From Lagierella massiliensis (lineage in GTDB: Bacteria > Bacillota > Clostridia > Tissierellales > Peptoniphilaceae): DNA of 64,000 nt. The DNA lies in assembly GCF_001407835.1 (NCBI RefSeq), contig NZ_CYUO01000005.1, positions 806,001 to 870,000 on the forward strand, written 5' to 3'. The position numbers and the translations under genes were made by a program. Shown piece after piece: positions 1 through 64,000 of this stretch; within the stretch, counting starts at the first letter, position 1; every line of letters begins with the position of its first letter. The notes under the pieces were generated by a model that saw only the letters and a list, made by a program, of their open reading frames with translations, was not told the DNA's origin and did no database searches.

Positions 1-734
1 ATATAACCTTTACCAAAAAACTTTCCTGATCCTATGGCAATTCTTCCTTGTAGTGCTTGATAACTTGAGTCGGAAATGTCGTGTTCAGGGTTTAAAAATG
101 TTAATATTCTCTTCTTTTGAAATGGTTCAAGTCTGCTATAAAGTATCGGTGAACTTATAATTAACAACCCCAAAGCGCCTAAAAAATATTTTAAATCTAA
201 ACCTGCTATAAATAACATAATTGCCATTATAAATATGAATACAAATGCAGTACCAGCATCTGGTTGCAAAAGTATTAAGAGTATAGGGAAACCCCCAAAA
301 GCAATAACTTTTAAAAATGTTTTAGGTTTACTTAAATTTTTTTTGTTTATTTCCAGATACCTTGCAAAAGATAATATAAATCCGATTTTTACAAATTCTG
401 CAGGTTGAAACCTAATGGAGCCTATAACTATCCAACTGTTTGAACCCCATTGTTCTTTACCTGTTCCAAAAATTAAAACCATAAATAAAAGAATATTACA
501 AATTGCATAAATTGGTATATAAAATTTTTTTATAAAGTCGGTATCAATACAGACTACTAAAGCCATAAATAAAAAACCTATAACTGTAGCTATGACCTGG
601 GACAGAATTGTTTTATTGTTAAGGGTTCTTGTTGCACTGAATAGAACAATTAAACCAAAAACAACAAGTGCAGATAATATTAAAAATAGCTTTAAATCAA
701 GCTTACCAAAATTTTTTTTCCGTATATTGAACAT
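1..734 (-). CDS. rodA: RodA/FtsW-family peptidoglycan polymerase, 5' part only
   Basis: Partial gene running off the left edge; about 244 codons from its start are present. The translation is a polytopic membrane protein with the SEDS-family motifs: FQPAEFVKIGF near residue 110 (the QPxEFxK loop), LLQPDAGTAF near residue 143, and RILTFLNPEHD followed by YQALQGRIAIGSGKFFGKGY near the cut end. SEDS proteins polymerise lipid II glycan strands with a class B PBP. The start is ATG at 734-732, preceded by AGGTGA. FtsW and RodA cannot be separated with certainty on this fragment; a RodA-like role is my preference because no division genes are adjacent. Confidence 0.88.
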   Translation of the reverse strand, partial: MFNIRKKNFGKLDLKLFLILSALVVFGLIVLFSATRTLNNKTILSQVIATVIGFLFMALVVCIDTDFIKKFYIPIYAICNILLFMVLIFGTGKEQWGSNSWIVIGSIRFQPAEFVKIGFILSFARYLEINKKNLSKPKTFLKVIAFGGFPILLILLQPDAGTAFVFIFIMAIMLFIAGLDLKYFLGALGLLIISSPILYSRLEPFQKKRILTFLNPEHDISDSSYQALQGRIAIGSGKFFGKGY

Positions 735-750
735 AAAATCACCTATTGCA

Positions 751-756
751 ATTATA
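751..756 (-). promoter_or_regulatory. Extended -10 element for the rodA-like gene
   Basis: Read on the minus strand this is TGG-TATAAT, an extended -10 box about 16 bases before the start codon. No good -35 hexamer lies 17 bases upstream. It is back to back with the nfo -10 box. Confidence 0.4.
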
Positions 757-781
757 CCACAGAAATGTTAGTTCTTGTTTA

Positions 782-790
782 TGCTATAAT
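782..790 (+). promoter_or_regulatory. Extended -10 promoter for nfo-nth-trmL
   Basis: TGCTATAAT is a consensus extended -10 element 17 bases before the nfo start codon, so the leader is very short. The ribosome binding site GAGGTGA follows at 798-804. Confidence 0.5.
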
Positions 791-807
791 AAAGTGTGAG
801 GTGAATT

Positions 808-1635
808 ATGAAGTTAGGTTTTCACGTTTCAACAAGTAATGGTTATCCTAATGGAGTTAGGGAGGCATTAGCTCAGGGAGCAACTACCTTTCAGTTTTTT
901 GCCAGTAATCCAAGAGGAAATAGTAGACGAGTTTTAAAGGATGATGAAATTAATAATTTCAAATATTTGAGAAGAACAAATAATTTAAATATTTTAGTTT
1001 GTCACGCACCATATATAATAAATCTTGCTTCAAAAAAACTAAATGTTATTGAAAATGGTAAGGATATAATTTTAAAAGACTTAAATAGATTAAAAGAGTT
1101 AGATGTAGATAGATATGTTCTGCATCCGGGAAATCATGTGGGACAAGGATCTAATACAGGAATGAATTTAATAATAAAATCTTTGAATGAGATATTAAGT
1201 GATGATTATAAAATTTATTTATGTCTTGAAACAATGTCTGGAATGGGAACGGAAATAGGGAGTAATTTTAAAGAACTCAATTATATGATTGAAAATATTA
1301 AATATAAAAATGTTGGGGTTTGTCTTGATACTTGTCATATATACTCAGCAGGATATGATATAAAAAATCACTATAAAGAAGTATTAGAGGAATTTGATAA
1401 TATTATAGGTATAGATAAACTAAAAGTAATTCATTTTAATGATACTTTAAAGGATTTAGGTTCAAAAAAGGATAGGCATGAAAAAATAGGTCAAGGGGTT
1501 TTAGGGATTGAGACTTTTAGAAAATTTGTTAATGATGAAAGGTTAAAGGATATTCCAGTTATCCTTGAAACACCAAATGACTTAGATGGATATAAGAAAG
1601 AGATAGAAATGATTAAGGAATTAAGAAATGAGTAA
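808..1635 (+). CDS. nfo: Endonuclease IV (AP endonuclease)
   Basis: Class II AP endonuclease that cuts the backbone 5' of abasic sites in base-excision repair, using three zinc ions. The 275-residue length is usual for the family. Metal-binding signatures are clear: HPGNH near residue 107, GVCLDTCHIYSAGYD near 170-184, HFNDTLKDLGSKKDRHEKIG near 210-229 and the terminal LETPND near 252. The strong GAGGTGA site fixes the start. It overlaps nth by 8 bases, so the two successive repair enzymes (glycosylase/lyase and AP endonuclease) are translationally coupled. Confidence 0.96.
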   Translation: MKLGFHVSTSNGYPNGVREALAQGATTFQFFASNPRGNSRRVLKDDEINNFKYLRRTNNLNILVCHAPYIINLASKKLNVIENGKDIILKDLNRLKELDVDRYVLHPGNHVGQGSNTGMNLIIKSLNEILSDDYKIYLCLETMSGMGTEIGSNFKELNYMIENIKYKNVGVCLDTCHIYSAGYDIKNHYKEVLEEFDNIIGIDKLKVIHFNDTLKDLGSKKDRHEKIGQGVLGIETFRKFVNDERLKDIPVILETPNDLDGYKKEIEMIKELRNE

Positions 1636-2281
1636 ACATTTAACTATGGAAGTAATCAGTGATGTGTTAGATATATTAGAAAAGACATATCCAGATGCTA
1701 AGGCAGAATTAAATTATACAACTCCATATGAACTTTTAATTGCAACTATTTTATCTGCTCAATGTACAGATGTTAGAGTAAATAAGACGACTGAGGTGCT
1801 ATTTCAAAATTATAATACTCCAGAAAAGATGGTTACCCTTTCAATAGATGAACTTGGAGATATTATAAAGAGTTGTGGTTTTTACAATTCAAAAAGTAAA
1901 AATATACTTTCAACAAGTCAAATATTAATTAACCAGTACAATTCAGAAGTTCCTAAATCAATGTTGGAATTGACAAAACTTCCAGGAGTTGGAAGGAAGA
2001 CTGCAAATGTTGTGCTTTCAAATGCATTTGACATACCTTCTATTGCTGTAGATACCCATGTATTTAGAGTATCAAATAGAATTGGAATTGCAAATGCGAT
2101 AAATGTAGAAGAAACTGAAAAACAATTAAGAAGAAGGATAGATAGAAATAGGTGGAGTAAAAGCCATCACATTTTAATATTTCATGGAAGAAGAATTTGT
2201 AAATCCAGAAGTCCAAGGTGTGATATTTGTCCTGTAAATTCCTATTGTTTACATTATAAGAAAGAGGCGAAAAATGTTTAA
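1628..2281 (+). CDS. nth: Endonuclease III (DNA glycosylase/AP lyase)
   Basis: Bifunctional glycosylase/AP lyase removing oxidised pyrimidines. The helix-hairpin-helix LPGVGRKTANVV (about residues 118-129) contains the catalytic Lys, and AVDTHVFRVSNR carries the catalytic Asp near 141. The C-terminal [4Fe-4S] cluster motif C-x6-C-x2-C-x5-C is complete (Cys 191, 198, 201, 207). At 217 residues it is a typical full-length Nth. It overlaps nfo upstream and trmL downstream by 8 bases each, a tightly packed operon. Confidence 0.97.
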   Translation: MSKHLTMEVISDVLDILEKTYPDAKAELNYTTPYELLIATILSAQCTDVRVNKTTEVLFQNYNTPEKMVTLSIDELGDIIKSCGFYNSKSKNILSTSQILINQYNSEVPKSMLELTKLPGVGRKTANVVLSNAFDIPSIAVDTHVFRVSNRIGIANAINVEETEKQLRRRIDRNRWSKSHHILIFHGRRICKSRSPRCDICPVNSYCLHYKKEAKNV

Positions 2282-2744
2282 TATAGTATTATTGGAGCCT
2301 GAAAAGCCAACAAATGTTGGTAATATTGGGAGGACATGCTTTCTTACTGAATCAAGGCTTCACCTTATAAGACCATTTAAGTTCAATATGGATGATAAAA
2401 CTCTTAGGCGAACTGGTCTTGATTATTGGAAAGATGTTGATGTTACAATATATGATGATTATGATGATTTTCTCTTAAAAAACCCTGGCATTAATATTTT
2501 TTATGCCACAACTAAGGCGAATAACTGTTATTCTGAAGCAAAATTTAAAGATGGAGATTTTATTATGTTTGGAAAGGAATCAGCAGGAATCTCTGAAAGT
2601 ATTTTAAATCAGAATAAAGATAAATGTATAAGAATACCTATGACAAAGAAATTAAAACGATCTTTAAATTTATCAAATTCTGTTGCTATAATACTCTATG
2701 AAGCGTTAAGACAGAATGATTTTAACTCTTTATTACAGTTTTGA
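2274..2744 (+). CDS. trmL: tRNA (cytidine/uridine-34-2'-O)-methyltransferase TrmL
   Basis: SPOUT-class SAM-dependent methylase for the 2'-O of the wobble nucleotide of certain tRNA-Leu species. It begins with the family hallmark MFNIVLLEPEKPTNVGNIGR, has the knot motif FGKESAGIS near residue 101, and ends with IPMTKKLKRSLNLSNSVAI. The 156-residue length is standard. Being last in the nfo-nth operon is a positional association only; nothing suggests it acts in DNA repair. Confidence 0.94.
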   Translation: MFNIVLLEPEKPTNVGNIGRTCFLTESRLHLIRPFKFNMDDKTLRRTGLDYWKDVDVTIYDDYDDFLLKNPGINIFYATTKANNCYSEAKFKDGDFIMFGKESAGISESILNQNKDKCIRIPMTKKLKRSLNLSNSVAIILYEALRQNDFNSLLQF

Positions 2745-2767
2745 TAGTAAATTAAAAAAATATTATT

Positions 2768-2816
2768 TTGAGAGATTATTAGAAATTTGGGTATAAGATT
2801 TAGTGATGATTATAAT
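2768..2816 (+). promoter_or_regulatory. Probable promoter region of the glycolytic operon
   Basis: Two overlapping sigma-A-like arrangements are visible: TTGAGA (2768-2773) with TATAAG (2792-2797) at 18-base spacing, and TTGGGT (2787-2792) with TATAAT (2811-2816) at 18-base spacing. Either would give a leader of roughly 50-70 bases before gap. No cggR-type repressor gene lies next to the operon. Confidence 0.45.
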
Positions 2817-2828
2817 GTTTAACATTAT
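2812..2828 (+). promoter_or_regulatory. Palindrome overlapping the gap -10 region, operator-like
   Basis: ATAATGT-TTA-ACATTAT is a perfect 7+7 inverted repeat. It overlaps the second candidate -10 box and would lie at or just downstream of the transcription start. Position and symmetry fit a repressor operator, but no regulator is identified and AT-rich palindromes can arise by chance. Confidence 0.3.
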
Positions 2829-2871
2829 GATATATGTAAAAATTAAAAATGAAAATATGTAGGAGGTATTT

Positions 2872-3876
2872 ATGAGAGTAGCTGTAAATGGTTTTGGTAG
2901 AATAGGAAGAGATGTTGTTAGACAAATTTTTGAAAGGAACGAAGCTGACTTAGAACTTGTAGCTATTAACTTTAGTTCAGATTTGCACACAATGGCACAT
3001 CTTTTTAAATATGACTCACTTTATGGAAAGTTTGATGGAACTATAGAAGTTAAAGATGATTCTTTTGTAATCAATGATAAAGTTGTAAAAATAGTTAATG
3101 ATAGAGACCCTGCAAACCTTCCATGGAAAGAATTAGGAGTAGAACTTGTAATTGACTCTACAGGAGCTTTTAAAGATGCAGAAAGTTTAGGAAAGCATAT
3201 AGAAGCGGGAGCTAAAAAAGTTATTTTAACAGCTCCAGGAAAAGGAATTAAAACAATTGTAATGGGCGTAAACTGTGATACTTATAATCCTGATGAAGAT
3301 CATATAATATCAAATGCTTCTTGTACTACAAACTGTTTAGCACCAGTAACAAAAGTCATTGATGAGAACTTTGGAATTAAACGTGGACTTATGACAACTA
3401 TTCACGCTTACACAGGAGATCAAAATATTCATGATAATAAACATAGAGATTTAAGAAGAGCAAGAGCAGCTGCACTAAGCATGGTTCCTACAACAACAGG
3501 TGCTGCAAAAGCTGTAGCACTAGTACTTCCTCAAATGGAAGGTAAATTAAGTGGATATGCTGTAAGAGTTCCAGTTCCTACAGTATCTTTAGTAGATGTA
3601 ACTTTTGAACTTGAAAAAAATGTTACTAAAGAAGAAGTTAATGAAGCAGTTAAAAAAGCTTCAGAAAATGAGCTAAAGGGAATTTTAGGATATTCAGATG
3701 AACCACTTGTTTCAATTGACTATCAAAAGGATCCAAGAGCATCAATATTTGATTCTGCATTAACAACTGTTATTGATGACAATTTTGTTAAAGTAGTTTC
3801 TTGGTATGATAATGAATGGGGATATTCACAAAGAGTAATTGACTTAGCTGAACTTGTAGCTAAAAACTATAAATAA
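2872..3876 (+). CDS. gap: Glyceraldehyde-3-phosphate dehydrogenase (GapB-like cofactor pocket)
   Basis: Oxidises and phosphorylates glyceraldehyde-3-phosphate to 1,3-bisphosphoglycerate. The Rossmann motif NGFGRIGR is at residues 6-13, the catalytic cysteine is in SNASCTTNC near 151, and [14 protein letters not shown] is the usual C-terminal motif. Length is 334 residues. The conserved Asn-Asp at the end of beta-2, whose Asp binds the adenine ribose and favours NAD, is replaced by Asn33-Phe34 (AINFSSD). From memory, B. subtilis GapB, an NADP-preferring enzyme, has Asn-Ala there. The protein is also GapB-like in its LTAPGK and RVPVP segments. It heads the operon, with AGGAGG at 2861-2866. Confidence 0.95.
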
Positions 3877-3881
3877 TATTT

Positions 3882-3904
3882 TTAGCCCGGTCATACCGGG
3901 CTAA
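3882..3904 (+). other. Perfect hairpin between gap and pgk
   Basis: TTAGCCCGGT-CAT-ACCGGGCTAA is a 10-bp GC-rich stem with a 3-base loop, five bases after the gap stop codon. It lacks a proper downstream T-run (only TTT). It therefore looks more like a partial attenuator, or an mRNA processing or 3'-end protecting stem, than a full terminator. Confidence 0.6.
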
Positions 3905-3923
3905 TTTAAGTAAAGGTGATAAA

Positions 3924-5120
3924 ATGTTAAATAAAAAAACTTTAAAAGATCTTAATGTTGAAGGCAAAAAAGTACTTGTAAGGGTGGATTTTAATGTACC
4001 TATATCATCTGAAACTGGCGAAATTTCAGATGACACAAGAATAGTTGCTTCCCTTGATACAATAAAATATTTATTAGATAATCATGCAAAGGTTATACTA
4101 ATGTCTCACTTGGGAAGACCAAAAAATGGACCAGAAAAGAAATTTTCATTAGAGCCTGTAGCTAAAAGGCTTTCTGAATTAATAGGAAAAGAAGTTAAAT
4201 TTTTACAATCAGATAAAGTGGTTGATGATAAAGTTAAAGAAGCTTGTAATAATTTAGAAAAAGGCGACATTGCTCTTTTAGAAAACACGAGATTTAGAGC
4301 TGAAGAAACCAAAAATGGAGATGAATTTGCAAAGGAATTAGCTTCACTTGCAGATTTATATGTTAATGATGCATTTGGTACTTCTCACAGAGCTCATGCT
4401 TCAAATGTAGGTGTGTCTAAGCATCTTGAGTCAGCTCTTGGTTTTTTAGTTGAGAAAGAAGTAAATGTAATGGGAAAGGCTTTAGAAAATCCAGAAAGAC
4501 CTTTTATAGCAATTCTTGGAGGAGCTAAAGTAAGTGACAAAATAGGAGTTATTGATAATTTACTTGAAAAAGTAGATGCTATTCTTATTGGTGGAGGAAT
4601 GGCTTGGACATTTTTAAAAGCTGAGGGATATGAAGTTGGCGGATCTCTTGTTGAAAATGACAAGTTGGATTTAGCAAAAGAACTTCTTAAAAAAGCAACT
4701 GAAAAGGGAGTTAAAATCTTTTTACCAATGGATGCAATTGTAGCTGAAGAAATGACAGAAGACTCTCCATCAAAAACTATTTCTATAAATGGTTTTACAC
4801 CAGATGATAAAGCTTTTGATATTGGACCAAGAACTGTTTCTGTATTTGTAGAAGAGATAAAAAAATCAAAAACAATTGTATGGAATGGTCCTATGGGTGT
4901 TTTTGAAATTAAACAATTTGCAAATGGAACTTTTGATATAGCAAAGGCTCTATCAGAAGTAGATGCTATTACAATAATAGGCGGAGGTGATTCTGCTTCA
5001 GCCATTGAAAAATCAGGATATAAAGATAAGGTAACTCATGTTTCTACTGGTGGAGGAGCTTCATTAGAATTTTTAGAAGGAAAGACTTTACCAGGAATTG
5101 AAGCCATATCAGATAAATAG
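3924..5120 (+). CDS. pgk: Phosphoglycerate kinase
   Basis: Transfers phosphate from 1,3-bisphosphoglycerate to ADP, the first ATP-yielding step of glycolysis. The N-terminal domain has VRVDFNVP (residues 21-28) and SHLGRP near 61, both substrate-binding. The nucleotide domain has [15 protein letters not shown] near 196-210 and the glycine-rich [11 protein letters not shown] near 351. Length 398 is standard. It starts 47 bases after gap, with AAAGGTGA upstream. It sits between the genes for the preceding and following three-carbon steps. Confidence 0.98.
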
Positions 5121-5128
5121 GAGGTAAA

Positions 5129-5875
5129 ATGCGTAAACCTATAATAGCGGGAAACTGGAAGATGAATAATACTCCATCTGATACAAAGGTATTTATAAGC
5201 TCCTTAAAACAAAAGGAGCTATCAGAAGATGTTGAAAAAATAATAGCAACTCCTTTTACTTCTCTTTATCTCGCTAATGAACTTTTAAATGATACAGATA
5301 TAAAAATTGGTGCTCAAAATATGTATTTTGAAGACAGAGGAGCTTTTACAGGAGAAGTCTCAGGACAAATGCTAAAAGATTTAAATGTATCTTATGTAAT
5401 TATTGGTCATTCAGAAAGAAGAGAGATTTTCAACGAATCTGATGAACTTCTAAACAAAAAAGTTAAGGCTGCTATTTCTAAAGAACTATCGCCAATCCTT
5501 TGTTGTGGTGAGACAATAGAAGAAAGAGAAGCTCAAAAGCACCAAGAAAAAATAAAAAATCAAATTACTAAGGATTTAGAAGGAATATCTGAAAAAGATT
5601 TAGACAAACTTGTTATAGCCTATGAACCAATTTGGGCAATCGGCACTGGTAAAACCGCTTCTCCTGAAGATGCTGAAGAAATGTGTAAATATATTAGAGA
5701 AATCTTGGAAGAGCTATATTCTAAAGATTTAGCAGACAATATAAGGATTTTATATGGTGGATCAGTAAAGCCTGAAAATGTTAAAGAAATTATGGCGAAA
5801 GAAAATGTTGACGGAGCTCTTGTCGGAGGAGCAAGTTTAAAGGTTGATAGTTTTACAAGTTTAATCAATTATTAA
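5129..5875 (+). CDS. tpiA: Triosephosphate isomerase
   Basis: Interconverts dihydroxyacetone phosphate and glyceraldehyde-3-phosphate. It begins with the canonical RKPIIAGNWKMN; the catalytic His is in VIIGHSERRE near residue 93 and the catalytic Glu in AYEPIWAIGTGKTAS near 165. The phosphate-gripping segments YGGSVKPEN and GALVGGASL lie near the C-terminus. Length 248 is typical of the family. It lies 8 bases after pgk with a consensus AGGAGGT, and the next gene starts 12 bases beyond its stop. Confidence 0.98.
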   Translation: MRKPIIAGNWKMNNTPSDTKVFISSLKQKELSEDVEKIIATPFTSLYLANELLNDTDIKIGAQNMYFEDRGAFTGEVSGQMLKDLNVSYVIIGHSERREIFNESDELLNKKVKAAISKELSPILCCGETIEEREAQKHQEKIKNQITKDLEGISEKDLDKLVIAYEPIWAIGTGKTASPEDAEEMCKYIREILEELYSKDLADNIRILYGGSVKPENVKEIMAKENVDGALVGGASLKVDSFTSLINY

Positions 5876-7174
<1,299 letters not shown>

Positions 7175-7179
7175 CATTA

Positions 7180-7209
7180 ATTGGCTCTATTATATAGGGC
7201 CAATTTTTT
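7180..7209 (+). terminator. Intrinsic terminator of the glycolytic operon
   Basis: ATTGGCTCTA-TTATA-TAGGGCCAAT forms a 10-bp stem with one G-T pair and is followed by a run of six T, starting 5 bases after the eno stop. Confidence 0.9.
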
Positions 7210-7215
7210 AATATT

Positions 7216-7257
7216 CTCCAAAATATTATATAATTGAATTGATATAATGATTTGGAG
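7216..7257 (+). promoter_or_regulatory. Long inverted repeat covering the comEC promoter/SD region
   Basis: The 16-base arms 7216-7231 and 7242-7257 pair at 15 positions, counting one G-U; only A7223/A7250 is mismatched. The 3' arm ends in TTTGGAG, the comEC Shine-Dalgarno sequence, and two TATAAT hexamers (7229-7234, 7243-7248) lie inside. If transcribed from upstream it would hide the ribosome binding site; if transcription starts inside, it could be an operator. Confidence 0.45.
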
Positions 7258-7263
7258 TAAAAA

Positions 7264-9624
7264 ATGAAAAAATATAATTCTGTAATTATTCTTGCAATTG
7301 TTATTGCAACTATGTTTTTTGGATGTTTTTTTGAAATTAATAAATATTTTTACATATCAGCCTTTACAGTAAGTATAGGTCTATTTTTGTTTTCAAATAA
7401 AAACTTAATATATATTGCACTTGGTATAATGCTTGGAATTGTGTGTCTATACAGATATGATAACTTAAAAAGTAATTTTAATTATTCATTGGATAATAGA
7501 TTCTTTTATATTGATGGCGTAGTTACAAAGGCAATTAAAAAAGAAGATTCTACAACCCTGTATATAAAGGATGTTTTATTAGATGGAAATAAAAATGGTC
7601 CTAATGTTTATGCGTATTATAATGGTGAAGAAATTTTTAAAATAGGGGACAAGGTAAAATTTAGTACAAAGTTATACATACCTAAAAACAAAAAGATACC
7701 GGGAAGATTTAATTTTTATAATTACATGATTTCCAAAGATTTATATTCCTATTGCTATGCTAATAAAATTTCAACAGAAGGAGTTTCTGAGAAACTATTA
7801 TTGAAGTGGCAGAGAGGTTTTGATGATATTATAAAATCAAAAACTTCAAATTTCGAAGAAAATCTTTCTAACTTTTTATATTCCGCATCAACGGGAAGAA
7901 ATATAATCAATATGGAGATAAAGGATGAATATAGAGATTTAGGGATCTCTCATATTCTTGCTATTAGCGGATTTCACATTATGATAGTCTATTCAAGTTT
8001 AATGTTTTGTTTAGGGCTTTTAAGTGTTGATATGAGGATAAGAAAAATAATATCTGTTGCATTTGTTGGTTTTTACTGCCTACTTATAGATTTTCCATTT
8101 TCATCATTTAGAGCATTTCTATTTTTGCTTATTAGTGTAATATCATATTTAACCATGATTCCAGAAGATAGAAAGAAAACAATAGCTATTTCAGCTTTAA
8201 TAATATTGTTAATTTATCCTGCTTCAATTTTTGATATAGGATTTCAATTTTCATTTTTAGCAGTTACTGCAATGGAGATTATATATCCAATGTTAAAAAA
8301 CAAAAGTGAAAAAGATAATTCACTTATTAATTTAATGTATTTAACTATTTCTGTGAATATATTGATATTTCCACTTCAGATGTATTATTTTAAAAGTTTT
8401 TCATACTTTGTTTTTTTAGGAAATTTATTTATAGTGCCTATCCTTACAATTGTTTTGTATTTGTTTATTCCATATATAGTTCTCGCAAAGATTCCTATAT
8501 TAGGAAGTGGACTAAATAAATTGATTTCAATTACATTTAAAATTTCAGAATATGTTACAGAAGCAATTACCCCTAAAAATGGATTTAGTAAAATAGAATT
8601 AAATTTTAATCTAACTGATGTGGTACTATACTTTTCTATTGTAGCCATAGTTATTTTGATCTATTACAATAGATTTCAATATGAAAAGCTATTGAGACAG
8701 AATTCTAAAATTATTTTATTCCTATTTTCTACTACATTTGTCTTTAATATAATATTAAATGATGTAAGACCTATTGCAACACTTACAATGATTGATATAG
8801 GACAAGGTGATTGTTTTCTATTAAAATACAAAAGAGAGAGTTATTTAATCGATACTGGAGGAAAAATTAAAGAAGGAGACAACTCTAAAATAGTTTTTGA
8901 TAATCTATCATACTTAAAAGTTAAAAAGTTGAATGGAATATTTTTATCTCATTTAGATAAAGATCATATTGGAAATATTGGCTTTATAATGAAAAACTAT
9001 CCTAAAACTCCAGTCTACTCTCATATAGGTAGCACTGATTACTTGTATAGTGATTTTATTAATAATAAATTTAATTCCGTAGAATTAAAAAAGGGTGATA
9101 TACTTAAATCTGATGATTTAAAAATAACTGTATTAAATTCGTCTAATGAAAATGAAGAAAATGATAACTCGTTAGTTCTTTTGGTAGAAATAAAAAATGC
9201 TAAAATTCTTTTTACAGGAGATATTACAAATGAACTTGAAGAAAGTTTACTTAATGAAAATATTGGTGTGGATATTTTAAAAATTGCACATCATGGATCT
9301 AAGTATTCATATTCAAAATCTTTTTTCAAAAAGACAAATCCAAAGATAGCACTTATTTCAGTTGGGGAATACAATTCCTACAATCATCCTGATATAGAAA
9401 TAATAAAATATTTAAATGATAATAAAATTAAGACATTTAGAACAGATTTTTCAGGAAATTGCTATATGGAAATCTACGATAATTTTATAAAGAGTTATGA
9501 CTCGAAAGAATATGTAAGAGAAATGATTTTAGCAGATGATAAAAAACTTAGTTTTATTTATTATATGATTATGTTTTGTTTTTGTAAGCGAATTTTATCA
9601 GTGAAGAGAGGTGTTTTAAATTAA
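7264..9624 (+). CDS. comEC: ComEC/Rec2-type DNA uptake channel protein
   Basis: Polytopic membrane protein expected to carry single-stranded DNA across the membrane in natural transformation. It has N-terminal membrane segments and a soluble OB-like domain (about residues 70-170). The competence transmembrane domain follows (about 200-500, with AISGFHIMIVYSS). A C-terminal metallo-beta-lactamase-like domain starts at LTMIDIGQGDCFLL and includes SHLDKDHIGNI and AHHGSKYSYS. Length 786 is normal. The last 30 or so residues form an extra hydrophobic/basic tail that I do not recognise. The stop codon overlaps the proposed holA start. comEA was not seen in this window. Confidence 0.92.
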   Translation: MKKYNSVIILAIVIATMFFGCFFEINKYFYISAFTVSIGLFLFSNKNLIYIALGIMLGIVCLYRYDNLKSNFNYSLDNRFFYIDGVVTKAIKKEDSTTLYIKDVLLDGNKNGPNVYAYYNGEEIFKIGDKVKFSTKLYIPKNKKIPGRFNFYNYMISKDLYSYCYANKISTEGVSEKLLLKWQRGFDDIIKSKTSNFEENLSNFLYSASTGRNIINMEIKDEYRDLGISHILAISGFHIMIVYSSLMFCLGLLSVDMRIRKIISVAFVGFYCLLIDFPFSSFRAFLFLLISVISYLTMIPEDRKKTIAISALIILLIYPASIFDIGFQFSFLAVTAMEIIYPMLKNKSEKDNSLINLMYLTISVNILIFPLQMYYFKSFSYFVFLGNLFIVPILTIVLYLFIPYIVLAKIPILGSGLNKLISITFKISEYVTEAITPKNGFSKIELNFNLTDVVLYFSIVAIVILIYYNRFQYEKLLRQNSKIILFLFSTTFVFNIILNDVRPIATLTMIDIGQGDCFLLKYKRESYLIDTGGKIKEGDNSKIVFDNLSYLKVKKLNGIFLSHLDKDHIGNIGFIMKNYPKTPVYSHIGSTDYLYSDFINNKFNSVELKKGDILKSDDLKITVLNSSNENEENDNSLVLLVEIKNAKILFTGDITNELEESLLNENIGVDILKIAHHGSKYSYSKSFFKKTNPKIALISVGEYNSYNHPDIEIIKYLNDNKIKTFRTDFSGNCYMEIYDNFIKSYDSKEYVREMILADDKKLSFIYYMIMFCFCKRILSVKRGVLN

Positions 9625-10597
9625 AAATATAATACTAATACATGGTAGCGAAAGTTATTTAATAGAAAAAAATTCAAATGACATTATAGATAAATTGGTT
9701 GATAAAAATTTTTATGATTTTAATGTTTCAAAATTTGAATTTGAAGATTTAAATATTCAAAAACTTTATAATAGTATACAGACTTTGCCTCTTATGAGTG
9801 ATAATAAAGCGGTAATAATTGAAAATATGCCCTTAGATAAAGGAGCAATTTCTAAATATAAAACAGTTTTTGAAGAATTAGGAAATATAATTACTAACAT
9901 ACCACCTTCAACATTCTTAATAATAAATTCATCTACTGAAAAATTATTTAACGGTAAGTTTTTGAAAAAATTTAAAGAAGTTGGAGATATAAAGGTAGTT
10001 AACAAACTAAATAGACCAGACTTAATGAAATATATATCGAACTATTTGGGCATTAAACAATCAGACAATATTAAACTGATTAATTATATTGTGGATAATA
10101 GTGGATACTTGATTGCTGAATTGAAGATGACATTGCTCGATTTAAACAACGAGTTAGATAAAATAAAAAATTTAGATTTAAATGCTTCCGATAAAGATAT
10201 TATAGATAGTTTAACTAAGATTTCAGGTTATAACATTTTTAATTTAACCGATAGCATTTTAGAAAAATCACTAAAAAAGTCATTAACAATCTACAATACA
10301 TTAATAGATGACAATGATGATGCTTTTAAAATATTTTATATGGTTGTAAGAATGATTAGAAATATTTTGATAATAAAAGAGTGTAGGCGTAGGGGAATGA
10401 ATAATATGCAAATTACTAAAAGATACTCTATATCAAATTTCGAGCTTAAAAAATTAGAAAGATTTATAAATATATGGACATATAAGGATTTAAAAGATGC
10501 GATTAATAGTTCCTATGAATTGGAAGTAGGACTTAAATCAAAGCCAATTAAACCTGAAATACAGGTAGAAAATTATATTACTAATTTATGCTCCTAA
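9620..10597 (+). CDS. holA: DNA polymerase III delta subunit, probable AUU start
   Basis: Delta subunit of the clamp loader, which opens the beta sliding clamp. The C-terminal two thirds show LPLMSDNKAVIIENMPL, DLMKYISNYLGIK and the helical C-terminal domain. The family N-terminus (Y-G-E-x-x-L-I type) is encoded in frame upstream of any ATG, GTG or TTG: from 9620 the frame reads IKNIILIHGSESYLIEKN. The only start with a good site is ATT at 9620, six bases after AGAGGTG (9607-9613) and overlapping the comEC stop. This gives 325 residues, normal for delta. Starting at TTG 9695 would lose the first strand and P-loop-like turn and has no clear site. Confidence 0.85.
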   Translation: MKNIILIHGSESYLIEKNSNDIIDKLVDKNFYDFNVSKFEFEDLNIQKLYNSIQTLPLMSDNKAVIIENMPLDKGAISKYKTVFEELGNIITNIPPSTFLIINSSTEKLFNGKFLKKFKEVGDIKVVNKLNRPDLMKYISNYLGIKQSDNIKLINYIVDNSGYLIAELKMTLLDLNNELDKIKNLDLNASDKDIIDSLTKISGYNIFNLTDSILEKSLKKSLTIYNTLIDDNDDAFKIFYMVVRMIRNILIIKECRRRGMNNMQITKRYSISNFELKKLERFINIWTYKDLKDAINSSYELEVGLKSKPIKPEIQVENYITNLCS

Positions 10598-10612
10598 AAA
10601 ATCGCATTAAAT

Positions 10613-10638
10613 AAGAGATAATGAATTCATTATCTCTT
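10613..10638 (+). terminator. Bidirectional hairpin between holA and rpsT
   Basis: AAGAGATAATGAA/TTCATTATCTCTT is a perfect 13+13 palindrome between two convergent genes. T-runs on both sides are short (CTCTTTCC on the plus strand), so efficiency is uncertain, but position and symmetry suit a shared terminator. Confidence 0.65.
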
Positions 10639-10649
10639 TCCTAAATGTA

Positions 10650-10913
10650 TTATTTTGCAACATTTAATTTTTTTGCTAATTTACTTACATGTCTTGAAGC
10701 TGTATTTTTGTGTATGATATTTTTTGTAGTTGCTTTCTTCAATTTTTTATCAATCAATTTTAATAACTTTTCTGCTTCATCAAATTTTTCGTCAGTAATA
10801 GCTTGTTCAAACTTCTTAGTATAAGTTTTGATTTCTGACTTTCTAGCCTTGTTTTCAAGAGTTTGTCTCTTTGTAACGTCTATTCTTTTAATAGCTGATT
10901 TAATATTTGCCAT
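10650..10913 (-). CDS. rpsT: 30S ribosomal protein S20
   Basis: Small basic protein that binds 16S rRNA in the body of the 30S subunit. The 87-residue product begins MANIKSAIKRIDVTKRQ, the standard S20 N-terminus, and is Lys-rich throughout with TASRHVSKLAKKLN at the end. An in-frame upstream ATG exists, but the start at 10913 is decided by GGAGGTGAAAC immediately before it. It is the only minus-strand gene among the first 47 kb of otherwise plus-strand genes (apart from the partial edge gene), convergent with holA and divergent from lepA, as rpsT often is in Firmicutes. Confidence 0.97.
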   Translation of the reverse strand: MANIKSAIKRIDVTKRQTLENKARKSEIKTYTKKFEQAITDEKFDEAEKLLKLIDKKLKKATTKNIIHKNTASRHVSKLAKKLNVAK

Positions 10914-10941
10914 TGTTTCACCTCCTGCACATAACATTGTT

Positions 10942-10970
10942 ATTATAATATAGCAATGGGTAAAAATCAA
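10942..10970 (-). promoter_or_regulatory. Sigma-A promoter of rpsT
   Basis: On the minus strand TTGATT (10970-10965), a 17-base spacer and TATAAT (10947-10942) form a good promoter, giving a leader of about 25 bases to the S20 start. Confidence 0.8.
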
Positions 10971-11106
10971 GATAATTATTATGGAAAATTCATGATGTGA
11001 TTAATATTTTTATTTTATTTACTACTTTTATCAAAATTTCATGTTTAATTCATATTGTTAAAACAAACTGAAGTTATTTTGAAATTGGTTATCCAACTTT
11101 AAATTA

Positions 11107-11115
11107 TGTTATAAT
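11107..11115 (+). promoter_or_regulatory. Extended -10 promoter for lepA
   Basis: TGTTATAAT is an extended -10 box about 105 bases before the lepA start; no strong -35 hexamer lies at standard spacing. The transcript would have a leader of roughly 100 bases. Confidence 0.5.
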
Positions 11116-11161
11116 GTTCTTGATTTCAAAGATTAAGAAATAATATATAACAATTTGATAA

Positions 11162-11197
11162 AATTATCTCTAATAAAAATTTATTAAACAGATAATT
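11162..11197 (+). other. Hairpin in the lepA leader
   Basis: AATTATCT ... AGATAATT enclose a second nested inverted repeat TAATAAA-AA-TTTATTA, giving a two-part stem of 8 and 7 bp. It ends 22 bases before the lepA start and is not followed by a T-run. Function unknown; it is very AT-rich, so stability is modest. Confidence 0.4.
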
Positions 11198-11219
11198 CAT
11201 ATAGAGACGAGGTATTAAC

Positions 11220-13031
11220 ATGAATATAAAAAAATCTAATATCAGAAATTTTTGTATTATTGCACATATTGATCACGGAAAGTCAACTTTAGCAGATAGA
11301 CTAATTGAAAATACAGGAACTCTTACAAAGAGAGAAATGGAAGAGCAAGTTTTAGATAGTATGGACCTTGAAAGAGAAAGAGGAATAACTATTAAACTAA
11401 AAGCTATCAAATTAAAATACAAAGCAAAAGATGGCGAAGAATATATTTTAAATTTGATAGATACTCCAGGACATGTAGACTTTTCATATGAAGTTTCAAG
11501 AAGCCTTGCAGCTTGTGAAGGAGCGGTTCTAATAGTTGATGCAAGTCAAGGAGTTGAAGCACAAACTCTTGCGAATGTATATCTTGCTTTAGACCAGGAC
11601 TTAGAAATTCTTCCTGTAATCAATAAAATAGATTTACCTTCAGCAGATATTGACTTTGCCAAAAAGGAAATAGAAGATATTATTGGATTAGATACAGAAG
11701 ATATTCCTCTAATATCTGCAAAAGAAGGTACAAATATTGATCAAGTTTTAGAAGATATAGTAAAAAATGTTCCTGCCCCAACTGGTAATGATGTAGATCC
11801 CTTAAAAGCACTTATATTTGATTCATATTATGACTCTTATAAAGGAGTAGTTTCTTATGTAAGAGTTTTTGACGGAGTGATTAAACCAGGTATGGACATC
11901 AAGATGATGTCTACTGGAAAAGTATTCGAAGTTACTGAAGTAGGATATACTGCAGGAGGACCAGTTTCTGTTAAGGAACTTAGAGCTGGTGACGTTGGTT
12001 TTGTAGTAGCTTCTATAAAAAATGTAAGAGATTCTAAAGTTGGGGACACAATTACATCTGCACAGTCGCCTACGAAAAATCCTTTACCTGGATATAAAGT
12101 AGTAACTCCAATGGTATACTGTGGAATTTATCCAGCGGAAGGCGAAGAGTATAATGATATAAGAGATGCTTTGGAAAAGTTACAGGTTAATGATGCTTCT
12201 TTAGTATTTGAACCAGAAACATCTCAAGCTCTTGGATTTGGTTTTAGATGTGGATTTTTAGGGCTTCTTCACATGGAGATAATTCAAGAAAGACTCGACA
12301 GAGAATTTGACCTAAATATAATCGCAACAGCACCTTCAGTTATATATAATATAATGATCAAATCAGGTGAGATGTTAACAATACAAAACCCTTCAAATCT
12401 ACCAGATCCCTCAGAGATTGAATATATGGAAGAACCTATAGTTGATGCGAATATAATGGCACCAACTGACTATGTAGGAGCAATTATGGAAATATGCCAA
12501 AACAAAAGAGGAACTTTTGTAAATATGGAATATCTTGATGAAAAGAGGGTGAACATTAATTATATTTTGCCATTAAACGAGGTAATATATGACTTTTTCG
12601 ACGCATTAAAGTCAAAAACAAGAGGATATGCTTCACTTGATTATGAATTTAAAGGATATCAACAATCAAATCTCGAAAAACTTGATATCTTAATAAATGG
12701 AGAACTCGTAGATGCATTCTCATTAATTGTTCACAAGGAAAAAGCTTATGAAAGAGCAAGAGTTATAGTTGAAAAACTTAAAGATGAAATCCCAAGACAT
12801 CAATTTGCAGTACCTATTCAAGCTTCAATTGGATCTAAAATAATTGCAAGAGAAACAGTTAAAGCTCTTAGGAAAGATGTTCTTGCAAAATGCTACGGAG
12901 GAGATATTTCAAGAAAGAGAAAACTTCTTGAAAAACAAAAAGAAGGAAAGAAGAGAATGAGACAAATAGGTGCAGTAGAAGTTCCACAAAATGCTTTTCT
13001 TGCAGTATTAAAATACGATGAAGATAAATAA
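11220..13031 (+). CDS. lepA: Elongation factor 4 (LepA)
   Basis: Ribosome-associated translational GTPase implicated in back-translocation and 30S assembly. GTPase motifs: G1 AHIDHGKST (residues 14-22), G3 DTPGHVDF, G4 NKID. The LepA-specific C-terminal domain is visible ([18 protein letters not shown] and [20 protein letters not shown]). At 603 residues it is full length. It overlaps the next gene by 14 bases; lepA followed by hemW and hrcA-grpE-dnaK-dnaJ is the classic Firmicutes order. Confidence 0.98.
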
Positions 13032-14172
13032 CTCAGGTTTAAAGGCAGGACTTTATATTCATATTCCATTTTGTGCTTCTAAATGTTACTATTGTGACTT
13101 TTCTACAATGCCATATCAAGATAAAAGAATTGATGAGTATTTTGAGTATCTTTTTAAAGAGATAGAACTTTCGTATGAATACTGGAAAGATTTTGAAATA
13201 GATACTATCTATTTAGGTGGAGGCACACCTAACTATGTTTCCAGTGATAATATAATAAAACTGGATAAGCTAATAAAATCAAGGTTTAATATTTCAAAAA
13301 AAATAGAATACTCAATAGAATGCAATCCAGAATATCTTTATATAGAAAAAATAGAGGATTATCTAAGTTGTGGAATAAATAGATTTTCTGTTGGAGTTCA
13401 GACTTTCGATGATACTATTTTAAGAAAAATAGGCAGGATGCACACCAGTGAAGTTGCATATAAAAATATATTAAAACTTAAATCTTTAGGAGTTAATAAC
13501 ATAAATTTAGATTTTATTACCGGTCTTCCAGGTCAAACGGAACTAAGCCTTCTAAATGATTTATATATAATTAAAGAACTTGATGTAAATCATATATCAT
13601 ATTACGATCTTATAATTGAAGAAAATACAAGATTTCATTTTGAAAGTAAAATTGGTAATTTAAAATTGCCAGATGAAAATACAAATAGAATGTACTATCA
13701 TAAAATTGTTGAGTTTTTAAAAAACATAGGTATTTATCAATATGAAATATCTAACTTTTCAAAACCTGGATACAATTCTAAACATAATCTAAAATACTGG
13801 CATACAATGCCGTATGTAGCTTTCGGTCTGGGAGCAAGTGGATATGATGGAAACATTAGGTACACCAACTACCATAGGTATAAAGATTATATAAATTCCA
13901 TCGTAAATAATGAATTACCTAAGGGAGTTATAGAAAATTTAAGTTTGAATGATAAATTGTTTGAAAAAATAATAATGAACATGAGACTTGTAGAAGGTAT
14001 TTCTACAAAAGAATTGGAAGAACAATTTGGATATGATATATGGAAAGAGAATACCAAACTAATAAAAAGTTATGAAAGTTGTGATTTATTAAGAGTCTAT
14101 AATGATAGAATTGCTTTTACAGAATATGGTTTTGATATATCTAATAAATTTTTTAAAGATCTTTTGATTTAA
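13018..14172 (+). CDS. hemW: Radical SAM protein HemW (putative heme chaperone)
   Basis: HemN-like radical SAM protein. The [4Fe-4S]-SAM motif C-x3-C-x2-C is CASKCYYC (Cys 19, 23, 26), followed by DFS and later by YLGGGTPN and GVQTFDD, typical of the HemN/HemW superfamily. Length 384 and the position between lepA and hrcA point to HemW rather than true coproporphyrinogen dehydrogenase HemN. HemW proteins bind heme and are proposed to insert it into target enzymes. The start lies inside lepA. No other heme genes are in this window, so its physiological partner is not visible here. Confidence 0.88.
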
Positions 14173-14193
14173 TGTTGACAAAAGATCTTTTTT
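14155..14193 (+). terminator. Hairpin terminator of lepA-hemW overlapping the hrcA promoter
   Basis: AAAGATCTTTT (14155-14165, spanning the end of hemW) pairs with AAAAGATCTTT (14180-14190), followed by TTT. The right arm starts on the last base of the TTGACA box of the hrcA promoter, so terminator and promoter share sequence. Confidence 0.6.
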
Positions 14194-14203
14194 GTTTTAT
14201 TAT
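14175..14203 (+). promoter_or_regulatory. Sigma-A promoter of the hrcA-grpE-dnaK operon
   Basis: Consensus TTGACA (14175-14180), a 17-base spacer and TATTAT (14198-14203), immediately upstream of the CIRCE operator. Confidence 0.85.
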
Positions 14204-14207
14204 TATA

Positions 14208-14234
14208 TTAGCACTTGAGGTTAATGAGTGCTAA
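14208..14234 (+). promoter_or_regulatory. CIRCE operator (HrcA binding site)
   Basis: TTAGCACTT-N9-GAGTGCTAA matches the CIRCE consensus TTAGCACTC-N9-GAGTGCTAA with one mismatch in the left arm. It begins 4 bases after the -10 box, placed to let HrcA block transcription of hrcA-grpE-dnaK until heat stress. Confidence 0.95.
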
Positions 14235-14254
14235 TCAAGAAAGGATTTGATTTT

Positions 14255-15280
14255 ATGAACTATTCCGATATTGACACAAGGAAAAAAAACATTATGGAAT
14301 TTATCATAAATGAATATTTGGATAGTTGTAATCCAGTAGGGTCCAGAACCATTTCTAAAAATTCTGATTTAGGAGTTTCAGCTGCTACTATAAGAAATGA
14401 AATGAGTGATCTGGAAGAAATGGGTTTACTTGAAAAATCTCATTCTTCTTCTGGCAGAATCCCTTCTGCATTGGCATATAAGTATTATGCAAAAGAAGTT
14501 TTGAATTCTTTTAATATACAGAGATCTAATGAAAAAACGAGTTCATTAACTGTTAGAAATGAAAGGTCGGGTATTAAAGGAGAAAGTGCTTTAAGTTTAG
14601 CGTGTGATATACTTTCTGAATCTACAAGTTCAGTTATAGTTTCTTCTATGGAAAGATTTACTCAACCGAAAATTAGAAAAGTGGAAATAATTAATATAAG
14701 TACAAAAACTTATGTAATTGTATTTGTATTAGATAATTTAGAAGTTTCAAGTAAGGTTTTTAGTGTTGACTTTGATATAAGTTCTTCAGATTTGAAAAAA
14801 ATAAACTTTTTACTTAATAAGCTTTTAAGTATTAATAATCAAGATGAATTAACAGTAGAAGAATTAGATGAACTTGTCAGTTCAGCTTTAAATAGAGACT
14901 TAATTCAATATTTCCTTTATTTAATTAACAAAGAATATAGAGGAATAAATGACATCAAGACTAAAGTAACTGGATTGACAAATATTTTGGATATGCCAGA
15001 ATATAATGACCTATTTCAATTAAAATCTTTTTTGAATTTGCTTAGCAATGAACAAAATATAAAAAAAATAATGGATAAAAAATTAAAAAATCATATAGAA
15101 ATTTTCATCGGAAAAGAGGTGGGGCTTAAGGAGCTGTCCGAAAACAGTTTAGTACTTACTGAATTAATACTAGATAATGCATATAAAATCAAAATAGGAG
15201 TTTTATCTCCTTTAAGATCTGATTATAAGAAGATTATTTCAAGTTTGTACAATATTTCATGGAAACTGATTAGTTTATAA
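14255..15280 (+). CDS. hrcA: Heat-inducible transcription repressor HrcA
   Basis: Repressor of class I heat-shock genes that binds CIRCE and depends on GroEL for activity. The N-terminal winged helix carries SRTISKNSDLGVSAATIRNE and the MGLLEKSHSSSGRIPS segment; the GAF-like and dimerisation regions follow. I use ATG 14255 (341 residues, MNYSDIDTRKK), preceded by AGAAAGGA at 14238-14245. The in-frame GTG at 14228 lies inside the CIRCE right arm and is not credible. The CIRCE element just upstream shows autoregulation. Stop to grpE is 13 bases. Confidence 0.96.
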   Translation: MNYSDIDTRKKNIMEFIINEYLDSCNPVGSRTISKNSDLGVSAATIRNEMSDLEEMGLLEKSHSSSGRIPSALAYKYYAKEVLNSFNIQRSNEKTSSLTVRNERSGIKGESALSLACDILSESTSSVIVSSMERFTQPKIRKVEIINISTKTYVIVFVLDNLEVSSKVFSVDFDISSSDLKKINFLLNKLLSINNQDELTVEELDELVSSALNRDLIQYFLYLINKEYRGINDIKTKVTGLTNILDMPEYNDLFQLKSFLNLLSNEQNIKKIMDKKLKNHIEIFIGKEVGLKELSENSLVLTELILDNAYKIKIGVLSPLRSDYKKIISSLYNISWKLISL

Positions 15281-15293
15281 AAGGAGGTATTCT

Positions 15294-15857
15294 ATGGAGT
15301 CTAAAGGGAATGATTTTAAAGATGAAAATATTGAGTTAGAAAACGAAATTGATATTGAAGATGAAAATGATGAAAAAGTTGAGGAGTCAACGGAAGAAAA
15401 TGTTGTTGATGATGAACTTTTGTCTGAGATTGAATCTTTAAAAGAAGCGAATGAAAGCTTAAATTTATCATTAGCAAGATTACAAGCTGATTTTTCAAAC
15501 TATAAAAAGAGAACAGAAAAAGAAAAATCAACGTCGGTAAAATTAGCTAATGAAGGTCTAATCATGAAGCTTCTACCAGTTATAGATGATCTGGAAAGAG
15601 CCTATAACCATATGGAATCTTCAGAATATTCTGAAGGTGTGGAGATAATTATAAAAAATTTCAAAGAAATTTTAAAAAAAGAAGGTCTTGAAGAAATAGA
15701 GTCGGATAATAAACCATTCGACCACAATTTTCATCAAGCAATTCTGATGGAACAAAGTGAAGACGTAGAGTCAGGTAATATTATTGAAACTTTCCAAAAA
15801 GGATATATTTTAAATGGGAAAGTAATAAGACCAAGCATGGTCAAAGTTTCTGAATAA
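15294..15857 (+). CDS. grpE: Nucleotide exchange factor GrpE
   Basis: Co-chaperone that releases ADP from DnaK. The first 45 residues are highly acidic and probably disordered; a long coiled coil follows ([20 protein letters not shown]), then [12 protein letters not shown] and the C-terminal beta domain ending [14 protein letters not shown]. Length 187 is typical. AAGGAGGT precedes the start. It lies between hrcA and dnaK in the CIRCE-controlled transcript, so it should be co-induced with its partner. Confidence 0.97.
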
Positions 15858-15871
15858 TTAGGAGGTATATT

Positions 15872-17698
15872 ATGTCAAAAATAATTGGAATCGACTTAGG
15901 TACAACAAATTCAGCTGTAGCCGTTATGGAAGGTGGCTCAGCAAGTATAATTACAAATGTTGAAGGTAACAGAACAACTCCATCTGTAGTTGCTTTTACA
16001 AAGGATGGAGAAAGATTAGTTGGAGAAACTGCTAAAAGACAAGCCATAACTAACCCAAAAAGAACTATTTCATCAATAAAAACTCATATGGGTTCAGATT
16101 ACAAAATAGATATAGATGGAAAAGATTTAACTCCTGAAGATATTTCTGCAATGATACTTCAAAAGTTAAAAGCTGATGCTGAACATTTTTTAGGAGAAAA
16201 AATAACAGAAGCTGTTATCACTGTACCTGCATATTTTACAGATAGTCAAAGACAAGCTACAAAAGATGCTGGACAAATTGCGGGTTTAAATGTGAAGAGA
16301 ATTATAAATGAACCTACTGCAGCTGCTTTAGCCTATGGTCTTGACAAAGATCACGACCAACACAAGATAATGGTTTATGACCTTGGTGGTGGAACATTTG
16401 ACGTTTCAATTCTTGAAGTAGGTGACGGAGTATTTGAAGTTCTATCTACAAGAGGTAATAACAAACTTGGTGGAGATGACTTTGATAACGCAGTCATCGA
16501 CTATTTAGCAGAAGAGTTCAAAAAAGAAAATGGTATTGATTTAAGACAAGATCCAACTTCTCTTCAAAGACTTAAAGATGCAGCAGAAAAGGCAAAGAAA
16601 GAGTTATCTACGACTCTATCTACAAATATAAACTTACCTTTTATAACTGCTGTTAATGGTGTTCCTGCTCATTTAAATATGGATTTAAGTAGATCAAAAT
16701 TTGAAGATTTAACAGCTCATTTAGTTGAAAAGACTGTAGACCCTGTAAAACAAGCCTTAAAAGATGCTGGTTTACAAGCTTCAGATATTGAATCAGTATT
16801 ACTTGTAGGAGGTTCTACAAGAATTCCTGCTGTGCAAGAATCTGTAAAGAAATTAATAGGAAAAGAACCTCAAAAAGATATTAACCCAGATGAATGTGTA
16901 GCTATGGGAGCTGCAATTCAAGGTGGTGTTCTAAGTGGAGAAGTAAAAGATTTATTATTACTTGACGTTACACCATTATCATTAGGTATTGAAACACTTG
17001 GTGGAGTTACTACAAGATTAATTGAAAGAAATACAACAATTCCTACAAAGAAGAGTCAAGTATTTACAACTGCTGCAGATGGACAAACTAATGTTGAAGT
17101 AGTAGTTCTTCAAGGCGAAAGAGAAATGGCTGTTGATAATACACTTTTAGGTAAGTTTACACTTGCAGATATACCTGCTGCTCCAAGAGGAGTACCTCAA
17201 ATTGAAGTTACTTTTGATATTGATGCAAATGGTATAGTAAATGTTACTGCTAAGGACTTAGGTTCAGGTAAAGAACAAAAGATGACAATTTCTTCTTCAA
17301 CTAAATTATCTGATGAAGAAATAAAACAAAAAGTTGATGATGCAGCTAAATTTGCCGAAGAAGACAAGAAGAAAAAAGAATTAATCGAAAATAGAAATAA
17401 TGCAGAATCTGTAATTTATCAAACTGAAAAGACAATGAAAGATTTAGGTGATAAGATAAGTTCAGATGAAAAATCATCAATAGAAGAAAAAATAAAAGAT
17501 CTTAGAAATTCACTAACATCTGAAGATGCAAATGAAATTAAAACTAAAACTGAAAATCTTACTCAAGAGCTTTACAAGATGTCTGAGAAACTATATGCAC
17601 AAAATGCTAATGCAAACTCAAGTGAGTCATCAGAAAACAAGGATGATGTAGTTGATGCAGATTATGAAGTTGTAGATGAGGACGAAGAAGACAAGTAA
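15872..17698 (+). CDS. dnaK: Chaperone protein DnaK (Hsp70)
   Basis: ATP-dependent chaperone that binds exposed hydrophobic peptides. The nucleotide-binding domain has [17 protein letters not shown] at the N-terminus, [17 protein letters not shown] near 170 and [14 protein letters not shown] near 310. The [14 protein letters not shown] linker-proximal segment, the substrate domain and a lid ending in an acidic tail ([16 protein letters not shown]) follow. Length 608 and the short N-terminal domain are those of Gram-positive DnaK. AGGAGGT precedes the start and a strong terminator follows, so dnaJ is transcribed separately or by read-through. Confidence 0.98.
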
Positions 17699-17711
17699 TA
17701 ATATTAGATAG

Positions 17712-17745
17712 GGACAGAGTTTTCCTCTGTCCTTGTTTTCTTTTT
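17712..17745 (+). terminator. Terminator after dnaK
   Basis: GGACAGAG-TTTTC-CTCTGTCC, an 8-bp perfect stem followed by TTGTTTTCTTTTT. Confidence 0.9.
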
Positions 17746-17788
17746 AACCTATATTGTGATAAGATTATTAGAGAATTTTGAAAGTATT

Positions 17789-17811
17789 AAATCTCATTGT
17801 TAATGAGATTT
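17789..17811 (+). promoter_or_regulatory. Perfect inverted repeat upstream of dnaJ
   Basis: AAATCTCATT-GTT-AATGAGATTT has two perfect 10-base arms and ends 26 bases before the dnaJ start. It is not CIRCE. The only T-rich sequence after it is interrupted (ATATTTTATTG), so it may be an operator or leader hairpin rather than a terminator. No clear promoter hexamers at proper spacing were found for dnaJ. Confidence 0.45.
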
Positions 17812-17837
17812 ATATTTTATTGTGGAGGTAATTGTAA

Positions 17838-18971
17838 ATGAGAAACCCCTATGAGGTTTTAGGAGTTGGAAAGGACTTTACAAAGGATGAGTTAAAGAAG
17901 AAATATAGACAACTTGCAAAAAAATATCATCCTGATTTGAACCCTGACAACGAAGAAGCAAAGGAAAAATTACAAGAGATAAATGAAGCTTATGCAATTT
18001 TATCTAATGATGAAAATAGAAGAAAATATGATATGTATGGCGAATCAGCTTTTAATGGATCAGGTGGAGGATTTGGAGATATAAACTTTGATCTTTCAGA
18101 TATATTTGGTGATATATTTGGTGACATTTTTTCTGGGGGATTTTCTTCTGGAAAAAGAAGTAATTACCCTCAAAAAGGTGAAGATTTACAAACTGTAGTA
18201 ACTTTAGATTTTAATGAAGCAGCTTTTGGAACAAAAAAAGAAATTACATTTAGAAGGACTGAAACTTGTTCAAAGTGCGACGGAACTGGTGCTAAAAAGG
18301 GTAGCAAAGTAAAAGTTTGCTCTAAATGTCATGGAACTGGTGAAGTTAGATATCAACAACAATCTCCTTTTGGGACATTCGTAAGAACTAGTGTTTGTGA
18401 CGAATGTCACGGAACTGGAGAAGTAATAGAGGAAAAATGTCAAACTTGCAAGGGAAAGAAAAAAGTAAGTAAAACAAAGACAATAAATATAGATATACCT
18501 GCTGGAGTTGATAACGACTCGGTAATTAATTTAAGAGGAGAAGGAAATGTAGGACATAATGGTGGTCCTTCAGGAGACTTGTATGTAATTATAAAAGTCA
18601 AGGAACACGAACTTTTTGAAAGAAGAGGTTATGATCTATATTTCAAAATGCCAATAAGTTTTTCCCAAGCGGCACTTGGAGCAGACATAGAAATTCCTTT
18701 AATAGATGGAATTGAAAAATATTCTATTCCTGAAGGAACACAAACTGGGACAGTTTTTAAATTAAAAAATGAAGGTATTCAAAAGTTAAATAATAACGAG
18801 GGTAAAAGAGGTGACTTATACTTTGAAGTTGTTGTAATTACTCCGAAGAAGTTAAATAGTAAACAAAAAGAACTTTTAAAAGAGCTTGGAGATGAATCTG
18901 GTATAGATTTAAATCAACATAAAGATAAAAAATCATTATTTGAAAAAATCAAGGAGAAATTTGAAATATGA
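17838..18971 (+). CDS. dnaJ: Chaperone protein DnaJ (Hsp40)
   Basis: Stimulates DnaK ATPase and delivers substrates. The J domain carries the HPD motif (KYHPDLNPDN, near residues 33-42). The Gly/Phe region has GDIFGDIFSGGFSSG, and the zinc-finger region has four C-x2-C-x-G-x-G repeats (CSKCDGTGAKKG, CSKCHGTGEVR, CDECHGTGEV, CQTCKGKKKV). Two C-terminal beta domains follow. The fourth repeat has Lys in place of the last Gly. Length 377 marks a class A Hsp40. It overlaps prmA by 4 bases (ATGA). Confidence 0.98.
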   Translation: MRNPYEVLGVGKDFTKDELKKKYRQLAKKYHPDLNPDNEEAKEKLQEINEAYAILSNDENRRKYDMYGESAFNGSGGGFGDINFDLSDIFGDIFGDIFSGGFSSGKRSNYPQKGEDLQTVVTLDFNEAAFGTKKEITFRRTETCSKCDGTGAKKGSKVKVCSKCHGTGEVRYQQQSPFGTFVRTSVCDECHGTGEVIEEKCQTCKGKKKVSKTKTINIDIPAGVDNDSVINLRGEGNVGHNGGPSGDLYVIIKVKEHELFERRGYDLYFKMPISFSQAALGADIEIPLIDGIEKYSIPEGTQTGTVFKLKNEGIQKLNNNEGKRGDLYFEVVVITPKKLNSKQKELLKELGDESGIDLNQHKDKKSLFEKIKEKFEI

Positions 18972-19891
18972 AATGGATAAATTTTAGTCTTAAATCACCT
19001 TATGAATATGAAGATTTAATTTATAATTATCTATACGAAAATGAAGTATACTCCTTCGAAGTTGTTGACGATAGAACCGTTGATGAAGTTGAAGAAACTA
19101 AGCCATATTGGGTTGAGATAGATAATGATTTAAGAATTGGAGAAGAATATTTATATATAAAATTTAATTTAGAAGACAATGAGGAGAATTTTGATAAGAT
19201 TACAAATCTTATAGACAACTTAAATAGACTATCATCTGATATTAAAACAGAATACAAAAGAGATTGTGAAGAATACGACTGGACTGTGGAATGGAAAAAG
19301 TTTTTCAAGCCTCTTGAAGTTGGAGAAAAATTTGTAATTGTTCCAAGCTGGGAAGAGTATAAAGCTGATAAAGATAAAATAATTCTTGAAATTGACCCTG
19401 GAATGGCATTTGGAACAGGAAGTCATGAAACTACAGCAATTTGTTTAAAACTCCTTGAAGAAGTCGATATAAAAGATAAGATCGTTGCCGATGTTGGTAC
19501 AGGCTCAGGTATACTTGCTATCGCCTGCTCCAAAATTGGTGCAAAGCATGTATTGGCGCTTGACATAGACCCATTATCTATAAAGACAGCAAAGGAAAAT
19601 GTAGTGGTTAATGATTGTGTTGATAAGATAGAAGTTATGGAAAGTGATTTATTAAGCACTTCAAAAGATAGTTTTGATTTAATAATCGCAAATATATTAC
19701 CTGATGTAATCATTAATTTGATTCCTGATGCATATGAAAAATTAAATGAAAAAGGATTGATATTAGTTTCTGGAATTATTTTGGAGAAAAAAGATTTAAT
19801 AATTAAGGAACTTAAACAACATGGATTTAGTATAGTCAAGGACTTAGATATGGGAGAATGGACAGGAATTATAGGTAGGAAAGATGTTTAG
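18968..19891 (+). CDS. prmA: Ribosomal protein L11 methyltransferase PrmA
   Basis: SAM-dependent trimethylation of ribosomal protein L11. The C-terminal class I methyltransferase domain carries DPGMAFGTGSHETT near residues 142-155, the SAM motif VADVGTGSGILAIACSKIG near 176, and NILPDVI as motif IV. The N-terminal L11-recognition domain is acidic. Length 307 is usual. It overlaps dnaJ (4 bases) and rsmE (8 bases). The dnaJ-prmA-rsmE-mtaB order is conserved in Firmicutes. Confidence 0.96.
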   Translation: MKWINFSLKSPYEYEDLIYNYLYENEVYSFEVVDDRTVDEVEETKPYWVEIDNDLRIGEEYLYIKFNLEDNEENFDKITNLIDNLNRLSSDIKTEYKRDCEEYDWTVEWKKFFKPLEVGEKFVIVPSWEEYKADKDKIILEIDPGMAFGTGSHETTAICLKLLEEVDIKDKIVADVGTGSGILAIACSKIGAKHVLALDIDPLSIKTAKENVVVNDCVDKIEVMESDLLSTSKDSFDLIIANILPDVIINLIPDAYEKLNEKGLILVSGIILEKKDLIIKELKQHGFSIVKDLDMGEWTGIIGRKDV

Positions 19892-20609
19892 GTTTTTCAT
19901 AGACGAATCTAATATTATTGATGATAATTATATCGAGATAAATGACAAAGAGGATTTTCATCATGGCAAAAATGTATTAAGACTTAAGATAGGAGAAAAC
20001 TTAGAGCTTATATCAAAGAGAAATAAATATATAGCAGAGATAATAGAAATAAAAAGCGAATCTATTCGTACTAAGGTTTTAGAAAAAATTGAATTAAAAA
20101 ACAATTCTACAATCATTAAATTATATCAAGGAATGCCTAAGTCTGATAAATTTGAATTTATCATACAAAAATCGGTGGAACTTGGAGTAGATGAGATAGT
20201 TCCCTTTGAATCAGAAAGAACAATAGTTAAGTTTAAAGCAAAAAGCTATAATAAAAAACAAGAAAGATATGAAAAAATTATAAAAGCTGCTGCAATGCAG
20301 TCAAAGAGAAATAATATACCAAAGATAAATTATCCAATAAGAATAGATGATATAGAACTTGATGATGGAGAATTTGGTATTTTAGCATATGAAGAATCTG
20401 ACTTGCCTATTAGAGAAGTTTTGAAAAATTTAAAAGAATACAATAAAATATCCATAGTAATTGGACCTGAAGGCGGTTTTTCAAAAAATGAAGTTGATTG
20501 TTTAATTTCAAAAGGATTTAATTCGGTTTTACTGGGAGATAGAATTTTAAGAACGGAAACCGCATCACTAAATTTACTATCTATAATAGGTTATGAATTA
20601 GAAAGGTAA
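19884..20609 (+). CDS. rsmE: 16S rRNA (uracil-1498-N3)-methyltransferase RsmE
   Basis: SPOUT-class methylase of U1498 at the decoding centre of 16S rRNA. An N-terminal PUA-like domain (FHHGKNVLRLKIGE) precedes the knot domain with IGPEGGFSKNEVD near residue 193 and LLGDRILRTETASLN near 217, both diagnostic. Length 241. Its start lies inside prmA, and mtaB begins 3 bases after its stop, so the group of RNA and protein modification genes is translationally coupled. Confidence 0.96.
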   Translation: MFRFFIDESNIIDDNYIEINDKEDFHHGKNVLRLKIGENLELISKRNKYIAEIIEIKSESIRTKVLEKIELKNNSTIIKLYQGMPKSDKFEFIIQKSVELGVDEIVPFESERTIVKFKAKSYNKKQERYEKIIKAAAMQSKRNNIPKINYPIRIDDIELDDGEFGILAYEESDLPIREVLKNLKEYNKISIVIGPEGGFSKNEVDCLISKGFNSVLLGDRILRTETASLNLLSIIGYELER

Positions 20610-20612
20610 AGA

Positions 20613-21914
20613 ATGAAAAAAGTAAGCTTTTTAACGTTGGGATGTAAAGTAAATCAATATGAAACTGAAGCCATGATGGAACTTTTTACTAATAATGGAT
20701 ATAAAGTTGTTCCTCACGGAGAGTATAGTGATATCTTTGTTATAAACACATGTACAGTTACAAACCAGAGTGACAGAAAGTCAAGACAAGCTATAGGAAA
20801 AGTAAAAAAACTTAACAAAGATGCAATTATCGCCATGGTTGGTTGTTATGTTCAGATTAAACCTGAAGAAGTTTCTAAAATTGAAGGTGTTGATGTTGTA
20901 CTTGGAACGAATAATAAGCTTCAAATAGTTGATGCATGTGAGAGGGCAATAAAGGAAAAAAAACTAATTAATATAGTTGATGAAATAAAAAATGATAAAA
21001 ACTTTGAAGAACTTGAGATTTATAATCAATCAGAAATGACAAGAGCCTACATTAAAATTCAAGAAGGTTGTAATCAGTATTGCTCATATTGCATTATTCC
21101 ATATGCAAGAGGACCTGTAAGGTCAAGAAATCCTGAGTCAATTAACAAAGAAGCTAAACGATTAGCAGAGCGTGGATATAAAGAAATTATACTTACTGGA
21201 ATCCAGGTTGCTTCCTATGGCATTGATTTTGAGGAAGATATTTCTTTAATAGATGTTATAGAGAACATTAGTAAAATTTCAGGTATTGAGAGAATAAGAT
21301 TGAGTTCTGTAGAGCCAAGATTAATTACCGAAGACTTTTTAACAAGAACAAAGAAAACTGAAAAGTTTTGCGATCACTTTCATCTTTCACTACAAAATGG
21401 ATCAGATAAGATATTAAAGTTGATGAATAGAAAATATACTACCAAAGAATATACCGAAAAGGTCAGATTGATAAGAGAATATTATCCACATGCAGGAATA
21501 ACTACAGATATAATTGTTGGGTTTCCAGGCGAAACGGACGAAGATTTTGAATTAACTTGTGAATTTGTAAAAAAAATAGGATTTTCAAGAGTTCATATTT
21601 TTAAATACTCCCCAAGAGAAGGAACTAAAGCTGCTAAAATGAAAAATCAAATAAATGGAGATATTAAAAAATATAGAAGTTCAAAACTATCTGAAGTTTG
21701 TAAAGTGGTTTCTAATGAGTATTTAAATAGTTTAATCGGAAAATCTTTTAAGGTTTTATTTGAAACTAAATCAGACTTTGAAGGATATATGTCTGGTTAT
21801 GCTACAAACTACACAAGAGTAAATATTGTAGAAAACGATAAAATAATCAATAAAATACTTAATATTAAGTATGATAATGTACAAAATGGTGAGATTTTTG
21901 GTATAATTAATTAA
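20613..21914 (+). CDS. mtaB: tRNA t6A37 methylthiotransferase MtaB
   Basis: Radical SAM methylthiotransferase that turns t6A into ms2t6A at position 37 of ANN-decoding tRNAs. The N-terminal MTTase domain begins VSFLTLGCKVNQYETEAM with Cys10; further cysteines are in INTCTVTNQ and MVGCYV. The radical SAM motif is CNQYCSYC near residues 154-161, followed by IIPYARGPVRSR. A C-terminal TRAM domain is present. Length 433 and the TLGCKVN opening distinguish it from MiaB, whose gene is also in this window (55009-56325). Confidence 0.94.
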   Translation: MKKVSFLTLGCKVNQYETEAMMELFTNNGYKVVPHGEYSDIFVINTCTVTNQSDRKSRQAIGKVKKLNKDAIIAMVGCYVQIKPEEVSKIEGVDVVLGTNNKLQIVDACERAIKEKKLINIVDEIKNDKNFEELEIYNQSEMTRAYIKIQEGCNQYCSYCIIPYARGPVRSRNPESINKEAKRLAERGYKEIILTGIQVASYGIDFEEDISLIDVIENISKISGIERIRLSSVEPRLITEDFLTRTKKTEKFCDHFHLSLQNGSDKILKLMNRKYTTKEYTEKVRLIREYYPHAGITTDIIVGFPGETDEDFELTCEFVKKIGFSRVHIFKYSPREGTKAAKMKNQINGDIKKYRSSKLSEVCKVVSNEYLNSLIGKSFKVLFETKSDFEGYMSGYATNYTRVNIVENDKIINKILNIKYDNVQNGEIFGIIN

Positions 21915-21928
21915 TAGGAGGTGAAACA

Positions 21929-22270
21929 ATGGATTGTATTTTTTGTAAAATAGCAAATAAAGAGATTGAATCAAATATTATTTATGAAGACGATTCAGTT
22001 GTTGCTTTTAATGATCTTAATCCTCAATCTCCTATACATTTTTTGGTTATACCAAAAGAACATATATCCTCAACTAATGACATTAACGAAAATAACAAGG
22101 AAATAATTGGTCATATCTTTTGTGTAATAAGTAAAATCGCTAAAGACAAAGGATTTGATAAAGATGGATATAGAATTATTAATAATATAGGAAAAGATGG
22201 AGGACAATCTGTAAATCATATACATTTTCATGTATTGGCTGGAAGAAGTTTACAATGGCCTCCAGGCTAA
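21929..22270 (+). CDS. hinT: HIT-family nucleotide-binding protein (HinT-like)
   Basis: Histidine-triad hydrolase of the HinT/PKCI branch, which hydrolyses nucleoside phosphoramidates. The N-terminus has DCIFCKIANKEI with the C-x2-C typical of bacterial HinT, and the active-site triad is HIHFHVLAGR near residues 98-107. The C-terminus ends LQWPPG. Length 113 is standard. A strong TAGGAGGTGAAACA site precedes it. It shares the mtaB transcript and is followed by a promoter for rpsU. The physiological substrate is not inferable. Confidence 0.93.
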   Translation: MDCIFCKIANKEIESNIIYEDDSVVAFNDLNPQSPIHFLVIPKEHISSTNDINENNKEIIGHIFCVISKIAKDKGFDKDGYRIINNIGKDGGQSVNHIHFHVLAGRSLQWPPG

Positions 22271-22273
22271 ACC

Positions 22274-22302
22274 TTGCAATATAATCATTCATAAGTTATA
22301 AT
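22274..22302 (+). promoter_or_regulatory. Sigma-A promoter of rpsU
   Basis: TTGCAA (22274-22279), a 17-base spacer and TATAAT (22297-22302), directly after the hinT stop. Confidence 0.75.
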
Positions 22303-22314
22303 ATTAAAGTGTTC

Positions 22315-22329
22315 TGCTCGTTATGAGCA
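22315..22329 (+). other. Small hairpin in the rpsU leader
   Basis: TGCTC-GTTAT-GAGCA sits in the short leader between the promoter and the ribosome binding site. The flanking AGTG and CTCT could extend the stem across a bulge. It may be a weak attenuator or an S21 leader structure; there is no stronger evidence. Confidence 0.35.
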
Positions 22330-22358
22330 CTCTTTATACAAGAGGGGAGGGGAAACCT

Positions 22359-22544
22359 ATGCCAGAAATCAAAGTTGGTGAAAATGAATCTTTAGAAAGT
22401 GCTTTAAAAAGATTTAAAAGACAATGTGCTAGATCAGGCGTGTTATCTGAATATAGAAAAAGAGAACACTATGAAAAACCTAGCGTTAAAAGAAAAAAGA
22501 AATCAGAAGCAGCTAAAAGAAAAAAAGTAAGAAGAGGTTTTTAA
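22359..22544 (+). CDS. rpsU: 30S ribosomal protein S21
   Basis: Small very basic 30S protein near the platform, involved in initiation. The 61-residue product [19 protein letters not shown] ... KKVRRGF is a typical S21. The start at 22359 is decided by the GGGGAGGGG site just upstream; an in-frame start at 22323 would put that site inside the gene and add non-S21 residues. It has its own promoter and a strong terminator, so it is a single-gene unit. Confidence 0.97.
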
Positions 22545-22551
22545 CACCATG

Positions 22552-22579
22552 TACCCGGGATTAACCTGGGTATTTTTTT
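22552..22579 (+). terminator. Terminator after rpsU
   Basis: TACCCGGG-ATTAA-CCTGGGTA, an 8-bp stem with one G-T pair, followed by seven T. Confidence 0.92.
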
Positions 22580-22623
22580 GTTTATTTTAATTTATTATGG
22601 GTAAAAATAATTAGGAGGTTTAT

Positions 22624-23382
22624 ATGAAAAAACGTTTGAACATTTCAAGTTTTATTTTTACTCTAATATTATTATCATCTACTTTAACAGAAGCTTCGGA
22701 GATTAGAAAAAGTATTTTTTTTGATACTCCATTGAAAGTAAACTCACTTAATAGTTTTTTTGCTTTCCTATCTAATCCTTTTGTTTCTACAATACTTTTA
22801 ACTGTTGCTACTTTACTCATAATCTTTGAATTGTTTTTTAACTTGAAAGGTTTAGGAGTTGGATTTTCAATAATTTCTTTGGTATTGTTCTTTATTGGCA
22901 ACATAGGAATGGGATATACAAATTCTTACGAACTTATACTTTTCCTTATAGGATCAATACTATTAGTATTTGAAGTTTTTATACCAGGATTTGGAATTCC
23001 AGGAATCTTAGGTATAGGCTTTATTATTTATGCTCTCTATAATGCAATGGAAAATCCTACAATAAGTCTTATTTCAATAACAGTTTCTGGAGTAATTGGA
23101 CTTTTAGTATTTGTAATAATACTTAAAATGGGATTTAGAAGTAGCGCATTTAATAAAATTATATTAGAAGATGATATTTCTTCCCACACAAGTAAAGATA
23201 AAAACAATCTATTAGGAAAGACTGGAATAACACTTAGTATGCTTAGACCTTCAGGCAAAATCTCTATTGACGGAGATACATATGATGCGATTACTGAAGG
23301 GAATTTTATTCAACCTAATAAGCCTATCAAGGTTTATAAAATAGAGGGTTTTAAAATAATAGTTAAGGAGGAAAATATTTAA
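22624..23382 (+). CDS. nfeD: NfeD-family membrane protein (short form)
   Basis: Short NfeD without the ClpP-like protease domain of the long forms. It starts with a signal-like or first hydrophobic segment ([14 protein letters not shown]). Transmembrane helices follow at about residues 52-70, 75-95, 100-120 and 122-160, including [17 protein letters not shown]-terminal OB-fold domain ([22 protein letters not shown]) is typical of NfeD. Length 252. Such proteins pair with flotillin-like proteins, and the next gene, whose start overlaps the stop by one base, encodes one. A role in membrane microdomains is inferred from that pairing. The TAGGAGGT site is strong. Confidence 0.88.
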
Positions 23383-24371
23383 TGCCAGCAAATGTATCAC
23401 TAATTTTAACAATTGTAATAGTTATAGTATTGTTATCACTATTTTTTACCTTTGTACCTGTTGGATTATGGGTTACTGCATTCTTTTCAGGAGTTAGAAT
23501 CAAAATATCCACACTTATAGGAATGAGACTTAGAAGAGTTTCTCCAAGCAGGATAATCAACCCACTTATAAAAGCAACTAAAGCAGGGCTTAATTTAAAT
23601 GCAAATCAATTGGAAGCTCACTATCTTGCAGGAGGTAATGTAAACACCTTGGTTGATGCTTTAATAGCTGCCCAAAGAGCTGAAATACCTCTTGATTTCG
23701 ATAGAGGTGCCGCAATAGATTTAGCAGGTAGAAATGTTTTGGAGGCTGTTCAAGTCTCAGTAAATCCAAAAGTAATTGAAACTCCACTAATCTCTGCAGT
23801 TGCAATGGACGGTATTGAGGTTATTGCAAAGGCAAAGGTTACTGTAAGAGCAAATATAGACAGACTTGTCGGAGGTGCTGGTGAAGAAACCATTATTGCA
23901 AGAGTTGGAGAAGGTATTGTAACAACTGTAGGATCTGCTAAAAGCCACAGCCAAGTTTTAGAAAATCCTGATTCCATTTCGCAAATGGTTTTAACAAAAG
24001 GACTTGATTCAGGAACAGCCTATGAAATATTGTCAATAGATATTGCTGATGTTGATGTTGGTAGAAATATTGGAGCAAAACTACAAACTGATCAAGCAGA
24101 AGCAGATAAGAGAATTGCACAAGCTAAAGCTGAAGAAAGAAGAGCGATGGCTGTTGCATCTGAACAAGAAATGCTTGCAGAAATTAAGAAGATGAGATCT
24201 AAAGTTGTTGAAGCTGAATCCAAGATACCACTTGCTATTGCAAATGCTTTAGAAAATGGAAATATTGGAATTATGGATTATTACAAAATGGAAAATATTA
24301 ATGCTGATACAAAGATGAGAAATTCTATTTCAGGATATGATTCAGGAACAAATGAGAAGGATAAAAAATAA
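23382..24371 (+). CDS. floA: Flotillin-like protein FloA
   Basis: SPFH-related scaffold protein of functional membrane microdomains. An N-terminal hydrophobic hairpin (about residues 5-35, [20 protein letters not shown]) is followed by the YqfA/FloA core ([17 protein letters not shown] and [16 protein letters not shown]). A long Ala/Glu-rich coiled coil ([20 protein letters not shown]) extends towards the C-terminus. Length 329 matches FloA. It directly follows nfeD, as in B. subtilis yqeZ-yqfA. Its stop overlaps the start of the next small gene. Confidence 0.94.
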
Positions 24372-24730
24372 TGCTTTTTATAATTTTTATTATTATCTTG
24401 ATAATTTATTTAGAAAATCAAAAGAAAGTATATAATAGGTCATCTTCTAAAAAAGTTTATACTTATCCAAAGAAGAATAAGAATAAAATTGATAATAAAA
24501 TTAGAGATTTAAGTTCAAAACAAACAGTTAAAAAAGAAACTTTAGAAGAAAAAAAATCCTTTATTAAAGAACAATTAAAAGATTCAGATATCAATAAAGA
24601 ATTGATAATTGAAGAAGTATCAGATAAGTTAGATGAAAACTCTGAAGATATAAAATTTAACAAAAACGAAAAAAAATTTAATCCAAAAGAAGCTTTCATC
24701 TATTCAGAGATTTTTAATAGAAAATACTAA
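24371..24730 (+). CDS. Small single-pass membrane protein, unknown function
   Basis: I do not recognise a family. The 119-residue product starts with a hydrophobic segment ([19 protein letters not shown]), presumably one membrane anchor. A highly charged, Lys/Glu/Asp/Ser-rich and probably disordered region with short coiled-coil tendency follows, ending KEAFIYSEIFNRKY. Its start overlaps the floA stop, so it is translationally coupled to nfeD-floA and may be an accessory of the same membrane assembly. That link is by position only. The rimP promoter starts right after its stop. Confidence 0.7.
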   Translation: MLFIIFIIILIIYLENQKKVYNRSSSKKVYTYPKKNKNKIDNKIRDLSSKQTVKKETLEEKKSFIKEQLKDSDINKELIIEEVSDKLDENSEDIKFNKNEKKFNPKEAFIYSEIFNRKY

Positions 24731-24732
24731 AG

Positions 24733-24761
24733 TTGAAATATTGAGCAAATCTTGATATAAT
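24733..24761 (+). promoter_or_regulatory. Sigma-A promoter of the rimP-nusA-infB operon
   Basis: TTGAAA (24733-24738), a 17-base spacer and TATAAT (24756-24761), with TGA before the -10 box (extended type). It is placed just after the preceding stop codon. Confidence 0.85.
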
Positions 24762-24785
24762 TAACTTAAGATAGTGAATTGATAG

Positions 24786-24813
24786 GAGTGGGGTTGTCCC
24801 GCTCTTATTTATT
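24786..24813 (+). other. Leader hairpin upstream of rimP, possible attenuator
   Basis: GAGTGGG-GTTGT-CCCGCTC forms a 7-bp stem with one G-T pair and is followed by TTATTTATTT. It lies between the rimP promoter and the rimP ribosome binding site, so it can only act within the leader as attenuator or translational control element. A nusA-containing operon controlling its own termination is an attractive inference. Confidence 0.5.
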
Positions 24814-24830
24814 TAGTTAAGGGAGGGAAT

Positions 24831-25292
24831 ATGAAAAAAAAAGATTTACTCAATCTTTGCCAAAAAGAATTTGAGCCCTTGATATTGAATGCAGGTTTAG
24901 AATTATATGATATTGAATATGTTAAAGAATCTGTTGGAAACATATTAAGAGTTTATATAAGCAAAGAAAATGGAAATGTAGGTATAGAAGATTGTGAAGC
25001 AGTAAGTAAATTAATTAGTGACAAACTCGATGAATTAGATCCTATAGAGGATTCTTACTTTCTTGAAGTCTCTTCTCCAGGAATTGATAGACCTTTTAAG
25101 AAAGAAAAAGACTACGAGAAAAATTTAGGAGAAACTATAGAGGTTAAATTCTATGGCTCATATAAAGGTAAAAAGACTTTGACTGGAAAACTTTTAAGTT
25201 ATGATGAAAATAAAATAAAAGTTCAAACTGAAAGAGAAGTAGAGGATTTGGATAGAGAATCTATTTCCACCGTAAGATTATCATTATTTTAA
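24831..25292 (+). CDS. rimP: Ribosome maturation factor RimP
   Basis: 30S assembly factor. It shows the RimP features: an N-terminal alpha/beta domain with ELYDIEYVKESVGNILRVYI and the DCEAVSKLISDKLD helix, then YFLEVSSPGIDRPF near residues 80-95, and a C-terminal SH3-like domain with VKFYGSYKGKKTLTGKL. Length 153 is typical. First gene of the conserved rimP-nusA-ylxR-infB cluster, with GGGAGGG before the start. Confidence 0.95.
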   Translation: MKKKDLLNLCQKEFEPLILNAGLELYDIEYVKESVGNILRVYISKENGNVGIEDCEAVSKLISDKLDELDPIEDSYFLEVSSPGIDRPFKKEKDYEKNLGETIEVKFYGSYKGKKTLTGKLLSYDENKIKVQTEREVEDLDRESISTVRLSLF

Positions 25293-25303
25293 TAGGAGCA
25301 AAA

Positions 25304-26512
25304 ATGAATAAGGAATTTATAGATGCCCTCAAAGAAATTGAAAGAACTAAGGGGGTTTCAAAAGACATTATAATTGAAGCTTTAGAAAAAGCTTTAATTA
25401 AGAGTTATGAAAAAAACTTTGATGAAAACGCAAATGTTACAGTAAATATTAATAGAGAGACAGGAGAGATAAAAACATATTCAATTAAAGAAGTTGTTGA
25501 AGAAGTATCAGATCCGATTACTCAAATATCAGAACTTGAAGCAAAAAAAATTAAGTCAAACATAGAAATCGGAGATGAACTTTCTATAGAGGTAACTCCT
25601 AAAAATTTCGGAAGAATTGCAGCTCAAACTGCCAGAAATATTGTTATACAAAAAATAAAAGATGCAGAAAGAGATATAATCTATAACGAATTTATTGACA
25701 GGGAAAAAGAGATAGTTACTGGACTTATTCAAAGAATTGATAGAGGAATATTATATGTTGATCTTGGAAGAGTTGAGGGAATTGTCCCTTATGAAGAACA
25801 GATACCAGGAGAATCTTATAATTTAAATTCCAGATACAAATTCTTTATAAAAGAAGTGAAGAACACAACAAAAGGTGCACAGGTAATTTTATCTCGAGCA
25901 GATGTTGGTTTAGTTAAAAGACTTCTTGAACTTGAAATACCTGAGATAAATGAAGGCGTTGTAGAAGTTCATGCAATTGCCAGAGAAGCTGGTTCAAGAA
26001 CAAAACTTGCAGTTTTTGCAAAGGATGAAAATGTAGATCCAGTTGGAGCATGTGTTGGATTTAAAGGAAGTAGAGTAAAAAATATAGTTGATGAGCTCAA
26101 CGGTGAGAAATTAGATATTGTAGTATGGGACAAAGATGTAAAGAAATTTTTAGCTAATAGCTTAAGTCCTACTGAAGTAAAAAAAGTTTTTGTTGATGAA
26201 AAAGAAAAAATTGCAAGAGTTATAGTTGGGAACGATCAATTATCCTTAGCAATTGGTAAAGAAGGTCAAAACGCAAGACTTGCTGCTAAACTTACTGGTT
26301 GGAAAGTTGATATAAAAGGTTTTGAACAGTATATCGAAGAAATAAAATCTGGAGAATTAAAAATCGAATTTCCAGAAGAACAAGAATATGTAGATAGTAT
26401 TTTAAAAATAGATGAAGAGCAAGAAGACTGTTGTGTAGAAAGTATAGATGAAGACAATTTTACTTACGATGAAATTGAACATGACGAGGAATTTTTGAAT
26501 AATGAAGACTAA
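25304..26512 (+). CDS. nusA: Transcription termination/antitermination factor NusA
   Basis: RNA polymerase-binding elongation factor affecting pausing and termination. The N-terminal NusA domain (residues 1-125) is followed by an S1 domain (ETGLIQRIDRGILYVDLGR) and two KH domains (VGACVGFKGSRVKNIVDEL near 247 and LAIGKEGQNARLAAKLTGW near 312). It ends in an acidic tail. Length 402 lacks the C-terminal acidic repeats of E. coli NusA, as in other Firmicutes. It overlaps ylxR by 11 bases. Confidence 0.97.
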   Translation: MNKEFIDALKEIERTKGVSKDIIIEALEKALIKSYEKNFDENANVTVNINRETGEIKTYSIKEVVEEVSDPITQISELEAKKIKSNIEIGDELSIEVTPKNFGRIAAQTARNIVIQKIKDAERDIIYNEFIDREKEIVTGLIQRIDRGILYVDLGRVEGIVPYEEQIPGESYNLNSRYKFFIKEVKNTTKGAQVILSRADVGLVKRLLELEIPEINEGVVEVHAIAREAGSRTKLAVFAKDENVDPVGACVGFKGSRVKNIVDELNGEKLDIVVWDKDVKKFLANSLSPTEVKKVFVDEKEKIARVIVGNDQLSLAIGKEGQNARLAAKLTGWKVDIKGFEQYIEEIKSGELKIEFPEEQEYVDSILKIDEEQEDCCVESIDEDNFTYDEIEHDEEFLNNED

Positions 26513-26765
26513 AAAAATTCCTATGAGAAAATGTGTTGCCTGTGGGCAAAATAAACCCAAGGGTGAAATGTTGAGAATAGTAAAAAATAAGGAAGAAGGT
26601 ATAGTCATTGATACCACTGGTAAAAAGAATGGTAGAGGAGCCTATATCTGTAAAGATTTAGAATGTTTAGAAAAAGCTAAGAAAAACAAAAAGATTTCAC
26701 ATGCATTAAACACTGAATTAAGCGAAGAAATTTACAAGGAGATTTCGAGTTATGTAATGGAATAA
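26502..26765 (+). CDS. ylxR: YlxR-family RNA-binding protein (RnpM type)
   Basis: Small basic protein of the DUF448/YlxR family. The N-terminal [20 protein letters not shown] and the central GRGAYICKD motif are diagnostic. In B. subtilis the homologue binds RNase P RNA. Length 87 is normal. It starts inside nusA and precedes infB directly. The L7Ae-like ylxQ that usually sits between ylxR and infB in Firmicutes is missing: only about 23 bases separate the two genes. Confidence 0.92.
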
Positions 26766-26788
26766 TAAATTCGAGAGGAGTGCTGTAT

Positions 26789-29035
26789 ATGAAAAAAATA
26801 AGAATTTATGAAATTGCAAAAAATTTAGATGTTCCAGCTAAAACCGTAATTCAAGAGCTGGATAAAATAGGAATTAAAGTTAAAAGCCATATGTCATCTG
26901 TTGATGTAGATCTTGAAGATAAATTAAGAGATATATTTACACCAGATAAAAATAAAAATAAGTTAAAAAAAGGTCTAAATATAGAAAATAAGAAACAAAA
27001 TCAAAATAATAAGAAGAAAAATATAAAAAAATCATCCCACAAAAGAGAAGAAGATAATGATACAGAAGTAGATAGTAAGGCTTTTAAACATGAAAATAGA
27101 CAAAAAAATAAAAACCATGCCACTCCTATTAATAAAAATCAAAACAAAAGAAAGAGAAAAAAATCTAAAAAGGTAGAAATTGATGAAGATCACTTCAAAA
27201 ATTTACAAAAGACTACTCCAAGGTTGAAGAATAAATATAAGAAAAAAAATGAAGATGAAAATGAAAAATCTAATAATAGCGGTCCTATAGAAATTCCTGG
27301 AAGTATCACTGTATCAGATTTGGCTGAAGCGATTGATGTTGGGCTTACTGATCTTATGGGCAAACTTATTTCTTATGGAATAATGGCTTCTCAAAACGAA
27401 GAATTAAGTTTTGAAAATGCACAAATAATTAGCTTAGAGTTTGGTAAAGAAGTAGTACAAATGACTGAGGAAGATCTTGAAGAAGATATGATGGAAGAAC
27501 TCGATTTTGAAGATAAAGAATCTTCTTTAAAACCACGCCCCCCAGTTGTTACTGTTATGGGACACGTAGACCATGGTAAAACATCTTTACTTGATAGTAT
27601 AAGAAACACTTCTGTAACAAGAGGTGAAGCAGGTGGTATTACTCAACATATCGGAGCTTCTGTAGTTAATGTTAACAATGAAAAAATAATATTCTTAGAT
27701 ACTCCAGGACATGAAGCATTCACAGCAATGCGTTCAAGAGGAGCACAAGTAACAGATCTTGCGATATTAGTAGTAGCTGCAGATGATGGTGTAATGCCTC
27801 AAACAATTGAAGCCATCAATCATGCAAAAGCGGCAGAAGTTCCTATAATTGTTGCCATAAATAAAATGGATAAGCCTGAAGCAAATGTTGAAAGAATTAA
27901 ACAAGAGCTTGCAGATAACGACTTGATGCCTGATGATTGGGGTGGAGATGCTATTTGTATGCCTGTTTCAGCAAGAACAGGAGAAGGAATAGACGAGCTT
28001 TTAGAGATGATTATTACAGTAGCTGAAATGGAAGAGCTTAAAGCAAATCCTAATAGGAAAGCTATTGGAACCGTTATTGAAGCACAGCTTGACAAAGGAA
28101 GAGGACCTACAGCCACTGTTCTAATTCAAAAAGGTACTTTGAAAACTGGGGATATTGTAGTATCAGGTACTACAAGTGGACGTATTAGAGCAATGTTTGA
28201 CGATAAAGGAAAGAATATAAAGAAAGTTGGTCCATCATATCCTGCACAAATTTTAGGACTATCTGATGTTCCTGAAGCAGGAGATACCCTATATGCAGTT
28301 AAAGATGAAAGAACTGCAAGGGGATATGCTGATAAAGCTAAAGAAGTTCAAAAAGAAGATATGATTAAATCTTCATCCAATATAAATTTAGATGATTTAT
28401 TCAATCAAATTTCAAGTGGTGATATCAAAGATCTCAATATTATTATTAAAACTGACGTTAGAGGTACAATAGATGCAGTTAAACAATCATTTGAGAAATT
28501 GAGTAATGATGAAGTTAAGGTAAATATAATTCACGGAGCCGTTGGTGGAGTAACAGATTCTGATGTAAACTTAGCAGCTGCATCAAATGCACTTATTATT
28601 GGATTTAACGTAAGACCTTCTCAATCTGCAATTGAGCTTGCAAATTATGAGAATGTAGAAATTAGAACCTATAGAGTTATATATGAAGCTATAGAAGACT
28701 TAAAGAACGCAATAAAAGGTATGCTTGCACCAAAACTTGTTGAGGAAATAACTGGTAGAGCAGAAATTAGAGCGGTATTTAAAGTTCCAAATGTAGGTTC
28801 AGTTGCTGGTATCTATGTTACAAGCGGTAAAATATTAAGAAATGCTTCAGTGAGACTAATAAGAGATGATATTGTTATACATGAAGGTAATATTTCTTCA
28901 TTAAAGAGATTCAAAGATGATACTAAAGAACTTGCTACAGGTTATGAAGGTGGTCTTGGAATTGAAAATTACAATGATATCAAGGAAGGCGACGTAATAG
29001 AATCATTCATTATGAAAGAAGTTACTCCAAAGTAG
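26789..29035 (+). CDS. infB: Translation initiation factor IF-2
   Basis: GTPase that brings initiator fMet-tRNA to the 30S subunit. The N-terminal IF2N domain ([20 protein letters not shown]) is followed by a long Lys/Asn-rich linker and the second IF2N-like segment. The G domain has [27 protein letters not shown] and NKMDKPE, and domains II-IV follow. I choose ATG 26789 (748 residues), preceded by GAGAGGAG at 26773-26780; the in-frame GTG at 26780 overlaps that site. Second large gene of the nusA operon; rbfA follows within 10 bases. Confidence 0.97.
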
Positions 29036-29043
29036 GTGATAAT

Positions 29044-29409
29044 ATGAATGAAAAAAGAGTTAAAAGAATTTCTTCAGAGATTAATAAAATAGTTTCTAAT
29101 TTATTATATAAAGACTTGAAAAATCCGAACATTGACCCTTTATATACAGCTATAACCGCAGTAGAAGTTACAAATGATTTGAGTTTTGCATATATCTATA
29201 TATCGGTTATAGGAGATGAATTAAAAAAAGAAGAGACTCTTAAGGGCTTTGAAGAGTCAAAGGGATTTATTAGAAAAGAAATTAGCAAAAATGTAGACCT
29301 TAGACATACTCCTTCACTTATCTTTAAATTAGATGAATCTACCGAAAGAGGTATGCATATTGAGAAAATTATAGATGATTTGAACTCTGAAGGAAAATAT
29401 AATGAATAA
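29044..29409 (+). CDS. rbfA: Ribosome-binding factor A
   Basis: KH-type 30S maturation factor acting on the 5' end of 16S rRNA. It begins EKRVKRISSEINKIVSNLL and carries the FAYIYISVIGDE strand; RHTPSLIFKLDESTERGMHI near residues 87-106 is the family signature. Length 121 is typical. It overlaps nrnA by 8 bases, in the standard infB-rbfA-nrnA-truB order. Confidence 0.95.
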   Translation: MNEKRVKRISSEINKIVSNLLYKDLKNPNIDPLYTAITAVEVTNDLSFAYIYISVIGDELKKEETLKGFEESKGFIRKEISKNVDLRHTPSLIFKLDESTERGMHIEKIIDDLNSEGKYNE

Positions 29410-30358
29410 GATACAAGACTTAAAAGAGATAATTGCAAATAATGAGAGTTTTGCAATTATCTCTCATTTAAATCCAGATGGAGATAATATTGGGTCAATC
29501 ATAGCAATGACTAATTATCTTGAAAATTTAGGTAAGAAAGTTTATCCTATTGAACTTGATATAATCCCTAATAAATTCAAATTTATTACTGATAATATAA
29601 AGTTTTATAAAGATTGCAATTTCAATGTTGATGTTTTAATTGCACTTGATTGTGCCGATAGAAAAAGACTTGGAAATATTGACAATTTAATTAATTCTTG
29701 TAAGAAAATTGTAAAAATAGATCATCATAGTTCTGGAGATGATTATGGTCATTTGAATATTGTAGATAGTAAAATTTCATCTACATGTGAACTATTAACG
29801 GAAATATTTTTGGAACTTAATTGCGATTTTACCAAAAGCATATCAACTGCGCTATTTATGGGTATTTTAACAGATACTGGTAGATTTTTATTTGACTCAG
29901 TAACTTCAAGAACTTTTGAGTTAGCATCATTCTTATGTTTACATGGGGCAAAAAAAGAAATTCTAATGAATATGATGTTTCAATCGGAAAGTTTAAGTGC
30001 AAAAAGAGCACAGCTTGATATTTTAAAAGACGCTTCATTTTATTATGATTCTAAATTGGTTATTCTAAGACAAGATTTAGAACTTTTAGATAAATATAAT
30101 GTTTCAGAAACAGATATCGAAAATGTAATAAATTATTTTAGAGAAAGTTCTGAGGTTTGTGCTGTTGCTTTAATTAAAGAGGTTTCTAAAGATAATTATA
30201 AGATAAGTTTAAGAAGTAAAGGCAATATAAATGTATGTGAAATAGCAAAAAAATATGGCGGTGGAGGTCATATTAATGCTTCTGGTTTTAAAATTGAAGC
30301 TCCTTTTAAAATTGTAGAAAGCAAAATTGTAGAAGGATTTGATATTATTGATAAATAA
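29402..30358 (+). CDS. nrnA: DHH-family bifunctional oligoribonuclease/pAp phosphatase NrnA
   Basis: Degrades 2-5 nucleotide RNAs and 3'-phosphoadenosine-5'-phosphate. DHH-domain metal ligands are visible: SHLNPDGDNIGS near residues 20-31, ALDCADRKR near 80, the name-giving KIDHHSSGDDYG near 106, and GILTDTGRF near 155. The DHHA1 domain ends with GGGGHINASGFK. Length 318 and position between rbfA and truB match NrnA (YtqI type). It overlaps both neighbours. Confidence 0.93.
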   Translation: MNKIQDLKEIIANNESFAIISHLNPDGDNIGSIIAMTNYLENLGKKVYPIELDIIPNKFKFITDNIKFYKDCNFNVDVLIALDCADRKRLGNIDNLINSCKKIVKIDHHSSGDDYGHLNIVDSKISSTCELLTEIFLELNCDFTKSISTALFMGILTDTGRFLFDSVTSRTFELASFLCLHGAKKEILMNMMFQSESLSAKRAQLDILKDASFYYDSKLVILRQDLELLDKYNVSETDIENVINYFRESSEVCAVALIKEVSKDNYKISLRSKGNINVCEIAKKYGGGGHINASGFKIEAPFKIVESKIVEGFDIIDK

Positions 30359-31250
30359 ATATCCTATAGATGGAGTTATAAATGTTTATAAGGAAATTGG
30401 ATATACATCTCATGATGTTGTCGCAATACTTCGAAAAATTTTTGGAATTAAAAAAATTGGACATGCAGGAACATTAGATCCTAACGTTTCTGGAGTACTT
30501 CCTATTTGTGTTGGAACATCAACTAAAATTTCGTCTTATTTAATGAATAACCCTAAGGTGTATATTGGAGAACTTATTTTTGGATACGAAACTGATACAG
30601 AAGATATTTGGGGTAATATTACAGAAATGTGTAACAATATACCATCAGTTGAAAAGTTGCAAAGTGTAATATCAAGTATTAACGGTAAAGATTTACTTCA
30701 AACACCTCCTATGTATTCTGCAATAAAAGTAGATGGAAAAAAACTATATGAACTTGCAAGACAAGGAAAAGATATTGAAAGAAAGAGAAGGAATGCTCAT
30801 ATTTATTCTATAGAACTTATTAGATATTATCAAGGAAAAGCGCATATTAAGGTTAAGTGTTCAAAAGGAACGTATATAAGAACTTTATTTAAAGATATTG
30901 CGAGAAAGTGTAACTCTTTAGGGACCATGTCATCTCTTATAAGAGTTTCTTCTGGAGGATGTGATATTAAGAGTTCTTTGACATTAGATACAATAAATAA
31001 GCTTTATAATCAAGGAATTGATAATTTTATAATATCATCAGATAAAGCTCTTATAGATATTGAAAAAATAATTGTTCCAGATTTTCTTTTTGAAAAAGTT
31101 ATTAACGGAATTGTAATTAATACTAAACTAATAAATTTAAACTTAATTGAAGACAAAAATTATTTAGTTTACTGTAAAGGTGAATTTATTGGTATATATC
31201 ATCATGTTGGAAATTTTTTAAAAGTAAAAAGTTATTTGTATAAGAGGTAA
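30348..31250 (+). CDS. truB: tRNA pseudouridine-55 synthase TruB
   Basis: Makes pseudouridine 55 in the T-loop of tRNAs. GVINVYKEIGYTSHDVV opens the catalytic domain, and the catalytic Asp is in KIGHAGTLDPNVSGVLPI. MYSAIKVDGKKLYELARQG and KCSKGTYIRTLFKDI are further family motifs. The start is uncertain. TTG at 30348 (300 residues) is favoured because AAGGA at 30333-30337 is correctly spaced; TTG at 30339 is too close to it. Either way the gene starts inside nrnA and uses a non-ATG codon. Confidence 0.93.
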   Translation: MINKYPIDGVINVYKEIGYTSHDVVAILRKIFGIKKIGHAGTLDPNVSGVLPICVGTSTKISSYLMNNPKVYIGELIFGYETDTEDIWGNITEMCNNIPSVEKLQSVISSINGKDLLQTPPMYSAIKVDGKKLYELARQGKDIERKRRNAHIYSIELIRYYQGKAHIKVKCSKGTYIRTLFKDIARKCNSLGTMSSLIRVSSGGCDIKSSLTLDTINKLYNQGIDNFIISSDKALIDIEKIIVPDFLFEKVINGIVINTKLINLNLIEDKNYLVYCKGEFIGIYHHVGNFLKVKSYLYKR

Positions 31251-31253
31251 TCT

Positions 31254-32171
31254 ATGATTATAGATATAGACGATGAAATTAGAATAAATAATGATAAAGA
31301 TAATTGCATTGTTCTTGGAAACTTTGATGGATTTCATATTGGACATCAAGAATTAATTAAAAATTTGATAAATGTGTCAAAAACTAACAACATGAAACCA
31401 TCAATATTGTTATTTAAAGAGCATACCAGAAACGTATTAGATAAAAATGAATTTAAATATTTAACTAAGCTAAGTGATAAAATAGAAATTTGTGAAGAAC
31501 TTGGAATAGAAAATATCTTCATAATAAAATTTGAAAATATAAAAGATTTAACTCCAACAGAGTTTTTGGATTTTTTAAAAAACAAGCTCAATGTAAAGGG
31601 TATAGTGGTTGGAGATGACTATAAGTTTGGTGAATTTGCAAAGGGTGATAGTTCATTAATGAAAGAATATTGCAATAATAATAAAATATTCTTAAAAGTT
31701 ATTAGTCAGATTAAAACAAAAAATGAGATAGTAAAAAGCACAACTATCCGAAAAATGATTGAAGATGGAAAAGTTAAAGATGCTAATTTGTTGTTAGGAA
31801 GACCTTATAGGATTAACGGAATTGTAAATCATGGTTTTAAAAGAGGACGTAAACTTGGATTTCCAACTGCAAACACATCAATAGAAAAAGGATATATCTT
31901 ACCAAAAGAAGGAGTATATCTTACTAAGACAATTGTAGATGAGGAAGAATATAATAGCCTCTCTTTTGTTGGTAAAAATATAACTTTTGATGAAGAAGAG
32001 CTTAAAATTGAAACTTATATTTTAGATTACTCAGGTGATCTATATGGTAAAGAAATATATATTGAATTTATTGATTTCATTAGGAACAATAAGAAATTTA
32101 ATCATCCAAAAGATTTAGTGAATCAAATTAAAAAAGATATTGAAAATTCAAGAAAACTATTAAAAAATTAA
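31254..32171 (+). CDS. ribF: Bifunctional riboflavin kinase/FAD synthetase RibF
   Basis: Converts riboflavin to FMN and then FAD. The N-terminal FMN adenylyltransferase domain has CIVLGNFDGFHIGHQELI near residues 18-35 (HIGH-like nucleotidyl transfer motif), VVGDDYKFG near 120, and the STTIRKM signature. The C-terminal kinase domain has GRPYRINGIVNHGFKRGRKLG and FPTANTS. Length 305 is usual. It starts 3 bases after truB. No riboswitch is present because it is inside the translation operon. Confidence 0.95.
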   Translation: MIIDIDDEIRINNDKDNCIVLGNFDGFHIGHQELIKNLINVSKTNNMKPSILLFKEHTRNVLDKNEFKYLTKLSDKIEICEELGIENIFIIKFENIKDLTPTEFLDFLKNKLNVKGIVVGDDYKFGEFAKGDSSLMKEYCNNNKIFLKVISQIKTKNEIVKSTTIRKMIEDGKVKDANLLLGRPYRINGIVNHGFKRGRKLGFPTANTSIEKGYILPKEGVYLTKTIVDEEEYNSLSFVGKNITFDEEELKIETYILDYSGDLYGKEIYIEFIDFIRNNKKFNHPKDLVNQIKKDIENSRKLLKN

Positions 32172-32200
32172 TTTACAATAAAAGCTTATTATGTTACACT
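32172..32200 (+). promoter_or_regulatory. Promoter of rpsO
   Basis: TTTACA (32172-32177), a 17-base spacer and TACACT (32195-32200), with TGT just before the -10 box. Confidence 0.7.
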
Positions 32201-32218
32201 TATATAGTAATACCTTTA

Positions 32219-32263
32219 CGTTGATATTCGATTCCTCAACGATTTCAACAGTAATGGTGAAAT
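32219..32263 (+). promoter_or_regulatory. Two-hairpin leader upstream of rpsO
   Basis: Two inverted repeats fill the leader: CGTTGA (32219-32224) with TCAACG (32236-32241), and ATTTCA (32242-32247) with TGAAAT (32258-32263), abutting end to end before the AGGAGGA site. Many S15 genes carry autoregulatory leader RNAs. This structure is in the right place for one, but I cannot assign it to a known class. Confidence 0.45.
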
Positions 32264-32281
32264 AAATATTAGGAGGACAAT

Positions 32282-32548
32282 ATGTTTAGCAAAGAAGAAA
32301 AAAAATCAATAATCGAAGAGTACAAATTAAGTGAATCTGATACAGGTTCACCAGAAGTTCAAATTGCACTATTATCAAAGAGAATAATCGATTTAACAGA
32401 GCATTTAAAACTTCACCCTAAAGATCATCATTCAAGAAGAGGTCTTTTTAAAATGATAGGTAAGAGAAGAGGTTTACTAAATTATCTTAAGAATAAAGAC
32501 ATAGAAAGATACCGTGAACTTGTTCAAAAATTAAACATTAGAGGATAA
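32282..32548 (+). CDS. rpsO: 30S ribosomal protein S15
   Basis: Primary 16S rRNA-binding protein of the 30S platform. The product has the S15 signature region [20 protein letters not shown] near residues 50-70 and [12 protein letters not shown] near the N-terminus. Length 88 is standard. It has its own promoter and leader and an excellent AGGAGGA site. A stem-loop separates it from pnp, the same rpsO-pnp order as in many bacteria. Confidence 0.98.
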
Positions 32549-32550
32549 TA

Positions 32551-32584
32551 AAATAAGAGCGGTGAAACACGCTCTTATTTTTGA
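32551..32584 (+). terminator. Stem-loop between rpsO and pnp
   Basis: AAATAAGAGCG (32551-32561) pairs perfectly with CGCTCTTATTT (32570-32580) around the loop GTGAAACA, followed by TT. It can act as terminator or RNA processing stem in the rpsO-pnp transcript. Confidence 0.75.
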
Positions 32585-32608
32585 ATTGAAGAATTCTAAG
32601 GAGAATGT

Positions 32609-34702
32609 ATGATAAAGGAATTTAAATACACAATTGCCGACAAAGAAATAACAGTTACTATTGGAAAAGTCGCAAAGCAAGCTAATGGTGCTTGCCTTGT
32701 ACAATGTGGAGAGACTGTAATTCTCGTTACGGCTGTTGCTTCAAAAGAACCAAGGGAAGGAATTGACTTTTTCCCTCTAAGTTGTGATTTTGAAGAAAAA
32801 CTATATGCAGTAGGTAAAATACCTGGTGGATTTATAAAAAGAGAAGGAAAAGCTACTGAAAAAGCTACATTAATTTCAAGACTAATAGACAGACCTTTAA
32901 GACCACTATTTCCTGAAGGTTATAAAAATGACGTTCAAATAATTGCGACTTCATTATCTGTAGAACCTGATTGTAGTCCAGACATACTTGCTATGATTGG
33001 TTCTTCTATTGCACTTTCAATATCTGATATACCTTTTAATGGACCTACTGGTTCTGTTGGAGTTGGTATGATCGATGGGGAAGTTATAATAAATCCTACT
33101 ATTGAGCAAAAAGAAAAATCAGATCTTGAATTAACCGTTTCTGGTACTGAAGAAGCTATTATGATGGTAGAAGCAGGATGCAATAGATTACAAGAAAAAG
33201 ATGTTTTAAGAGCAATACTTAGAGCTCATGAAGAAATAAAAGGAATATGCAAATTTATAAAAGAAATTCAAAGTGAAGTGGGCAAGGAAAAATCTGAATT
33301 TAAAGTTGATTTACCTGATGAAAATTTAGTAAATGATGTTAAAGAATTTGCAGAATCGAAAATAGTAGATGCTTTAAAAGATGAAGATAAACTTTCAAGA
33401 GAAAATAATATTGATGAAATAATTAATGAAACTAAAGAACATTTTGAAGAGAAATACCCAGAATCTGATAAAATGATTTCTAAAATTCTTGAAGATATTC
33501 AAGTTAAAGAAGTTAGAAGACTTATTATTGAAGATAAAATAAGACCAGATAATAGAAAGATAGATGAAATAAGACAATTATCATGTGAAAGAGGTCTTTT
33601 ACCAAGAGCTCATGGTTCTGGACTTTTTACAAGAGGTCAAACTCAAGTTCTTTCTGTTGTTACCCTTGGTTCGCCAAGTGACGTTCAGGTATTAGACGGC
33701 CTTATTGAAGAAGAAGACAAGAGATATATGCACCAATATAATTTCCCGCCTTACTCTGTAGGAGATACTCGACCTCTTAGAGCACCTGGAAGAAGAGAAA
33801 TTGGTCATGGAGCACTTGCTGAAAGAGCGTTAGTTCCTGTGCTTCCAACAGTTGAAGAATTCCCATACACCATAAGGGTTGTTTCTGAAGTTTTAGAATC
33901 AAATGGTTCAAGTTCACAAGCTTCAATCTGCGGCTCAACATTAGCACTACTTGATGCTGGGGTTCCTATAACAGACTCTGTTGCAGGTATAGCTATGGGA
34001 CTTATGAGTGATGGTAATAACACTACAATTTTAACAGATATTCAAGGTCTTGAAGATCACTTTGGTGATATGGACTTCAAAGTTGCAGGAACAAGAGATG
34101 GTATTACTGCATTACAAATGGACATAAAAATTGATGGTATATCTGAGGAAATATTAACTAAAGCACTTGAACAAGCAAAGACTGCAAGGCTTCAAATACT
34201 TGACAACATGGATAATCTAATTTCCAAACCTGAGTCTGATATATCAAAATATGCACCAAGATTGATGTCCATTAAGATTGATCCTGAAAAAGTTCGAGAG
34301 GTTATTGGACCTGGTGGAAAGACCATTAATAAGATAATTGATGAAACTGGAGTAACTATAGATACTCAAGATGATGGAACTATTACAATAACTTCAGATA
34401 CAACTGAAAATGGACAAAAGGCTATTAAAATGATTGAAGATATAGTAGCTGAAGTTGAAGTTGGAAAATCTTATCTTGGAAAAGTTATGAGAATTACAAA
34501 CTTCGGTGCATTTATTGACATTTTAAACGGAAAAGAAGGTCTACTTCATATATCTAAAATTGCTCATGAGAGAGTTAATAAGGTTGAAGATGTTTTAAAT
34601 GTAGGAGACGAAGTTCTTGTAAAGGTTACAGAAATTGATAATATGGGACGTATTAATCTTTCAAGAAAAGCACTATTACCAAAACCAGAAGAAAAAAAGT
34701 AA
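32609..34702 (+). CDS. pnp: Polynucleotide phosphorylase
   Basis: Phosphorolytic 3'-5' exoribonuclease, a core part of mRNA decay. It has two RNase PH domains (the first with [17 protein letters not shown] and [13 protein letters not shown], the second with [17 protein letters not shown] and [15 protein letters not shown]) separated by an all-helical domain. A KH domain ([17 protein letters not shown] near residue 565) and a C-terminal S1 domain ([20 protein letters not shown]) follow. Length 697 is typical. The ribosome binding site is AAGGAG. Confidence 0.98.
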
Positions 34703-34729
34703 ATAATAAATATTAAATTCTAACTAAAT

Positions 34730-34758
34730 AAAACATAGATTTCTATGTTTTATTTTTT
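34730..34758 (+). terminator. Terminator after pnp
   Basis: AAAACATAGA-TT-TCTATGTTTT (effective loop slightly larger) is followed by ATTTTTT, just upstream of the dut ribosome binding site. Confidence 0.75.
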
Positions 34759-34769
34759 AGGAGGTAAAA

Positions 34770-35201
34770 ATGATAGTAAAAGTTATAAATAAAAGTAATA
34801 ATCCTCTTCCTAAATATGCAACAGAAGGATCAGCAGGTCTTGATGTACATGCGTTTTTAGAAGAACCAATAGTTTTAAAACCTTTAGAAAGAAGAATAAT
34901 TTCAACAGGGCTATACTTAGAAATACCTAAAGGTTATGAAATCCAAGTTAGAGCACGAAGTGGCATGTCCATAAAACACGGAATAACCTTGATAAACGCA
35001 GTAGGAACTATCGATTCTGATTATCGTGGAGAACTTGGTATACCATTAATAAATTTATCAAATGAGGATTATGAGATAAAAAGTGGAGATAAAGTTGCGC
35101 AAATTATTTTGGCTAAATATGAACATTTAAAATTTTCTTTAGAAGAAAGTTTAGAAGAGACAGATAGAAATGATGGTGGATTTGGCCATACAGGCTATTA
35201 A
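34770..35201 (+). CDS. dut: dUTP diphosphatase
   Basis: Hydrolyses dUTP to dUMP, keeping uracil out of DNA and feeding dTMP synthesis. The five trimeric dUTPase motifs are present: AGLDVHAF (1), RARSGMSIKHGI (2), GTIDSDYRGELGI (3, catalytic Asp), GDKVAQIIL (4) and the C-terminal RNDGGFGHTGY (5), near residues 22, 69, 84, 110 and 133. Length 143 is complete. AGGAGGT precedes the start. Confidence 0.97.
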   Translation: MIVKVINKSNNPLPKYATEGSAGLDVHAFLEEPIVLKPLERRIISTGLYLEIPKGYEIQVRARSGMSIKHGITLINAVGTIDSDYRGELGIPLINLSNEDYEIKSGDKVAQIILAKYEHLKFSLEESLEETDRNDGGFGHTGY

Positions 35202-35225
35202 TTCCTTATAATGTGGGAGGGTATT

Positions 35226-37484
35226 TTGAGAAAAAAAGCAAATACTAAAAAAAATTCATCCAAGAATATAAAACTAAAACAATTTACAGTTTTGATATCT
35301 ATATTACTTGTAGTCTCATTGATTTGTATTTTAGGAAAAAATACTGGCATTTTTGGGAAAAAAGTAAAGGAATTTTATTTTAATATATTTGGATTGGGAT
35401 CTTTTATTATAGTCCCTCTCATACTAACACATCTCCTTTTTGTAGTTTCCAATAAAGCAAATAAAAAGACTCATATATCATACGTTCTCCTATATATTCT
35501 ATTTATTTTAGGACTTGTTATACTTGATTTAAATACAAATATAGGTGATACAATGGCCATTAGGAAAGAAAATGTTTTAATTTTATCTAAGCATTTTCAA
35601 GGTGCCGGAATTTTAGGTGCTTCAATTTGTCATTTTTTACTAACTACCATAGGAAAAGTTGGAATTTATATCTTGACTATAATTGATTTATTTTTCTCTG
35701 GCATTTACATTTTGGATGTAGATGTTAACTATTTAAAGGAGGATGTTTTATTATTTTTCAAAAAGTTAGGAAAAGTATTAAATGAATTTTTTATAAAGAC
35801 AAAAAATTACATTGATAAAACATCACAAAAAGAAAAAAATAATTTAAAACAGAAAAATAGAAAAAGTAATTTGGTAGAAAAAGTTAATAAAAAATCTTTA
35901 GACGAAAATTTATCCAATAAAGAAATCGAAAGAGAAGTTATTACTTTTAATAATTATGACAGTAATAGCACAAATTCAAAAGACTTAGAAGATGAAGGAA
36001 TTGATGATTTTTCTGAGCAATTAGAAATAGAGGAAAATATTTTAAGTAAGACTAAAGTTAATAGTATTTATAAATTTCCACCTATTGAACTTTTAAAAGA
36101 CCCTATAAAAACATTAGGGGATTCAAAACAAATTTTACTTGATAAAGCAAATAAAATTGAAGAGACATTATCAAGTTTTGGTATTGATTGTAGAGTGGTT
36201 TCTATTAATAAAGGGCCAACTGTAACAAGTTTTGAATTAGATCCTCCTTTGGGAGTAAAGGTAAGTAAGATAGTAAATCTTTCAGATGACTTAGCACTTG
36301 CACTGGCTTCTCCAGATATAAGAATAGAAGCTCCAATACCTGGAAAATCTCTTGTGGGTATTGAAGTGCCTAACTCTAACAAAGAAATGGTATTCTTCAA
36401 AGAGATTATAGATTCTGAAGAATTTACAGATCTTTCCAGTCCACTACCACTTGGTCTTGGTAAAGATATACAAGGAAACACAATAGTTTCATCTATAGAA
36501 AAAATGCCACACTTACTTATAGCAGGGGCTACTGGTTCTGGTAAATCAGTATGTATAAATTCAATTATTTTAAGCATTCTATTTAAATCTAATCCAGATG
36601 ATGTTAAGATGATATTAATAGATCCTAAAGTTGTAGAACTTAGTGTGTATAATGATATACCACATCTCGCAATACCTGTTGTAACAAATCCTAAAAAAGC
36701 AAGTTTTGCATTAAATTGGGCAATTACTGAAATGGAAAGAAGATATAAAATTTTCTCGAATAATTATGTAAAAGATATAAAAGCCTATAATGAAAAGAGT
36801 TTGGAAGAAGATTTGGAAAAACTTCCATATATTGTAATTATAATAGATGAGTTATCAGATCTTATGATGGTAGCAGCAGGTGAAGTTGAAGATGCAATCA
36901 CAAGGCTTGCTCAAATGGCAAGGGCGTGTGGAATACATTTAATTATTGCAACTCAAAGACCTTCTGTTGATGTTATTACTGGAACAATTAAGGCAAATAT
37001 TCCTTCAAGAATTTCTTTTGCAGTATCATCTCAAATTGATTCAAGAACAATTTTAGATATGTCTGGAGCAGAAAAACTTTTAGGAAGAGGAGATATGTTG
37101 TTCTTACCTTCAGGTAAATCTAAACCTATAAGAATACAGGGAGCTTTTATTTCTGATAAAGAAGTTGAAAATATTGTATCATATTTAAAGAATAAAAATG
37201 ACTCCGAATATGATAAAGATATTATTGAGAATATTGAAAAAACAACTGAGAAATCCAATAAATTTGCAGGAACAGATGAACTTTTTAATGAAGCAGTAAA
37301 AATTGTTATTGAAGAAGATTCTGCATCTATTTCAATGTTGCAACGTAGAATGAAAATAGGATATGCCAGAGCAGGTAGAATTATAGATGAAATGGCAGAA
37401 ATGGGTATAATATCTGGATATGAAGGCAGTAAGCCCAGAAGAGTATTAGTAGATAAAAATTATTTAGAGGAAATTGATGTATAA
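35226..37484 (+). CDS. ftsK: DNA translocase FtsK/SpoIIIE
   Basis: Septum-located DNA pump that clears chromosomal DNA during division. The N-terminal membrane domain has about four hydrophobic segments (residues 15-180), followed by a Lys/Asn/Ser-rich linker. The motor domain has Walker A in [17 protein letters not shown] near 440 and Walker B in [16 protein letters not shown] near 540. The C-terminal winged-helix gamma domain ([20 protein letters not shown]) binds DNA. I favour TTG 35226 (752 residues) because GGGAGGG at 35215-35221 serves it; ATG 35211, within that stretch, is the alternative. Confidence 0.95.
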
Positions 37485-38023
37485 TGAATATAGCAAATAA
37501 ATTAACAACGTTAAGACTTTTTTTGATACCTGTGTTTGTAATAACGGTTATGAAATTTTCAATACAGAGTCCTATTCCTGGCATTATATTTTTAATTGCC
37601 GCGATTACAGATTTTTTTGATGGTCATTTAGCAAGAAGTAGGAACTTAGTTACCACTTTTGGTAAATTTATAGATCCTCTTGCAGATAAAATGTTAGTAG
37701 CAGCAGCTTTAATAATGTTTATAGAACAGGAAATTTTTCCTGCATGGACAGTTGTAGTAGTTATTGCGAGAGAGTTTTTAATAACTGGATTTAGAATAAT
37801 TGCAGCTTCTGAAGGAGTGACAATTGCAGCAAGTAAATGGGGAAAATCTAAAACTGTAACTCAGTTTGTTGCAATTGTAATGGTACTTTTTATGTCTAAA
37901 TTGACATTTATTCCATTTAAAGTAACAAGTATAATTTACTATGTTTCAGTAGTGTTAACAGTTATTTCAGGAATGGATTATATAATTAAAAACAAAGAAG
38001 TACTTGATTTAGAAAATATTTAA
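37484..38023 (+). CDS. pgsA: CDP-diacylglycerol-glycerol-3-phosphate 3-phosphatidyltransferase
   Basis: Integral membrane enzyme making phosphatidylglycerol phosphate. The CDP-alcohol phosphatidyltransferase motif D-G-x2-A-R-x8-G-x3-D-x3-D is seen in [20 protein letters not shown] and the following IDPLADK (residues 45-71). Several hydrophobic helices surround it. Length 179 is typical. Its start codon overlaps the ftsK stop (TAATG), and recA follows after 14 bases, the conserved ftsK-pgsA-recA order. Confidence 0.95.
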
Positions 38024-38037
38024 GGAGAGTTGTAGAC

Positions 38038-39093
38038 ATGAATATTTCAAGTGATAAGAATAAGAATGAATCGATACAAAACGCTTTTAAACATATTGAA
38101 AAACAATATGGCAAAGGTGCTGTTATGATTTTAGGAGAAGCGCCAAAACAACAAATAGATTCTATTTCAACAGGTGCAATTAACTTAGATGTAGCACTTG
38201 GTATTGGTGGAATTCCCAGAGGCAGGATTATTGAAATATATGGACCGGAATCTTCTGGTAAGACAACTCTTGCCCTTCATATTATTGCTGAAGCACAAAA
38301 AAAAGGTGGTATAGCTGCATTTATCGATGCGGAACATGCACTTGATCCAATTTATGCAAGCAATTTAGGTGTAAATATAGATGGGCTTATTGTATCTCAA
38401 CCAGATACTGGTGAACAAGGATTAGAGATTGCCGAATCATTAGTTAGAAGTAGTGCAATAGATGTTGTAGTTGTAGACTCTGTGGCTGCGCTTGTTCCAC
38501 GAGCTGAAATAGATGGGGATATGGGTGCTACCCATGTTGGACTTCAAGCAAGACTTATGTCCCAAGCCTTAAGAAAATTAGCTGGTGCTATTTCTAAAAG
38601 CAACACTTCTGTAATATTCATTAACCAACTTAGAGAAAAAGTTGGAGTTATGTTTGGAAACCCTGAAACTACAACAGGTGGCAGAGCTCTTAAATTCTAT
38701 TCCTCAGTTAGAATGGAAGTTAGAAGAGGAGAGCCTATTAAAAAAGGTGAAGATATAATCGGTAATAGAACAAAGGTAAAAGTCGTTAAAAATAAAGTAG
38801 CTCCACCTTTTAAACAAGTTGAATTTGATATAATGTATGGTGAAGGAATTTCTAAATTAGGAGCAATCCTTGATATGGCTTCTGATGTAGATATAATTAA
38901 AAAAGCTGGGGCATGGTACTCTTATGAAGATGAAAGACTTGGACAAGGTAGAGAGAACGCAAAAGATTATTTAGAAAAGAATCCAGACTTACTTAATGAA
39001 ATAACTGAAAAAGTATATCAACATTTCAATATAGCTGGTTATGAAGTTGAAGAAACAACATTAGATTTTAGTACTGATAAAGAAAATGATTAA
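38038..39093 (+). CDS. recA: Recombinase RecA
   Basis: ATP-dependent strand-exchange protein and co-protease for LexA. Walker A is [15 protein letters not shown] near residues 67-81. Further signatures are [24 protein letters not shown] and [20 protein letters not shown]. The [14 protein letters not shown] region and the C-terminal domain are intact. Length 351. GGAGAG precedes the start. I saw no LexA-box-like site immediately before it; it is probably transcribed with pgsA. No recX follows; a terminator and the Mre11-like gene do. Confidence 0.98.
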
Positions 39094-39115
39094 AACCTCC
39101 TGAAAGGGAGGTTTT
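39093..39115 (+). terminator. Terminator after recA
   Basis: AAACCTCC-TGAAAG-GGAGGTTT starts on the last base of the recA stop codon and ends in TTTT then CC. The stem is good; the T-run is short. Confidence 0.7.
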
Positions 39116-39129
39116 CCTATAGGTGAAAT

Positions 39130-40089
39130 ATGAAATTCTTATTTTTTACAGATACTCATATCAGGGCTTCAAATCCATCTTCAAGAAAAGACGATTATTT
39201 AGAATCATTGAAACTTAAATTTGAAGAAGTTGGAGAAATTGCTAATAATAACAATGTAGATTATATACTACATGGTGGTGATCTTTTTGATAGACCTGAT
39301 GTTCCTGTACGAATTGTAGGTTTATTTGCAAATATATTAAACTCGTATAATAAACCCATATACATTATTTCGGGAAATCATGATATATATGGACACAATC
39401 CAAAAACAGTTGAGAGGTCTATGCTTGGATTATTAAATCAGATTAATTTTGTAAATTTAATTAATTTTCAAGAACCCATTTTGCTTGAAGAGAATGATTT
39501 AAAAGTACAGATTTCAGGTGTTCCATACATTTATGATATAGATTCCAACTACAAAGATTATTATTTTCCAAAAAAACTTGACCATGTTGATTGTCATATA
39601 GTTATGATTCATAGTTTTCTAATCGATAAGCCATTTATAGATTCTATAAGTCATACTCTAATTGATGAAATAAAAGATGTGGACGCTGATATAGTTTTAG
39701 CTGGACATTATCATTCTGGATTTGGTGTAAAACGATTTAATGATAGATATTTTATCAATCCAGGATCTTTAGCAAGAACATATAACTCTACTCCAGAAAT
39801 AAAAAGAATTCCAAAAGTCGTTATTATAGAAATTTTAAAAAATAAAATTGAAATAAAAGAAATTGAATTAAAATCAGCAAAAGATGGGATTGATATTTTT
39901 AATAAAATTGAAGATAGATATAAGATAAGAAATGAACAGTTAGAAAATTTTAAACAACTTATAAGATCAAGTGGCAATTTAGAAAATTATAATACACTTG
40001 AAATTTTAAAGGAAATTTCTGAAGAAAAGAATTTTCCTAAACATATTTTAGATGAAGCTATTCGAAGGTTGGGAGAAGTAAATGAATAA
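39130..40089 (+). CDS. Mre11/SbcD-like calcineurin-type DNA nuclease
   Basis: Metallophosphoesterase of the Mre11/SbcD/gp47 class. All phosphoesterase motifs are visible: DTHI (Asp8, His10), HGGDLFD near residue 47-53, SGNHDIYGH near 80-88, MIHS near 159, and LAGHYHSG near 191-198. The C-terminal 90 residues form a charged helical region that could dock a Rad50 partner. Length 319 is somewhat shorter than SbcD. It overlaps the following Rad50-like gene by 8 bases, a strong sign of a nuclease-ATPase pair. Relation to E. coli SbcD is distant, so I give no gene symbol. Confidence 0.88.
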   Translation: MKFLFFTDTHIRASNPSSRKDDYLESLKLKFEEVGEIANNNNVDYILHGGDLFDRPDVPVRIVGLFANILNSYNKPIYIISGNHDIYGHNPKTVERSMLGLLNQINFVNLINFQEPILLEENDLKVQISGVPYIYDIDSNYKDYYFPKKLDHVDCHIVMIHSFLIDKPFIDSISHTLIDEIKDVDADIVLAGHYHSGFGVKRFNDRYFINPGSLARTYNSTPEIKRIPKVVIIEILKNKIEIKEIELKSAKDGIDIFNKIEDRYKIRNEQLENFKQLIRSSGNLENYNTLEILKEISEEKNFPKHILDEAIRRLGEVNE

Positions 40090-41389
40090 AGATATAAAAA
40101 TAGAATATATTGAAATATTAAACTTTCAATCCCATGCCAATACTAATCTTGATTTTGATGAAGGTGTAAATGTTATAATAGGACCTTCAGATAGCGGGAA
40201 AACAGCTGTAATAAGAGCTTTGAAATGGATTTTTTTTAATGAGCCATCAGGTACAGATATAATAAAAAAGGGAGAAGATTCAGCAAAAGTAACTTTAAAA
40301 TTAAATACAGGTTTTAAAATAATCAGAGGAAGAAGCAAGAGTAAAAATTATTACGAAATAATATCTCCTGAAAATGAAACTCAAAGGTTTGAAGGCTTCG
40401 GAGTAAATGTTCCTCAAGAAATAATAAATTTAACAGGAATTAATAAAATTGATCTTGGTAATATGAAGAAGTCTTTAAATATTGCTGAACAACTGGAAAG
40501 TCCATTTTTAATTACAGATAGTCCTTCAATTAAAGCTAATGCTCTTGGAAAATTAGCAGGAGTTGATATTATAGATAAAGCCTTAGGAAATTTATCTAAG
40601 GATATTTACGAAATTAATAGTGCCAGAAAATCTATTGAAAAGGAAATAAGAGATCAAAAGGATATTTTAAAAAATTTTGAGTACCTTAAAAATGATAAAA
40701 TTAAAATTGAAAGACTTGAATATCTATTTAATCAAGTAGATGAATACAAGACTAAACTAAATACTTTAAATGATTTAGAAAAAAAGTATTCTAATAATTT
40801 AGAAAAAACAAATCAGACAATAGAATATTTAGAAAAATTTAAAAATTTAGATGAACTTTTTCTAATATATGAAAAAATGGCATATAAAGTAAATAATCTT
40901 AAACTATATTCTAATTTAAACAACAAATTATTATATACTGATTCTAAAATTAAAGAATTAGAAATTTTATTAAATAAAATAGATACAGATAAAATTTCTA
41001 ATATTTATTCTAATATTTTAGAAATTAATAAAAATTTAGAAAAATATAAATCGGCTTATAAAAATCTTGTTAATATCAATAAACAGATAAATCAATTAGA
41101 AAAAAGTTTAAAAAAATATCCAGATATTCTTTATGTAGATAAATTGTTAGTAGAATTATCGACTTTAAATATAAATAAAGAGAAATTATCTAAACTTAAA
41201 AATAGCCTTGATAATGTAAATCAAAAATTAGAGGAAGGTAATAACTATGTAGAGAAATTGATTTCAAATTATAAAACTGCAGTTAATACCTATATAGAAT
41301 TATTAAAAGAAAGTGGCACATGTCCAATTTGTTATAATAAAATAGATGATGAACATATAGAAAGAATTCTTGAAGAATTAGAGGTTTAA
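40082..41389 (+). CDS. Rad50/SbcC-like ATPase, N-terminal half ending at the zinc hook
   Basis: SMC-type ATPase half. EILNFQSHANTNLDF opens the first ABC strand pair and Walker A is GPSDSGKT (residues 34-41). The Q-loop region lies near 125-150, followed by about 240 residues of coiled coil. GTCPICYNKI carries a C-x2-C zinc hook (Cys 414 and 417) only 18 residues before the stop. In canonical Rad50/SbcC the hook sits mid-protein and the chain returns through a second coil to the Walker B half. Here the chain stops after the hook and the second half is encoded separately. Length is 435 residues. Confidence 0.85.
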   Translation: MNKDIKIEYIEILNFQSHANTNLDFDEGVNVIIGPSDSGKTAVIRALKWIFFNEPSGTDIIKKGEDSAKVTLKLNTGFKIIRGRSKSKNYYEIISPENETQRFEGFGVNVPQEIINLTGINKIDLGNMKKSLNIAEQLESPFLITDSPSIKANALGKLAGVDIIDKALGNLSKDIYEINSARKSIEKEIRDQKDILKNFEYLKNDKIKIERLEYLFNQVDEYKTKLNTLNDLEKKYSNNLEKTNQTIEYLEKFKNLDELFLIYEKMAYKVNNLKLYSNLNNKLLYTDSKIKELEILLNKIDTDKISNIYSNILEINKNLEKYKSAYKNLVNINKQINQLEKSLKKYPDILYVDKLLVELSTLNINKEKLSKLKNSLDNVNQKLEEGNNYVEKLISNYKTAVNTYIELLKESGTCPICYNKIDDEHIERILEELEV

Positions 41390-41390
41390 T

Positions 41391-41636
41391 ATGGATAAAA
41401 AAACAGATTACAACACTGAATTAAATAATTTAAAGAAAAAATTAGATGTAGCTAAAGCTAATAAAACTAAGGCTGAAGGTATGCTTGAAAGTTTAAACAA
41501 CAATAAGGAAGAAATTATATTATCTATTAGGGAGCTTGGTATTGAACCAGAAAATCTTGAAAATGAAATACTTAATTTACAAACGCAAATAGACAGTTTA
41601 CTTTTTGAAGCTGAAAAATTATTATCAGAGGAATAA
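41391..41636 (+). CDS. 81-residue coiled-coil protein between the two Rad50 halves
   Basis: No family recognised. The protein is almost wholly heptad-like and charged (ELNNLKKKLDVAKANKTKAE, LENEILNLQTQIDSLLFEAE) with a short break around GIEPEN. It starts one base after the stop of the N-terminal ATPase half, with AGAGG upstream. It ends directly before the ATG of the C-terminal half (TAA-ATG). By position and structure it could supply part of the returning coiled-coil arm missing from the split ATPase. That is inference. Confidence 0.75.
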   Translation: MDKKTDYNTELNNLKKKLDVAKANKTKAEGMLESLNNNKEEIILSIRELGIEPENLENEILNLQTQIDSLLFEAEKLLSEE

Positions 41637-42287
41637 ATGATAGAGTTTGATTACAAAAAACTTAAAAATAGTTTTATAGATAAAAAAAATAAATACTATG
41701 AAGATCTTGGTGAAAAAAAATCTATTGAAAATAACATAAAAAGATTGGAAGAAAACTTAAAGAAAATAAATAACGAATCTGAAGATTTGATTCTTGTAGA
41801 TACTCTTTTGAAAGAAACCGCTGACTTCTCACGCTTACAATCTTCCAAAGAGATAGAGTCTATTGTAACAAGTTGTTTAGATCTTGTATTTAATTCTAAA
41901 ATGGAATTTAAAATAGAATTAAGTCAATTGAGAGGTAAAAACTCAGCAGAGTTTTTTATAATTGAAATGGATGAGGATAAAAAATATACTTATAAAATAG
42001 AGGATACAAGAGGTGGGGGAGTAATAGATATATTATCTCTCGCTCTTAGAATTGCATTTATATTGAAGATTTATCCACCTGTTAAAGGGCCAATTGTTCT
42101 GGATGAACCTGCAAAACATGTAAGTGATGACTATATCTTCAATATAGCTGATTTTATAAAAAAAATTTCTGAAGAATTTGATAAACAGATAATTATAATT
42201 TCTCATAATGAACATCTTTCATCTATAGGGGATAATAGTTATAAAATCTACAAGGAAAACTTACACTCTGTAGTAAATAGGCTATAA
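41637..42287 (+). CDS. Rad50/SbcC-like ATPase, C-terminal half
   Basis: The 216-residue product begins with about 60 residues of coiled coil, then the C-terminal ABC lobe. The signature region is DTRGGGVIDILSLALRIAF (123-141, replacing the usual LSGGE type). Walker B is PIVLDEPAKHVS (152-163) with catalytic Glu157, and the H-loop is IIISHNEH with His190. It lacks Walker A, which is encoded in 40082-41389, so the two must assemble to form an ATP site. AGAGGA precedes the ATG. The four-gene run has spacings of -8, +1 and 0 bases. A terminator precedes it after recA and a fresh promoter follows for rny. Confidence 0.83.
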   Translation: MIEFDYKKLKNSFIDKKNKYYEDLGEKKSIENNIKRLEENLKKINNESEDLILVDTLLKETADFSRLQSSKEIESIVTSCLDLVFNSKMEFKIELSQLRGKNSAEFFIIEMDEDKKYTYKIEDTRGGGVIDILSLALRIAFILKIYPPVKGPIVLDEPAKHVSDDYIFNIADFIKKISEEFDKQIIIISHNEHLSSIGDNSYKIYKENLHSVVNRL

Positions 42288-42298
42288 TGTTGACAAAT

Positions 42299-42327
42299 TT
42301 GACATTTTACTGTAAAAACATTATAAT
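42299..42327 (+). promoter_or_regulatory. Perfect-consensus sigma-A promoter of rny
   Basis: TTGACA (42299-42304), exactly 17 bases, then TATAAT (42322-42327). A second TTGACA at 42290-42295 lies just upstream but at 26-base spacing. This separates rny transcription from the Mre11/Rad50-like genes. Confidence 0.9.
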
Positions 42328-42401
42328 TTATTTATATGTATGATTATTAAATGTAATTACTCATATAAGAATCTTGAAAATTTAATAAAGGGGGCTTGTC
42401 A

Positions 42402-43946
42402 ATGGACAGTAATATTATTGCTATAATTGCAAGTTTGATAACCCTTGTAATCGGCTTGGCAGTCGGTTTTTTAATTAGAAAAAATATTGCTGAAAAACAA
42501 ATTGGGTCAGCGGAAGCTCATGCAGCTCAAATAATCAATGATGCTGGAAGAGAAGCTGAAACTACTAAAAAAGCAATGCTTCTTGAAGCTAAAGATGAAA
42601 TCTTTAAATTAAGAACCGATCAAGAAAACGAAAATCGAGAAAGAAGATTGGAAATCCAAAAATCTGAAAAAAGAATTCTTCAAAAAGAAGAAAACTTAGA
42701 AAAGAAGAGTGAAAAATTAGATTCTAAGATTCAAAAACTTGACTCAGATCTAAAAGATGTTGAAGAAAAAAATAAAGAAATTCAACAAATTTTAGAAAAG
42801 CAAAGTTCTGAATTGGAGAGAATAGCAGGTCTTACTGAAGACGAAGCTAAAGAAATTTTACTTTCAGATTTAAGAGAAAAGGTTACACATGAACAAGCAA
42901 TGATTATTAAGGAATTAGAAGCAGAAACTAAAGAAAAAGCTGATGATATTGCAAGAGATTTAGTTACCACTTCTATACAAAGATATGCAGCAGATTTTGT
43001 AGCAGAATCCACAGTTTCAGTTGTTTCACTACCAAATGATGAAATGAAAGGTAGGATTATAGGTAGGGAAGGTAGAAATATAAAAGCCTTTGAGACTCTT
43101 ACAGGTGTTGATTTAATCATAGATGATACTCCTGAAGCAGTTGTATTATCTGCATTTAATCCAGTTAGACGTGAAATAGCAAGAATTACATTGGAAAGAC
43201 TTATTATGGATGGTAGAATTCATCCTACAAGGATTGAAGATTTATTTGAGAAATCAACTCAAGAAGTTGAGCAAGCTATTAAAAAACATGGTGAAGAAGC
43301 GTGTTATGAAGTAGGATTACATGGAATTCATCCAGAGTTAATAAAACTTTTAGGAAAGTTGAATTACAGAACAAGTTATGGTCAAAATGTTCTTAAACAC
43401 TCTGTAGAAGTTGCTCAAATAGCAGGAATGTTAGCTCAAGAAGTTGGAGCTGATGTAAGACTTGCTAAAAGAGGCGGCTTAATGCATGATTTAGGAAAAG
43501 CTATTGACCATGAAATAGAAGGACCTCATGTTCAACTTGGAGTTCAAGCAGCTAAAAGATATAAAGAAAAACCTGAAGTTATAAATTGTATTGAATCTCA
43601 CCATGGAGATGTTGAGCCAACTTGTATTGAAGCTATATTGGTTCAAGCTGCAGATGCTATTTCAGCCGCTAGACCTGGAGCCAGAAGAGAAGCTATAGAG
43701 TCATATATCCAAAGACTCGAAAATCTTGAAGCAATAGCTAATTCATTTGATAGTGTTGACAATTCTTTTGCTATTCAAGCTGGTAGAGAACTTAGAATTA
43801 TGGTAAAACCAGATAAGATTTCAGAAGACGAGATGACTTTACTTGCAAGAGATATAGCATCAAGAATAGAAAATGAATTGGAATATCCAGGACAAATAAA
43901 AGTTAATGTTGTTCGAGAAATTAGATCAATAGATTATGCTAAATAG
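42402..43946 (+). CDS. rny: Ribonuclease Y
   Basis: Membrane-anchored endoribonuclease that initiates mRNA decay in Firmicutes. The N-terminal transmembrane helix ([20 protein letters not shown]) is followed by a long coiled coil (to about residue 200) and a KH domain ([20 protein letters not shown]). The HD domain has [14 protein letters not shown]. The start is ATG 42402 (514 residues), with AAGGGGG at 42388-42394; the in-frame TTG at 42396 is too close to that site. Own promoter upstream and strong terminator downstream. Confidence 0.97.
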
Positions 43947-43952
43947 TAAATT

Positions 43953-43986
43953 AAACAAATTCTACTTTCGTAGGATTTGTTTTTTT
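43953..43986 (+). terminator. Terminator after rny
   Basis: AAACAAATTCTAC-TTTC-GTAGGATTTGTTT, a 13-bp stem with one G-T pair, running into TTTT. Confidence 0.93.
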
Positions 43987-44011
43987 ATTATAATAAAATT
44001 ATGGAGGCTTT

Positions 44012-44830
44012 ATGTTTGACCTACACATTCATAGTATATATTCTGATGGTAATTTAAAACCTGAAAATATAATAGATATATTAAAAAAACAAGAAATTCA
44101 AGGCTTTTCTATAACTGATCACGACTGTTTAGATGGTTTAGAGGAAGCAGAGACCATTTCAAAGAAGCATAATATTAAATTTATACCTGGTATTGAATTT
44201 GGAGTATCTTATAATGGTAGAGAAATTCATGTTTTAGGGTATTTTTTAGACTATAAAAATAAATTTTTAATTGATTTTGTAACTAAATTACAAGAGAATA
44301 GAAAAATAAGAATTAATAAAACTTTAATTAGACTAAATGAAATTGGTATTAAAATTAGTCAAAACGATCTATATTTGTATAAAAGAAGTGACTTTACTTC
44401 AAGATCACATTTAGCAATGTACTTAGTGGATAATAATTATGTTAATTGCATTAATGAAGCTTTTAGAAAATATCTTGGAGAAAGTGGATCTGCATACATT
44501 GAAAAAAATGACGTTGAACTTAAAGATGTTTTAAATATTATTAAAATTTCATCAGGCGTATCTGTACTCGCACATCCATTCAAATTGACTGAAGATGAGA
44601 TTATAGAAATTATAAATTGTGGAATTGATGGAATTGAAGTTATTAACTCTAAACATGACAAAGATACTATAACTAACTTAATGAAAATAGCAGATAAATA
44701 TAATTTAATTCCAACAGCAGGTAGTGACTGCCATGGAAGATTATATGGTGAAGAGTATTTACTGGGAAAATTTCTATGCCCAAACTCATCAATACAAAGG
44801 CTTGAAAGTCTACATGAATTAAGAAAGTAG
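44012..44830 (+). CDS. PHP-domain phosphoesterase (TrpH/RNase AM type)
   Basis: Metal-dependent phosphoesterase of the PHP superfamily. DLHIHSIYSDG (His5, His7), SITDHDCLDGL near 34-44, PGIEFGV with its Glu near 60, VLAHPF near 188 and AGSDCHG near 234 are the metal ligands. Length 272 and the motif spacing match YciV/TrpH proteins, reported to act as 3',5'-nucleotide bisphosphate phosphatase or 5'-3' exonuclease on short RNAs. Substrate cannot be decided from sequence. It precedes an aminotransferase by 8 bases without functional linkage. Confidence 0.85.
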   Translation: MFDLHIHSIYSDGNLKPENIIDILKKQEIQGFSITDHDCLDGLEEAETISKKHNIKFIPGIEFGVSYNGREIHVLGYFLDYKNKFLIDFVTKLQENRKIRINKTLIRLNEIGIKISQNDLYLYKRSDFTSRSHLAMYLVDNNYVNCINEAFRKYLGESGSAYIEKNDVELKDVLNIIKISSGVSVLAHPFKLTEDEIIEIINCGIDGIEVINSKHDKDTITNLMKIADKYNLIPTAGSDCHGRLYGEEYLLGKFLCPNSSIQRLESLHELRK

Positions 44831-44838
44831 GTATAAAA

Positions 44839-46032
44839 ATGTATAATATCAAAGCAATAGAAGTAAAACCATCTATAACTTTAGAGTTGTCATCAAAGGC
44901 TAAAAAGTTAAAATCTGAAGGTAAAGAAATAATCGATTTAACAGTTGGAGAGCCAAACTTCAAAACACCCGATTATATTATAAAAGGAGCTTTTGAAGGT
45001 ATTGAAAAAGGATTTACAAAATATACTCCAACATCAGGTATTTTAGAATTAAAAGCAGAAATTGTTAAAAAATTGAAAAGTTTTAATAAGTTAGATTATG
45101 ATATTTCTAATATTTTAATATCAACAGGAGCTAAACAATGCCTTTTTAATGCTATTTATTCCATTGTAAATGAAGATGATGAAGTTATTATACCAAGTCC
45201 TTATTGGGTTAGCTATACAGAGATGGTAAGACTTGCAGGTGGAAAATCCATTATAGTAGAAACTTCAAAAAAAAATGATTTTAAAATACGTACTAAAGAT
45301 CTTGATGAAAACTTAACAAATAAATCAAAAGTTTTAATTTTGAATAACCCAAACAATCCTACAGGATCTGTTTATACTAAGTCTGAACTTGTTGAAATTG
45401 GTAATTGGGCAGTGAGAAATAATATTATTATAATCGCGGATGAAATATATGAAAGACTGACATATGATAATGAGCATGTTAGTATTGCATCATTAAGTGA
45501 AGAGATTAAAAATAAGACAATAACCATTAGTGGCTTTTCAAAAACTTATGCAATGACTGGATGGCGCCTTGGATACTGTGTAGCAAATAAAGATATTATA
45601 AAAATAATGAATGCTATCCAAAGTCATACAACGGCATGTGCAAACTCTATTGCACAATACGCAGGCTATGTGGCACTTAGAGATGAATCAAAATATTACG
45701 ATACAAAAAATATGATCGACGAATTTAATAAACGACGTAAAAAATCTGTTGATTATATTTCAAAAAATTCAAATCTTAATATTAACTTCCCAAAGGGAGC
45801 TTTTTATATCTTTATAAATATTTCACCTCTAAAGGGAAAATCTATTAGCGGGAAAATTTTAAACAGTTCAATAGATATATCTGAAACCTTGCTTGAAGAA
45901 TTTAATCTTGCAGTTGTTCCAGGAATAGGATTTGGTAATGATGATTATATAAGAATATCTTATGCAGCAGATGAAAAACTTATTATTGATGGTATTAAAA
46001 GGATAATTCAATTAGAAAAATCAGTACAGTAG
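44839..46032 (+). CDS. Class I pyridoxal-phosphate aminotransferase (aspartate type)
   Basis: Fold-type I aminotransferase, most like bacterial Ib-subgroup aspartate aminotransferases. LTVGEPNFKTPDYI near residue 33, ISTGAKQCLFNAIYSI, LNNPNNPTGSVY near 170 and the PLP-binding Lys235 in SGFSKTYAMTGWRLGY are all present. The substrate-carboxylate Arg is in DDYIRISYA near the C-terminus. Length 397 is standard. It likely links aspartate/oxaloacetate and glutamate/2-oxoglutarate, though related enzymes accept aromatic or other amino acids. A terminator follows. Confidence 0.9.
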   Translation: MYNIKAIEVKPSITLELSSKAKKLKSEGKEIIDLTVGEPNFKTPDYIIKGAFEGIEKGFTKYTPTSGILELKAEIVKKLKSFNKLDYDISNILISTGAKQCLFNAIYSIVNEDDEVIIPSPYWVSYTEMVRLAGGKSIIVETSKKNDFKIRTKDLDENLTNKSKVLILNNPNNPTGSVYTKSELVEIGNWAVRNNIIIIADEIYERLTYDNEHVSIASLSEEIKNKTITISGFSKTYAMTGWRLGYCVANKDIIKIMNAIQSHTTACANSIAQYAGYVALRDESKYYDTKNMIDEFNKRRKKSVDYISKNSNLNINFPKGAFYIFINISPLKGKSISGKILNSSIDISETLLEEFNLAVVPGIGFGNDDYIRISYAADEKLIIDGIKRIIQLEKSVQ

Positions 46033-46105
46033 TTTTAATGACTGTAATGGCCATTTAAATCAATTTTATTCTTTTAGACATGTAATTAGCCATTAATTTA
46101 ATTTA

Positions 46106-46140
46106 AAGGCCTTAAAACGCAATATAAGGCCTTGTTTTTT
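46106..46140 (+). terminator. Terminator after the aminotransferase gene
   Basis: AAGGCCTTA (46106-46114) and TAAGGCCTT (46125-46133) form a 9-bp stem around a 10-base loop, followed by G and six T. Confidence 0.9.
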
Positions 46141-46171
46141 ATATTCATACGAGACTTTATTCTAAAAGCTC

Positions 46172-46200
46172 TTTACATATTTGAGTTTATGTTCTATAAT
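46172..46200 (+). promoter_or_regulatory. Sigma-A promoter of the Xer recombinase gene
   Basis: TTTACA (46172-46177), a 17-base spacer and TATAAT (46195-46200). Confidence 0.85.
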
Positions 46201-46213
46201 AAATTTAATGAGC

Positions 46214-46243
46214 TTTGTCACAAAACTATTATTTTGCGACAAA
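46214..46243 (+). promoter_or_regulatory. 12-base inverted repeat in the Xer gene leader
   Basis: TTTGTCACAAAA and TTTTGCGACAAA are inverted repeats with 11 of 12 positions complementary around a 6-base loop. They lie about 14 bases downstream of the -10 box and end 22 bases before the ATG. It could be an operator or a leader hairpin; no T-run follows, so it is not a normal terminator. Confidence 0.5.
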
Positions 46244-46265
46244 ATAAAAAATAAAAAGGTGACTT

Positions 46266-47219
46266 ATGAAAGACTACCCTCTTATACTAATAGACTTTTT
46301 AGACTATATAGAAACAATTAAAGGACATTCCTCCTCTACGACTAAAGAGTATGGATATAGTATTTCTTGTTTCTTAAAGTACATTATCTATCGATTCAAT
46401 ATGGACAAATATAAAAAAGAAGAAATTGATGAAATTTCTATAAAAGATTTTCCTGAAGACTATTTAAATAAAATTGAACTTGCAGATTTACATTCATATC
46501 TTGCTTACACAGATAGATATAAAAATCACTCTACAACTACAAGAGCAAGAACTGCTTCAAGTCTAAGAACATTCTTTGATTACTTGTATAAAATAAGAAA
46601 TATTATCTCTACAGATCCTGCTCATAATTTAGAAACTCCAAAAATAGAAAAGAAAAACCCAGTGTATTTAACTTTAGAAGAAGCTAAGAGATTAATAAAA
46701 GTAGTTACCACTGTTGAAGATGAATTTGTAAGAAAAAGAGATCTTGCAATAATACTCCTCTTTTTAAATTGTGGACTTAGACTAAATGAGCTTACTAATA
46801 TAAAAATTTCGGATTTTAAAGAAGACACTATAAATGTAACTGGTAAAGGTAATAAAGAAAGAACCATCTATTTAAATAACGTGTGTAATAAAGCAATAGA
46901 TGACTATTTAAAAATAAGACCTGATATAGAAGATCCTTATCTATTTATTAGTAATAGAAACTCAAAAATAAGTAATCGTACAGTACAAAGAAGAGTAGAC
47001 TTCTATCTAAATGAAGCAGGTCTGGATACAAATGTATTTTCTGTCCATAAATTAAGGCATACAGCAGCAACTTTAATGTATAAATATGGAGATGTTGATA
47101 TATTGCTTTTAAAAGAAATTTTAGGTCATGAGAATGTATCAACTACCCAAATTTATACCCATGTTGATGATGAAGGTCTGAGAGATGCCATTTCTAAAAA
47201 TCCATTAAATGAATTATAG
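46266..47219 (+). CDS. Tyrosine recombinase of the XerC/XerD family
   Basis: Site-specific recombinase, probably one of the chromosome dimer resolution enzymes. It has the N-terminal SAM-like core-binding domain (residues 1-110) and the catalytic domain. The catalytic Arg is in CGLRLNELTN near 177, with HKLRHTAATLMYKYG (His-x2-Arg), LGHENVSTTQ and the nucleophilic Tyr in QIYTHVDDEGLRDA near the end. Length 317 is slightly longer than typical XerC/D (about 300). No attachment sites, excisionase or other mobile genes flank it, which argues for a housekeeping enzyme. XerC versus XerD cannot be decided. Confidence 0.88.
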   Translation: MKDYPLILIDFLDYIETIKGHSSSTTKEYGYSISCFLKYIIYRFNMDKYKKEEIDEISIKDFPEDYLNKIELADLHSYLAYTDRYKNHSTTTRARTASSLRTFFDYLYKIRNIISTDPAHNLETPKIEKKNPVYLTLEEAKRLIKVVTTVEDEFVRKRDLAIILLFLNCGLRLNELTNIKISDFKEDTINVTGKGNKERTIYLNNVCNKAIDDYLKIRPDIEDPYLFISNRNSKISNRTVQRRVDFYLNEAGLDTNVFSVHKLRHTAATLMYKYGDVDILLLKEILGHENVSTTQIYTHVDDEGLRDAISKNPLNEL

Positions 47220-47248
47220 CGTTCCCTATTTAGGAATCGCTATAATTT
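47214..47248 (+). terminator. Convergent hairpin between the Xer gene and yneA
   Basis: TTATAGCGTTCC (47214-47225) pairs with GGAATCGCTATAA (47233-47245) with a single bulged base. It spans both stop codons, so the genes share one stem as a bidirectional terminator; T-runs are short. Confidence 0.6.
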
Positions 47249-47519
47249 GTCCAGGATATATTTTAGAATCCTCTAAGTCATTAATTGAAATTATTTCATC
47301 TATAAAATCTCTAATATCTCCTTTATGTTCTACTTCTCTTGCAATATCCCAAACTGTTTCGTACTTTCTTACAGTGTGAGAAATATATTCTACCTTAGCT
47401 TCATTTCCCTTTGACAATGTATAATTAAATGCAAGTGCAACAATTGTTATTAAAGTCAATACAATAATACTCATGCTAATATAAAATCTAAATTTATTAA
47501 CTATTCTATACTTTTTCAT
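47226..47519 (-). CDS. yneA: LysM-domain membrane protein, YneA-like SOS division inhibitor
   Basis: A 97-residue protein with one N-terminal transmembrane helix (FYISMSIIVLTLITIVALAF, about residues 12-31) and a C-terminal LysM domain (HTVRKYETVWDIAREV through YPGQIIAIPK). This matches the size and layout of YneA, which in Bacillus is made during the SOS response and delays septum formation. It is divergent from lexA, and its promoter contains LexA-box-like sites, which supports the assignment more than sequence identity does. The start at 47519 follows GGAGG (minus strand, 47529-47525). Confidence 0.8.
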   Translation of the reverse strand: MKKYRIVNKFRFYISMSIIVLTLITIVALAFNYTLSKGNEAKVEYISHTVRKYETVWDIAREVEHKGDIRDFIDEIISINDLEDSKIYPGQIIAIPK

Positions 47520-47528
47520 AACATCCTC

Positions 47529-47542
47529 CGTTCATATGTTCG
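47529..47542 (-). promoter_or_regulatory. LexA-box-like site near the yneA start
   Basis: Minus strand CGAACATATGAACG. The left half matches the Gram-positive LexA consensus CGAACRNRYGTTYG; the right half has GAACG instead of GTTYG (12 of 14 positions). It would lie at the 5' end of the yneA mRNA, just before the ribosome binding site. Confidence 0.6.
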
Positions 47543-47550
47543 TTAAATAT

Positions 47551-47579
47551 ATATTATCGAACATTTGAACGATTGTCAA
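47551..47579 (-). promoter_or_regulatory. Sigma-A promoter of yneA
   Basis: On the minus strand TTGACA (47579-47574), a 17-base spacer and TAATAT (47556-47551). The spacer contains a LexA-box-like site. Confidence 0.85.
47558..47571 (+). promoter_or_regulatory. LexA-box-like site in the yneA promoter spacer
   Basis: CGAACATTTGAACG, nearly the same sequence as the site at 47529-47542 but in the opposite orientation, between the yneA -35 and -10 boxes. Confidence 0.65.
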
Positions 47580-47586
47580 TACTTTT

Positions 47587-47600
47587 CGAACAAATTTTCG
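47587..47600 (+). promoter_or_regulatory. LexA box, central
   Basis: CGAACAAATTTTCG matches CGAACRNRYGTTYG at 13 of 14 positions (one G to T change). It lies between the two divergent promoters. Confidence 0.75.
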
Positions 47601-47606
47601 ATATTT

Positions 47607-47620
47607 AGAACTTATGTTTG
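47607..47620 (+). promoter_or_regulatory. LexA box overlapping the lexA -35 region
   Basis: AGAACTTATGTTTG matches the LexA consensus at 12 of 14 positions, and its right half is shared with the TTGTTT -35 box of lexA. This supports lexA autorepression. Confidence 0.75.
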
Positions 47621-47646
47621 TTTACTATTCCTCTATATGCTATAAT
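47618..47646 (+). promoter_or_regulatory. Promoter of lexA
   Basis: TTGTTT (47618-47623), a 17-base spacer and TATAAT (47641-47646), with TGC before the -10 box (extended type). Confidence 0.8.
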
Positions 47647-47668
47647 TTACTTAAATGAGGTGTATATA

Positions 47669-48289
47669 ATGTATGAAGATTTAACAAAAAAAGAAATGAT
47701 ACTTCTCGATTTTTTAAGGAATTTTATTAATGAAAATGGATATCCTCCTTCTTATCGAGAAATAATTGAAGATATAAAAATTATAAAATCTACTTCGACG
47801 ATCAATTCATATCTGATACAACTTGAAAAAAAAGGTTACATCAGGAGAGATCCTACTAAGAATAGAGCTCTTGAAATAATTGATATGGATGACTATATGA
47901 GTGTTGGTAAAAAAGAAACATATGATATTCCTATAGTAGGTATGGTTACTGCTGGTCAACCAATTCTTGCAATAGAAAATATCGAAGATACCTTTCCCCT
48001 ACCTATTGAATTTTCTCAAAAAGGAGAACTTTTTATATTAAATGTCTCTGGAGAATCTATGATTGAAGCAGGAATATTAGATGGTGATAAAATAATTGTA
48101 AGAAAACAAAATGTTGCAGAAAATGGAGATATTGTTGTAGCCTTAATTGAAGATTCTGCAACTGTAAAAACGTATTATAAGCATAGTGATCATATTGAAC
48201 TTAGACCTGAAAACTCCAGTATGTTTCCAATTATAGTTAGAGAAGTGGAGATTTTAGGGAAAGTAATAGGATTATTTAGAGAAATATAG
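47669..48289 (+). CDS. lexA: SOS repressor LexA
   Basis: Repressor of the SOS regulon with RecA-stimulated self-cleavage. The N-terminal winged helix has YPPSYREIIEDI and STINSYLIQLEKKGYIRRD. The cleavage bond is Ala95-Gly96 (GMVTAGQPIL), and the protease dyad is Ser130 (NVSGESMIEAG) and Lys167 (SATVKTYYK). The start is ATG 47669 (206 residues), preceded by TGAGGTG. An in-frame TTG at 47618 lies inside the -35 box and is rejected. It is divergent from the yneA-like gene with LexA sites between. Confidence 0.96.
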   Translation: MYEDLTKKEMILLDFLRNFINENGYPPSYREIIEDIKIIKSTSTINSYLIQLEKKGYIRRDPTKNRALEIIDMDDYMSVGKKETYDIPIVGMVTAGQPILAIENIEDTFPLPIEFSQKGELFILNVSGESMIEAGILDGDKIIVRKQNVAENGDIVVALIEDSATVKTYYKHSDHIELRPENSSMFPIIVREVEILGKVIGLFREI

Positions 48290-48314
48290 ATGGAGTACTC
48301 CATCTATATTTTTA
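48284..48314 (+). terminator. Bidirectional terminator between lexA and the ynbB-like gene
   Basis: ATATAGATGGAGT/ACTCCATCTATAT is a perfect 13+13 palindrome beginning in the last codons of lexA, followed on the plus strand by TTTTTATTTT. The convergent minus-strand gene ends at 48304 within it. Confidence 0.85.
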
Positions 48315-49590
48315 TTTTGTCTATTTCAATGAATTTTTGCAAAACTTTCATCAAGGCTAATTTACATTGATAAAAGTTAAGTCCTCCCTGATAATAAGCT
48401 ACATAAGGATCTCTAAGTGGTCCATCAGCAGATATTTCTATTGAAGATCCATCTATAAAAGAACCAGATGCCATTATAACTTTATCAGTATATCCTGGCA
48501 TATCCCAAGGATAAGGTGTTACAAAAGAATCAACCGCAGAAGCTTCTTGAATACTCCTACAAAATTCTACTACTAAATCCTCATCTTCAAATTGAATTGC
48601 TTCAATTATATCGTATCTTTTTGAATTTGAACTTGGAAAAGTCTTAAATCCTAAATTTTCAAAAGTGGATGCAAATAACAAAGCCCCCTTTAAAGCTTCC
48701 ATAGTAACTTTAGGTGCAAAATACAGACCTTGTAATGTTGTTCTTGTAGTACCAAATGTAAGTCCTGTATCTTTTCCAAGTCCAGGAGCGGTTAATTTCA
48801 CAGCTATTCTATCAATTAAATCATGTGTACCTACAATATAACCACCGCTTAAAGCTATTCCTCCTCCTGGGTTTTTTATAAGAGATCCAACTGTTAAGTC
48901 AGCTCCTAATTCTGATGGCTCTTGTACTCTGGTAAACTCGCCATAACAGTTATCTACCATCACTATTAAATTATTGTCCAATGATTTAACAAAGCTGATA
49001 GCTTTTTCTATCTCATCTAAACTAAGAGCATCTCTTAAACTATACCCTGTTGACCTTTGTATCATTAATAGTTTAGGTTTATTTTTAATTATTTTATCTT
49101 TTACAGTATATAAATCTATCTTTCCATCTTCAAGTAAATCTACTTTGTCATACTTAACACCAAGTTCAATAAGTGTACCTGTGGTTTCTCCTTCAATGCC
49201 AATAACCTGTCGTAGTGTATCATAGGGATCTCCATTAATAGATAGTATGGAATCTCCTGGTAATAAACTTCCTTGTAAAGCTAGTGATAATGCGTGGGTT
49301 CCAGAAGCAATATTTGGTCTAACTAATGCATCCTCCGTCTTAAATACTCTTTTATAAATTTCTTCAACCTTATCTCTTCCAGGATCTCCATATCCATAAC
49401 CTGTAGTCCAATTAAAGTCTGAAGATGAAAGTTTACTTTCCTGCATAGCATTTAATATTTTTAAAAGATTGTATTCTTCTATTTCTTGTAGTTTTAAAAA
49501 TCTTTCTTTTAAACCTTTTTCAATATCACAAACATAGTCATATATTTTTTCGTCTATTCCATATACATCTTTATAAAATTCTTTATTCAT
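48304..49590 (-). CDS. YnbB-type PLP-dependent enzyme (aluminium resistance/methionine gamma-lyase-like family)
   Basis: Fold-type I PLP protein of the family often annotated as aluminium resistance protein or methionine gamma-lyase-like. VRPNIASGTHALSLALQG near residues 91-108 binds the cofactor phosphate, MVDNCYGEF near 209 carries the PLP-pyridine Asp, and LIKNPGGGIALSGGYIVG near 236 holds the Schiff-base Lys. Length 428 matches. In Bacillus the homologue ynbB lies just past miaA and hfq; here it follows miaA directly, overlapping it by 8 bases, with no hfq between. The true reaction is not established by sequence. Confidence 0.85.
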   Translation of the reverse strand: MNKEFYKDVYGIDEKIYDYVCDIEKGLKERFLKLQEIEEYNLLKILNAMQESKLSSSDFNWTTGYGYGDPGRDKVEEIYKRVFKTEDALVRPNIASGTHALSLALQGSLLPGDSILSINGDPYDTLRQVIGIEGETTGTLIELGVKYDKVDLLEDGKIDLYTVKDKIIKNKPKLLMIQRSTGYSLRDALSLDEIEKAISFVKSLDNNLIVMVDNCYGEFTRVQEPSELGADLTVGSLIKNPGGGIALSGGYIVGTHDLIDRIAVKLTAPGLGKDTGLTFGTTRTTLQGLYFAPKVTMEALKGALLFASTFENLGFKTFPSSNSKRYDIIEAIQFEDEDLVVEFCRSIQEASAVDSFVTPYPWDMPGYTDKVIMASGSFIDGSSIEISADGPLRDPYVAYYQGGLNFYQCKLALMKVLQKFIEIDKIKI

Positions 49591-50509
49591 CTATATCCCT
49601 CAAAATTAAATCAGCTATCTTTTCAAAATCATAGCCATATTCCTCTATATCTATCCAATTTATTCTATTATCTCGTCTAAACCAAGTGTACTGTCTCTTT
49701 GCAAGTCTTCTGGAATTTCTTTTAAGTAGTCTTAACATTTCGTCATAATCGACTTTATTATCTAAGTAATCTATAACTTCTTTATAACCAATACCTTTAA
49801 AAGCAATTGAATTTTTATCATACTTTGTAATTAAAGAACGAACTTCATCCATAAGACCTTCTTCTATCATTTCGTCAACTCTATGGTTTATCCTATCATA
49901 AAGCTTTGACCGCTCTTCGTGTAAACAATAGATATGAAAGTTGTAATCTTTGTTCTCTTCCCTAAAACTATCATTTTTTTTAGAGTATTTTTGTCCCGTC
50001 GTATGATAGTATTCAACAGCTCTAATGAGTCTTTTTATATTATTTTCATCTATTGTTTTAAGTGAATCAGGGTCAATTGATTTAAGTAAGTCTAAAATTA
50101 GTTTTGATCCTTCACTTTCATATAAATCCCAAAGCATATTTCTGTATTCATCATCAGGCTTGTCTTCTCCAAATTTAAGTTTATATACTAAAGAGTTTAT
50201 ATATAGTCCTGTACCTCCTACTATAATTGGACTCTTATTTTCATATAATAATTTATCAATTATTTTAAAGGCGTCAATTTGAAAGTTAGATACGTTGTAT
50301 TCATCATCAGGATTTACAATATCAATTAGGTAATGAGTTATATCTTTTTGAATTTCTCGACTTACTTTTGCAGTTCCTATATCCATTCCCTTATATATTT
50401 GCATAGAATCCGCCGAAATTATCTCGCTTTTAAGTTTATTTGCCAAAATTAAAGATAACTTAGTTTTCCCTACTCCAGTTGGGCCAACTATCAAAATTAC
50501 ATCTTTCAT
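49583..50509 (-). CDS. miaA: tRNA dimethylallyltransferase
   Basis: Adds dimethylallyl to N6 of A37 in UNN-decoding tRNAs, making i6A, the substrate of MiaB encoded upstream in the same gene series. The P-loop is LIVGPTGVGKTKLS near residues 5-18. SADSMQIYKGMDIGTAK near 34 and IVGGTGLYINSLVY near 96 bind substrate. The C-terminal RQYTWFRRDNRINW is characteristic. Length 308. Start and mutL stop share bases (TAATG). Confidence 0.97.
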   Translation of the reverse strand: MKDVILIVGPTGVGKTKLSLILANKLKSEIISADSMQIYKGMDIGTAKVSREIQKDITHYLIDIVNPDDEYNVSNFQIDAFKIIDKLLYENKSPIIVGGTGLYINSLVYKLKFGEDKPDDEYRNMLWDLYESEGSKLILDLLKSIDPDSLKTIDENNIKRLIRAVEYYHTTGQKYSKKNDSFREENKDYNFHIYCLHEERSKLYDRINHRVDEMIEEGLMDEVRSLITKYDKNSIAFKGIGYKEVIDYLDNKVDYDEMLRLLKRNSRRLAKRQYTWFRRDNRINWIDIEEYGYDFEKIADLILRDIDE

Positions 50510-52401
50510 TATTTAACCCTCAAAAATAATTTTTCAAGTTCATTTTTACTGACTTCTATTATAGTGGGTCTTCCATGAGGACAAGTTAAAGGATTTTCAC
50601 ATTCTAAAAGCTGTTGTAGAAGATTTTCAAGTTCTAAACTTGACATAAAGTCTCCTGATTTAACAGATGCTTTACAAGACATAGAAATTATTTTATTGAT
50701 TATTTCAGAGTTATCAAAGCTATTACTGTCATTACTTAATCTGTCCAATATATTTGTAAAAAGATCACTTGTTTTTGGAATTTCTAAAATTTCAGGCAAT
50801 CCTCTAATAATAAGTGTATCATTACTAAAAATATCAACTTCAAATCCCAAATCGAAAAACATTTTTGAAAATTTTTTATATAAATCAATTTCTTCATTTG
50901 TTACTGTTATAAGAATTGGAGTTAATAACTGTTGACTATAAACTTCCTTTTTATTATACAACTTCAAAAATTTCTCAAAATTAATTCTTTCATGTGCAGC
51001 ATGCTGGTCCATAAGAATAAGTTTATCATCTATAAGAGACTGAAAAATATTATAAGTTTTAAAAATAGTTCCAATGTATTTATATCTTTTAATTTCTTTA
51101 CTTGACTCACTAAAATAACTTATATTATCTATTTCAATTTCATCATCATATTTTTCTACTGTATCTTTCTTCAACTCATCATCGGTGGTAACTTTATCTG
51201 TAATATTTACACTATACTCAGAGTTTGAGTCAGAAACAATAGAACTTTTTTCATTTTCTAAACTATCTTTTGTTTTATAATCACTACTAAAATCATTTAA
51301 CTTATTGTTTATTACTTTATCGGAGTTTGAAAATCTATTTAGTAGATCATTAAGATCATTATTATAAAGCTTTGGAACTTCTTCGTTTTTATCTTGAACA
51401 GATAGATTTAGAAGATTTTTGCTTTCGTTCAAAATTTTTGGAAACTCTTTATTAATCGTATTTTTGATATAGTCTAAAATAACAATAGATACTTTTTCTT
51501 TATTGGGATGAATATTTACATCAATAAGATTTGGTTTTATTTCAAAAAATAATTGAAAAGCAGGAAATCTTCCATTTGGTATTAAGGAACCATAAGATTT
51601 TTCTATTGCATTTGAAATATCCGAATTTTTAACATATCTCCCATTTATATAAATGTACTCAATAGATCTGTTTGAGCGGTAGTACCTGTTATTAGATATA
51701 TATCCTTTAATACTAAATTCTCGTTCATCTATATCAACTTCTACAAGTTCTTTTGTAAAATCAAATCCAAATAATTCTGATAGGTTTGACTTTAATCCAG
51801 ATCCAGCTATTGTTTTAAAAACCTCTTTATCATCTTTAATATAGGTAAATCCAATATTATTATTTCCTATTGCAAGTCTATACATAATTAAAGTAATGGC
51901 GTTAGCTTCAGAAATAGCTGAATTTAAAAATCTCTTTCTAACAGGTATGTTATAAAATAAGTCTTCAACAATTATAGAAGTACCATCATTCTTTGCAATA
52001 TCACTAATTGAAACCAGTTGTGAAGATTCAAATTTGAAAGAAGATCCTATATCATCATCAATAGTTTTAGTCTCTATTGTAGTTTTTGAAATAGAAGTTA
52101 TGCTTGCCAGTGCCTCTCCTCTAAATCCAAGTGATGAAATGTTATATAAATCATTAAAACTATCAAGTTTTGAGGTCGCATGTCTTTTTACTGCAACTTC
52201 AACTTCTGATTTTAAAATTCCAGATCCATTATCGGTAACTTTTATATAGTTTAATCCACCCTCAGAAATTTCAACCTTTATCTCAGTAGCTTTTGCATCT
52301 ATTGAGTTTTCAACAAGTTCTTTAACCACCGAAAAAGGTCTTTCAATAACTTCTCCTGCAGCTATTTTTTGAATTGTATCTTTTGAAAGTAATTTAATCA
52401 T
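50509..52401 (-). CDS. mutL: DNA mismatch repair protein MutL (endonuclease type)
   Basis: Mismatch repair coordinator. The N-terminal GHKL ATPase has IAAGEVIERPFSVVKELVEN, SIDAKATEI, DNGSGI and GFRGEALASI. A long acidic Ser/Asp-rich linker follows (about residues 340-430). The C-terminal domain has the nicking-endonuclease motif DQHAAHERINFE near 463, CKASVKSGDF and CPHGRPTII. This is as expected where no MutH is used. The start is ATG 52401 (630 residues), with TAGGTG just upstream. The GTG at 52410 is part of that site. Confidence 0.96.
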   Translation of the reverse strand: MIKLLSKDTIQKIAAGEVIERPFSVVKELVENSIDAKATEIKVEISEGGLNYIKVTDNGSGILKSEVEVAVKRHATSKLDSFNDLYNISSLGFRGEALASITSISKTTIETKTIDDDIGSSFKFESSQLVSISDIAKNDGTSIIVEDLFYNIPVRKRFLNSAISEANAITLIMYRLAIGNNNIGFTYIKDDKEVFKTIAGSGLKSNLSELFGFDFTKELVEVDIDEREFSIKGYISNNRYYRSNRSIEYIYINGRYVKNSDISNAIEKSYGSLIPNGRFPAFQLFFEIKPNLIDVNIHPNKEKVSIVILDYIKNTINKEFPKILNESKNLLNLSVQDKNEEVPKLYNNDLNDLLNRFSNSDKVINNKLNDFSSDYKTKDSLENEKSSIVSDSNSEYSVNITDKVTTDDELKKDTVEKYDDEIEIDNISYFSESSKEIKRYKYIGTIFKTYNIFQSLIDDKLILMDQHAAHERINFEKFLKLYNKKEVYSQQLLTPILITVTNEEIDLYKKFSKMFFDLGFEVDIFSNDTLIIRGLPEILEIPKTSDLFTNILDRLSNDSNSFDNSEIINKIISMSCKASVKSGDFMSSLELENLLQQLLECENPLTCPHGRPTIIEVSKNELEKLFLRVK

Positions 52402-52410
52402 ATATAACAC

Positions 52411-54999
52411 CTACAAATCATTAGCATCTCTTATAATTTCATCTAACTTAGTTAATGCTTGCATTGGAGTAAGCATATTTACATCAATGTCTCTAATATT
52501 ATCAATAAAACCCTCATATATTGATTCTTTTTCATCTTCGTAATTCATTTCAAATAGAGTTTCTTCTAAAACATCTGGATTGTTTTTTCGTTCTCTTTCA
52601 ATATTTGAAAGTATCCTCTTAGCTCTATTTATGAGTTCTATTGGCAAACCAGCTATTTTAGCTACTTCAATCCCATAGGATCTATCAGATTTACCTTCTA
52701 CAATTTTTCGTAAAAATACAATTCCATCTTTACTTTCTTGAATCTTAACTTTCAAATTAATAATATTATCCATTTTTTCTTCAAGTTCAGTCAGCTCATG
52801 ATAGTGAGTTGCAAAAAGAGTTTTAGCTTTAATTTTTTTACTTATATACTCAAGTACAGCCCATGCTATACTTAGTCCATCAAAAGTGCTTGTCCCTCTT
52901 CCAACTTCATCTAAAATAAGAAGACTATCTTTTGTCGCATTCTTTATAATATTACTTACTTCGTTCATTTCTACCATAAAGGTACTTTCGCCTTTATATA
53001 AGTTATCGGATGCACCAATACGTGTAAATATTTTATCAACTATTCCAATATTAGCTGAGTCAGCAGGTACAAATGAACCTATTTGTGCCATGATAACAAT
53101 AATTGCGATTTGTCTTAAATACGTTGACTTCCCGCTCATATTTGGACCAGTGAGAATTTGGATATCATTATACCCTAAGCCTATAGTTGTATCATTGTTT
53201 ATAAATTTCTCTAAACCAATTGAGTTTTCAACTATAGGATGTCTTCCTCCACTTATTTGTATCAGTCCTATATTGTTTAATGTTGGTCTAACATATTTAT
53301 TTTCATAGGCAACCATTGCAAGAGAATTAAATACATCTATTTCAGATATTATCTTTGAAGTTTTCTTTATACGATTGATACAATCAAGTATTTTAATCCT
53401 AATCCTATTGAATATTTCATATTCTAAGTTTACAATTTCAGAATCTGAACTTAAAATCATATTCTCAATCTCTTTAAGTTCAGAGGTTGTAAATCTTTCA
53501 GAATTAGTTAAAGTTTGTTTTCTTTCAAAGTATTCGGGCACAAATTTTAAATTACTTTTTGTTACATCTAAAAAATATCCCAATTTTTTATTATATACTA
53601 TCTTTATATTCTTAATTCCAGTTTCATCTTTTAGCTCTTTTTCATATTCAACTAATCTTTGTTTACCTTTAACTCTATTATCTCTAATTTCATCTAAGTA
53701 TTTATCAAAACCAACTTTTATAATATTACCTTCAGTAATTAGTACTGGAGGATCTTCTACAATTGATTGGTCTATTAATTTATATATATCTTCTAAGGTA
53801 TCTAAATTTTCTACCAGCAATTTTAGTACTTCACTGTCACTATCTAAAATTACCCTTTTGATTTCTGGTAATTTTTCAATTGAAATCTTTAGAGACTCTA
53901 AATCCCTGGCATTCGCTCTTCCAAATGATAATTTTCCAATAAGCCGTTCTAAATCATATATTTCTTTTAATAAATTTGATATATTATTTTGTAAAACTCT
54001 ATTATTATAAAAGGAATTAATTATTTCTTGCCTCTTAATAATTTCTTTTTTATCCATTAATGGCCTTTCAAGAAAACTATGAAGAAGCCTTCCTCCCATA
54101 GATGTAGAAGTTTTATTTAATATTGAGTAAAGAGAACCTTTTTTTGATCCTGTAGAAAGATTTTTGTGAATTTCCAAATTTACAATAGTGTGAGAGTCAA
54201 TATTAAGATATTTTTCTATTTCAAAATAATAAGCATTCTTAATATGAGTTAAATTTTCATGTCTATAAGTATAAATATAATCTAATAAGAAACCTATTGC
54301 CATATATTCTGTTAAATCTTTTATATCAGAATTTATTTCTTTTTCTTTCAAAATCTTAATATGGTTTTCTTTACTAATATTTGCTAATTCAGTTAGTGTT
54401 ATATTATTTAACTCTGCTAAGTTATTTAAAAAGTTTTGTGCAAAAAACGTATTTTTATTATAAATTATTTCTGATGGAGAAATTTTTATTATTTCATTTT
54501 CTATCTTCTTTTCTAATTCTTTAAGATTTGAATATCTTACTGTTGTAAAGAGGATATCTCCATCCAAAATATCTGAATATGCTAATGTTACTTTATTTTC
54601 ATCAAAATAAATAGCCATCAAATAGTTAAAATCTGAAGAATCCGGTACATCTTTATTTATTATGGTTCCTGGTGTAACCTTGTCAATTATTCCTCTTTTA
54701 ACTATTCCCTTTGCTTCTTTTGGATCTTCTAATTGCTCACATATTGCAACTTTATAGCCTTTTTCAACAAGTTTTGATATATAGGTATCTGCAACATGAT
54801 ATGGAATTCCACACATAGGACATTTTTCGTTATTACCACAATCTCTCTTAGTTAGTGCTATTTCAAGCTCTCTTGAAGCTGTAATAGCATCCTCAAAAAA
54901 CATTTCGTAAAAATCTCCCAGTCTAAAAAATAGAATACAATCTTTATTCTGTTCTTTTACTTTCATATACTGTTGCATCATTGGAGTTAAATTTTCCAT
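52411..54999 (-). CDS. mutS: DNA mismatch recognition protein MutS
   Basis: Mismatch-binding ATPase. The N-terminal mismatch-reading domain has CILFFRLGDFYEMFFEDA, containing the Phe-x-Glu wedge motif (FYE near residues 31-33). Connector, lever and clamp domains follow. The ATPase has ILTGPNMSGKSTYLRQ near 617, STFMVEMNEV, ILDEVGRGTSTFDG and FATHYHEL. Length 862 is full. Order miaB-mutS-mutL-miaA on one strand gives a mismatch repair plus tRNA i6A/ms2i6A cluster. Its stop overlaps the mutL ribosome binding region. Confidence 0.98.
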   Translation of the reverse strand: MENLTPMMQQYMKVKEQNKDCILFFRLGDFYEMFFEDAITASRELEIALTKRDCGNNEKCPMCGIPYHVADTYISKLVEKGYKVAICEQLEDPKEAKGIVKRGIIDKVTPGTIINKDVPDSSDFNYLMAIYFDENKVTLAYSDILDGDILFTTVRYSNLKELEKKIENEIIKISPSEIIYNKNTFFAQNFLNNLAELNNITLTELANISKENHIKILKEKEINSDIKDLTEYMAIGFLLDYIYTYRHENLTHIKNAYYFEIEKYLNIDSHTIVNLEIHKNLSTGSKKGSLYSILNKTSTSMGGRLLHSFLERPLMDKKEIIKRQEIINSFYNNRVLQNNISNLLKEIYDLERLIGKLSFGRANARDLESLKISIEKLPEIKRVILDSDSEVLKLLVENLDTLEDIYKLIDQSIVEDPPVLITEGNIIKVGFDKYLDEIRDNRVKGKQRLVEYEKELKDETGIKNIKIVYNKKLGYFLDVTKSNLKFVPEYFERKQTLTNSERFTTSELKEIENMILSSDSEIVNLEYEIFNRIRIKILDCINRIKKTSKIISEIDVFNSLAMVAYENKYVRPTLNNIGLIQISGGRHPIVENSIGLEKFINNDTTIGLGYNDIQILTGPNMSGKSTYLRQIAIIVIMAQIGSFVPADSANIGIVDKIFTRIGASDNLYKGESTFMVEMNEVSNIIKNATKDSLLILDEVGRGTSTFDGLSIAWAVLEYISKKIKAKTLFATHYHELTELEEKMDNIINLKVKIQESKDGIVFLRKIVEGKSDRSYGIEVAKIAGLPIELINRAKRILSNIERERKNNPDVLEETLFEMNYEDEKESIYEGFIDNIRDIDVNMLTPMQALTKLDEIIRDANDL

Positions 55000-55008
55000 T
55001 ATATCACC

Positions 55009-56325
55009 CTATATCAATTCTCCGCTAAGTGAAAAAGAATTATGAGTATCTATTTTCACTTTTACTAATTTCCCAATTAACTCTTTTGGACCTTGAAAAT
55101 GAACTAATTTATATCCTCTTGTTCTTCCTGTCAGAACTTCTTCGTTATTTTTACTTGGTCCTTCAACTAAAACTTCTACAACCTCTCCAAGTAATTTTTC
55201 ATTATTTTCATAAAATATCTTATACATTTCATCAATCAATCTATCAAATCTTTTTTGACTAACTTCTCTTGGAACTTGTTCATTCATCTTTGCAGCTTTT
55301 GTTCCTTCTCTTTTGCTATAAATAAAAGTAAATCCTTGATCGTATCTAACTTCTCTAACCACTTTAAGAGTCTCTTCGAAGTCTTCCTCTGTTTCTCCTG
55401 GAAAGCCTACTATAATATCTGTAGATAGAGTTATATCAGGAATTCTATCTTTTAATTTTTTTACAAGTTTTAAATAATCTTCTTGAGTATATTTTCTATT
55501 CATTGCCTTCAATACGCTATTTGAACCAGCTTGAAAGGGTAGATGTAAGTTTTCACAAACCTTATCGCATTCCGCCATTGCTTCAATTAAGTCGTCAGAA
55601 AGATCTTTTGGATGACTTGTTAAAAATCTAATTCTTTCTATACCATCAACTTTATTTATCATTCTAAGCAAATCTGGAAATGAACAAGGTGCTTCTAAAT
55701 TCTTTCCATATGAATTTACATTTTGACCAAGTAGGGTCACTTCTTTATAACCCTTATCTGCAAGTCCTTTTATTTCTTCCAAAATGCTCTCAGGACTTCT
55801 ACTAACTTCCCTTCCTCTTGCATATGGTACTATGCAGTAGGTACAAAAATTATTACAGCCTGTCATAATATTTACATAACCTATGAAGTCATGATCTCTA
55901 TTTAAATTTGGTATTTCATCTATTAAATCAGATTCTGATATATCAACTACCATTTTGCCAGTATTCAAATGTCTATCTATTAAATTAGGTAGCATAGAAA
56001 TGTTTTTTGTCCCAAATATTATATCAACATGGCTGTATTTTTCTCTAATTACATCTTTTGCATCACCAGTTTGCATCATACATCCACAAACTGCAATAAT
56101 CATATCGGGTTTTTCTCTTTTAAGCCTTTTTAAAGCACCTAATTGTCCATATACTTTAAGCTCTGCATTCTCTCTGACAAGACAAGTATTATAAATAATA
56201 AAATCAGACTCTTCTATGTCTTCTGTTCTCTCGTATCCAAGATTTTCTAAAATATATCTGATTCTTTCTGAATCATGTTCATTCATTTGACATCCATAAG
56301 TTATTATAGTATATTTCTTTTTCAT
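55009..56325 (-). CDS. miaB: tRNA-2-methylthio-N6-dimethylallyladenosine synthase MiaB
   Basis: Radical SAM methylthiotransferase converting i6A37 to ms2i6A37. The MTTase domain starts YTIITYGCQMNEHDSERI (Cys12), with further cysteines in YNTCLVRENA and AVCGCMMQ. The radical SAM motif is CNNFCTYC near residues 156-163, followed by IVPYARGREVSRSP, diagnostic of MiaB. A TRAM domain closes the protein (VEVLVEGPSKNNEEVLTGRT). Length 438. It shares the pathway with MiaA encoded 4.5 kb further on in the same gene series. Confidence 0.97.
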   Translation of the reverse strand: MKKKYTIITYGCQMNEHDSERIRYILENLGYERTEDIEESDFIIYNTCLVRENAELKVYGQLGALKRLKREKPDMIIAVCGCMMQTGDAKDVIREKYSHVDIIFGTKNISMLPNLIDRHLNTGKMVVDISESDLIDEIPNLNRDHDFIGYVNIMTGCNNFCTYCIVPYARGREVSRSPESILEEIKGLADKGYKEVTLLGQNVNSYGKNLEAPCSFPDLLRMINKVDGIERIRFLTSHPKDLSDDLIEAMAECDKVCENLHLPFQAGSNSVLKAMNRKYTQEDYLKLVKKLKDRIPDITLSTDIIVGFPGETEEDFEETLKVVREVRYDQGFTFIYSKREGTKAAKMNEQVPREVSQKRFDRLIDEMYKIFYENNEKLLGEVVEVLVEGPSKNNEEVLTGRTRGYKLVHFQGPKELIGKLVKVKIDTHNSFSLSGELI

Positions 56326-56329
56326 AAAA

Positions 56330-57556
56330 TTACTCTTTAATTGCCTTTCTAATCAAATCGTATTTTTTTACAGGAAAATCTATTTTAGTCTTAAATATTT
56401 CTTGAGCTTTTGGCACTACATTTACAGTTTCTCCTTCAGAGTTTATCATCTCACCCATTGTGAAGATATTATATTTATATTCTGGACCAAAAACTTCTAG
56501 TTCATCTCCTGAAAATATTCTATTTCTTTGTTCAATTGTAGCCATTTTTGTATCTATATCATAGTCAAGAACTATACCAACAAAATCATAGTTTCTAATA
56601 TATGAGCTGGTTGTATAAAGTTGGTCATGTTCATCTGGCTTTTTAAAAAAGAATCCTGTTGTAAAATCTCTGTGTGAAACTTTTTTAATTTCGTCTAATA
56701 GTTCTGTAGCTAACTCTTTTGTATAAGTTCCATTATAATATGCATCAATGGCAATTCTATAGCTTCTAATAACTGTAGCAACATAATATAGAGTCTTGAC
56801 TCTCCCTTCAATTTTTAAACTGTCTACATTCGCTTCAAAAAGCTCAGGTAAATGTTTTATCATACATAAATCTTTTGAATTAAATATAAAAGTTCCTTTA
56901 TCATTTTCTTCAACTGGAAAATACTCACCAGGTCTTTTTTCCTCCATCAAATTGTATTTCCATCTACACGCCTGTGCACAATCTCCCCTATTTGCATCTC
57001 TACCTGTCATATAATTACTTAACAAACATCTTCCCGAATAAGAAATGCACATAGCACCGTGTACAAAAACTTCAAGATCAACATCTGGAACTTCATTCTT
57101 TATTTGTTTTATTTCCTCTAAAGAAAGTTCCCTTGCAAGCACAATCCTCTTTACACCCATATTTTCCCAAAACTTTACCGTTTCATAATTTGTTACGGAA
57201 GCTTGAGTAGAAAGATGTATTTCGATATCTTTACTTATAGATCTAACAACTGAATATATTCCTGGATCAGAAACTATCAGTGCGTCTACTTGGCTTCTTA
57301 CAAGAAATTCTACATATTCTTTCAATCCAATTAAATCTTCATTATGTGGAATTATATTTAAAGTAATATAAATCTTTTTATTATTTTCATGAACAAATTC
57401 AATTGCTTCTAATAACTGTTCATTTGTAAAGTTCTTAGAAGCTTTCCTCATTCCAAAATCTGGACCAGCTAAATAAACAGCATCCGCACCATAATGAATT
57501 GCATATTTTAATTTTTCTAAATCCCCTGCTGGGGCAAGTAATTCTATTTTTTTCAA
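56330..57556 (-). CDS. trhP: Peptidase U32-family tRNA hydroxylation protein TrhP
   Basis: U32 family protein of the YrrO/TrhP branch, needed for 5-hydroxyuridine at tRNA wobble position 34. LLAPAGDLEKLKYAIHYGAD opens the protein. VFVHGAMCISYSGRCLLSNY near residues 163-182 with MTGRDANRGDCAQACRW is the family signature with conserved cysteines. HRDFTTGFFF lies near 295. Length 408. The start codon is TTG at 57556, fixed by AGGAG (minus strand 57567-57563). trmR, the next enzyme for mo5U34, lies just upstream, which supports the tRNA role over a protease role. Confidence 0.88.
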   Translation of the reverse strand: MKKIELLAPAGDLEKLKYAIHYGADAVYLAGPDFGMRKASKNFTNEQLLEAIEFVHENNKKIYITLNIIPHNEDLIGLKEYVEFLVRSQVDALIVSDPGIYSVVRSISKDIEIHLSTQASVTNYETVKFWENMGVKRIVLARELSLEEIKQIKNEVPDVDLEVFVHGAMCISYSGRCLLSNYMTGRDANRGDCAQACRWKYNLMEEKRPGEYFPVEENDKGTFIFNSKDLCMIKHLPELFEANVDSLKIEGRVKTLYYVATVIRSYRIAIDAYYNGTYTKELATELLDEIKKVSHRDFTTGFFFKKPDEHDQLYTTSSYIRNYDFVGIVLDYDIDTKMATIEQRNRIFSGDELEVFGPEYKYNIFTMGEMINSEGETVNVVPKAQEIFKTKIDFPVKKYDLIRKAIKE

Positions 57557-57576
57557 TTTTAACTCCTAATCAAAAC

Positions 57577-57611
57577 AATATCCTATAAGAGATTAAATCT
57601 TATAGGATATT
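57577..57611 (-). terminator. 14-bp perfect stem between trmR and trhP
   Basis: AATATCCTATAAGA and TCTTATAGGATATT, separated by 7 bases, span the trmR stop codon. On the minus strand the stem is followed by GTTTTG, a short T-run. It may terminate or attenuate the upstream series before trhP. Confidence 0.6.
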
Positions 57612-58234
57612 GACATTCCGTCATCTATAGGTATAATTGACGTCTTATATTCCTCTAAATTGGAAATATATTTAAGAAATTCATTTAACCTTTTAACAAT
57701 TGTTATTTTTCTATGACGTTTTGTAAGTGCTTTTTCATCACAGACCATTCCTCTGAATAATACATTATCACATACAATAATACCCATATCATTTATCAAT
57801 TTCATTGATTCTTTAAAATATTTTAAATATTGTCCTTTTGCGGCGTCAATAAATATCATATCAAATTTACTACTACAGTTTAAAAGATACTCGTATGCAT
57901 CACATTCCACTACATTAATTCTATCTTCTAAACCAAATTTTAGTATGTTATTTTGAGCTATTTCAACCATTTTAGAATTTTTTTCCAGTGTAACTATATT
58001 CGAATCTGAGAAAGATAAACCCATTACAATAGAAGAATACCCAATAGCTGTACCCAGTTCCAATATATTTTTAGGTTTTTTTAAAGTGACCAAAATATTA
58101 ATAAAATTAGCTACTTCAGATTCGACAATTGGAACATGATTCTCTTTAGCATATTTTTCTAATTTGAATAACCTTGAATCTTTTGTATTTGATAAAGACC
58201 TAATATAGTTTTCAACATTTGAATCTACTATCAT
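57593..58234 (-). CDS. trmR: tRNA 5-hydroxyuridine methyltransferase TrmR (YrrM-type O-methyltransferase)
   Basis: SAM-dependent O-methyltransferase of the COMT-like family. ILELGTAIGYSSIVMGL near residues 56-72 is motif I, VTLEKNSKM motif II, and MIFIDAAKGQYLKYF near 125 contains the metal-binding Asp; CDNVLFRG follows. Length 213. From its neighbour trhP it is assigned to methylation of ho5U34 to mo5U34, as for B. subtilis YrrM beside YrrN/YrrO. Its ATG overlaps the stop of the preceding gene (TAATG). Confidence 0.82.
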   Translation of the reverse strand: MIVDSNVENYIRSLSNTKDSRLFKLEKYAKENHVPIVESEVANFINILVTLKKPKNILELGTAIGYSSIVMGLSFSDSNIVTLEKNSKMVEIAQNNILKFGLEDRINVVECDAYEYLLNCSSKFDMIFIDAAKGQYLKYFKESMKLINDMGIIVCDNVLFRGMVCDEKALTKRHRKITIVKRLNEFLKYISNLEEYKTSIIPIDDGMSISYKI

Positions 58235-58560
58235 TAATCTAATTTTATTTCCTTTTCAATAGCTTGAAAAACTTCTTGAAGTTTCATAGAAAAACCAGCT
58301 TCAGAAAATAAAAACTTACCCACTTCTGGATTTAAGGAAATTACATTTTGTAGATTTTGAAGATTTTTAAAATCTTCATCTGTAGCTTTATTTTCTTGTT
58401 TTTTTATCTCATAATCTAAAACTTTTTTTCTGAAGTCATCGATCATATCTTTATTTTTTTCGTCTTTATAAACTGAGTTGTAAAGTTTTTTATATTCTAT
58501 AAATTCAGAACTTTGAGCAAGTTCTTTTCCTATTTCAGTTGCTTTTGAAACTAAATCCAT
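58234..58560 (-). CDS. YlbF/YmcA-family protein (RNase Y regulator-like)
   Basis: Small helical protein of the YlbF/YmcA (DUF964) family: KATEIGKELAQSSEFIEYKK near the N-terminus, a central Lys-rich helix, and a C-terminal helix. Length 108 is slightly short of YlbF/YmcA. In B. subtilis YlbF, YmcA and YaaT form the Y-complex that directs RNase Y. The ymcA gene of Bacillus lies beside miaB-mutS-mutL, a neighbourhood similar to this one. rny is encoded elsewhere in the same window. Which paralogue this is cannot be decided. Confidence 0.78.
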   Translation of the reverse strand: MDLVSKATEIGKELAQSSEFIEYKKLYNSVYKDEKNKDMIDDFRKKVLDYEIKKQENKATDEDFKNLQNLQNVISLNPEVGKFLFSEAGFSMKLQEVFQAIEKEIKLD

Positions 58561-58570
58561 TATAAACTCC

Positions 58571-60286
58571 TTAAACTTCTATAATTACTGGAAGTATCAT
58601 TGGTCTTCTTTTAATTTCACTAAAAACAAATTTTTTCAAGTCTTCTCTAACTTGATGTTTAATACTTCCCCAGTCTTTTAAATTATTATCTTCACATTCT
58701 AATAAAGATTTTTCAACTACATGCTTTGCATCATCCATTAAAGACATACTCTCTTTCACATATACAAATCCTCTGGATATAATATCAGGATCTGACAAGA
58801 TTTCATTAGTATCTTTGTTAACGGTAATTACAACAACAATAAGTCCATCTTCTGAAAGATGTTTTCTGTCTCGAAGTACAACATTACCAACATCTCCTAC
58901 ACCTAACCCATCTACTAATATATTTCCAGCATAATCTGTATCTATTAACCTTGCGCCTTTTTTTGTGAATTCATAGGTATTTCCATTTCGGCCTATAAAT
59001 ATATTGTCACTATTCATTCCTAATGACTCTGCAAGCTCTCCATGAACCTTTAAATGTCTATACTCTCCATGTGCAGGAATAAAATACTTAGGTTTAACAA
59101 GCACATGCATTAGTTTTAATTCTTCTTGGCAAGCGTGTCCAGATACATGAACATCCGCAAGTGCATCATATATAATATTAGCTCCAAGCTCAGTTAATTT
59201 ATTAATTATTTGAGACACAGTTTTTTCGTTTCCAGGTATAGGACTTGCTGAAATAATAATAGTATCCGTAGGCGTAAGTTTTACCATTCTATGTTCACCA
59301 TAAGCCATTCTGGTTAACGCACTCATAGGTTCTCCTTGTGAACCCGTTGTTAATAATACAACTTTATCTCCATCATATTTATTAATATCTTTCAGTTCAA
59401 TCAATGTATTATCTCTTACATCAAGATAATTTAATTCTTTAGCTACAGAGATAATATTTATCATGGATCTACCAGAAAGCGCAACTTTCTTGTTGTAGTA
59501 TTCTGCTGCATATATAACTTGTTGTATTCTGTGTAGATTAGATGCAAAAGTTGCAACTATAATACGGGATTTTGCCTTACCGAACAAGTCGATAAAAGTC
59601 TGACCTACAGATCTTTCACTAAGAGTATAACCACTTCTCACAACATTTGTACTGTCTGCAACAAGTGCTAAAACCCCACTTCTTCCAATTTCGGCAATCC
59701 TTGTAAGATCCATTCTGTCTCCATCTATTGGAGTATAATCAATCTTAAAGTCACCTGTAAAGAAAACAACTCCTAATGGTGTACTTATAGAGAGGCAGAC
59801 AGCATCAGGAATACTGTGACTTGCTTGAACAAATTCTATTTCAAAGCATCCTAATTTTATTGTTTGTCCCTTCTCAACTACATTAAGGTTATTTATACTA
59901 AGATTGTGTTCTATAATTTTATTTTTTATTAATCCTATGGTTAAATTTGTAGCATATATATTGACATCTAATTTTTTTAGAACAAAGGGTATTGCTCCAA
60001 TATGATCTTCATGTCCATGTGTTACTACTATCCCTCTAACTTTATGGGCATTTCTCTCTAAATAATCAATATCTGGAATGACAATATCAATACCTGGCAT
60101 ACTCTCATCTGGAAAAGTTAACCCAGCATCTACAACTATAATATCATTTCCATACTCAACTACAGTCATATTTTTTCCTATTTCAGATATGCCCCCAAGG
60201 GGAATAATTTTTAGTTTCTCATCTTTTCCCCTTTTATTGTTTTTATTATTATATCTCTTATATGTTTTTTCTTTTTTGTTTGGCAT
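58571..60286 (-). CDS. rnj: Ribonuclease J
   Basis: 5'-3' exo- and endoribonuclease of the beta-CASP metallo-beta-lactamase family. The metal motif is VTHGHEDHIGAIP near residues 88-100, with SHSIPDAVCLSI and FFTGDFKIDYTP further on. The beta-CASP part has ATFASNLHRIQQVI and TTGSQGEPMSALTRMA, and VSGHACQEELK and IPAHGEYRHL are characteristic. Length 571. The N-terminus is a Lys/Asn/Arg-rich tail. It is flanked by fur and the ylbF-like gene. J1 versus J2 is not assignable here. Confidence 0.95.
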   Translation of the reverse strand: MPNKKEKTYKRYNNKNNKRGKDEKLKIIPLGGISEIGKNMTVVEYGNDIIVVDAGLTFPDESMPGIDIVIPDIDYLERNAHKVRGIVVTHGHEDHIGAIPFVLKKLDVNIYATNLTIGLIKNKIIEHNLSINNLNVVEKGQTIKLGCFEIEFVQASHSIPDAVCLSISTPLGVVFFTGDFKIDYTPIDGDRMDLTRIAEIGRSGVLALVADSTNVVRSGYTLSERSVGQTFIDLFGKAKSRIIVATFASNLHRIQQVIYAAEYYNKKVALSGRSMINIISVAKELNYLDVRDNTLIELKDINKYDGDKVVLLTTGSQGEPMSALTRMAYGEHRMVKLTPTDTIIISASPIPGNEKTVSQIINKLTELGANIIYDALADVHVSGHACQEELKLMHVLVKPKYFIPAHGEYRHLKVHGELAESLGMNSDNIFIGRNGNTYEFTKKGARLIDTDYAGNILVDGLGVGDVGNVVLRDRKHLSEDGLIVVVITVNKDTNEILSDPDIISRGFVYVKESMSLMDDAKHVVEKSLLECEDNNLKDWGSIKHQVREDLKKFVFSEIKRRPMILPVIIEV

Positions 60287-60736
60287 CTAAATCTCCTTAC
60301 GTCTATTTTTCTCCTGACATTGAGAGCAGATACCAAAGAATTTTAAAACATAATTTGTTACTTCAAATCCATAATTATTCTTTATACTTTCTTCTATATT
60401 ACTTGTTAAGTCATAGCTTACTTCTTCAACTTTATTACATTGCGTACAAATTAAATGATGATGTTGATGTTCTTCATCTCTGGTCAATTCATATCTATAT
60501 CTATTATCATCAAAATTTAACTTATATACTAAATTAAGCTCTTCAAATAATTGTAAAGCTCGATAAACCGTTGCTATACCAATATCTTTGTCTTTTTTAT
60601 TTACAATTAAATGAAGTTCTTCTGGACTTAAATGTTCAGAAGCATTTTCAAGTAATGTTTCAAAAATAACTTCTCGTTGTTTAGTTATTTTATATCCATT
60701 TTTCTGAAGTATAGATTTGAATTTTTCTAAATCCAT
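60287..60736 (-). CDS. Fur-family metalloregulator
   Basis: Transcription factor of the Fur/Zur/PerR family. The winged helix carries KITKQREVIFETLLENASEH and GIATVYRALQLFEELNLV (recognition helix near residues 53-65). The metal region has EEHQHHHLICTQC near 88-100 and a second pair CSQC near 136-139, together the four-Cys structural zinc site. Length 149. The regulatory metal site looks Fur-like, but Fur, Zur and PerR cannot be safely separated by eye. It sits 1 base from rnj and 2 bases from the DUF1292 gene. Confidence 0.88.
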   Translation of the reverse strand: MDLEKFKSILQKNGYKITKQREVIFETLLENASEHLSPEELHLIVNKKDKDIGIATVYRALQLFEELNLVYKLNFDDNRYRYELTRDEEHQHHHLICTQCNKVEEVSYDLTSNIEESIKNNYGFEVTNYVLKFFGICSQCQEKNRRKEI

Positions 60737-60738
60737 TA

Positions 60739-60999
60739 CTATCTACCTCCTCTTTTGTCATTTTCACTTTTTAATTCTAAATATATATCCACTACTTCAT
60801 CAAGTTTATTTTCATCTTTAATACCTTCAAACAAAACTTGATTATCTTCGTCTTTGTAAGTTTTAAATATATATAATAATTCATCTTCTTCATCTGTAGA
60901 TTTCAAAACTACATAATCGTCATCTTCAATTCCAAAAGTATCTACAAGATAATATTTTTCTATTTCATTGCTTTCATTGTATATTTCAATTATATCCAT
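60739..60999 (-). CDS. DUF1292 (YrzB-family) protein
   Basis: Acidic 86-residue protein of the DUF1292/YrzB family: IEIYNESNEIEKYYLVDTFG, then DDYVVLKSTDEEDELLYIF, a mostly beta pattern. Function is unknown in all organisms I know of. Its position after ruvX matches the conserved alaS-ireB-ruvX-DUF1292 order of Firmicutes, which supports the identification. Confidence 0.85.
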   Translation of the reverse strand: MDIIEIYNESNEIEKYYLVDTFGIEDDDYVVLKSTDEEDELLYIFKTYKDEDNQVLFEGIKDENKLDEVVDIYLELKSENDKRGGR

Positions 61000-61008
61000 A
61001 AGATCTCC

Positions 61009-61422
61009 TTATCGTATCATATCCAAATATGATTGAAGTATATATGTTGAAGCGACTTTATCAATCACTTTTTTTCTATTTTTTCTACTAACATTTCCTT
61101 CAATTAATATACGCTCTGCCGAAACTGTAGTTAATCTTTCATCTTGCAAAATTATTTCATTATCCAACTCTTTTTTCAAACGATTAACAAAATCTAAAAC
61201 TTTTTCACCTTGTGGACCAATGGAATTATTCATGTTTTTAGGTAATCCGACTATTATTTTTGTAATTTCATTTTCTTCAATTATATCTTTCAATTTTTGA
61301 ATATCTTTCTTTATACCAGTTCGTATTATAGTACTATGACCTTGAGCGGTTATAAAAAATGGATCACTAATTGCTACACCAATAGTCTTATCTCCTACAT
61401 CTAAACCCATGAATCTTTCCAT
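61009..61422 (-). CDS. ruvX: RuvX/YqgF-family Holliday junction resolvase-like nuclease
   Basis: RNase H-fold protein. [17 protein letters not shown] near residues 5-21 holds the first catalytic Asp, [15 protein letters not shown] near 75 includes the GLP motif, and [12 protein letters not shown] near 95 holds the catalytic Glu. Length 137 is typical. Family members are implicated in Holliday junction processing and in pre-16S rRNA 5' end maturation. In this lineage the gene is normally preceded directly by ireB; here an aldo/keto reductase gene is inserted between. Confidence 0.93.
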
Positions 61423-61431
61423 TATAACTCC

Positions 61432-62379
61432 TTATATTACTTTAATATAAAAATCTTCACATACTGTTGCGCAATATCCACAAAGAACACATTTATTAGG
61501 ATTTACTTTTGCTTTGTGATTTTCCAGATATAATGCATTTTGGTCACATCTTTTAACACATTTCCCACATCCGACGCAATAGTCTTCAATTATAAGCTTT
61601 CTTTTTCGTGATGAAAGCTGTTCAAGCTTTTCATTGTACTTATTATTAATAATTAAATCTACATTACAATCTATTTCGTCTTTGGATTGACAACCTATGG
61701 CTATACTATCTGCTAAGTTCAAGTCCTTAACAAATTTAATTGATTGATAAACTTCAGGTATTAGATGACCTCCACCAAGGGGCTTCATGCTATATATACC
61801 TTTATTGTAGGACTTTGCTTTTTTTAGAACACTTATCATATCCTCTGCATTTCCATCTGGAATTCCAAGTCCATTTTTATTTAAGATGGGATGTATAAGT
61901 TCTATTTCATTAAACTTGTTAGCTCCTTCAACTCCAGAAATTCTATGAGTTGATAGCCCCACAGCTCTTATATACCCTTTTTCTTTGGCTCTAATAAGAA
62001 ATTCGAGAGCTTCGAAATGTCCTTTAATTGTAAACTCAGATTCTTGCTCATGTAATAAAAAAATATCAATATAATCTGTATTAAGTCTTGTGAGTGCATC
62101 TTCTAAAGCTTCCTGAGCAAGTTTTTTATTCCATGCATATGTCTTTGTCGCTACTACATAATTGTTTCTTGAAATACCTTTATACCCTTTTGCTATATAC
62201 TCATAATTATTATAAAGCTGTGCTGTATCAATGAAATTAACACCTTTTTCAAAGGCATATCTAATTAGATATGCCCCTTTATCTACAGGTAGATTACTTT
62301 GAAAAGGTGTAATAGTTAAACTGCCAAAACACATTGGAGAAACCATAATTCCTGTGTTTCCTAATTCTACTAATTCCAT
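61432..62379 (-). CDS. Aldo/keto reductase with C-terminal 2x[4Fe-4S] ferredoxin domain
   Basis: N-terminal aldo/keto reductase barrel: LGNTGIMVSPMCFGSL, NFIDTAQLYNNYE (catalytic Asp/Tyr near residues 51-56), VVATKTY (catalytic Lys) and FLLHEQE (catalytic His). The C-terminal part has two ferredoxin motifs, CVGCGKCVKRC and CVLCGYCATVC, in the last 45 residues. Length 315 is short for barrel plus ferredoxin; the middle seems trimmed. Such fusions occur in anaerobes and suggest electron transfer between iron-sulfur clusters and a carbonyl substrate. Substrate unknown. It sits between ireB and ruvX, 1 base from the former and 9 from the latter. Confidence 0.85.
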   Translation of the reverse strand: MELVELGNTGIMVSPMCFGSLTITPFQSNLPVDKGAYLIRYAFEKGVNFIDTAQLYNNYEYIAKGYKGISRNNYVVATKTYAWNKKLAQEALEDALTRLNTDYIDIFLLHEQESEFTIKGHFEALEFLIRAKEKGYIRAVGLSTHRISGVEGANKFNEIELIHPILNKNGLGIPDGNAEDMISVLKKAKSYNKGIYSMKPLGGGHLIPEVYQSIKFVKDLNLADSIAIGCQSKDEIDCNVDLIINNKYNEKLEQLSSRKRKLIIEDYCVGCGKCVKRCDQNALYLENHKAKVNPNKCVLCGYCATVCEDFYIKVI

Positions 62380-62380
62380 T

Positions 62381-62644
62381 TTACTTGTCTTCGTTTAAAT
62401 AGTATTTAAGAATCTCTTCTAGTAAATCATCTCTGTCTACTTGTCTGATAATATTTCTTGCATTTCCATGAGAGGTAATATAGGTTGGATCATCAGATAG
62501 CAAATATCCTATGATTTGATTAATAGGATTATATCCCTTTTCCTTCAAGAGTTCATAAACTGTTGTTACAATATTTCTAATTGATTTTCCCGAATCTTTT
62601 TGTGGTTCAAACATCATAGTTTCATTCAAATGATCTTTATTCAT
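62381..62644 (-). CDS. ireB: IreB family regulatory protein (UPF0297)
   Basis: An 87-residue protein of the IreB/YrzL family: LNETMMFEPQKDSGKSIRNI, with the phosphorylatable Thr-region near the N-terminus, then VYELLKEKGYNPINQIIGYL and LSDDPTYITSHGNARNIIR, the conserved core. In enterococci IreB is a substrate of the Ser/Thr kinase IreK and limits cephalosporin resistance. It directly follows alaS, the conserved location, with AGGAGG (minus strand) before the start. Confidence 0.93.
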   Translation of the reverse strand: MNKDHLNETMMFEPQKDSGKSIRNIVTTVYELLKEKGYNPINQIIGYLLSDDPTYITSHGNARNIIRQVDRDDLLEEILKYYLNEDK

Positions 62645-62668
62645 AAAACCCTCCTTGTTTTACTGATA

Positions 62669-64000
62669 CTATTTCTTTAAATTGTTTATTATTGATTCAA
62701 CAGAGGAAAGAGCTTCATCAACCTTATCAATATGCCTGCCTCCTGCCATAGCAAAATCAGGTCTTCCTCCGCCATTTCCACCAGTTATTTTTGCAACTTC
62801 TTTTACTATATTTCCTGCAGATATAGTCTTTCCAGCTAAATCTTTTGATACTGTAGCCAAGAAGTTTATCTTATCCCCTGCTACATTCGCAAGTACAACA
62901 ACTCCTGATTGTAATCTATCCTTTAGATTGTCTCCTAATGCTCTTAAATTATCTACAGACATATCACTAACTCTATGAGTAATGAATTTTATTCCTGAGA
63001 CTTCCTTAACAGTTTTAAGAATATCATCACTGCCTTTTAAACTATCTTTTTCTTTCAACTTAGATAGTTCTTTTTCTAAAGTCTTAACTTCTATATGCAT
63101 ATATCTAATTTTAAATGCCAAATCTTTCTTTTCTGATTTTAAATTATCAGATAATTCATTTAAAACAGATTCGTCATCTTTTAGAACTTCATAAACTTTT
63201 CTACCAGTTATTGCTTCAATTCTTCTAACTCCTGCAGCAACCGATGATTCTGAAACTATTTTAAGCATTTGAATCTCGGATATATTATTTACGTGACATC
63301 CTCCACAAAGTTCTACAGAAAATTTATCTCCTACTGTTACAACTCTGACTATATCTTTATATTTATCTTCAAATAAACCTGTAGCTCCATATTCCTCAGA
63401 TTCTTTTAAAGTCATACTTTGTTTAAATACTGGTAGTGCTCTTGAAATAGAATCATTCACTATGTCTTGTACCTTTAGTAAATCTTCTTTTGAGATAGTT
63501 TCAAAATGAGTAATATCAAAACGAAGTCTATCTGGTCCAACATAAGATCCTGCTTGGTGAACATGATCCCCCAATACCTCTCTTAATGCTCTGTGTAATA
63601 AGTGAGTTGCTGTGTGATTTTTAGTAATGTCATGGCGTCTATCTACATCAACATAAAGATTAACTTTATCTCCTAAATTAATTTTCCCCTCTTTAACAGT
63701 AACAAAATGATAAATTCCATTATTCTTATTCTTTTTCGTATCAAAAACTTCAAGAAAACCTGTTTCAGATTTAATTAAACCAGTATCTCCTACCTGTCCT
63801 CCACCTTCTCCATAAAAAGGTGTGGTCTCTGTAATAACAATACCTTCTTCGCCAGCTGAAAGGCTATTTACTAAATCACCTTCCTTTAATATCATTATAA
63901 CTTCCGATTCAGCAGTCATGTTGTCATATCCAATAAAATTTGACTCTTGCAAATTAATTAGATATTCATTTTTTTCGTTTGCCCAACCGACATTGCCACT
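62669..64000 (-). CDS. alaS: Alanine-tRNA ligase, C-terminal half (cut by window edge)
   Basis: The frame is open to position 64000, so the gene starts outside the window; any internal start such as TTG 63952 would be false. The visible 443 residues cover the end of the tRNA-binding part and the editing domain. The editing domain has TTPFYGEGGGQVGDTG, the HTATHLLHRAL zinc motif and its partner ELCGGCHVNN. A coiled coil and the C-Ala DHHA1-like domain (TGGNGGGRPDFAMAGG) follow. It charges tRNA-Ala and clears mischarged Ser or Gly. ireB follows after 24 bases. Confidence 0.97.
   Translation of the reverse strand, partial: SGNVGWANEKNEYLINLQESNFIGYDNMTAESEVIMILKEGDLVNSLSAGEEGIVITETTPFYGEGGGQVGDTGLIKSETGFLEVFDTKKNKNNGIYHFVTVKEGKINLGDKVNLYVDVDRRHDITKNHTATHLLHRALREVLGDHVHQAGSYVGPDRLRFDITHFETISKEDLLKVQDIVNDSISRALPVFKQSMTLKESEEYGATGLFEDKYKDIVRVVTVGDKFSVELCGGCHVNNISEIQMLKIVSESSVAAGVRRIEAITGRKVYEVLKDDESVLNELSDNLKSEKKDLAFKIRYMHIEVKTLEKELSKLKEKDSLKGSDDILKTVKEVSGIKFITHRVSDMSVDNLRALGDNLKDRLQSGVVVLANVAGDKINFLATVSKDLAGKTISAGNIVKEVAKITGGNGGGRPDFAMAGGRHIDKVDEALSSVESIINNLKK

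What the first reader, a model, noticed from the sequence alone, without database searches (positions are those of the whole stretch)
39130..42287. Rad50-like ATPase split over three genes with an Mre11-like nuclease, between recA and rny
Seen directly: a calcineurin-type nuclease (motifs DTH, GGDLFD, SGNHD, GHYHSG) is followed at spacings of -8, +1 and 0 bases by three genes. The first encodes the Walker A half and a long coil, with CPIC only 18 residues before its stop. The second encodes an 81-residue coiled coil. The third encodes the signature/Walker B/H-loop half. Known: in SbcC/Rad50 these parts form one chain with the zinc hook in the middle. Each piece has its own ATG and Shine-Dalgarno, so this looks like designed separation, not decay. 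The returning arm (81 plus about 60 residues) is much shorter than the outgoing coil (about 240), so the arms cannot be symmetrical. The signature motif is RGGG-x4-LS rather than LSGGE. I infer a divergent, multi-subunit Mre11-Rad50 machine, possibly of phage origin, in the recA neighbourhood.
Basis: partly seen in the sequence, partly recalled or inferred. Interest (0 to 1): 0.78.

Follow-up and report, generated by a model that had tools for sequence, protein, structure and literature searches.

The report
Rad50 repair ATPase in three pieces
A DNA-break repair machine whose Rad50 part is normally one long chain is here, and in many related anaerobic bacteria and phages, encoded as three separate proteins beside its nuclease, and it seems to stand in for the usual version.

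Summary
It is neither decay nor a frameshift. The order is kept in 29 of 31 strong relatives (two are cut by contig ends) and 63 of 80 genome loci, and in other orders in phages. N-half, coil and C-half are never joined in 123 loci holding all three. In 8 of 8 tested genomes with a lone C-half beside or apart from rny, the other parts lie elsewhere (1.09 Mb away in Pseudobacteroides), so they must act in trans. A read-through model of a relative folds both halves into one Rad50-like head (Z 28.6); the nuclease matches Mre11 (Z 26.2). Split form and single-chain SbcC nearly exclude each other (2 of 398 genomes have both, 27 expected); in 7 of 9 SbcC relatives recA lies next to rny with nothing between. 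Best reading: a heterotrimeric Rad50 with Mre11 doing SbcCD's job, kin to phage systems. Binding and activity are untested. The ABC signature serine is missing in at least 168 of 175, so this is a variant, not canonical SbcCD. Nine literature searches gave no description of it.

The parts
39130..40089 (+). Mre11/SbcD-like nuclease subunit (319 aa) with the residues of the calcineurin-type metal site
   Evidence: D8 H10 D51 H84 H161 H193 H195 invariant in 32 rows, N83 in at least 90%; 50 rows: H10 and H193 in at least 90%, the others invariant; Mre11 Z 26.2
40082..41389 (+). Rad50 N-half (435 aa): Walker A GPSDSGKT, Q-loop, long outgoing coil, zinc hook CPIC 18 residues before the end
   Evidence: searches (phrog_16465 2.7e-75; G39 K40 and C414 P415 C417 invariant in 33 rows), and on a relative
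41391..41636 (+). 81-aa coiled-coil piece, read as the middle of the returning Rad50 arm (inference)
   Evidence: 33 rows aligned; found in 123 loci that hold all three parts
41637..42287 (+). Rad50 C-half (216 aa): end of the returning coil, signature RGGG, Walker B VLDEPAKH, H-loop
   Evidence: searches (phrog_15167 2.9e-48; D156 E157 H190 invariant in 34 rows; Rad50 chains down to 8.1e-10), and on a relative
38038..39093 (+). recA (label from sequence), conserved upstream neighbour
42402..43946 (+). rny, ribonuclease Y (label recalled from sequence), conserved downstream neighbour; start taken at the ATG

Best explanation
The four genes encode a Mre11-Rad50-type DNA-end processing machine whose Rad50 is a heterotrimer. 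The N-half supplies Walker A, Q-loop, the outgoing coil and the zinc hook; the 81-aa protein supplies the middle of the returning arm; the C-half supplies the arm's last part and the signature, Walker B and H-loop. N-half and C-half join into one ABC ATPase head, two such heads close on ATP over a Mre11-like nuclease dimer, and two hooks pair through zinc to tether ends. It would trim or cut blocked, hairpin or broken DNA ends and hand them to AddAB/RecA, in place of single-chain SbcCD. Shown here: conserved parts and catalytic residues, a composite head in a model of a relative, permanent separation of the genes, near exclusion with SbcC, neighbourhood with recA and, for one fused member, addB. 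Inferred: that the proteins bind each other, stoichiometry, ATPase and nuclease activity, the repair role.
For: Separate genes kept over deep time: four-gene order in 29 of 31 strong relatives and 63 of 80 genome loci (the two samples overlap); no N-half/coil or coil/C-half fusion in 123 loci with all three. All three frame relations occur between neighbours. In 8 of 8 genomes tested whose C-half stood alone, nuclease, N-half and coil form a cluster elsewhere. Read-through model of a Caloramator relative: head pLDDT mostly above 85; P. furiosus Rad50 Z 28.6, rmsd 3.0, 292 of 311 residues with both halves; E. coli SbcCD head Z 23.8. Nuclease model: human Mre11 Z 26.2. Walker A, Walker B and hook residues invariant in the first alignments. 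One family with nuclease, N-lobe and C-lobe in one coil-less chain, next to addB in the locus examined. Exclusion with SbcC: 2 of 398 genomes have both, 27.3 expected; 1 of 61 in the closer sample; recA beside rny with nothing between in 7 of 9 SbcC genomes.
Against: No binding or activity data. The signature serine of ABC ATPases is absent or nearly so, which could mean altered ATP use. SMC heads match the model as well as Rad50 does (Z 28.5 and 28.6). Beyond residue 200 the coil has pLDDT 32-85, so the place of the 81-aa piece is not fixed; pTM is 0.54. Arm lengths do not match. The exclusion counts are over related genomes, were copied by hand, and one search scored two candidates a genome; 168 of 398 and 11 of 61 genomes have neither system at these thresholds, so neither is indispensable. 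G010, G156 and G444 carry both.
Confidence: 0.85

Rival explanations
1. Recent decay: an ordinary single-chain Rad50 gene broken by frameshifts or by sequencing errors.
For: The pieces touch or overlap; one relative (G015) has a frame break inside its C-half.
Against: The same two breaks stand in 123 of 123 loci with all three parts; residues of all parts stay conserved; no relative examined has the joined chain at this site.
Confidence: 0.01
2. Programmed frameshifting or stop read-through makes one chain from the three reading frames.
For: Neighbouring frames overlap or lie a few bases apart in many loci.
Against: Frame relations 0, 1 and 2 occur in each group; the C-half gene is apart from the rest in 8 of 8 genomes tested; unrelated genes lie between the parts in some loci: DNA polymerase III alpha (L074), ParB (L273), and AP2/HNH-like genes whose Pfam matches are below cut-off.
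Confidence: 0.02
3. A phage-derived module with a job other than repair, such as anti-phage defence, in the manner of Lamassu or Gabija ATPases.
For: Kin in phages and plasmids; PADLOC matches of the N-half to LmuB (4.8e-15) and GajA (6.4e-11) and of the C-half to mad3 (1.1e-6) and LmuB (9.8e-6).
Against: The chromosomal copy sits at one fixed place beside recA in many genera; near exclusion with SbcC; a Rad50 model scores better on the N-half (1.7e-20), the C-half's best NCBIfam match is also a Rad50 model (1e-8), and no match was found to an effector or TOPRIM domain in the four proteins.
Confidence: 0.07
4. N-half and C-half work as separate ATPases or regulators and do not share one ATP site.
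For: Separate loci in one lineage; altered signature.
Against: Neither half has a full set of ABC motifs alone; they co-occur (N-half found in 8 of 8 genomes with a lone C-half; 74 of 80 viral loci have matches to both); natural one-chain version; composite head in the model.
Confidence: 0.05

Closest known systems
Mre11-Rad50 / SbcD-SbcC (bacterial SbcCD, archaeal and eukaryotic MR)
   Same: Nuclease fold and metal-site residues, Walker A, Q-loop, Walker B, H-loop, zinc hook CPxC, SMC/Rad50-like head with coil
   Different: Rad50 in three polypeptides; signature GGG instead of SGG; short returning arm; no Rad50, sbcC or sbcd model of NCBIfam reaches its cut-off, but 0 of 398 genomes of the phylum sample reaches the sbcC cut-off either
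Mre11/Rad50 fusion proteins (Yoshida, Claverie and Ogata 2011, PMC3175470; abstract, passages and the first part of the discussion seen)
   Same: Nuclease joined to a Rad50 N-lobe in phage and plasmids; the paper notes that in Anaerostipes and Bacillus phage 0305phi8-36 one P-loop NTPase segment was not observed
   Different: In what I saw the paper does not report a separate C-half gene. Contig L081 (218,948 bases; I recall this as that phage's length, no call confirms it) has the C-half gene about 1 kb downstream of its fusion
PHROG families phrog_16465 'exonuclease' and phrog_15167 'ATPase'
   Same: The same N-half and C-half as separate phage proteins
   Different: Filed as two families; their descriptions do not say that they are two parts of one ATPase
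T4 gp46/gp47
   Same: Phage Rad50/Mre11 for recombination-dependent replication (as told in PMC3175470)
   Different: gp46 is one chain (recalled)
Split phage DNA polymerase III alpha and RNA polymerase subunits of jumbo phages (PMC7824862; passages seen)
   Same: Precedent for phage enzymes split into separately encoded parts
   Different: Other enzymes; the passages name SbcC as an ABC ATPase and report no split of it

Membership tests
SbcCD / Mre11-Rad50 | Mre11-type nuclease fold with the metal-site residues (set recalled) | tested here: met
SbcCD / Mre11-Rad50 | Rad50 N-lobe with Walker A and Q-loop | tested here: met
   G39 K40 invariant in 33 rows, Q137 in at least 90%
SbcCD / Mre11-Rad50 | Rad50 C-lobe with Walker B and H-loop | tested here: met
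   D156 E157 H190 invariant in 34 rows
SbcCD / Mre11-Rad50 | ABC signature with serine (SGG) | tested here: not met
   first G[GD]G motif of 175 C-half ORFs is xGGG[VI] in 168, with R at x in 126 and S at x in 7. The profile alignment to P. furiosus Rad50 sets GGG on SGG, so the serine would be missing in all; if x is the serine's place (second alignment) it is missing in 168 of 175
SbcCD / Mre11-Rad50 | Zinc hook CxxC at the coil tip | tested here: met
   (33 of 33 rows): CPxC in 145 of 154 N-half ORFs, CxxC in 3 more, none in 6; the 154 include fragments and the three coil-less fusions
SbcCD / Mre11-Rad50 | N- and C-lobe form one ABC head | tested here: met
   in a model of a relative (L190) read through its stops, not of the window's own proteins and not an experiment; SMC heads match equally well
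SbcCD / Mre11-Rad50 | Both lobes on one polypeptide | tested here: not met
   exception: three coil-less one-chain members
SbcCD / Mre11-Rad50 | Rad50-binding helices at the nuclease's C-terminus | tested here: inconclusive
   helices at 262-280, 289-300, 304-318, pLDDT 59-89; some Rad50-bound Mre11 chains align to residue 319 but with rmsd 7.6-17.2
SbcCD / Mre11-Rad50 | ATP-dependent nuclease on DNA ends and hairpins | not testable with these tools
   needs purified proteins
Lamassu (LmuB) / Gabija (GajA) defence ATPases | Effector partner, or TOPRIM domain on the ATPase (recalled) | tested here: inconclusive
   ATPase-lobe matches only, no effector or TOPRIM match among the four window proteins; neighbours in other loci were not scanned against PADLOC

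The most novel reading that the evidence does not exclude
A Rad50 that is assembled and may be taken apart: since the C-half and the middle arm are free subunits made from their own genes (in one lineage from another place in the genome), the cell or phage could switch the machine by supplying or withdrawing one half of the ATPase, and the arm could be opened sideways without opening the hook or the heads. The state is old, held by natural selection over many bacterial genera and phages, and shows that a continuous Rad50 chain is not needed.
Probability: 0.25. Interest if true: 0.8.

Novelty: new variant of a known kind. Interest (0 to 1): 0.64.

Why it matters
Rad50 and SMC proteins are understood as single chains that go out along an arm and come back; models of signalling between hook and head rest on that (established knowledge, recalled). 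Here the returning arm is cut twice and kept so across an order and beyond, where SbcC is mostly missing. It gives a natural test of which arm connections matter, gives sense to annotations such as 'hypothetical protein' and 'chromosome partitioning protein ParA', may complete some 'incomplete' Mre11-Rad50 fusions of phages and plasmids, and offers small separate subunits for biochemistry. It also means that absence of SbcC in surveys of these bacteria may be misread as absence of the pathway.

Tried and rejected
Frameshift, read-through and decay: rejected, see rivals. Defence system: ATPase-lobe matches only. A single-chain Rad50 at the same site in relatives: looked for and not found in the loci examined. 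Arm pairing: I found no model coordinates in the Python box, so arm geometry was not measured. First alignments of the joined chain with single pieces failed, since MAFFT spread the pieces; rows read through in frame anchored them (checked in 56). Identity of L081 with phage 0305phi8-36: the near-identity search of the phage collection gave no match and the accession is not held there, so it stays a recollection. Which residue stands at the signature serine: single-sequence alignments differ (R or G); the profile alignment to P. furiosus Rad50 favours G. Literature (open-licence PMC papers only): nine searches bearing on the split and one on the signature; three returned nothing, the others I saw as listings. 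PMC3175470 (abstract, passages, part of the discussion) is the nearest; of PMC7824862, PMC9389158, PMC12153180 and PMC12474458 I saw passages only, and these do not describe a split Rad50. Rows dropped: near-identical loci when choosing rows for tree and alignments; L066-L070; fused ORFs in the row choice; L158 and L161. The middle of the listing was cut from view; the tallies cover all 176 loci.
Full report
Check of the observation. Searches confirm the four open frames, their lengths and spacings, the motifs and the place of CPIC, 18 residues before the stop of the second gene. Pfam finds Metallophos (5.4e-17), AAA_23 (1.4e-13), Rad50_zn_hook (1.2e-5) and, below its cut-off, SMC_N in the C-half (8.1e-5). 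PHROGs hold the N-half and the C-half as two separate phage families, 'exonuclease' and 'ATPase'. PDB sequence searches give Rad50 for the N-half (1.8e-8), the C-half (3.8e-4) and the C-half profile (8.1e-10).

The split is old. Among 61 genomes (own and relatives) 37 have a match to the C-half at E 0.001, 32 of them below 1e-30. I fetched the 31 strong ones other than the window's: 29 show nuclease, N-half, coil, C-half in that order (in one, L057, the C-half is frame-broken); the other two, L065 and L066, are cut by contig ends. RecA lies next upstream in 28 of 29 (L045 ends before it) and Rny follows in 23 of 29. A scan of one genome per species found 282 relatives, 80 kept, partly the same species: 63 of 80 have the full order, among them Tissierella, Finegoldia, Peptoniphilus, Caloramator, Tepidanaerobacter and Natroniella. 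Viral contigs gave 120 relatives, 80 kept: 35 have N-half, coil, C-half, nuclease and 33 have N-half, nuclease, (coil), C-half; 74 of 80 have matches to both halves; 16 of 80 also show a RecA-like recombinase in the fetched stretch. Named records show the same: Bacillus phage vB_BboS-125, a B. velezensis and an Alkaliphilus plasmid, and Geobacillus and P. polymyxa plasmids with nuclease and N-half apparently joined; in Microbacterium phage Magritte the two halves lie some 93 kb apart in the record.

Not rejoined, and acting in trans. Over 176 loci (80 viral, 80 genome, 16 further stretches) 123 hold N-half, coil and C-half; none joins N-half to coil or coil to C-half. Four of the 176 join nuclease to N-half. 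Three, all in one family of the phylum sample, join nuclease, N-lobe and C-lobe in one chain of 684-700 aa with Walker A, GGG and Walker B but no CxxC and no room for a long coil; in the one I examined (L263) the next gene is addB. The frames of neighbouring parts stand in all three relations. Fourteen of 80 genome loci show the C-half without the other parts (two of these are short stretches). I tested eight of the fourteen genomes: the N-half is present in 8 of 8 and sits in a nuclease, N-half, coil cluster with pgsA within a few kb in 8 of 8. In Pseudobacteroides both places are on one contig of 6,878,816 bases, 1.09 Mb apart; in L226's genome they are on one contig about 20 kb apart; in the other six they are on contigs of different length. 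Between the parts some loci hold DNA polymerase III alpha (L074), ParB (L273) or AP2/HNH-like genes with sub-threshold Pfam matches (L104, L138, L003).

Fold. The model has mean pLDDT 79.5 and pTM 0.54; the head lobes are mostly above 85, the coil beyond residue 200 is 32-85. VIA-align gives P. furiosus Rad50 4ncj_A Z 28.6, rmsd 3.0, 292 of 311 residues, over model residues 2-782, SMC heads at nearly the same Z (28.5), and E. coli SbcCD heads 23.8. So the head is of the Rad50/SMC kind; the Z values alone do not choose Rad50 over SMC. The hook, the nuclease partner and the sequence matches do. The window's nuclease models at pLDDT 91.5 and matches human Mre11 at Z 26.2, rmsd 2.6, 248 residues, E. 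coli SbcD 23.9, other phosphoesterases 18-19.

What differs. In 175 C-half ORFs the first motif of the kind is xGGG[VI] in 168, with R at x in 126 and S in 7 (near-identical phages are counted singly). The profile alignment puts GGG on the SGG of P. furiosus Rad50. I recall that changing this serine to arginine in Rad50 impairs ATP binding (PDB 1us8, listed; I saw no paper on it beyond the listing). The returning arm is short: coil and C-half are nearly constant in length (medians 82 and 219 aa in genome loci) while the N-half varies (435-486 at the 5-95% limits in genome loci, 340-520 in viral ones). In the model the outgoing arm breaks near residues 196, 256, 296 and 343; it may partly fold on itself. 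This is inference.

Standing in for SbcCD. With the NCBIfam sbcC model on the same 61 genomes, a match below 1e-20 occurs in 19, the split C-half in 32, both in one (G010), neither in 11; Fisher 5e-7. In 398 genomes spread over the phylum the numbers are 167 (E up to 2e-20), 65 (E below 1e-30), two with both (27.3 expected) and 168 with neither; Fisher 1.2e-14. Both doubles, G156 and G444, have the phage gene order and fall among viral rows in the nuclease tree, so they look like prophage copies; I did not examine their surroundings. Genomes share ancestry, so these p-values overstate the evidence, and the large 'neither' class shows that many genomes lack both. In ten relatives with SbcC, recA and rny were each found in nine; in seven of nine they are neighbours, 14 to about 500 bases apart, without a match to the four genes; in two they lie on different contigs. 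So the site is empty there.

Origin. In a tree of 101 nuclease rows the chromosomal rows other than G156 and G444 lie in one supported set of 45 (SH-aLRT 98) that also holds one viral contig and two plasmids; the remaining rows are viral contigs, one phage, one plasmid and those two. This fits a single settling of a phage or plasmid module in chromosomes, but the root is a midpoint.

Verdict. A real, widespread variant of Mre11-Rad50 that I found described nowhere in nine searches of open-licence papers. It works, most likely, like SbcCD; by the tests it is not a canonical member (signature serine and single chain not met). Biochemistry is untested.

Noticed in passing
L262, L263, L264 (genomes G422, G103, G358; one family, f71): One-chain version of 684-700 aa: nuclease, N-lobe and C-lobe without hook or long coil; in L263 the next gene is addB. 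A coil-less Mre11-Rad50 head.
   Followed up: partly
L057 about 4965-5640 (genome G015): The C-half gene has a frame break in its coil part while the head lobe stays open; a real frameshift or an assembly error.
   Followed up: partly
window 39092-39115: Hairpin of 9 pairs between recA and the nuclease gene, terminator-like on the minus strand; possible attenuator or recA terminator.
   Followed up: no
window 42299-42327: Full consensus TTGACA-17-TATAAT right after the C-half gene, in front of rny (promoter-like sites as a whole are no more frequent than in shuffles).
   Followed up: no
L003 7407-7979, L104 4909-5448, L138 4661-5170 (similar-looking genes without a Pfam match in L102, L103): Genes with sub-threshold AP2 or HNH matches, as in homing endonucleases, sit in the gap between N-half and coil in some phages; such an insertion might have made or kept the split.
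   Followed up: partly
L074 2120-5626: A DNA polymerase III alpha gene stands between N-half and coil.
   Followed up: yes
L081: Viral contig of 218,948 bases with a nuclease+N-half fusion and a separate C-half, perhaps phage 0305phi8-36, whose fusion was reported as lacking one NTPase segment (PMC3175470).
   Followed up: partly
G000:C4:136702-136902: A 683-aa frame of the window's genome with an SbcC-like first 66 residues (9.8e-10); not identified.
   Followed up: no
L168 4274-5726 (Tissierella sp. P1): The N-half is open in two pieces only; a broken gene or a low-quality contig.
   Followed up: no
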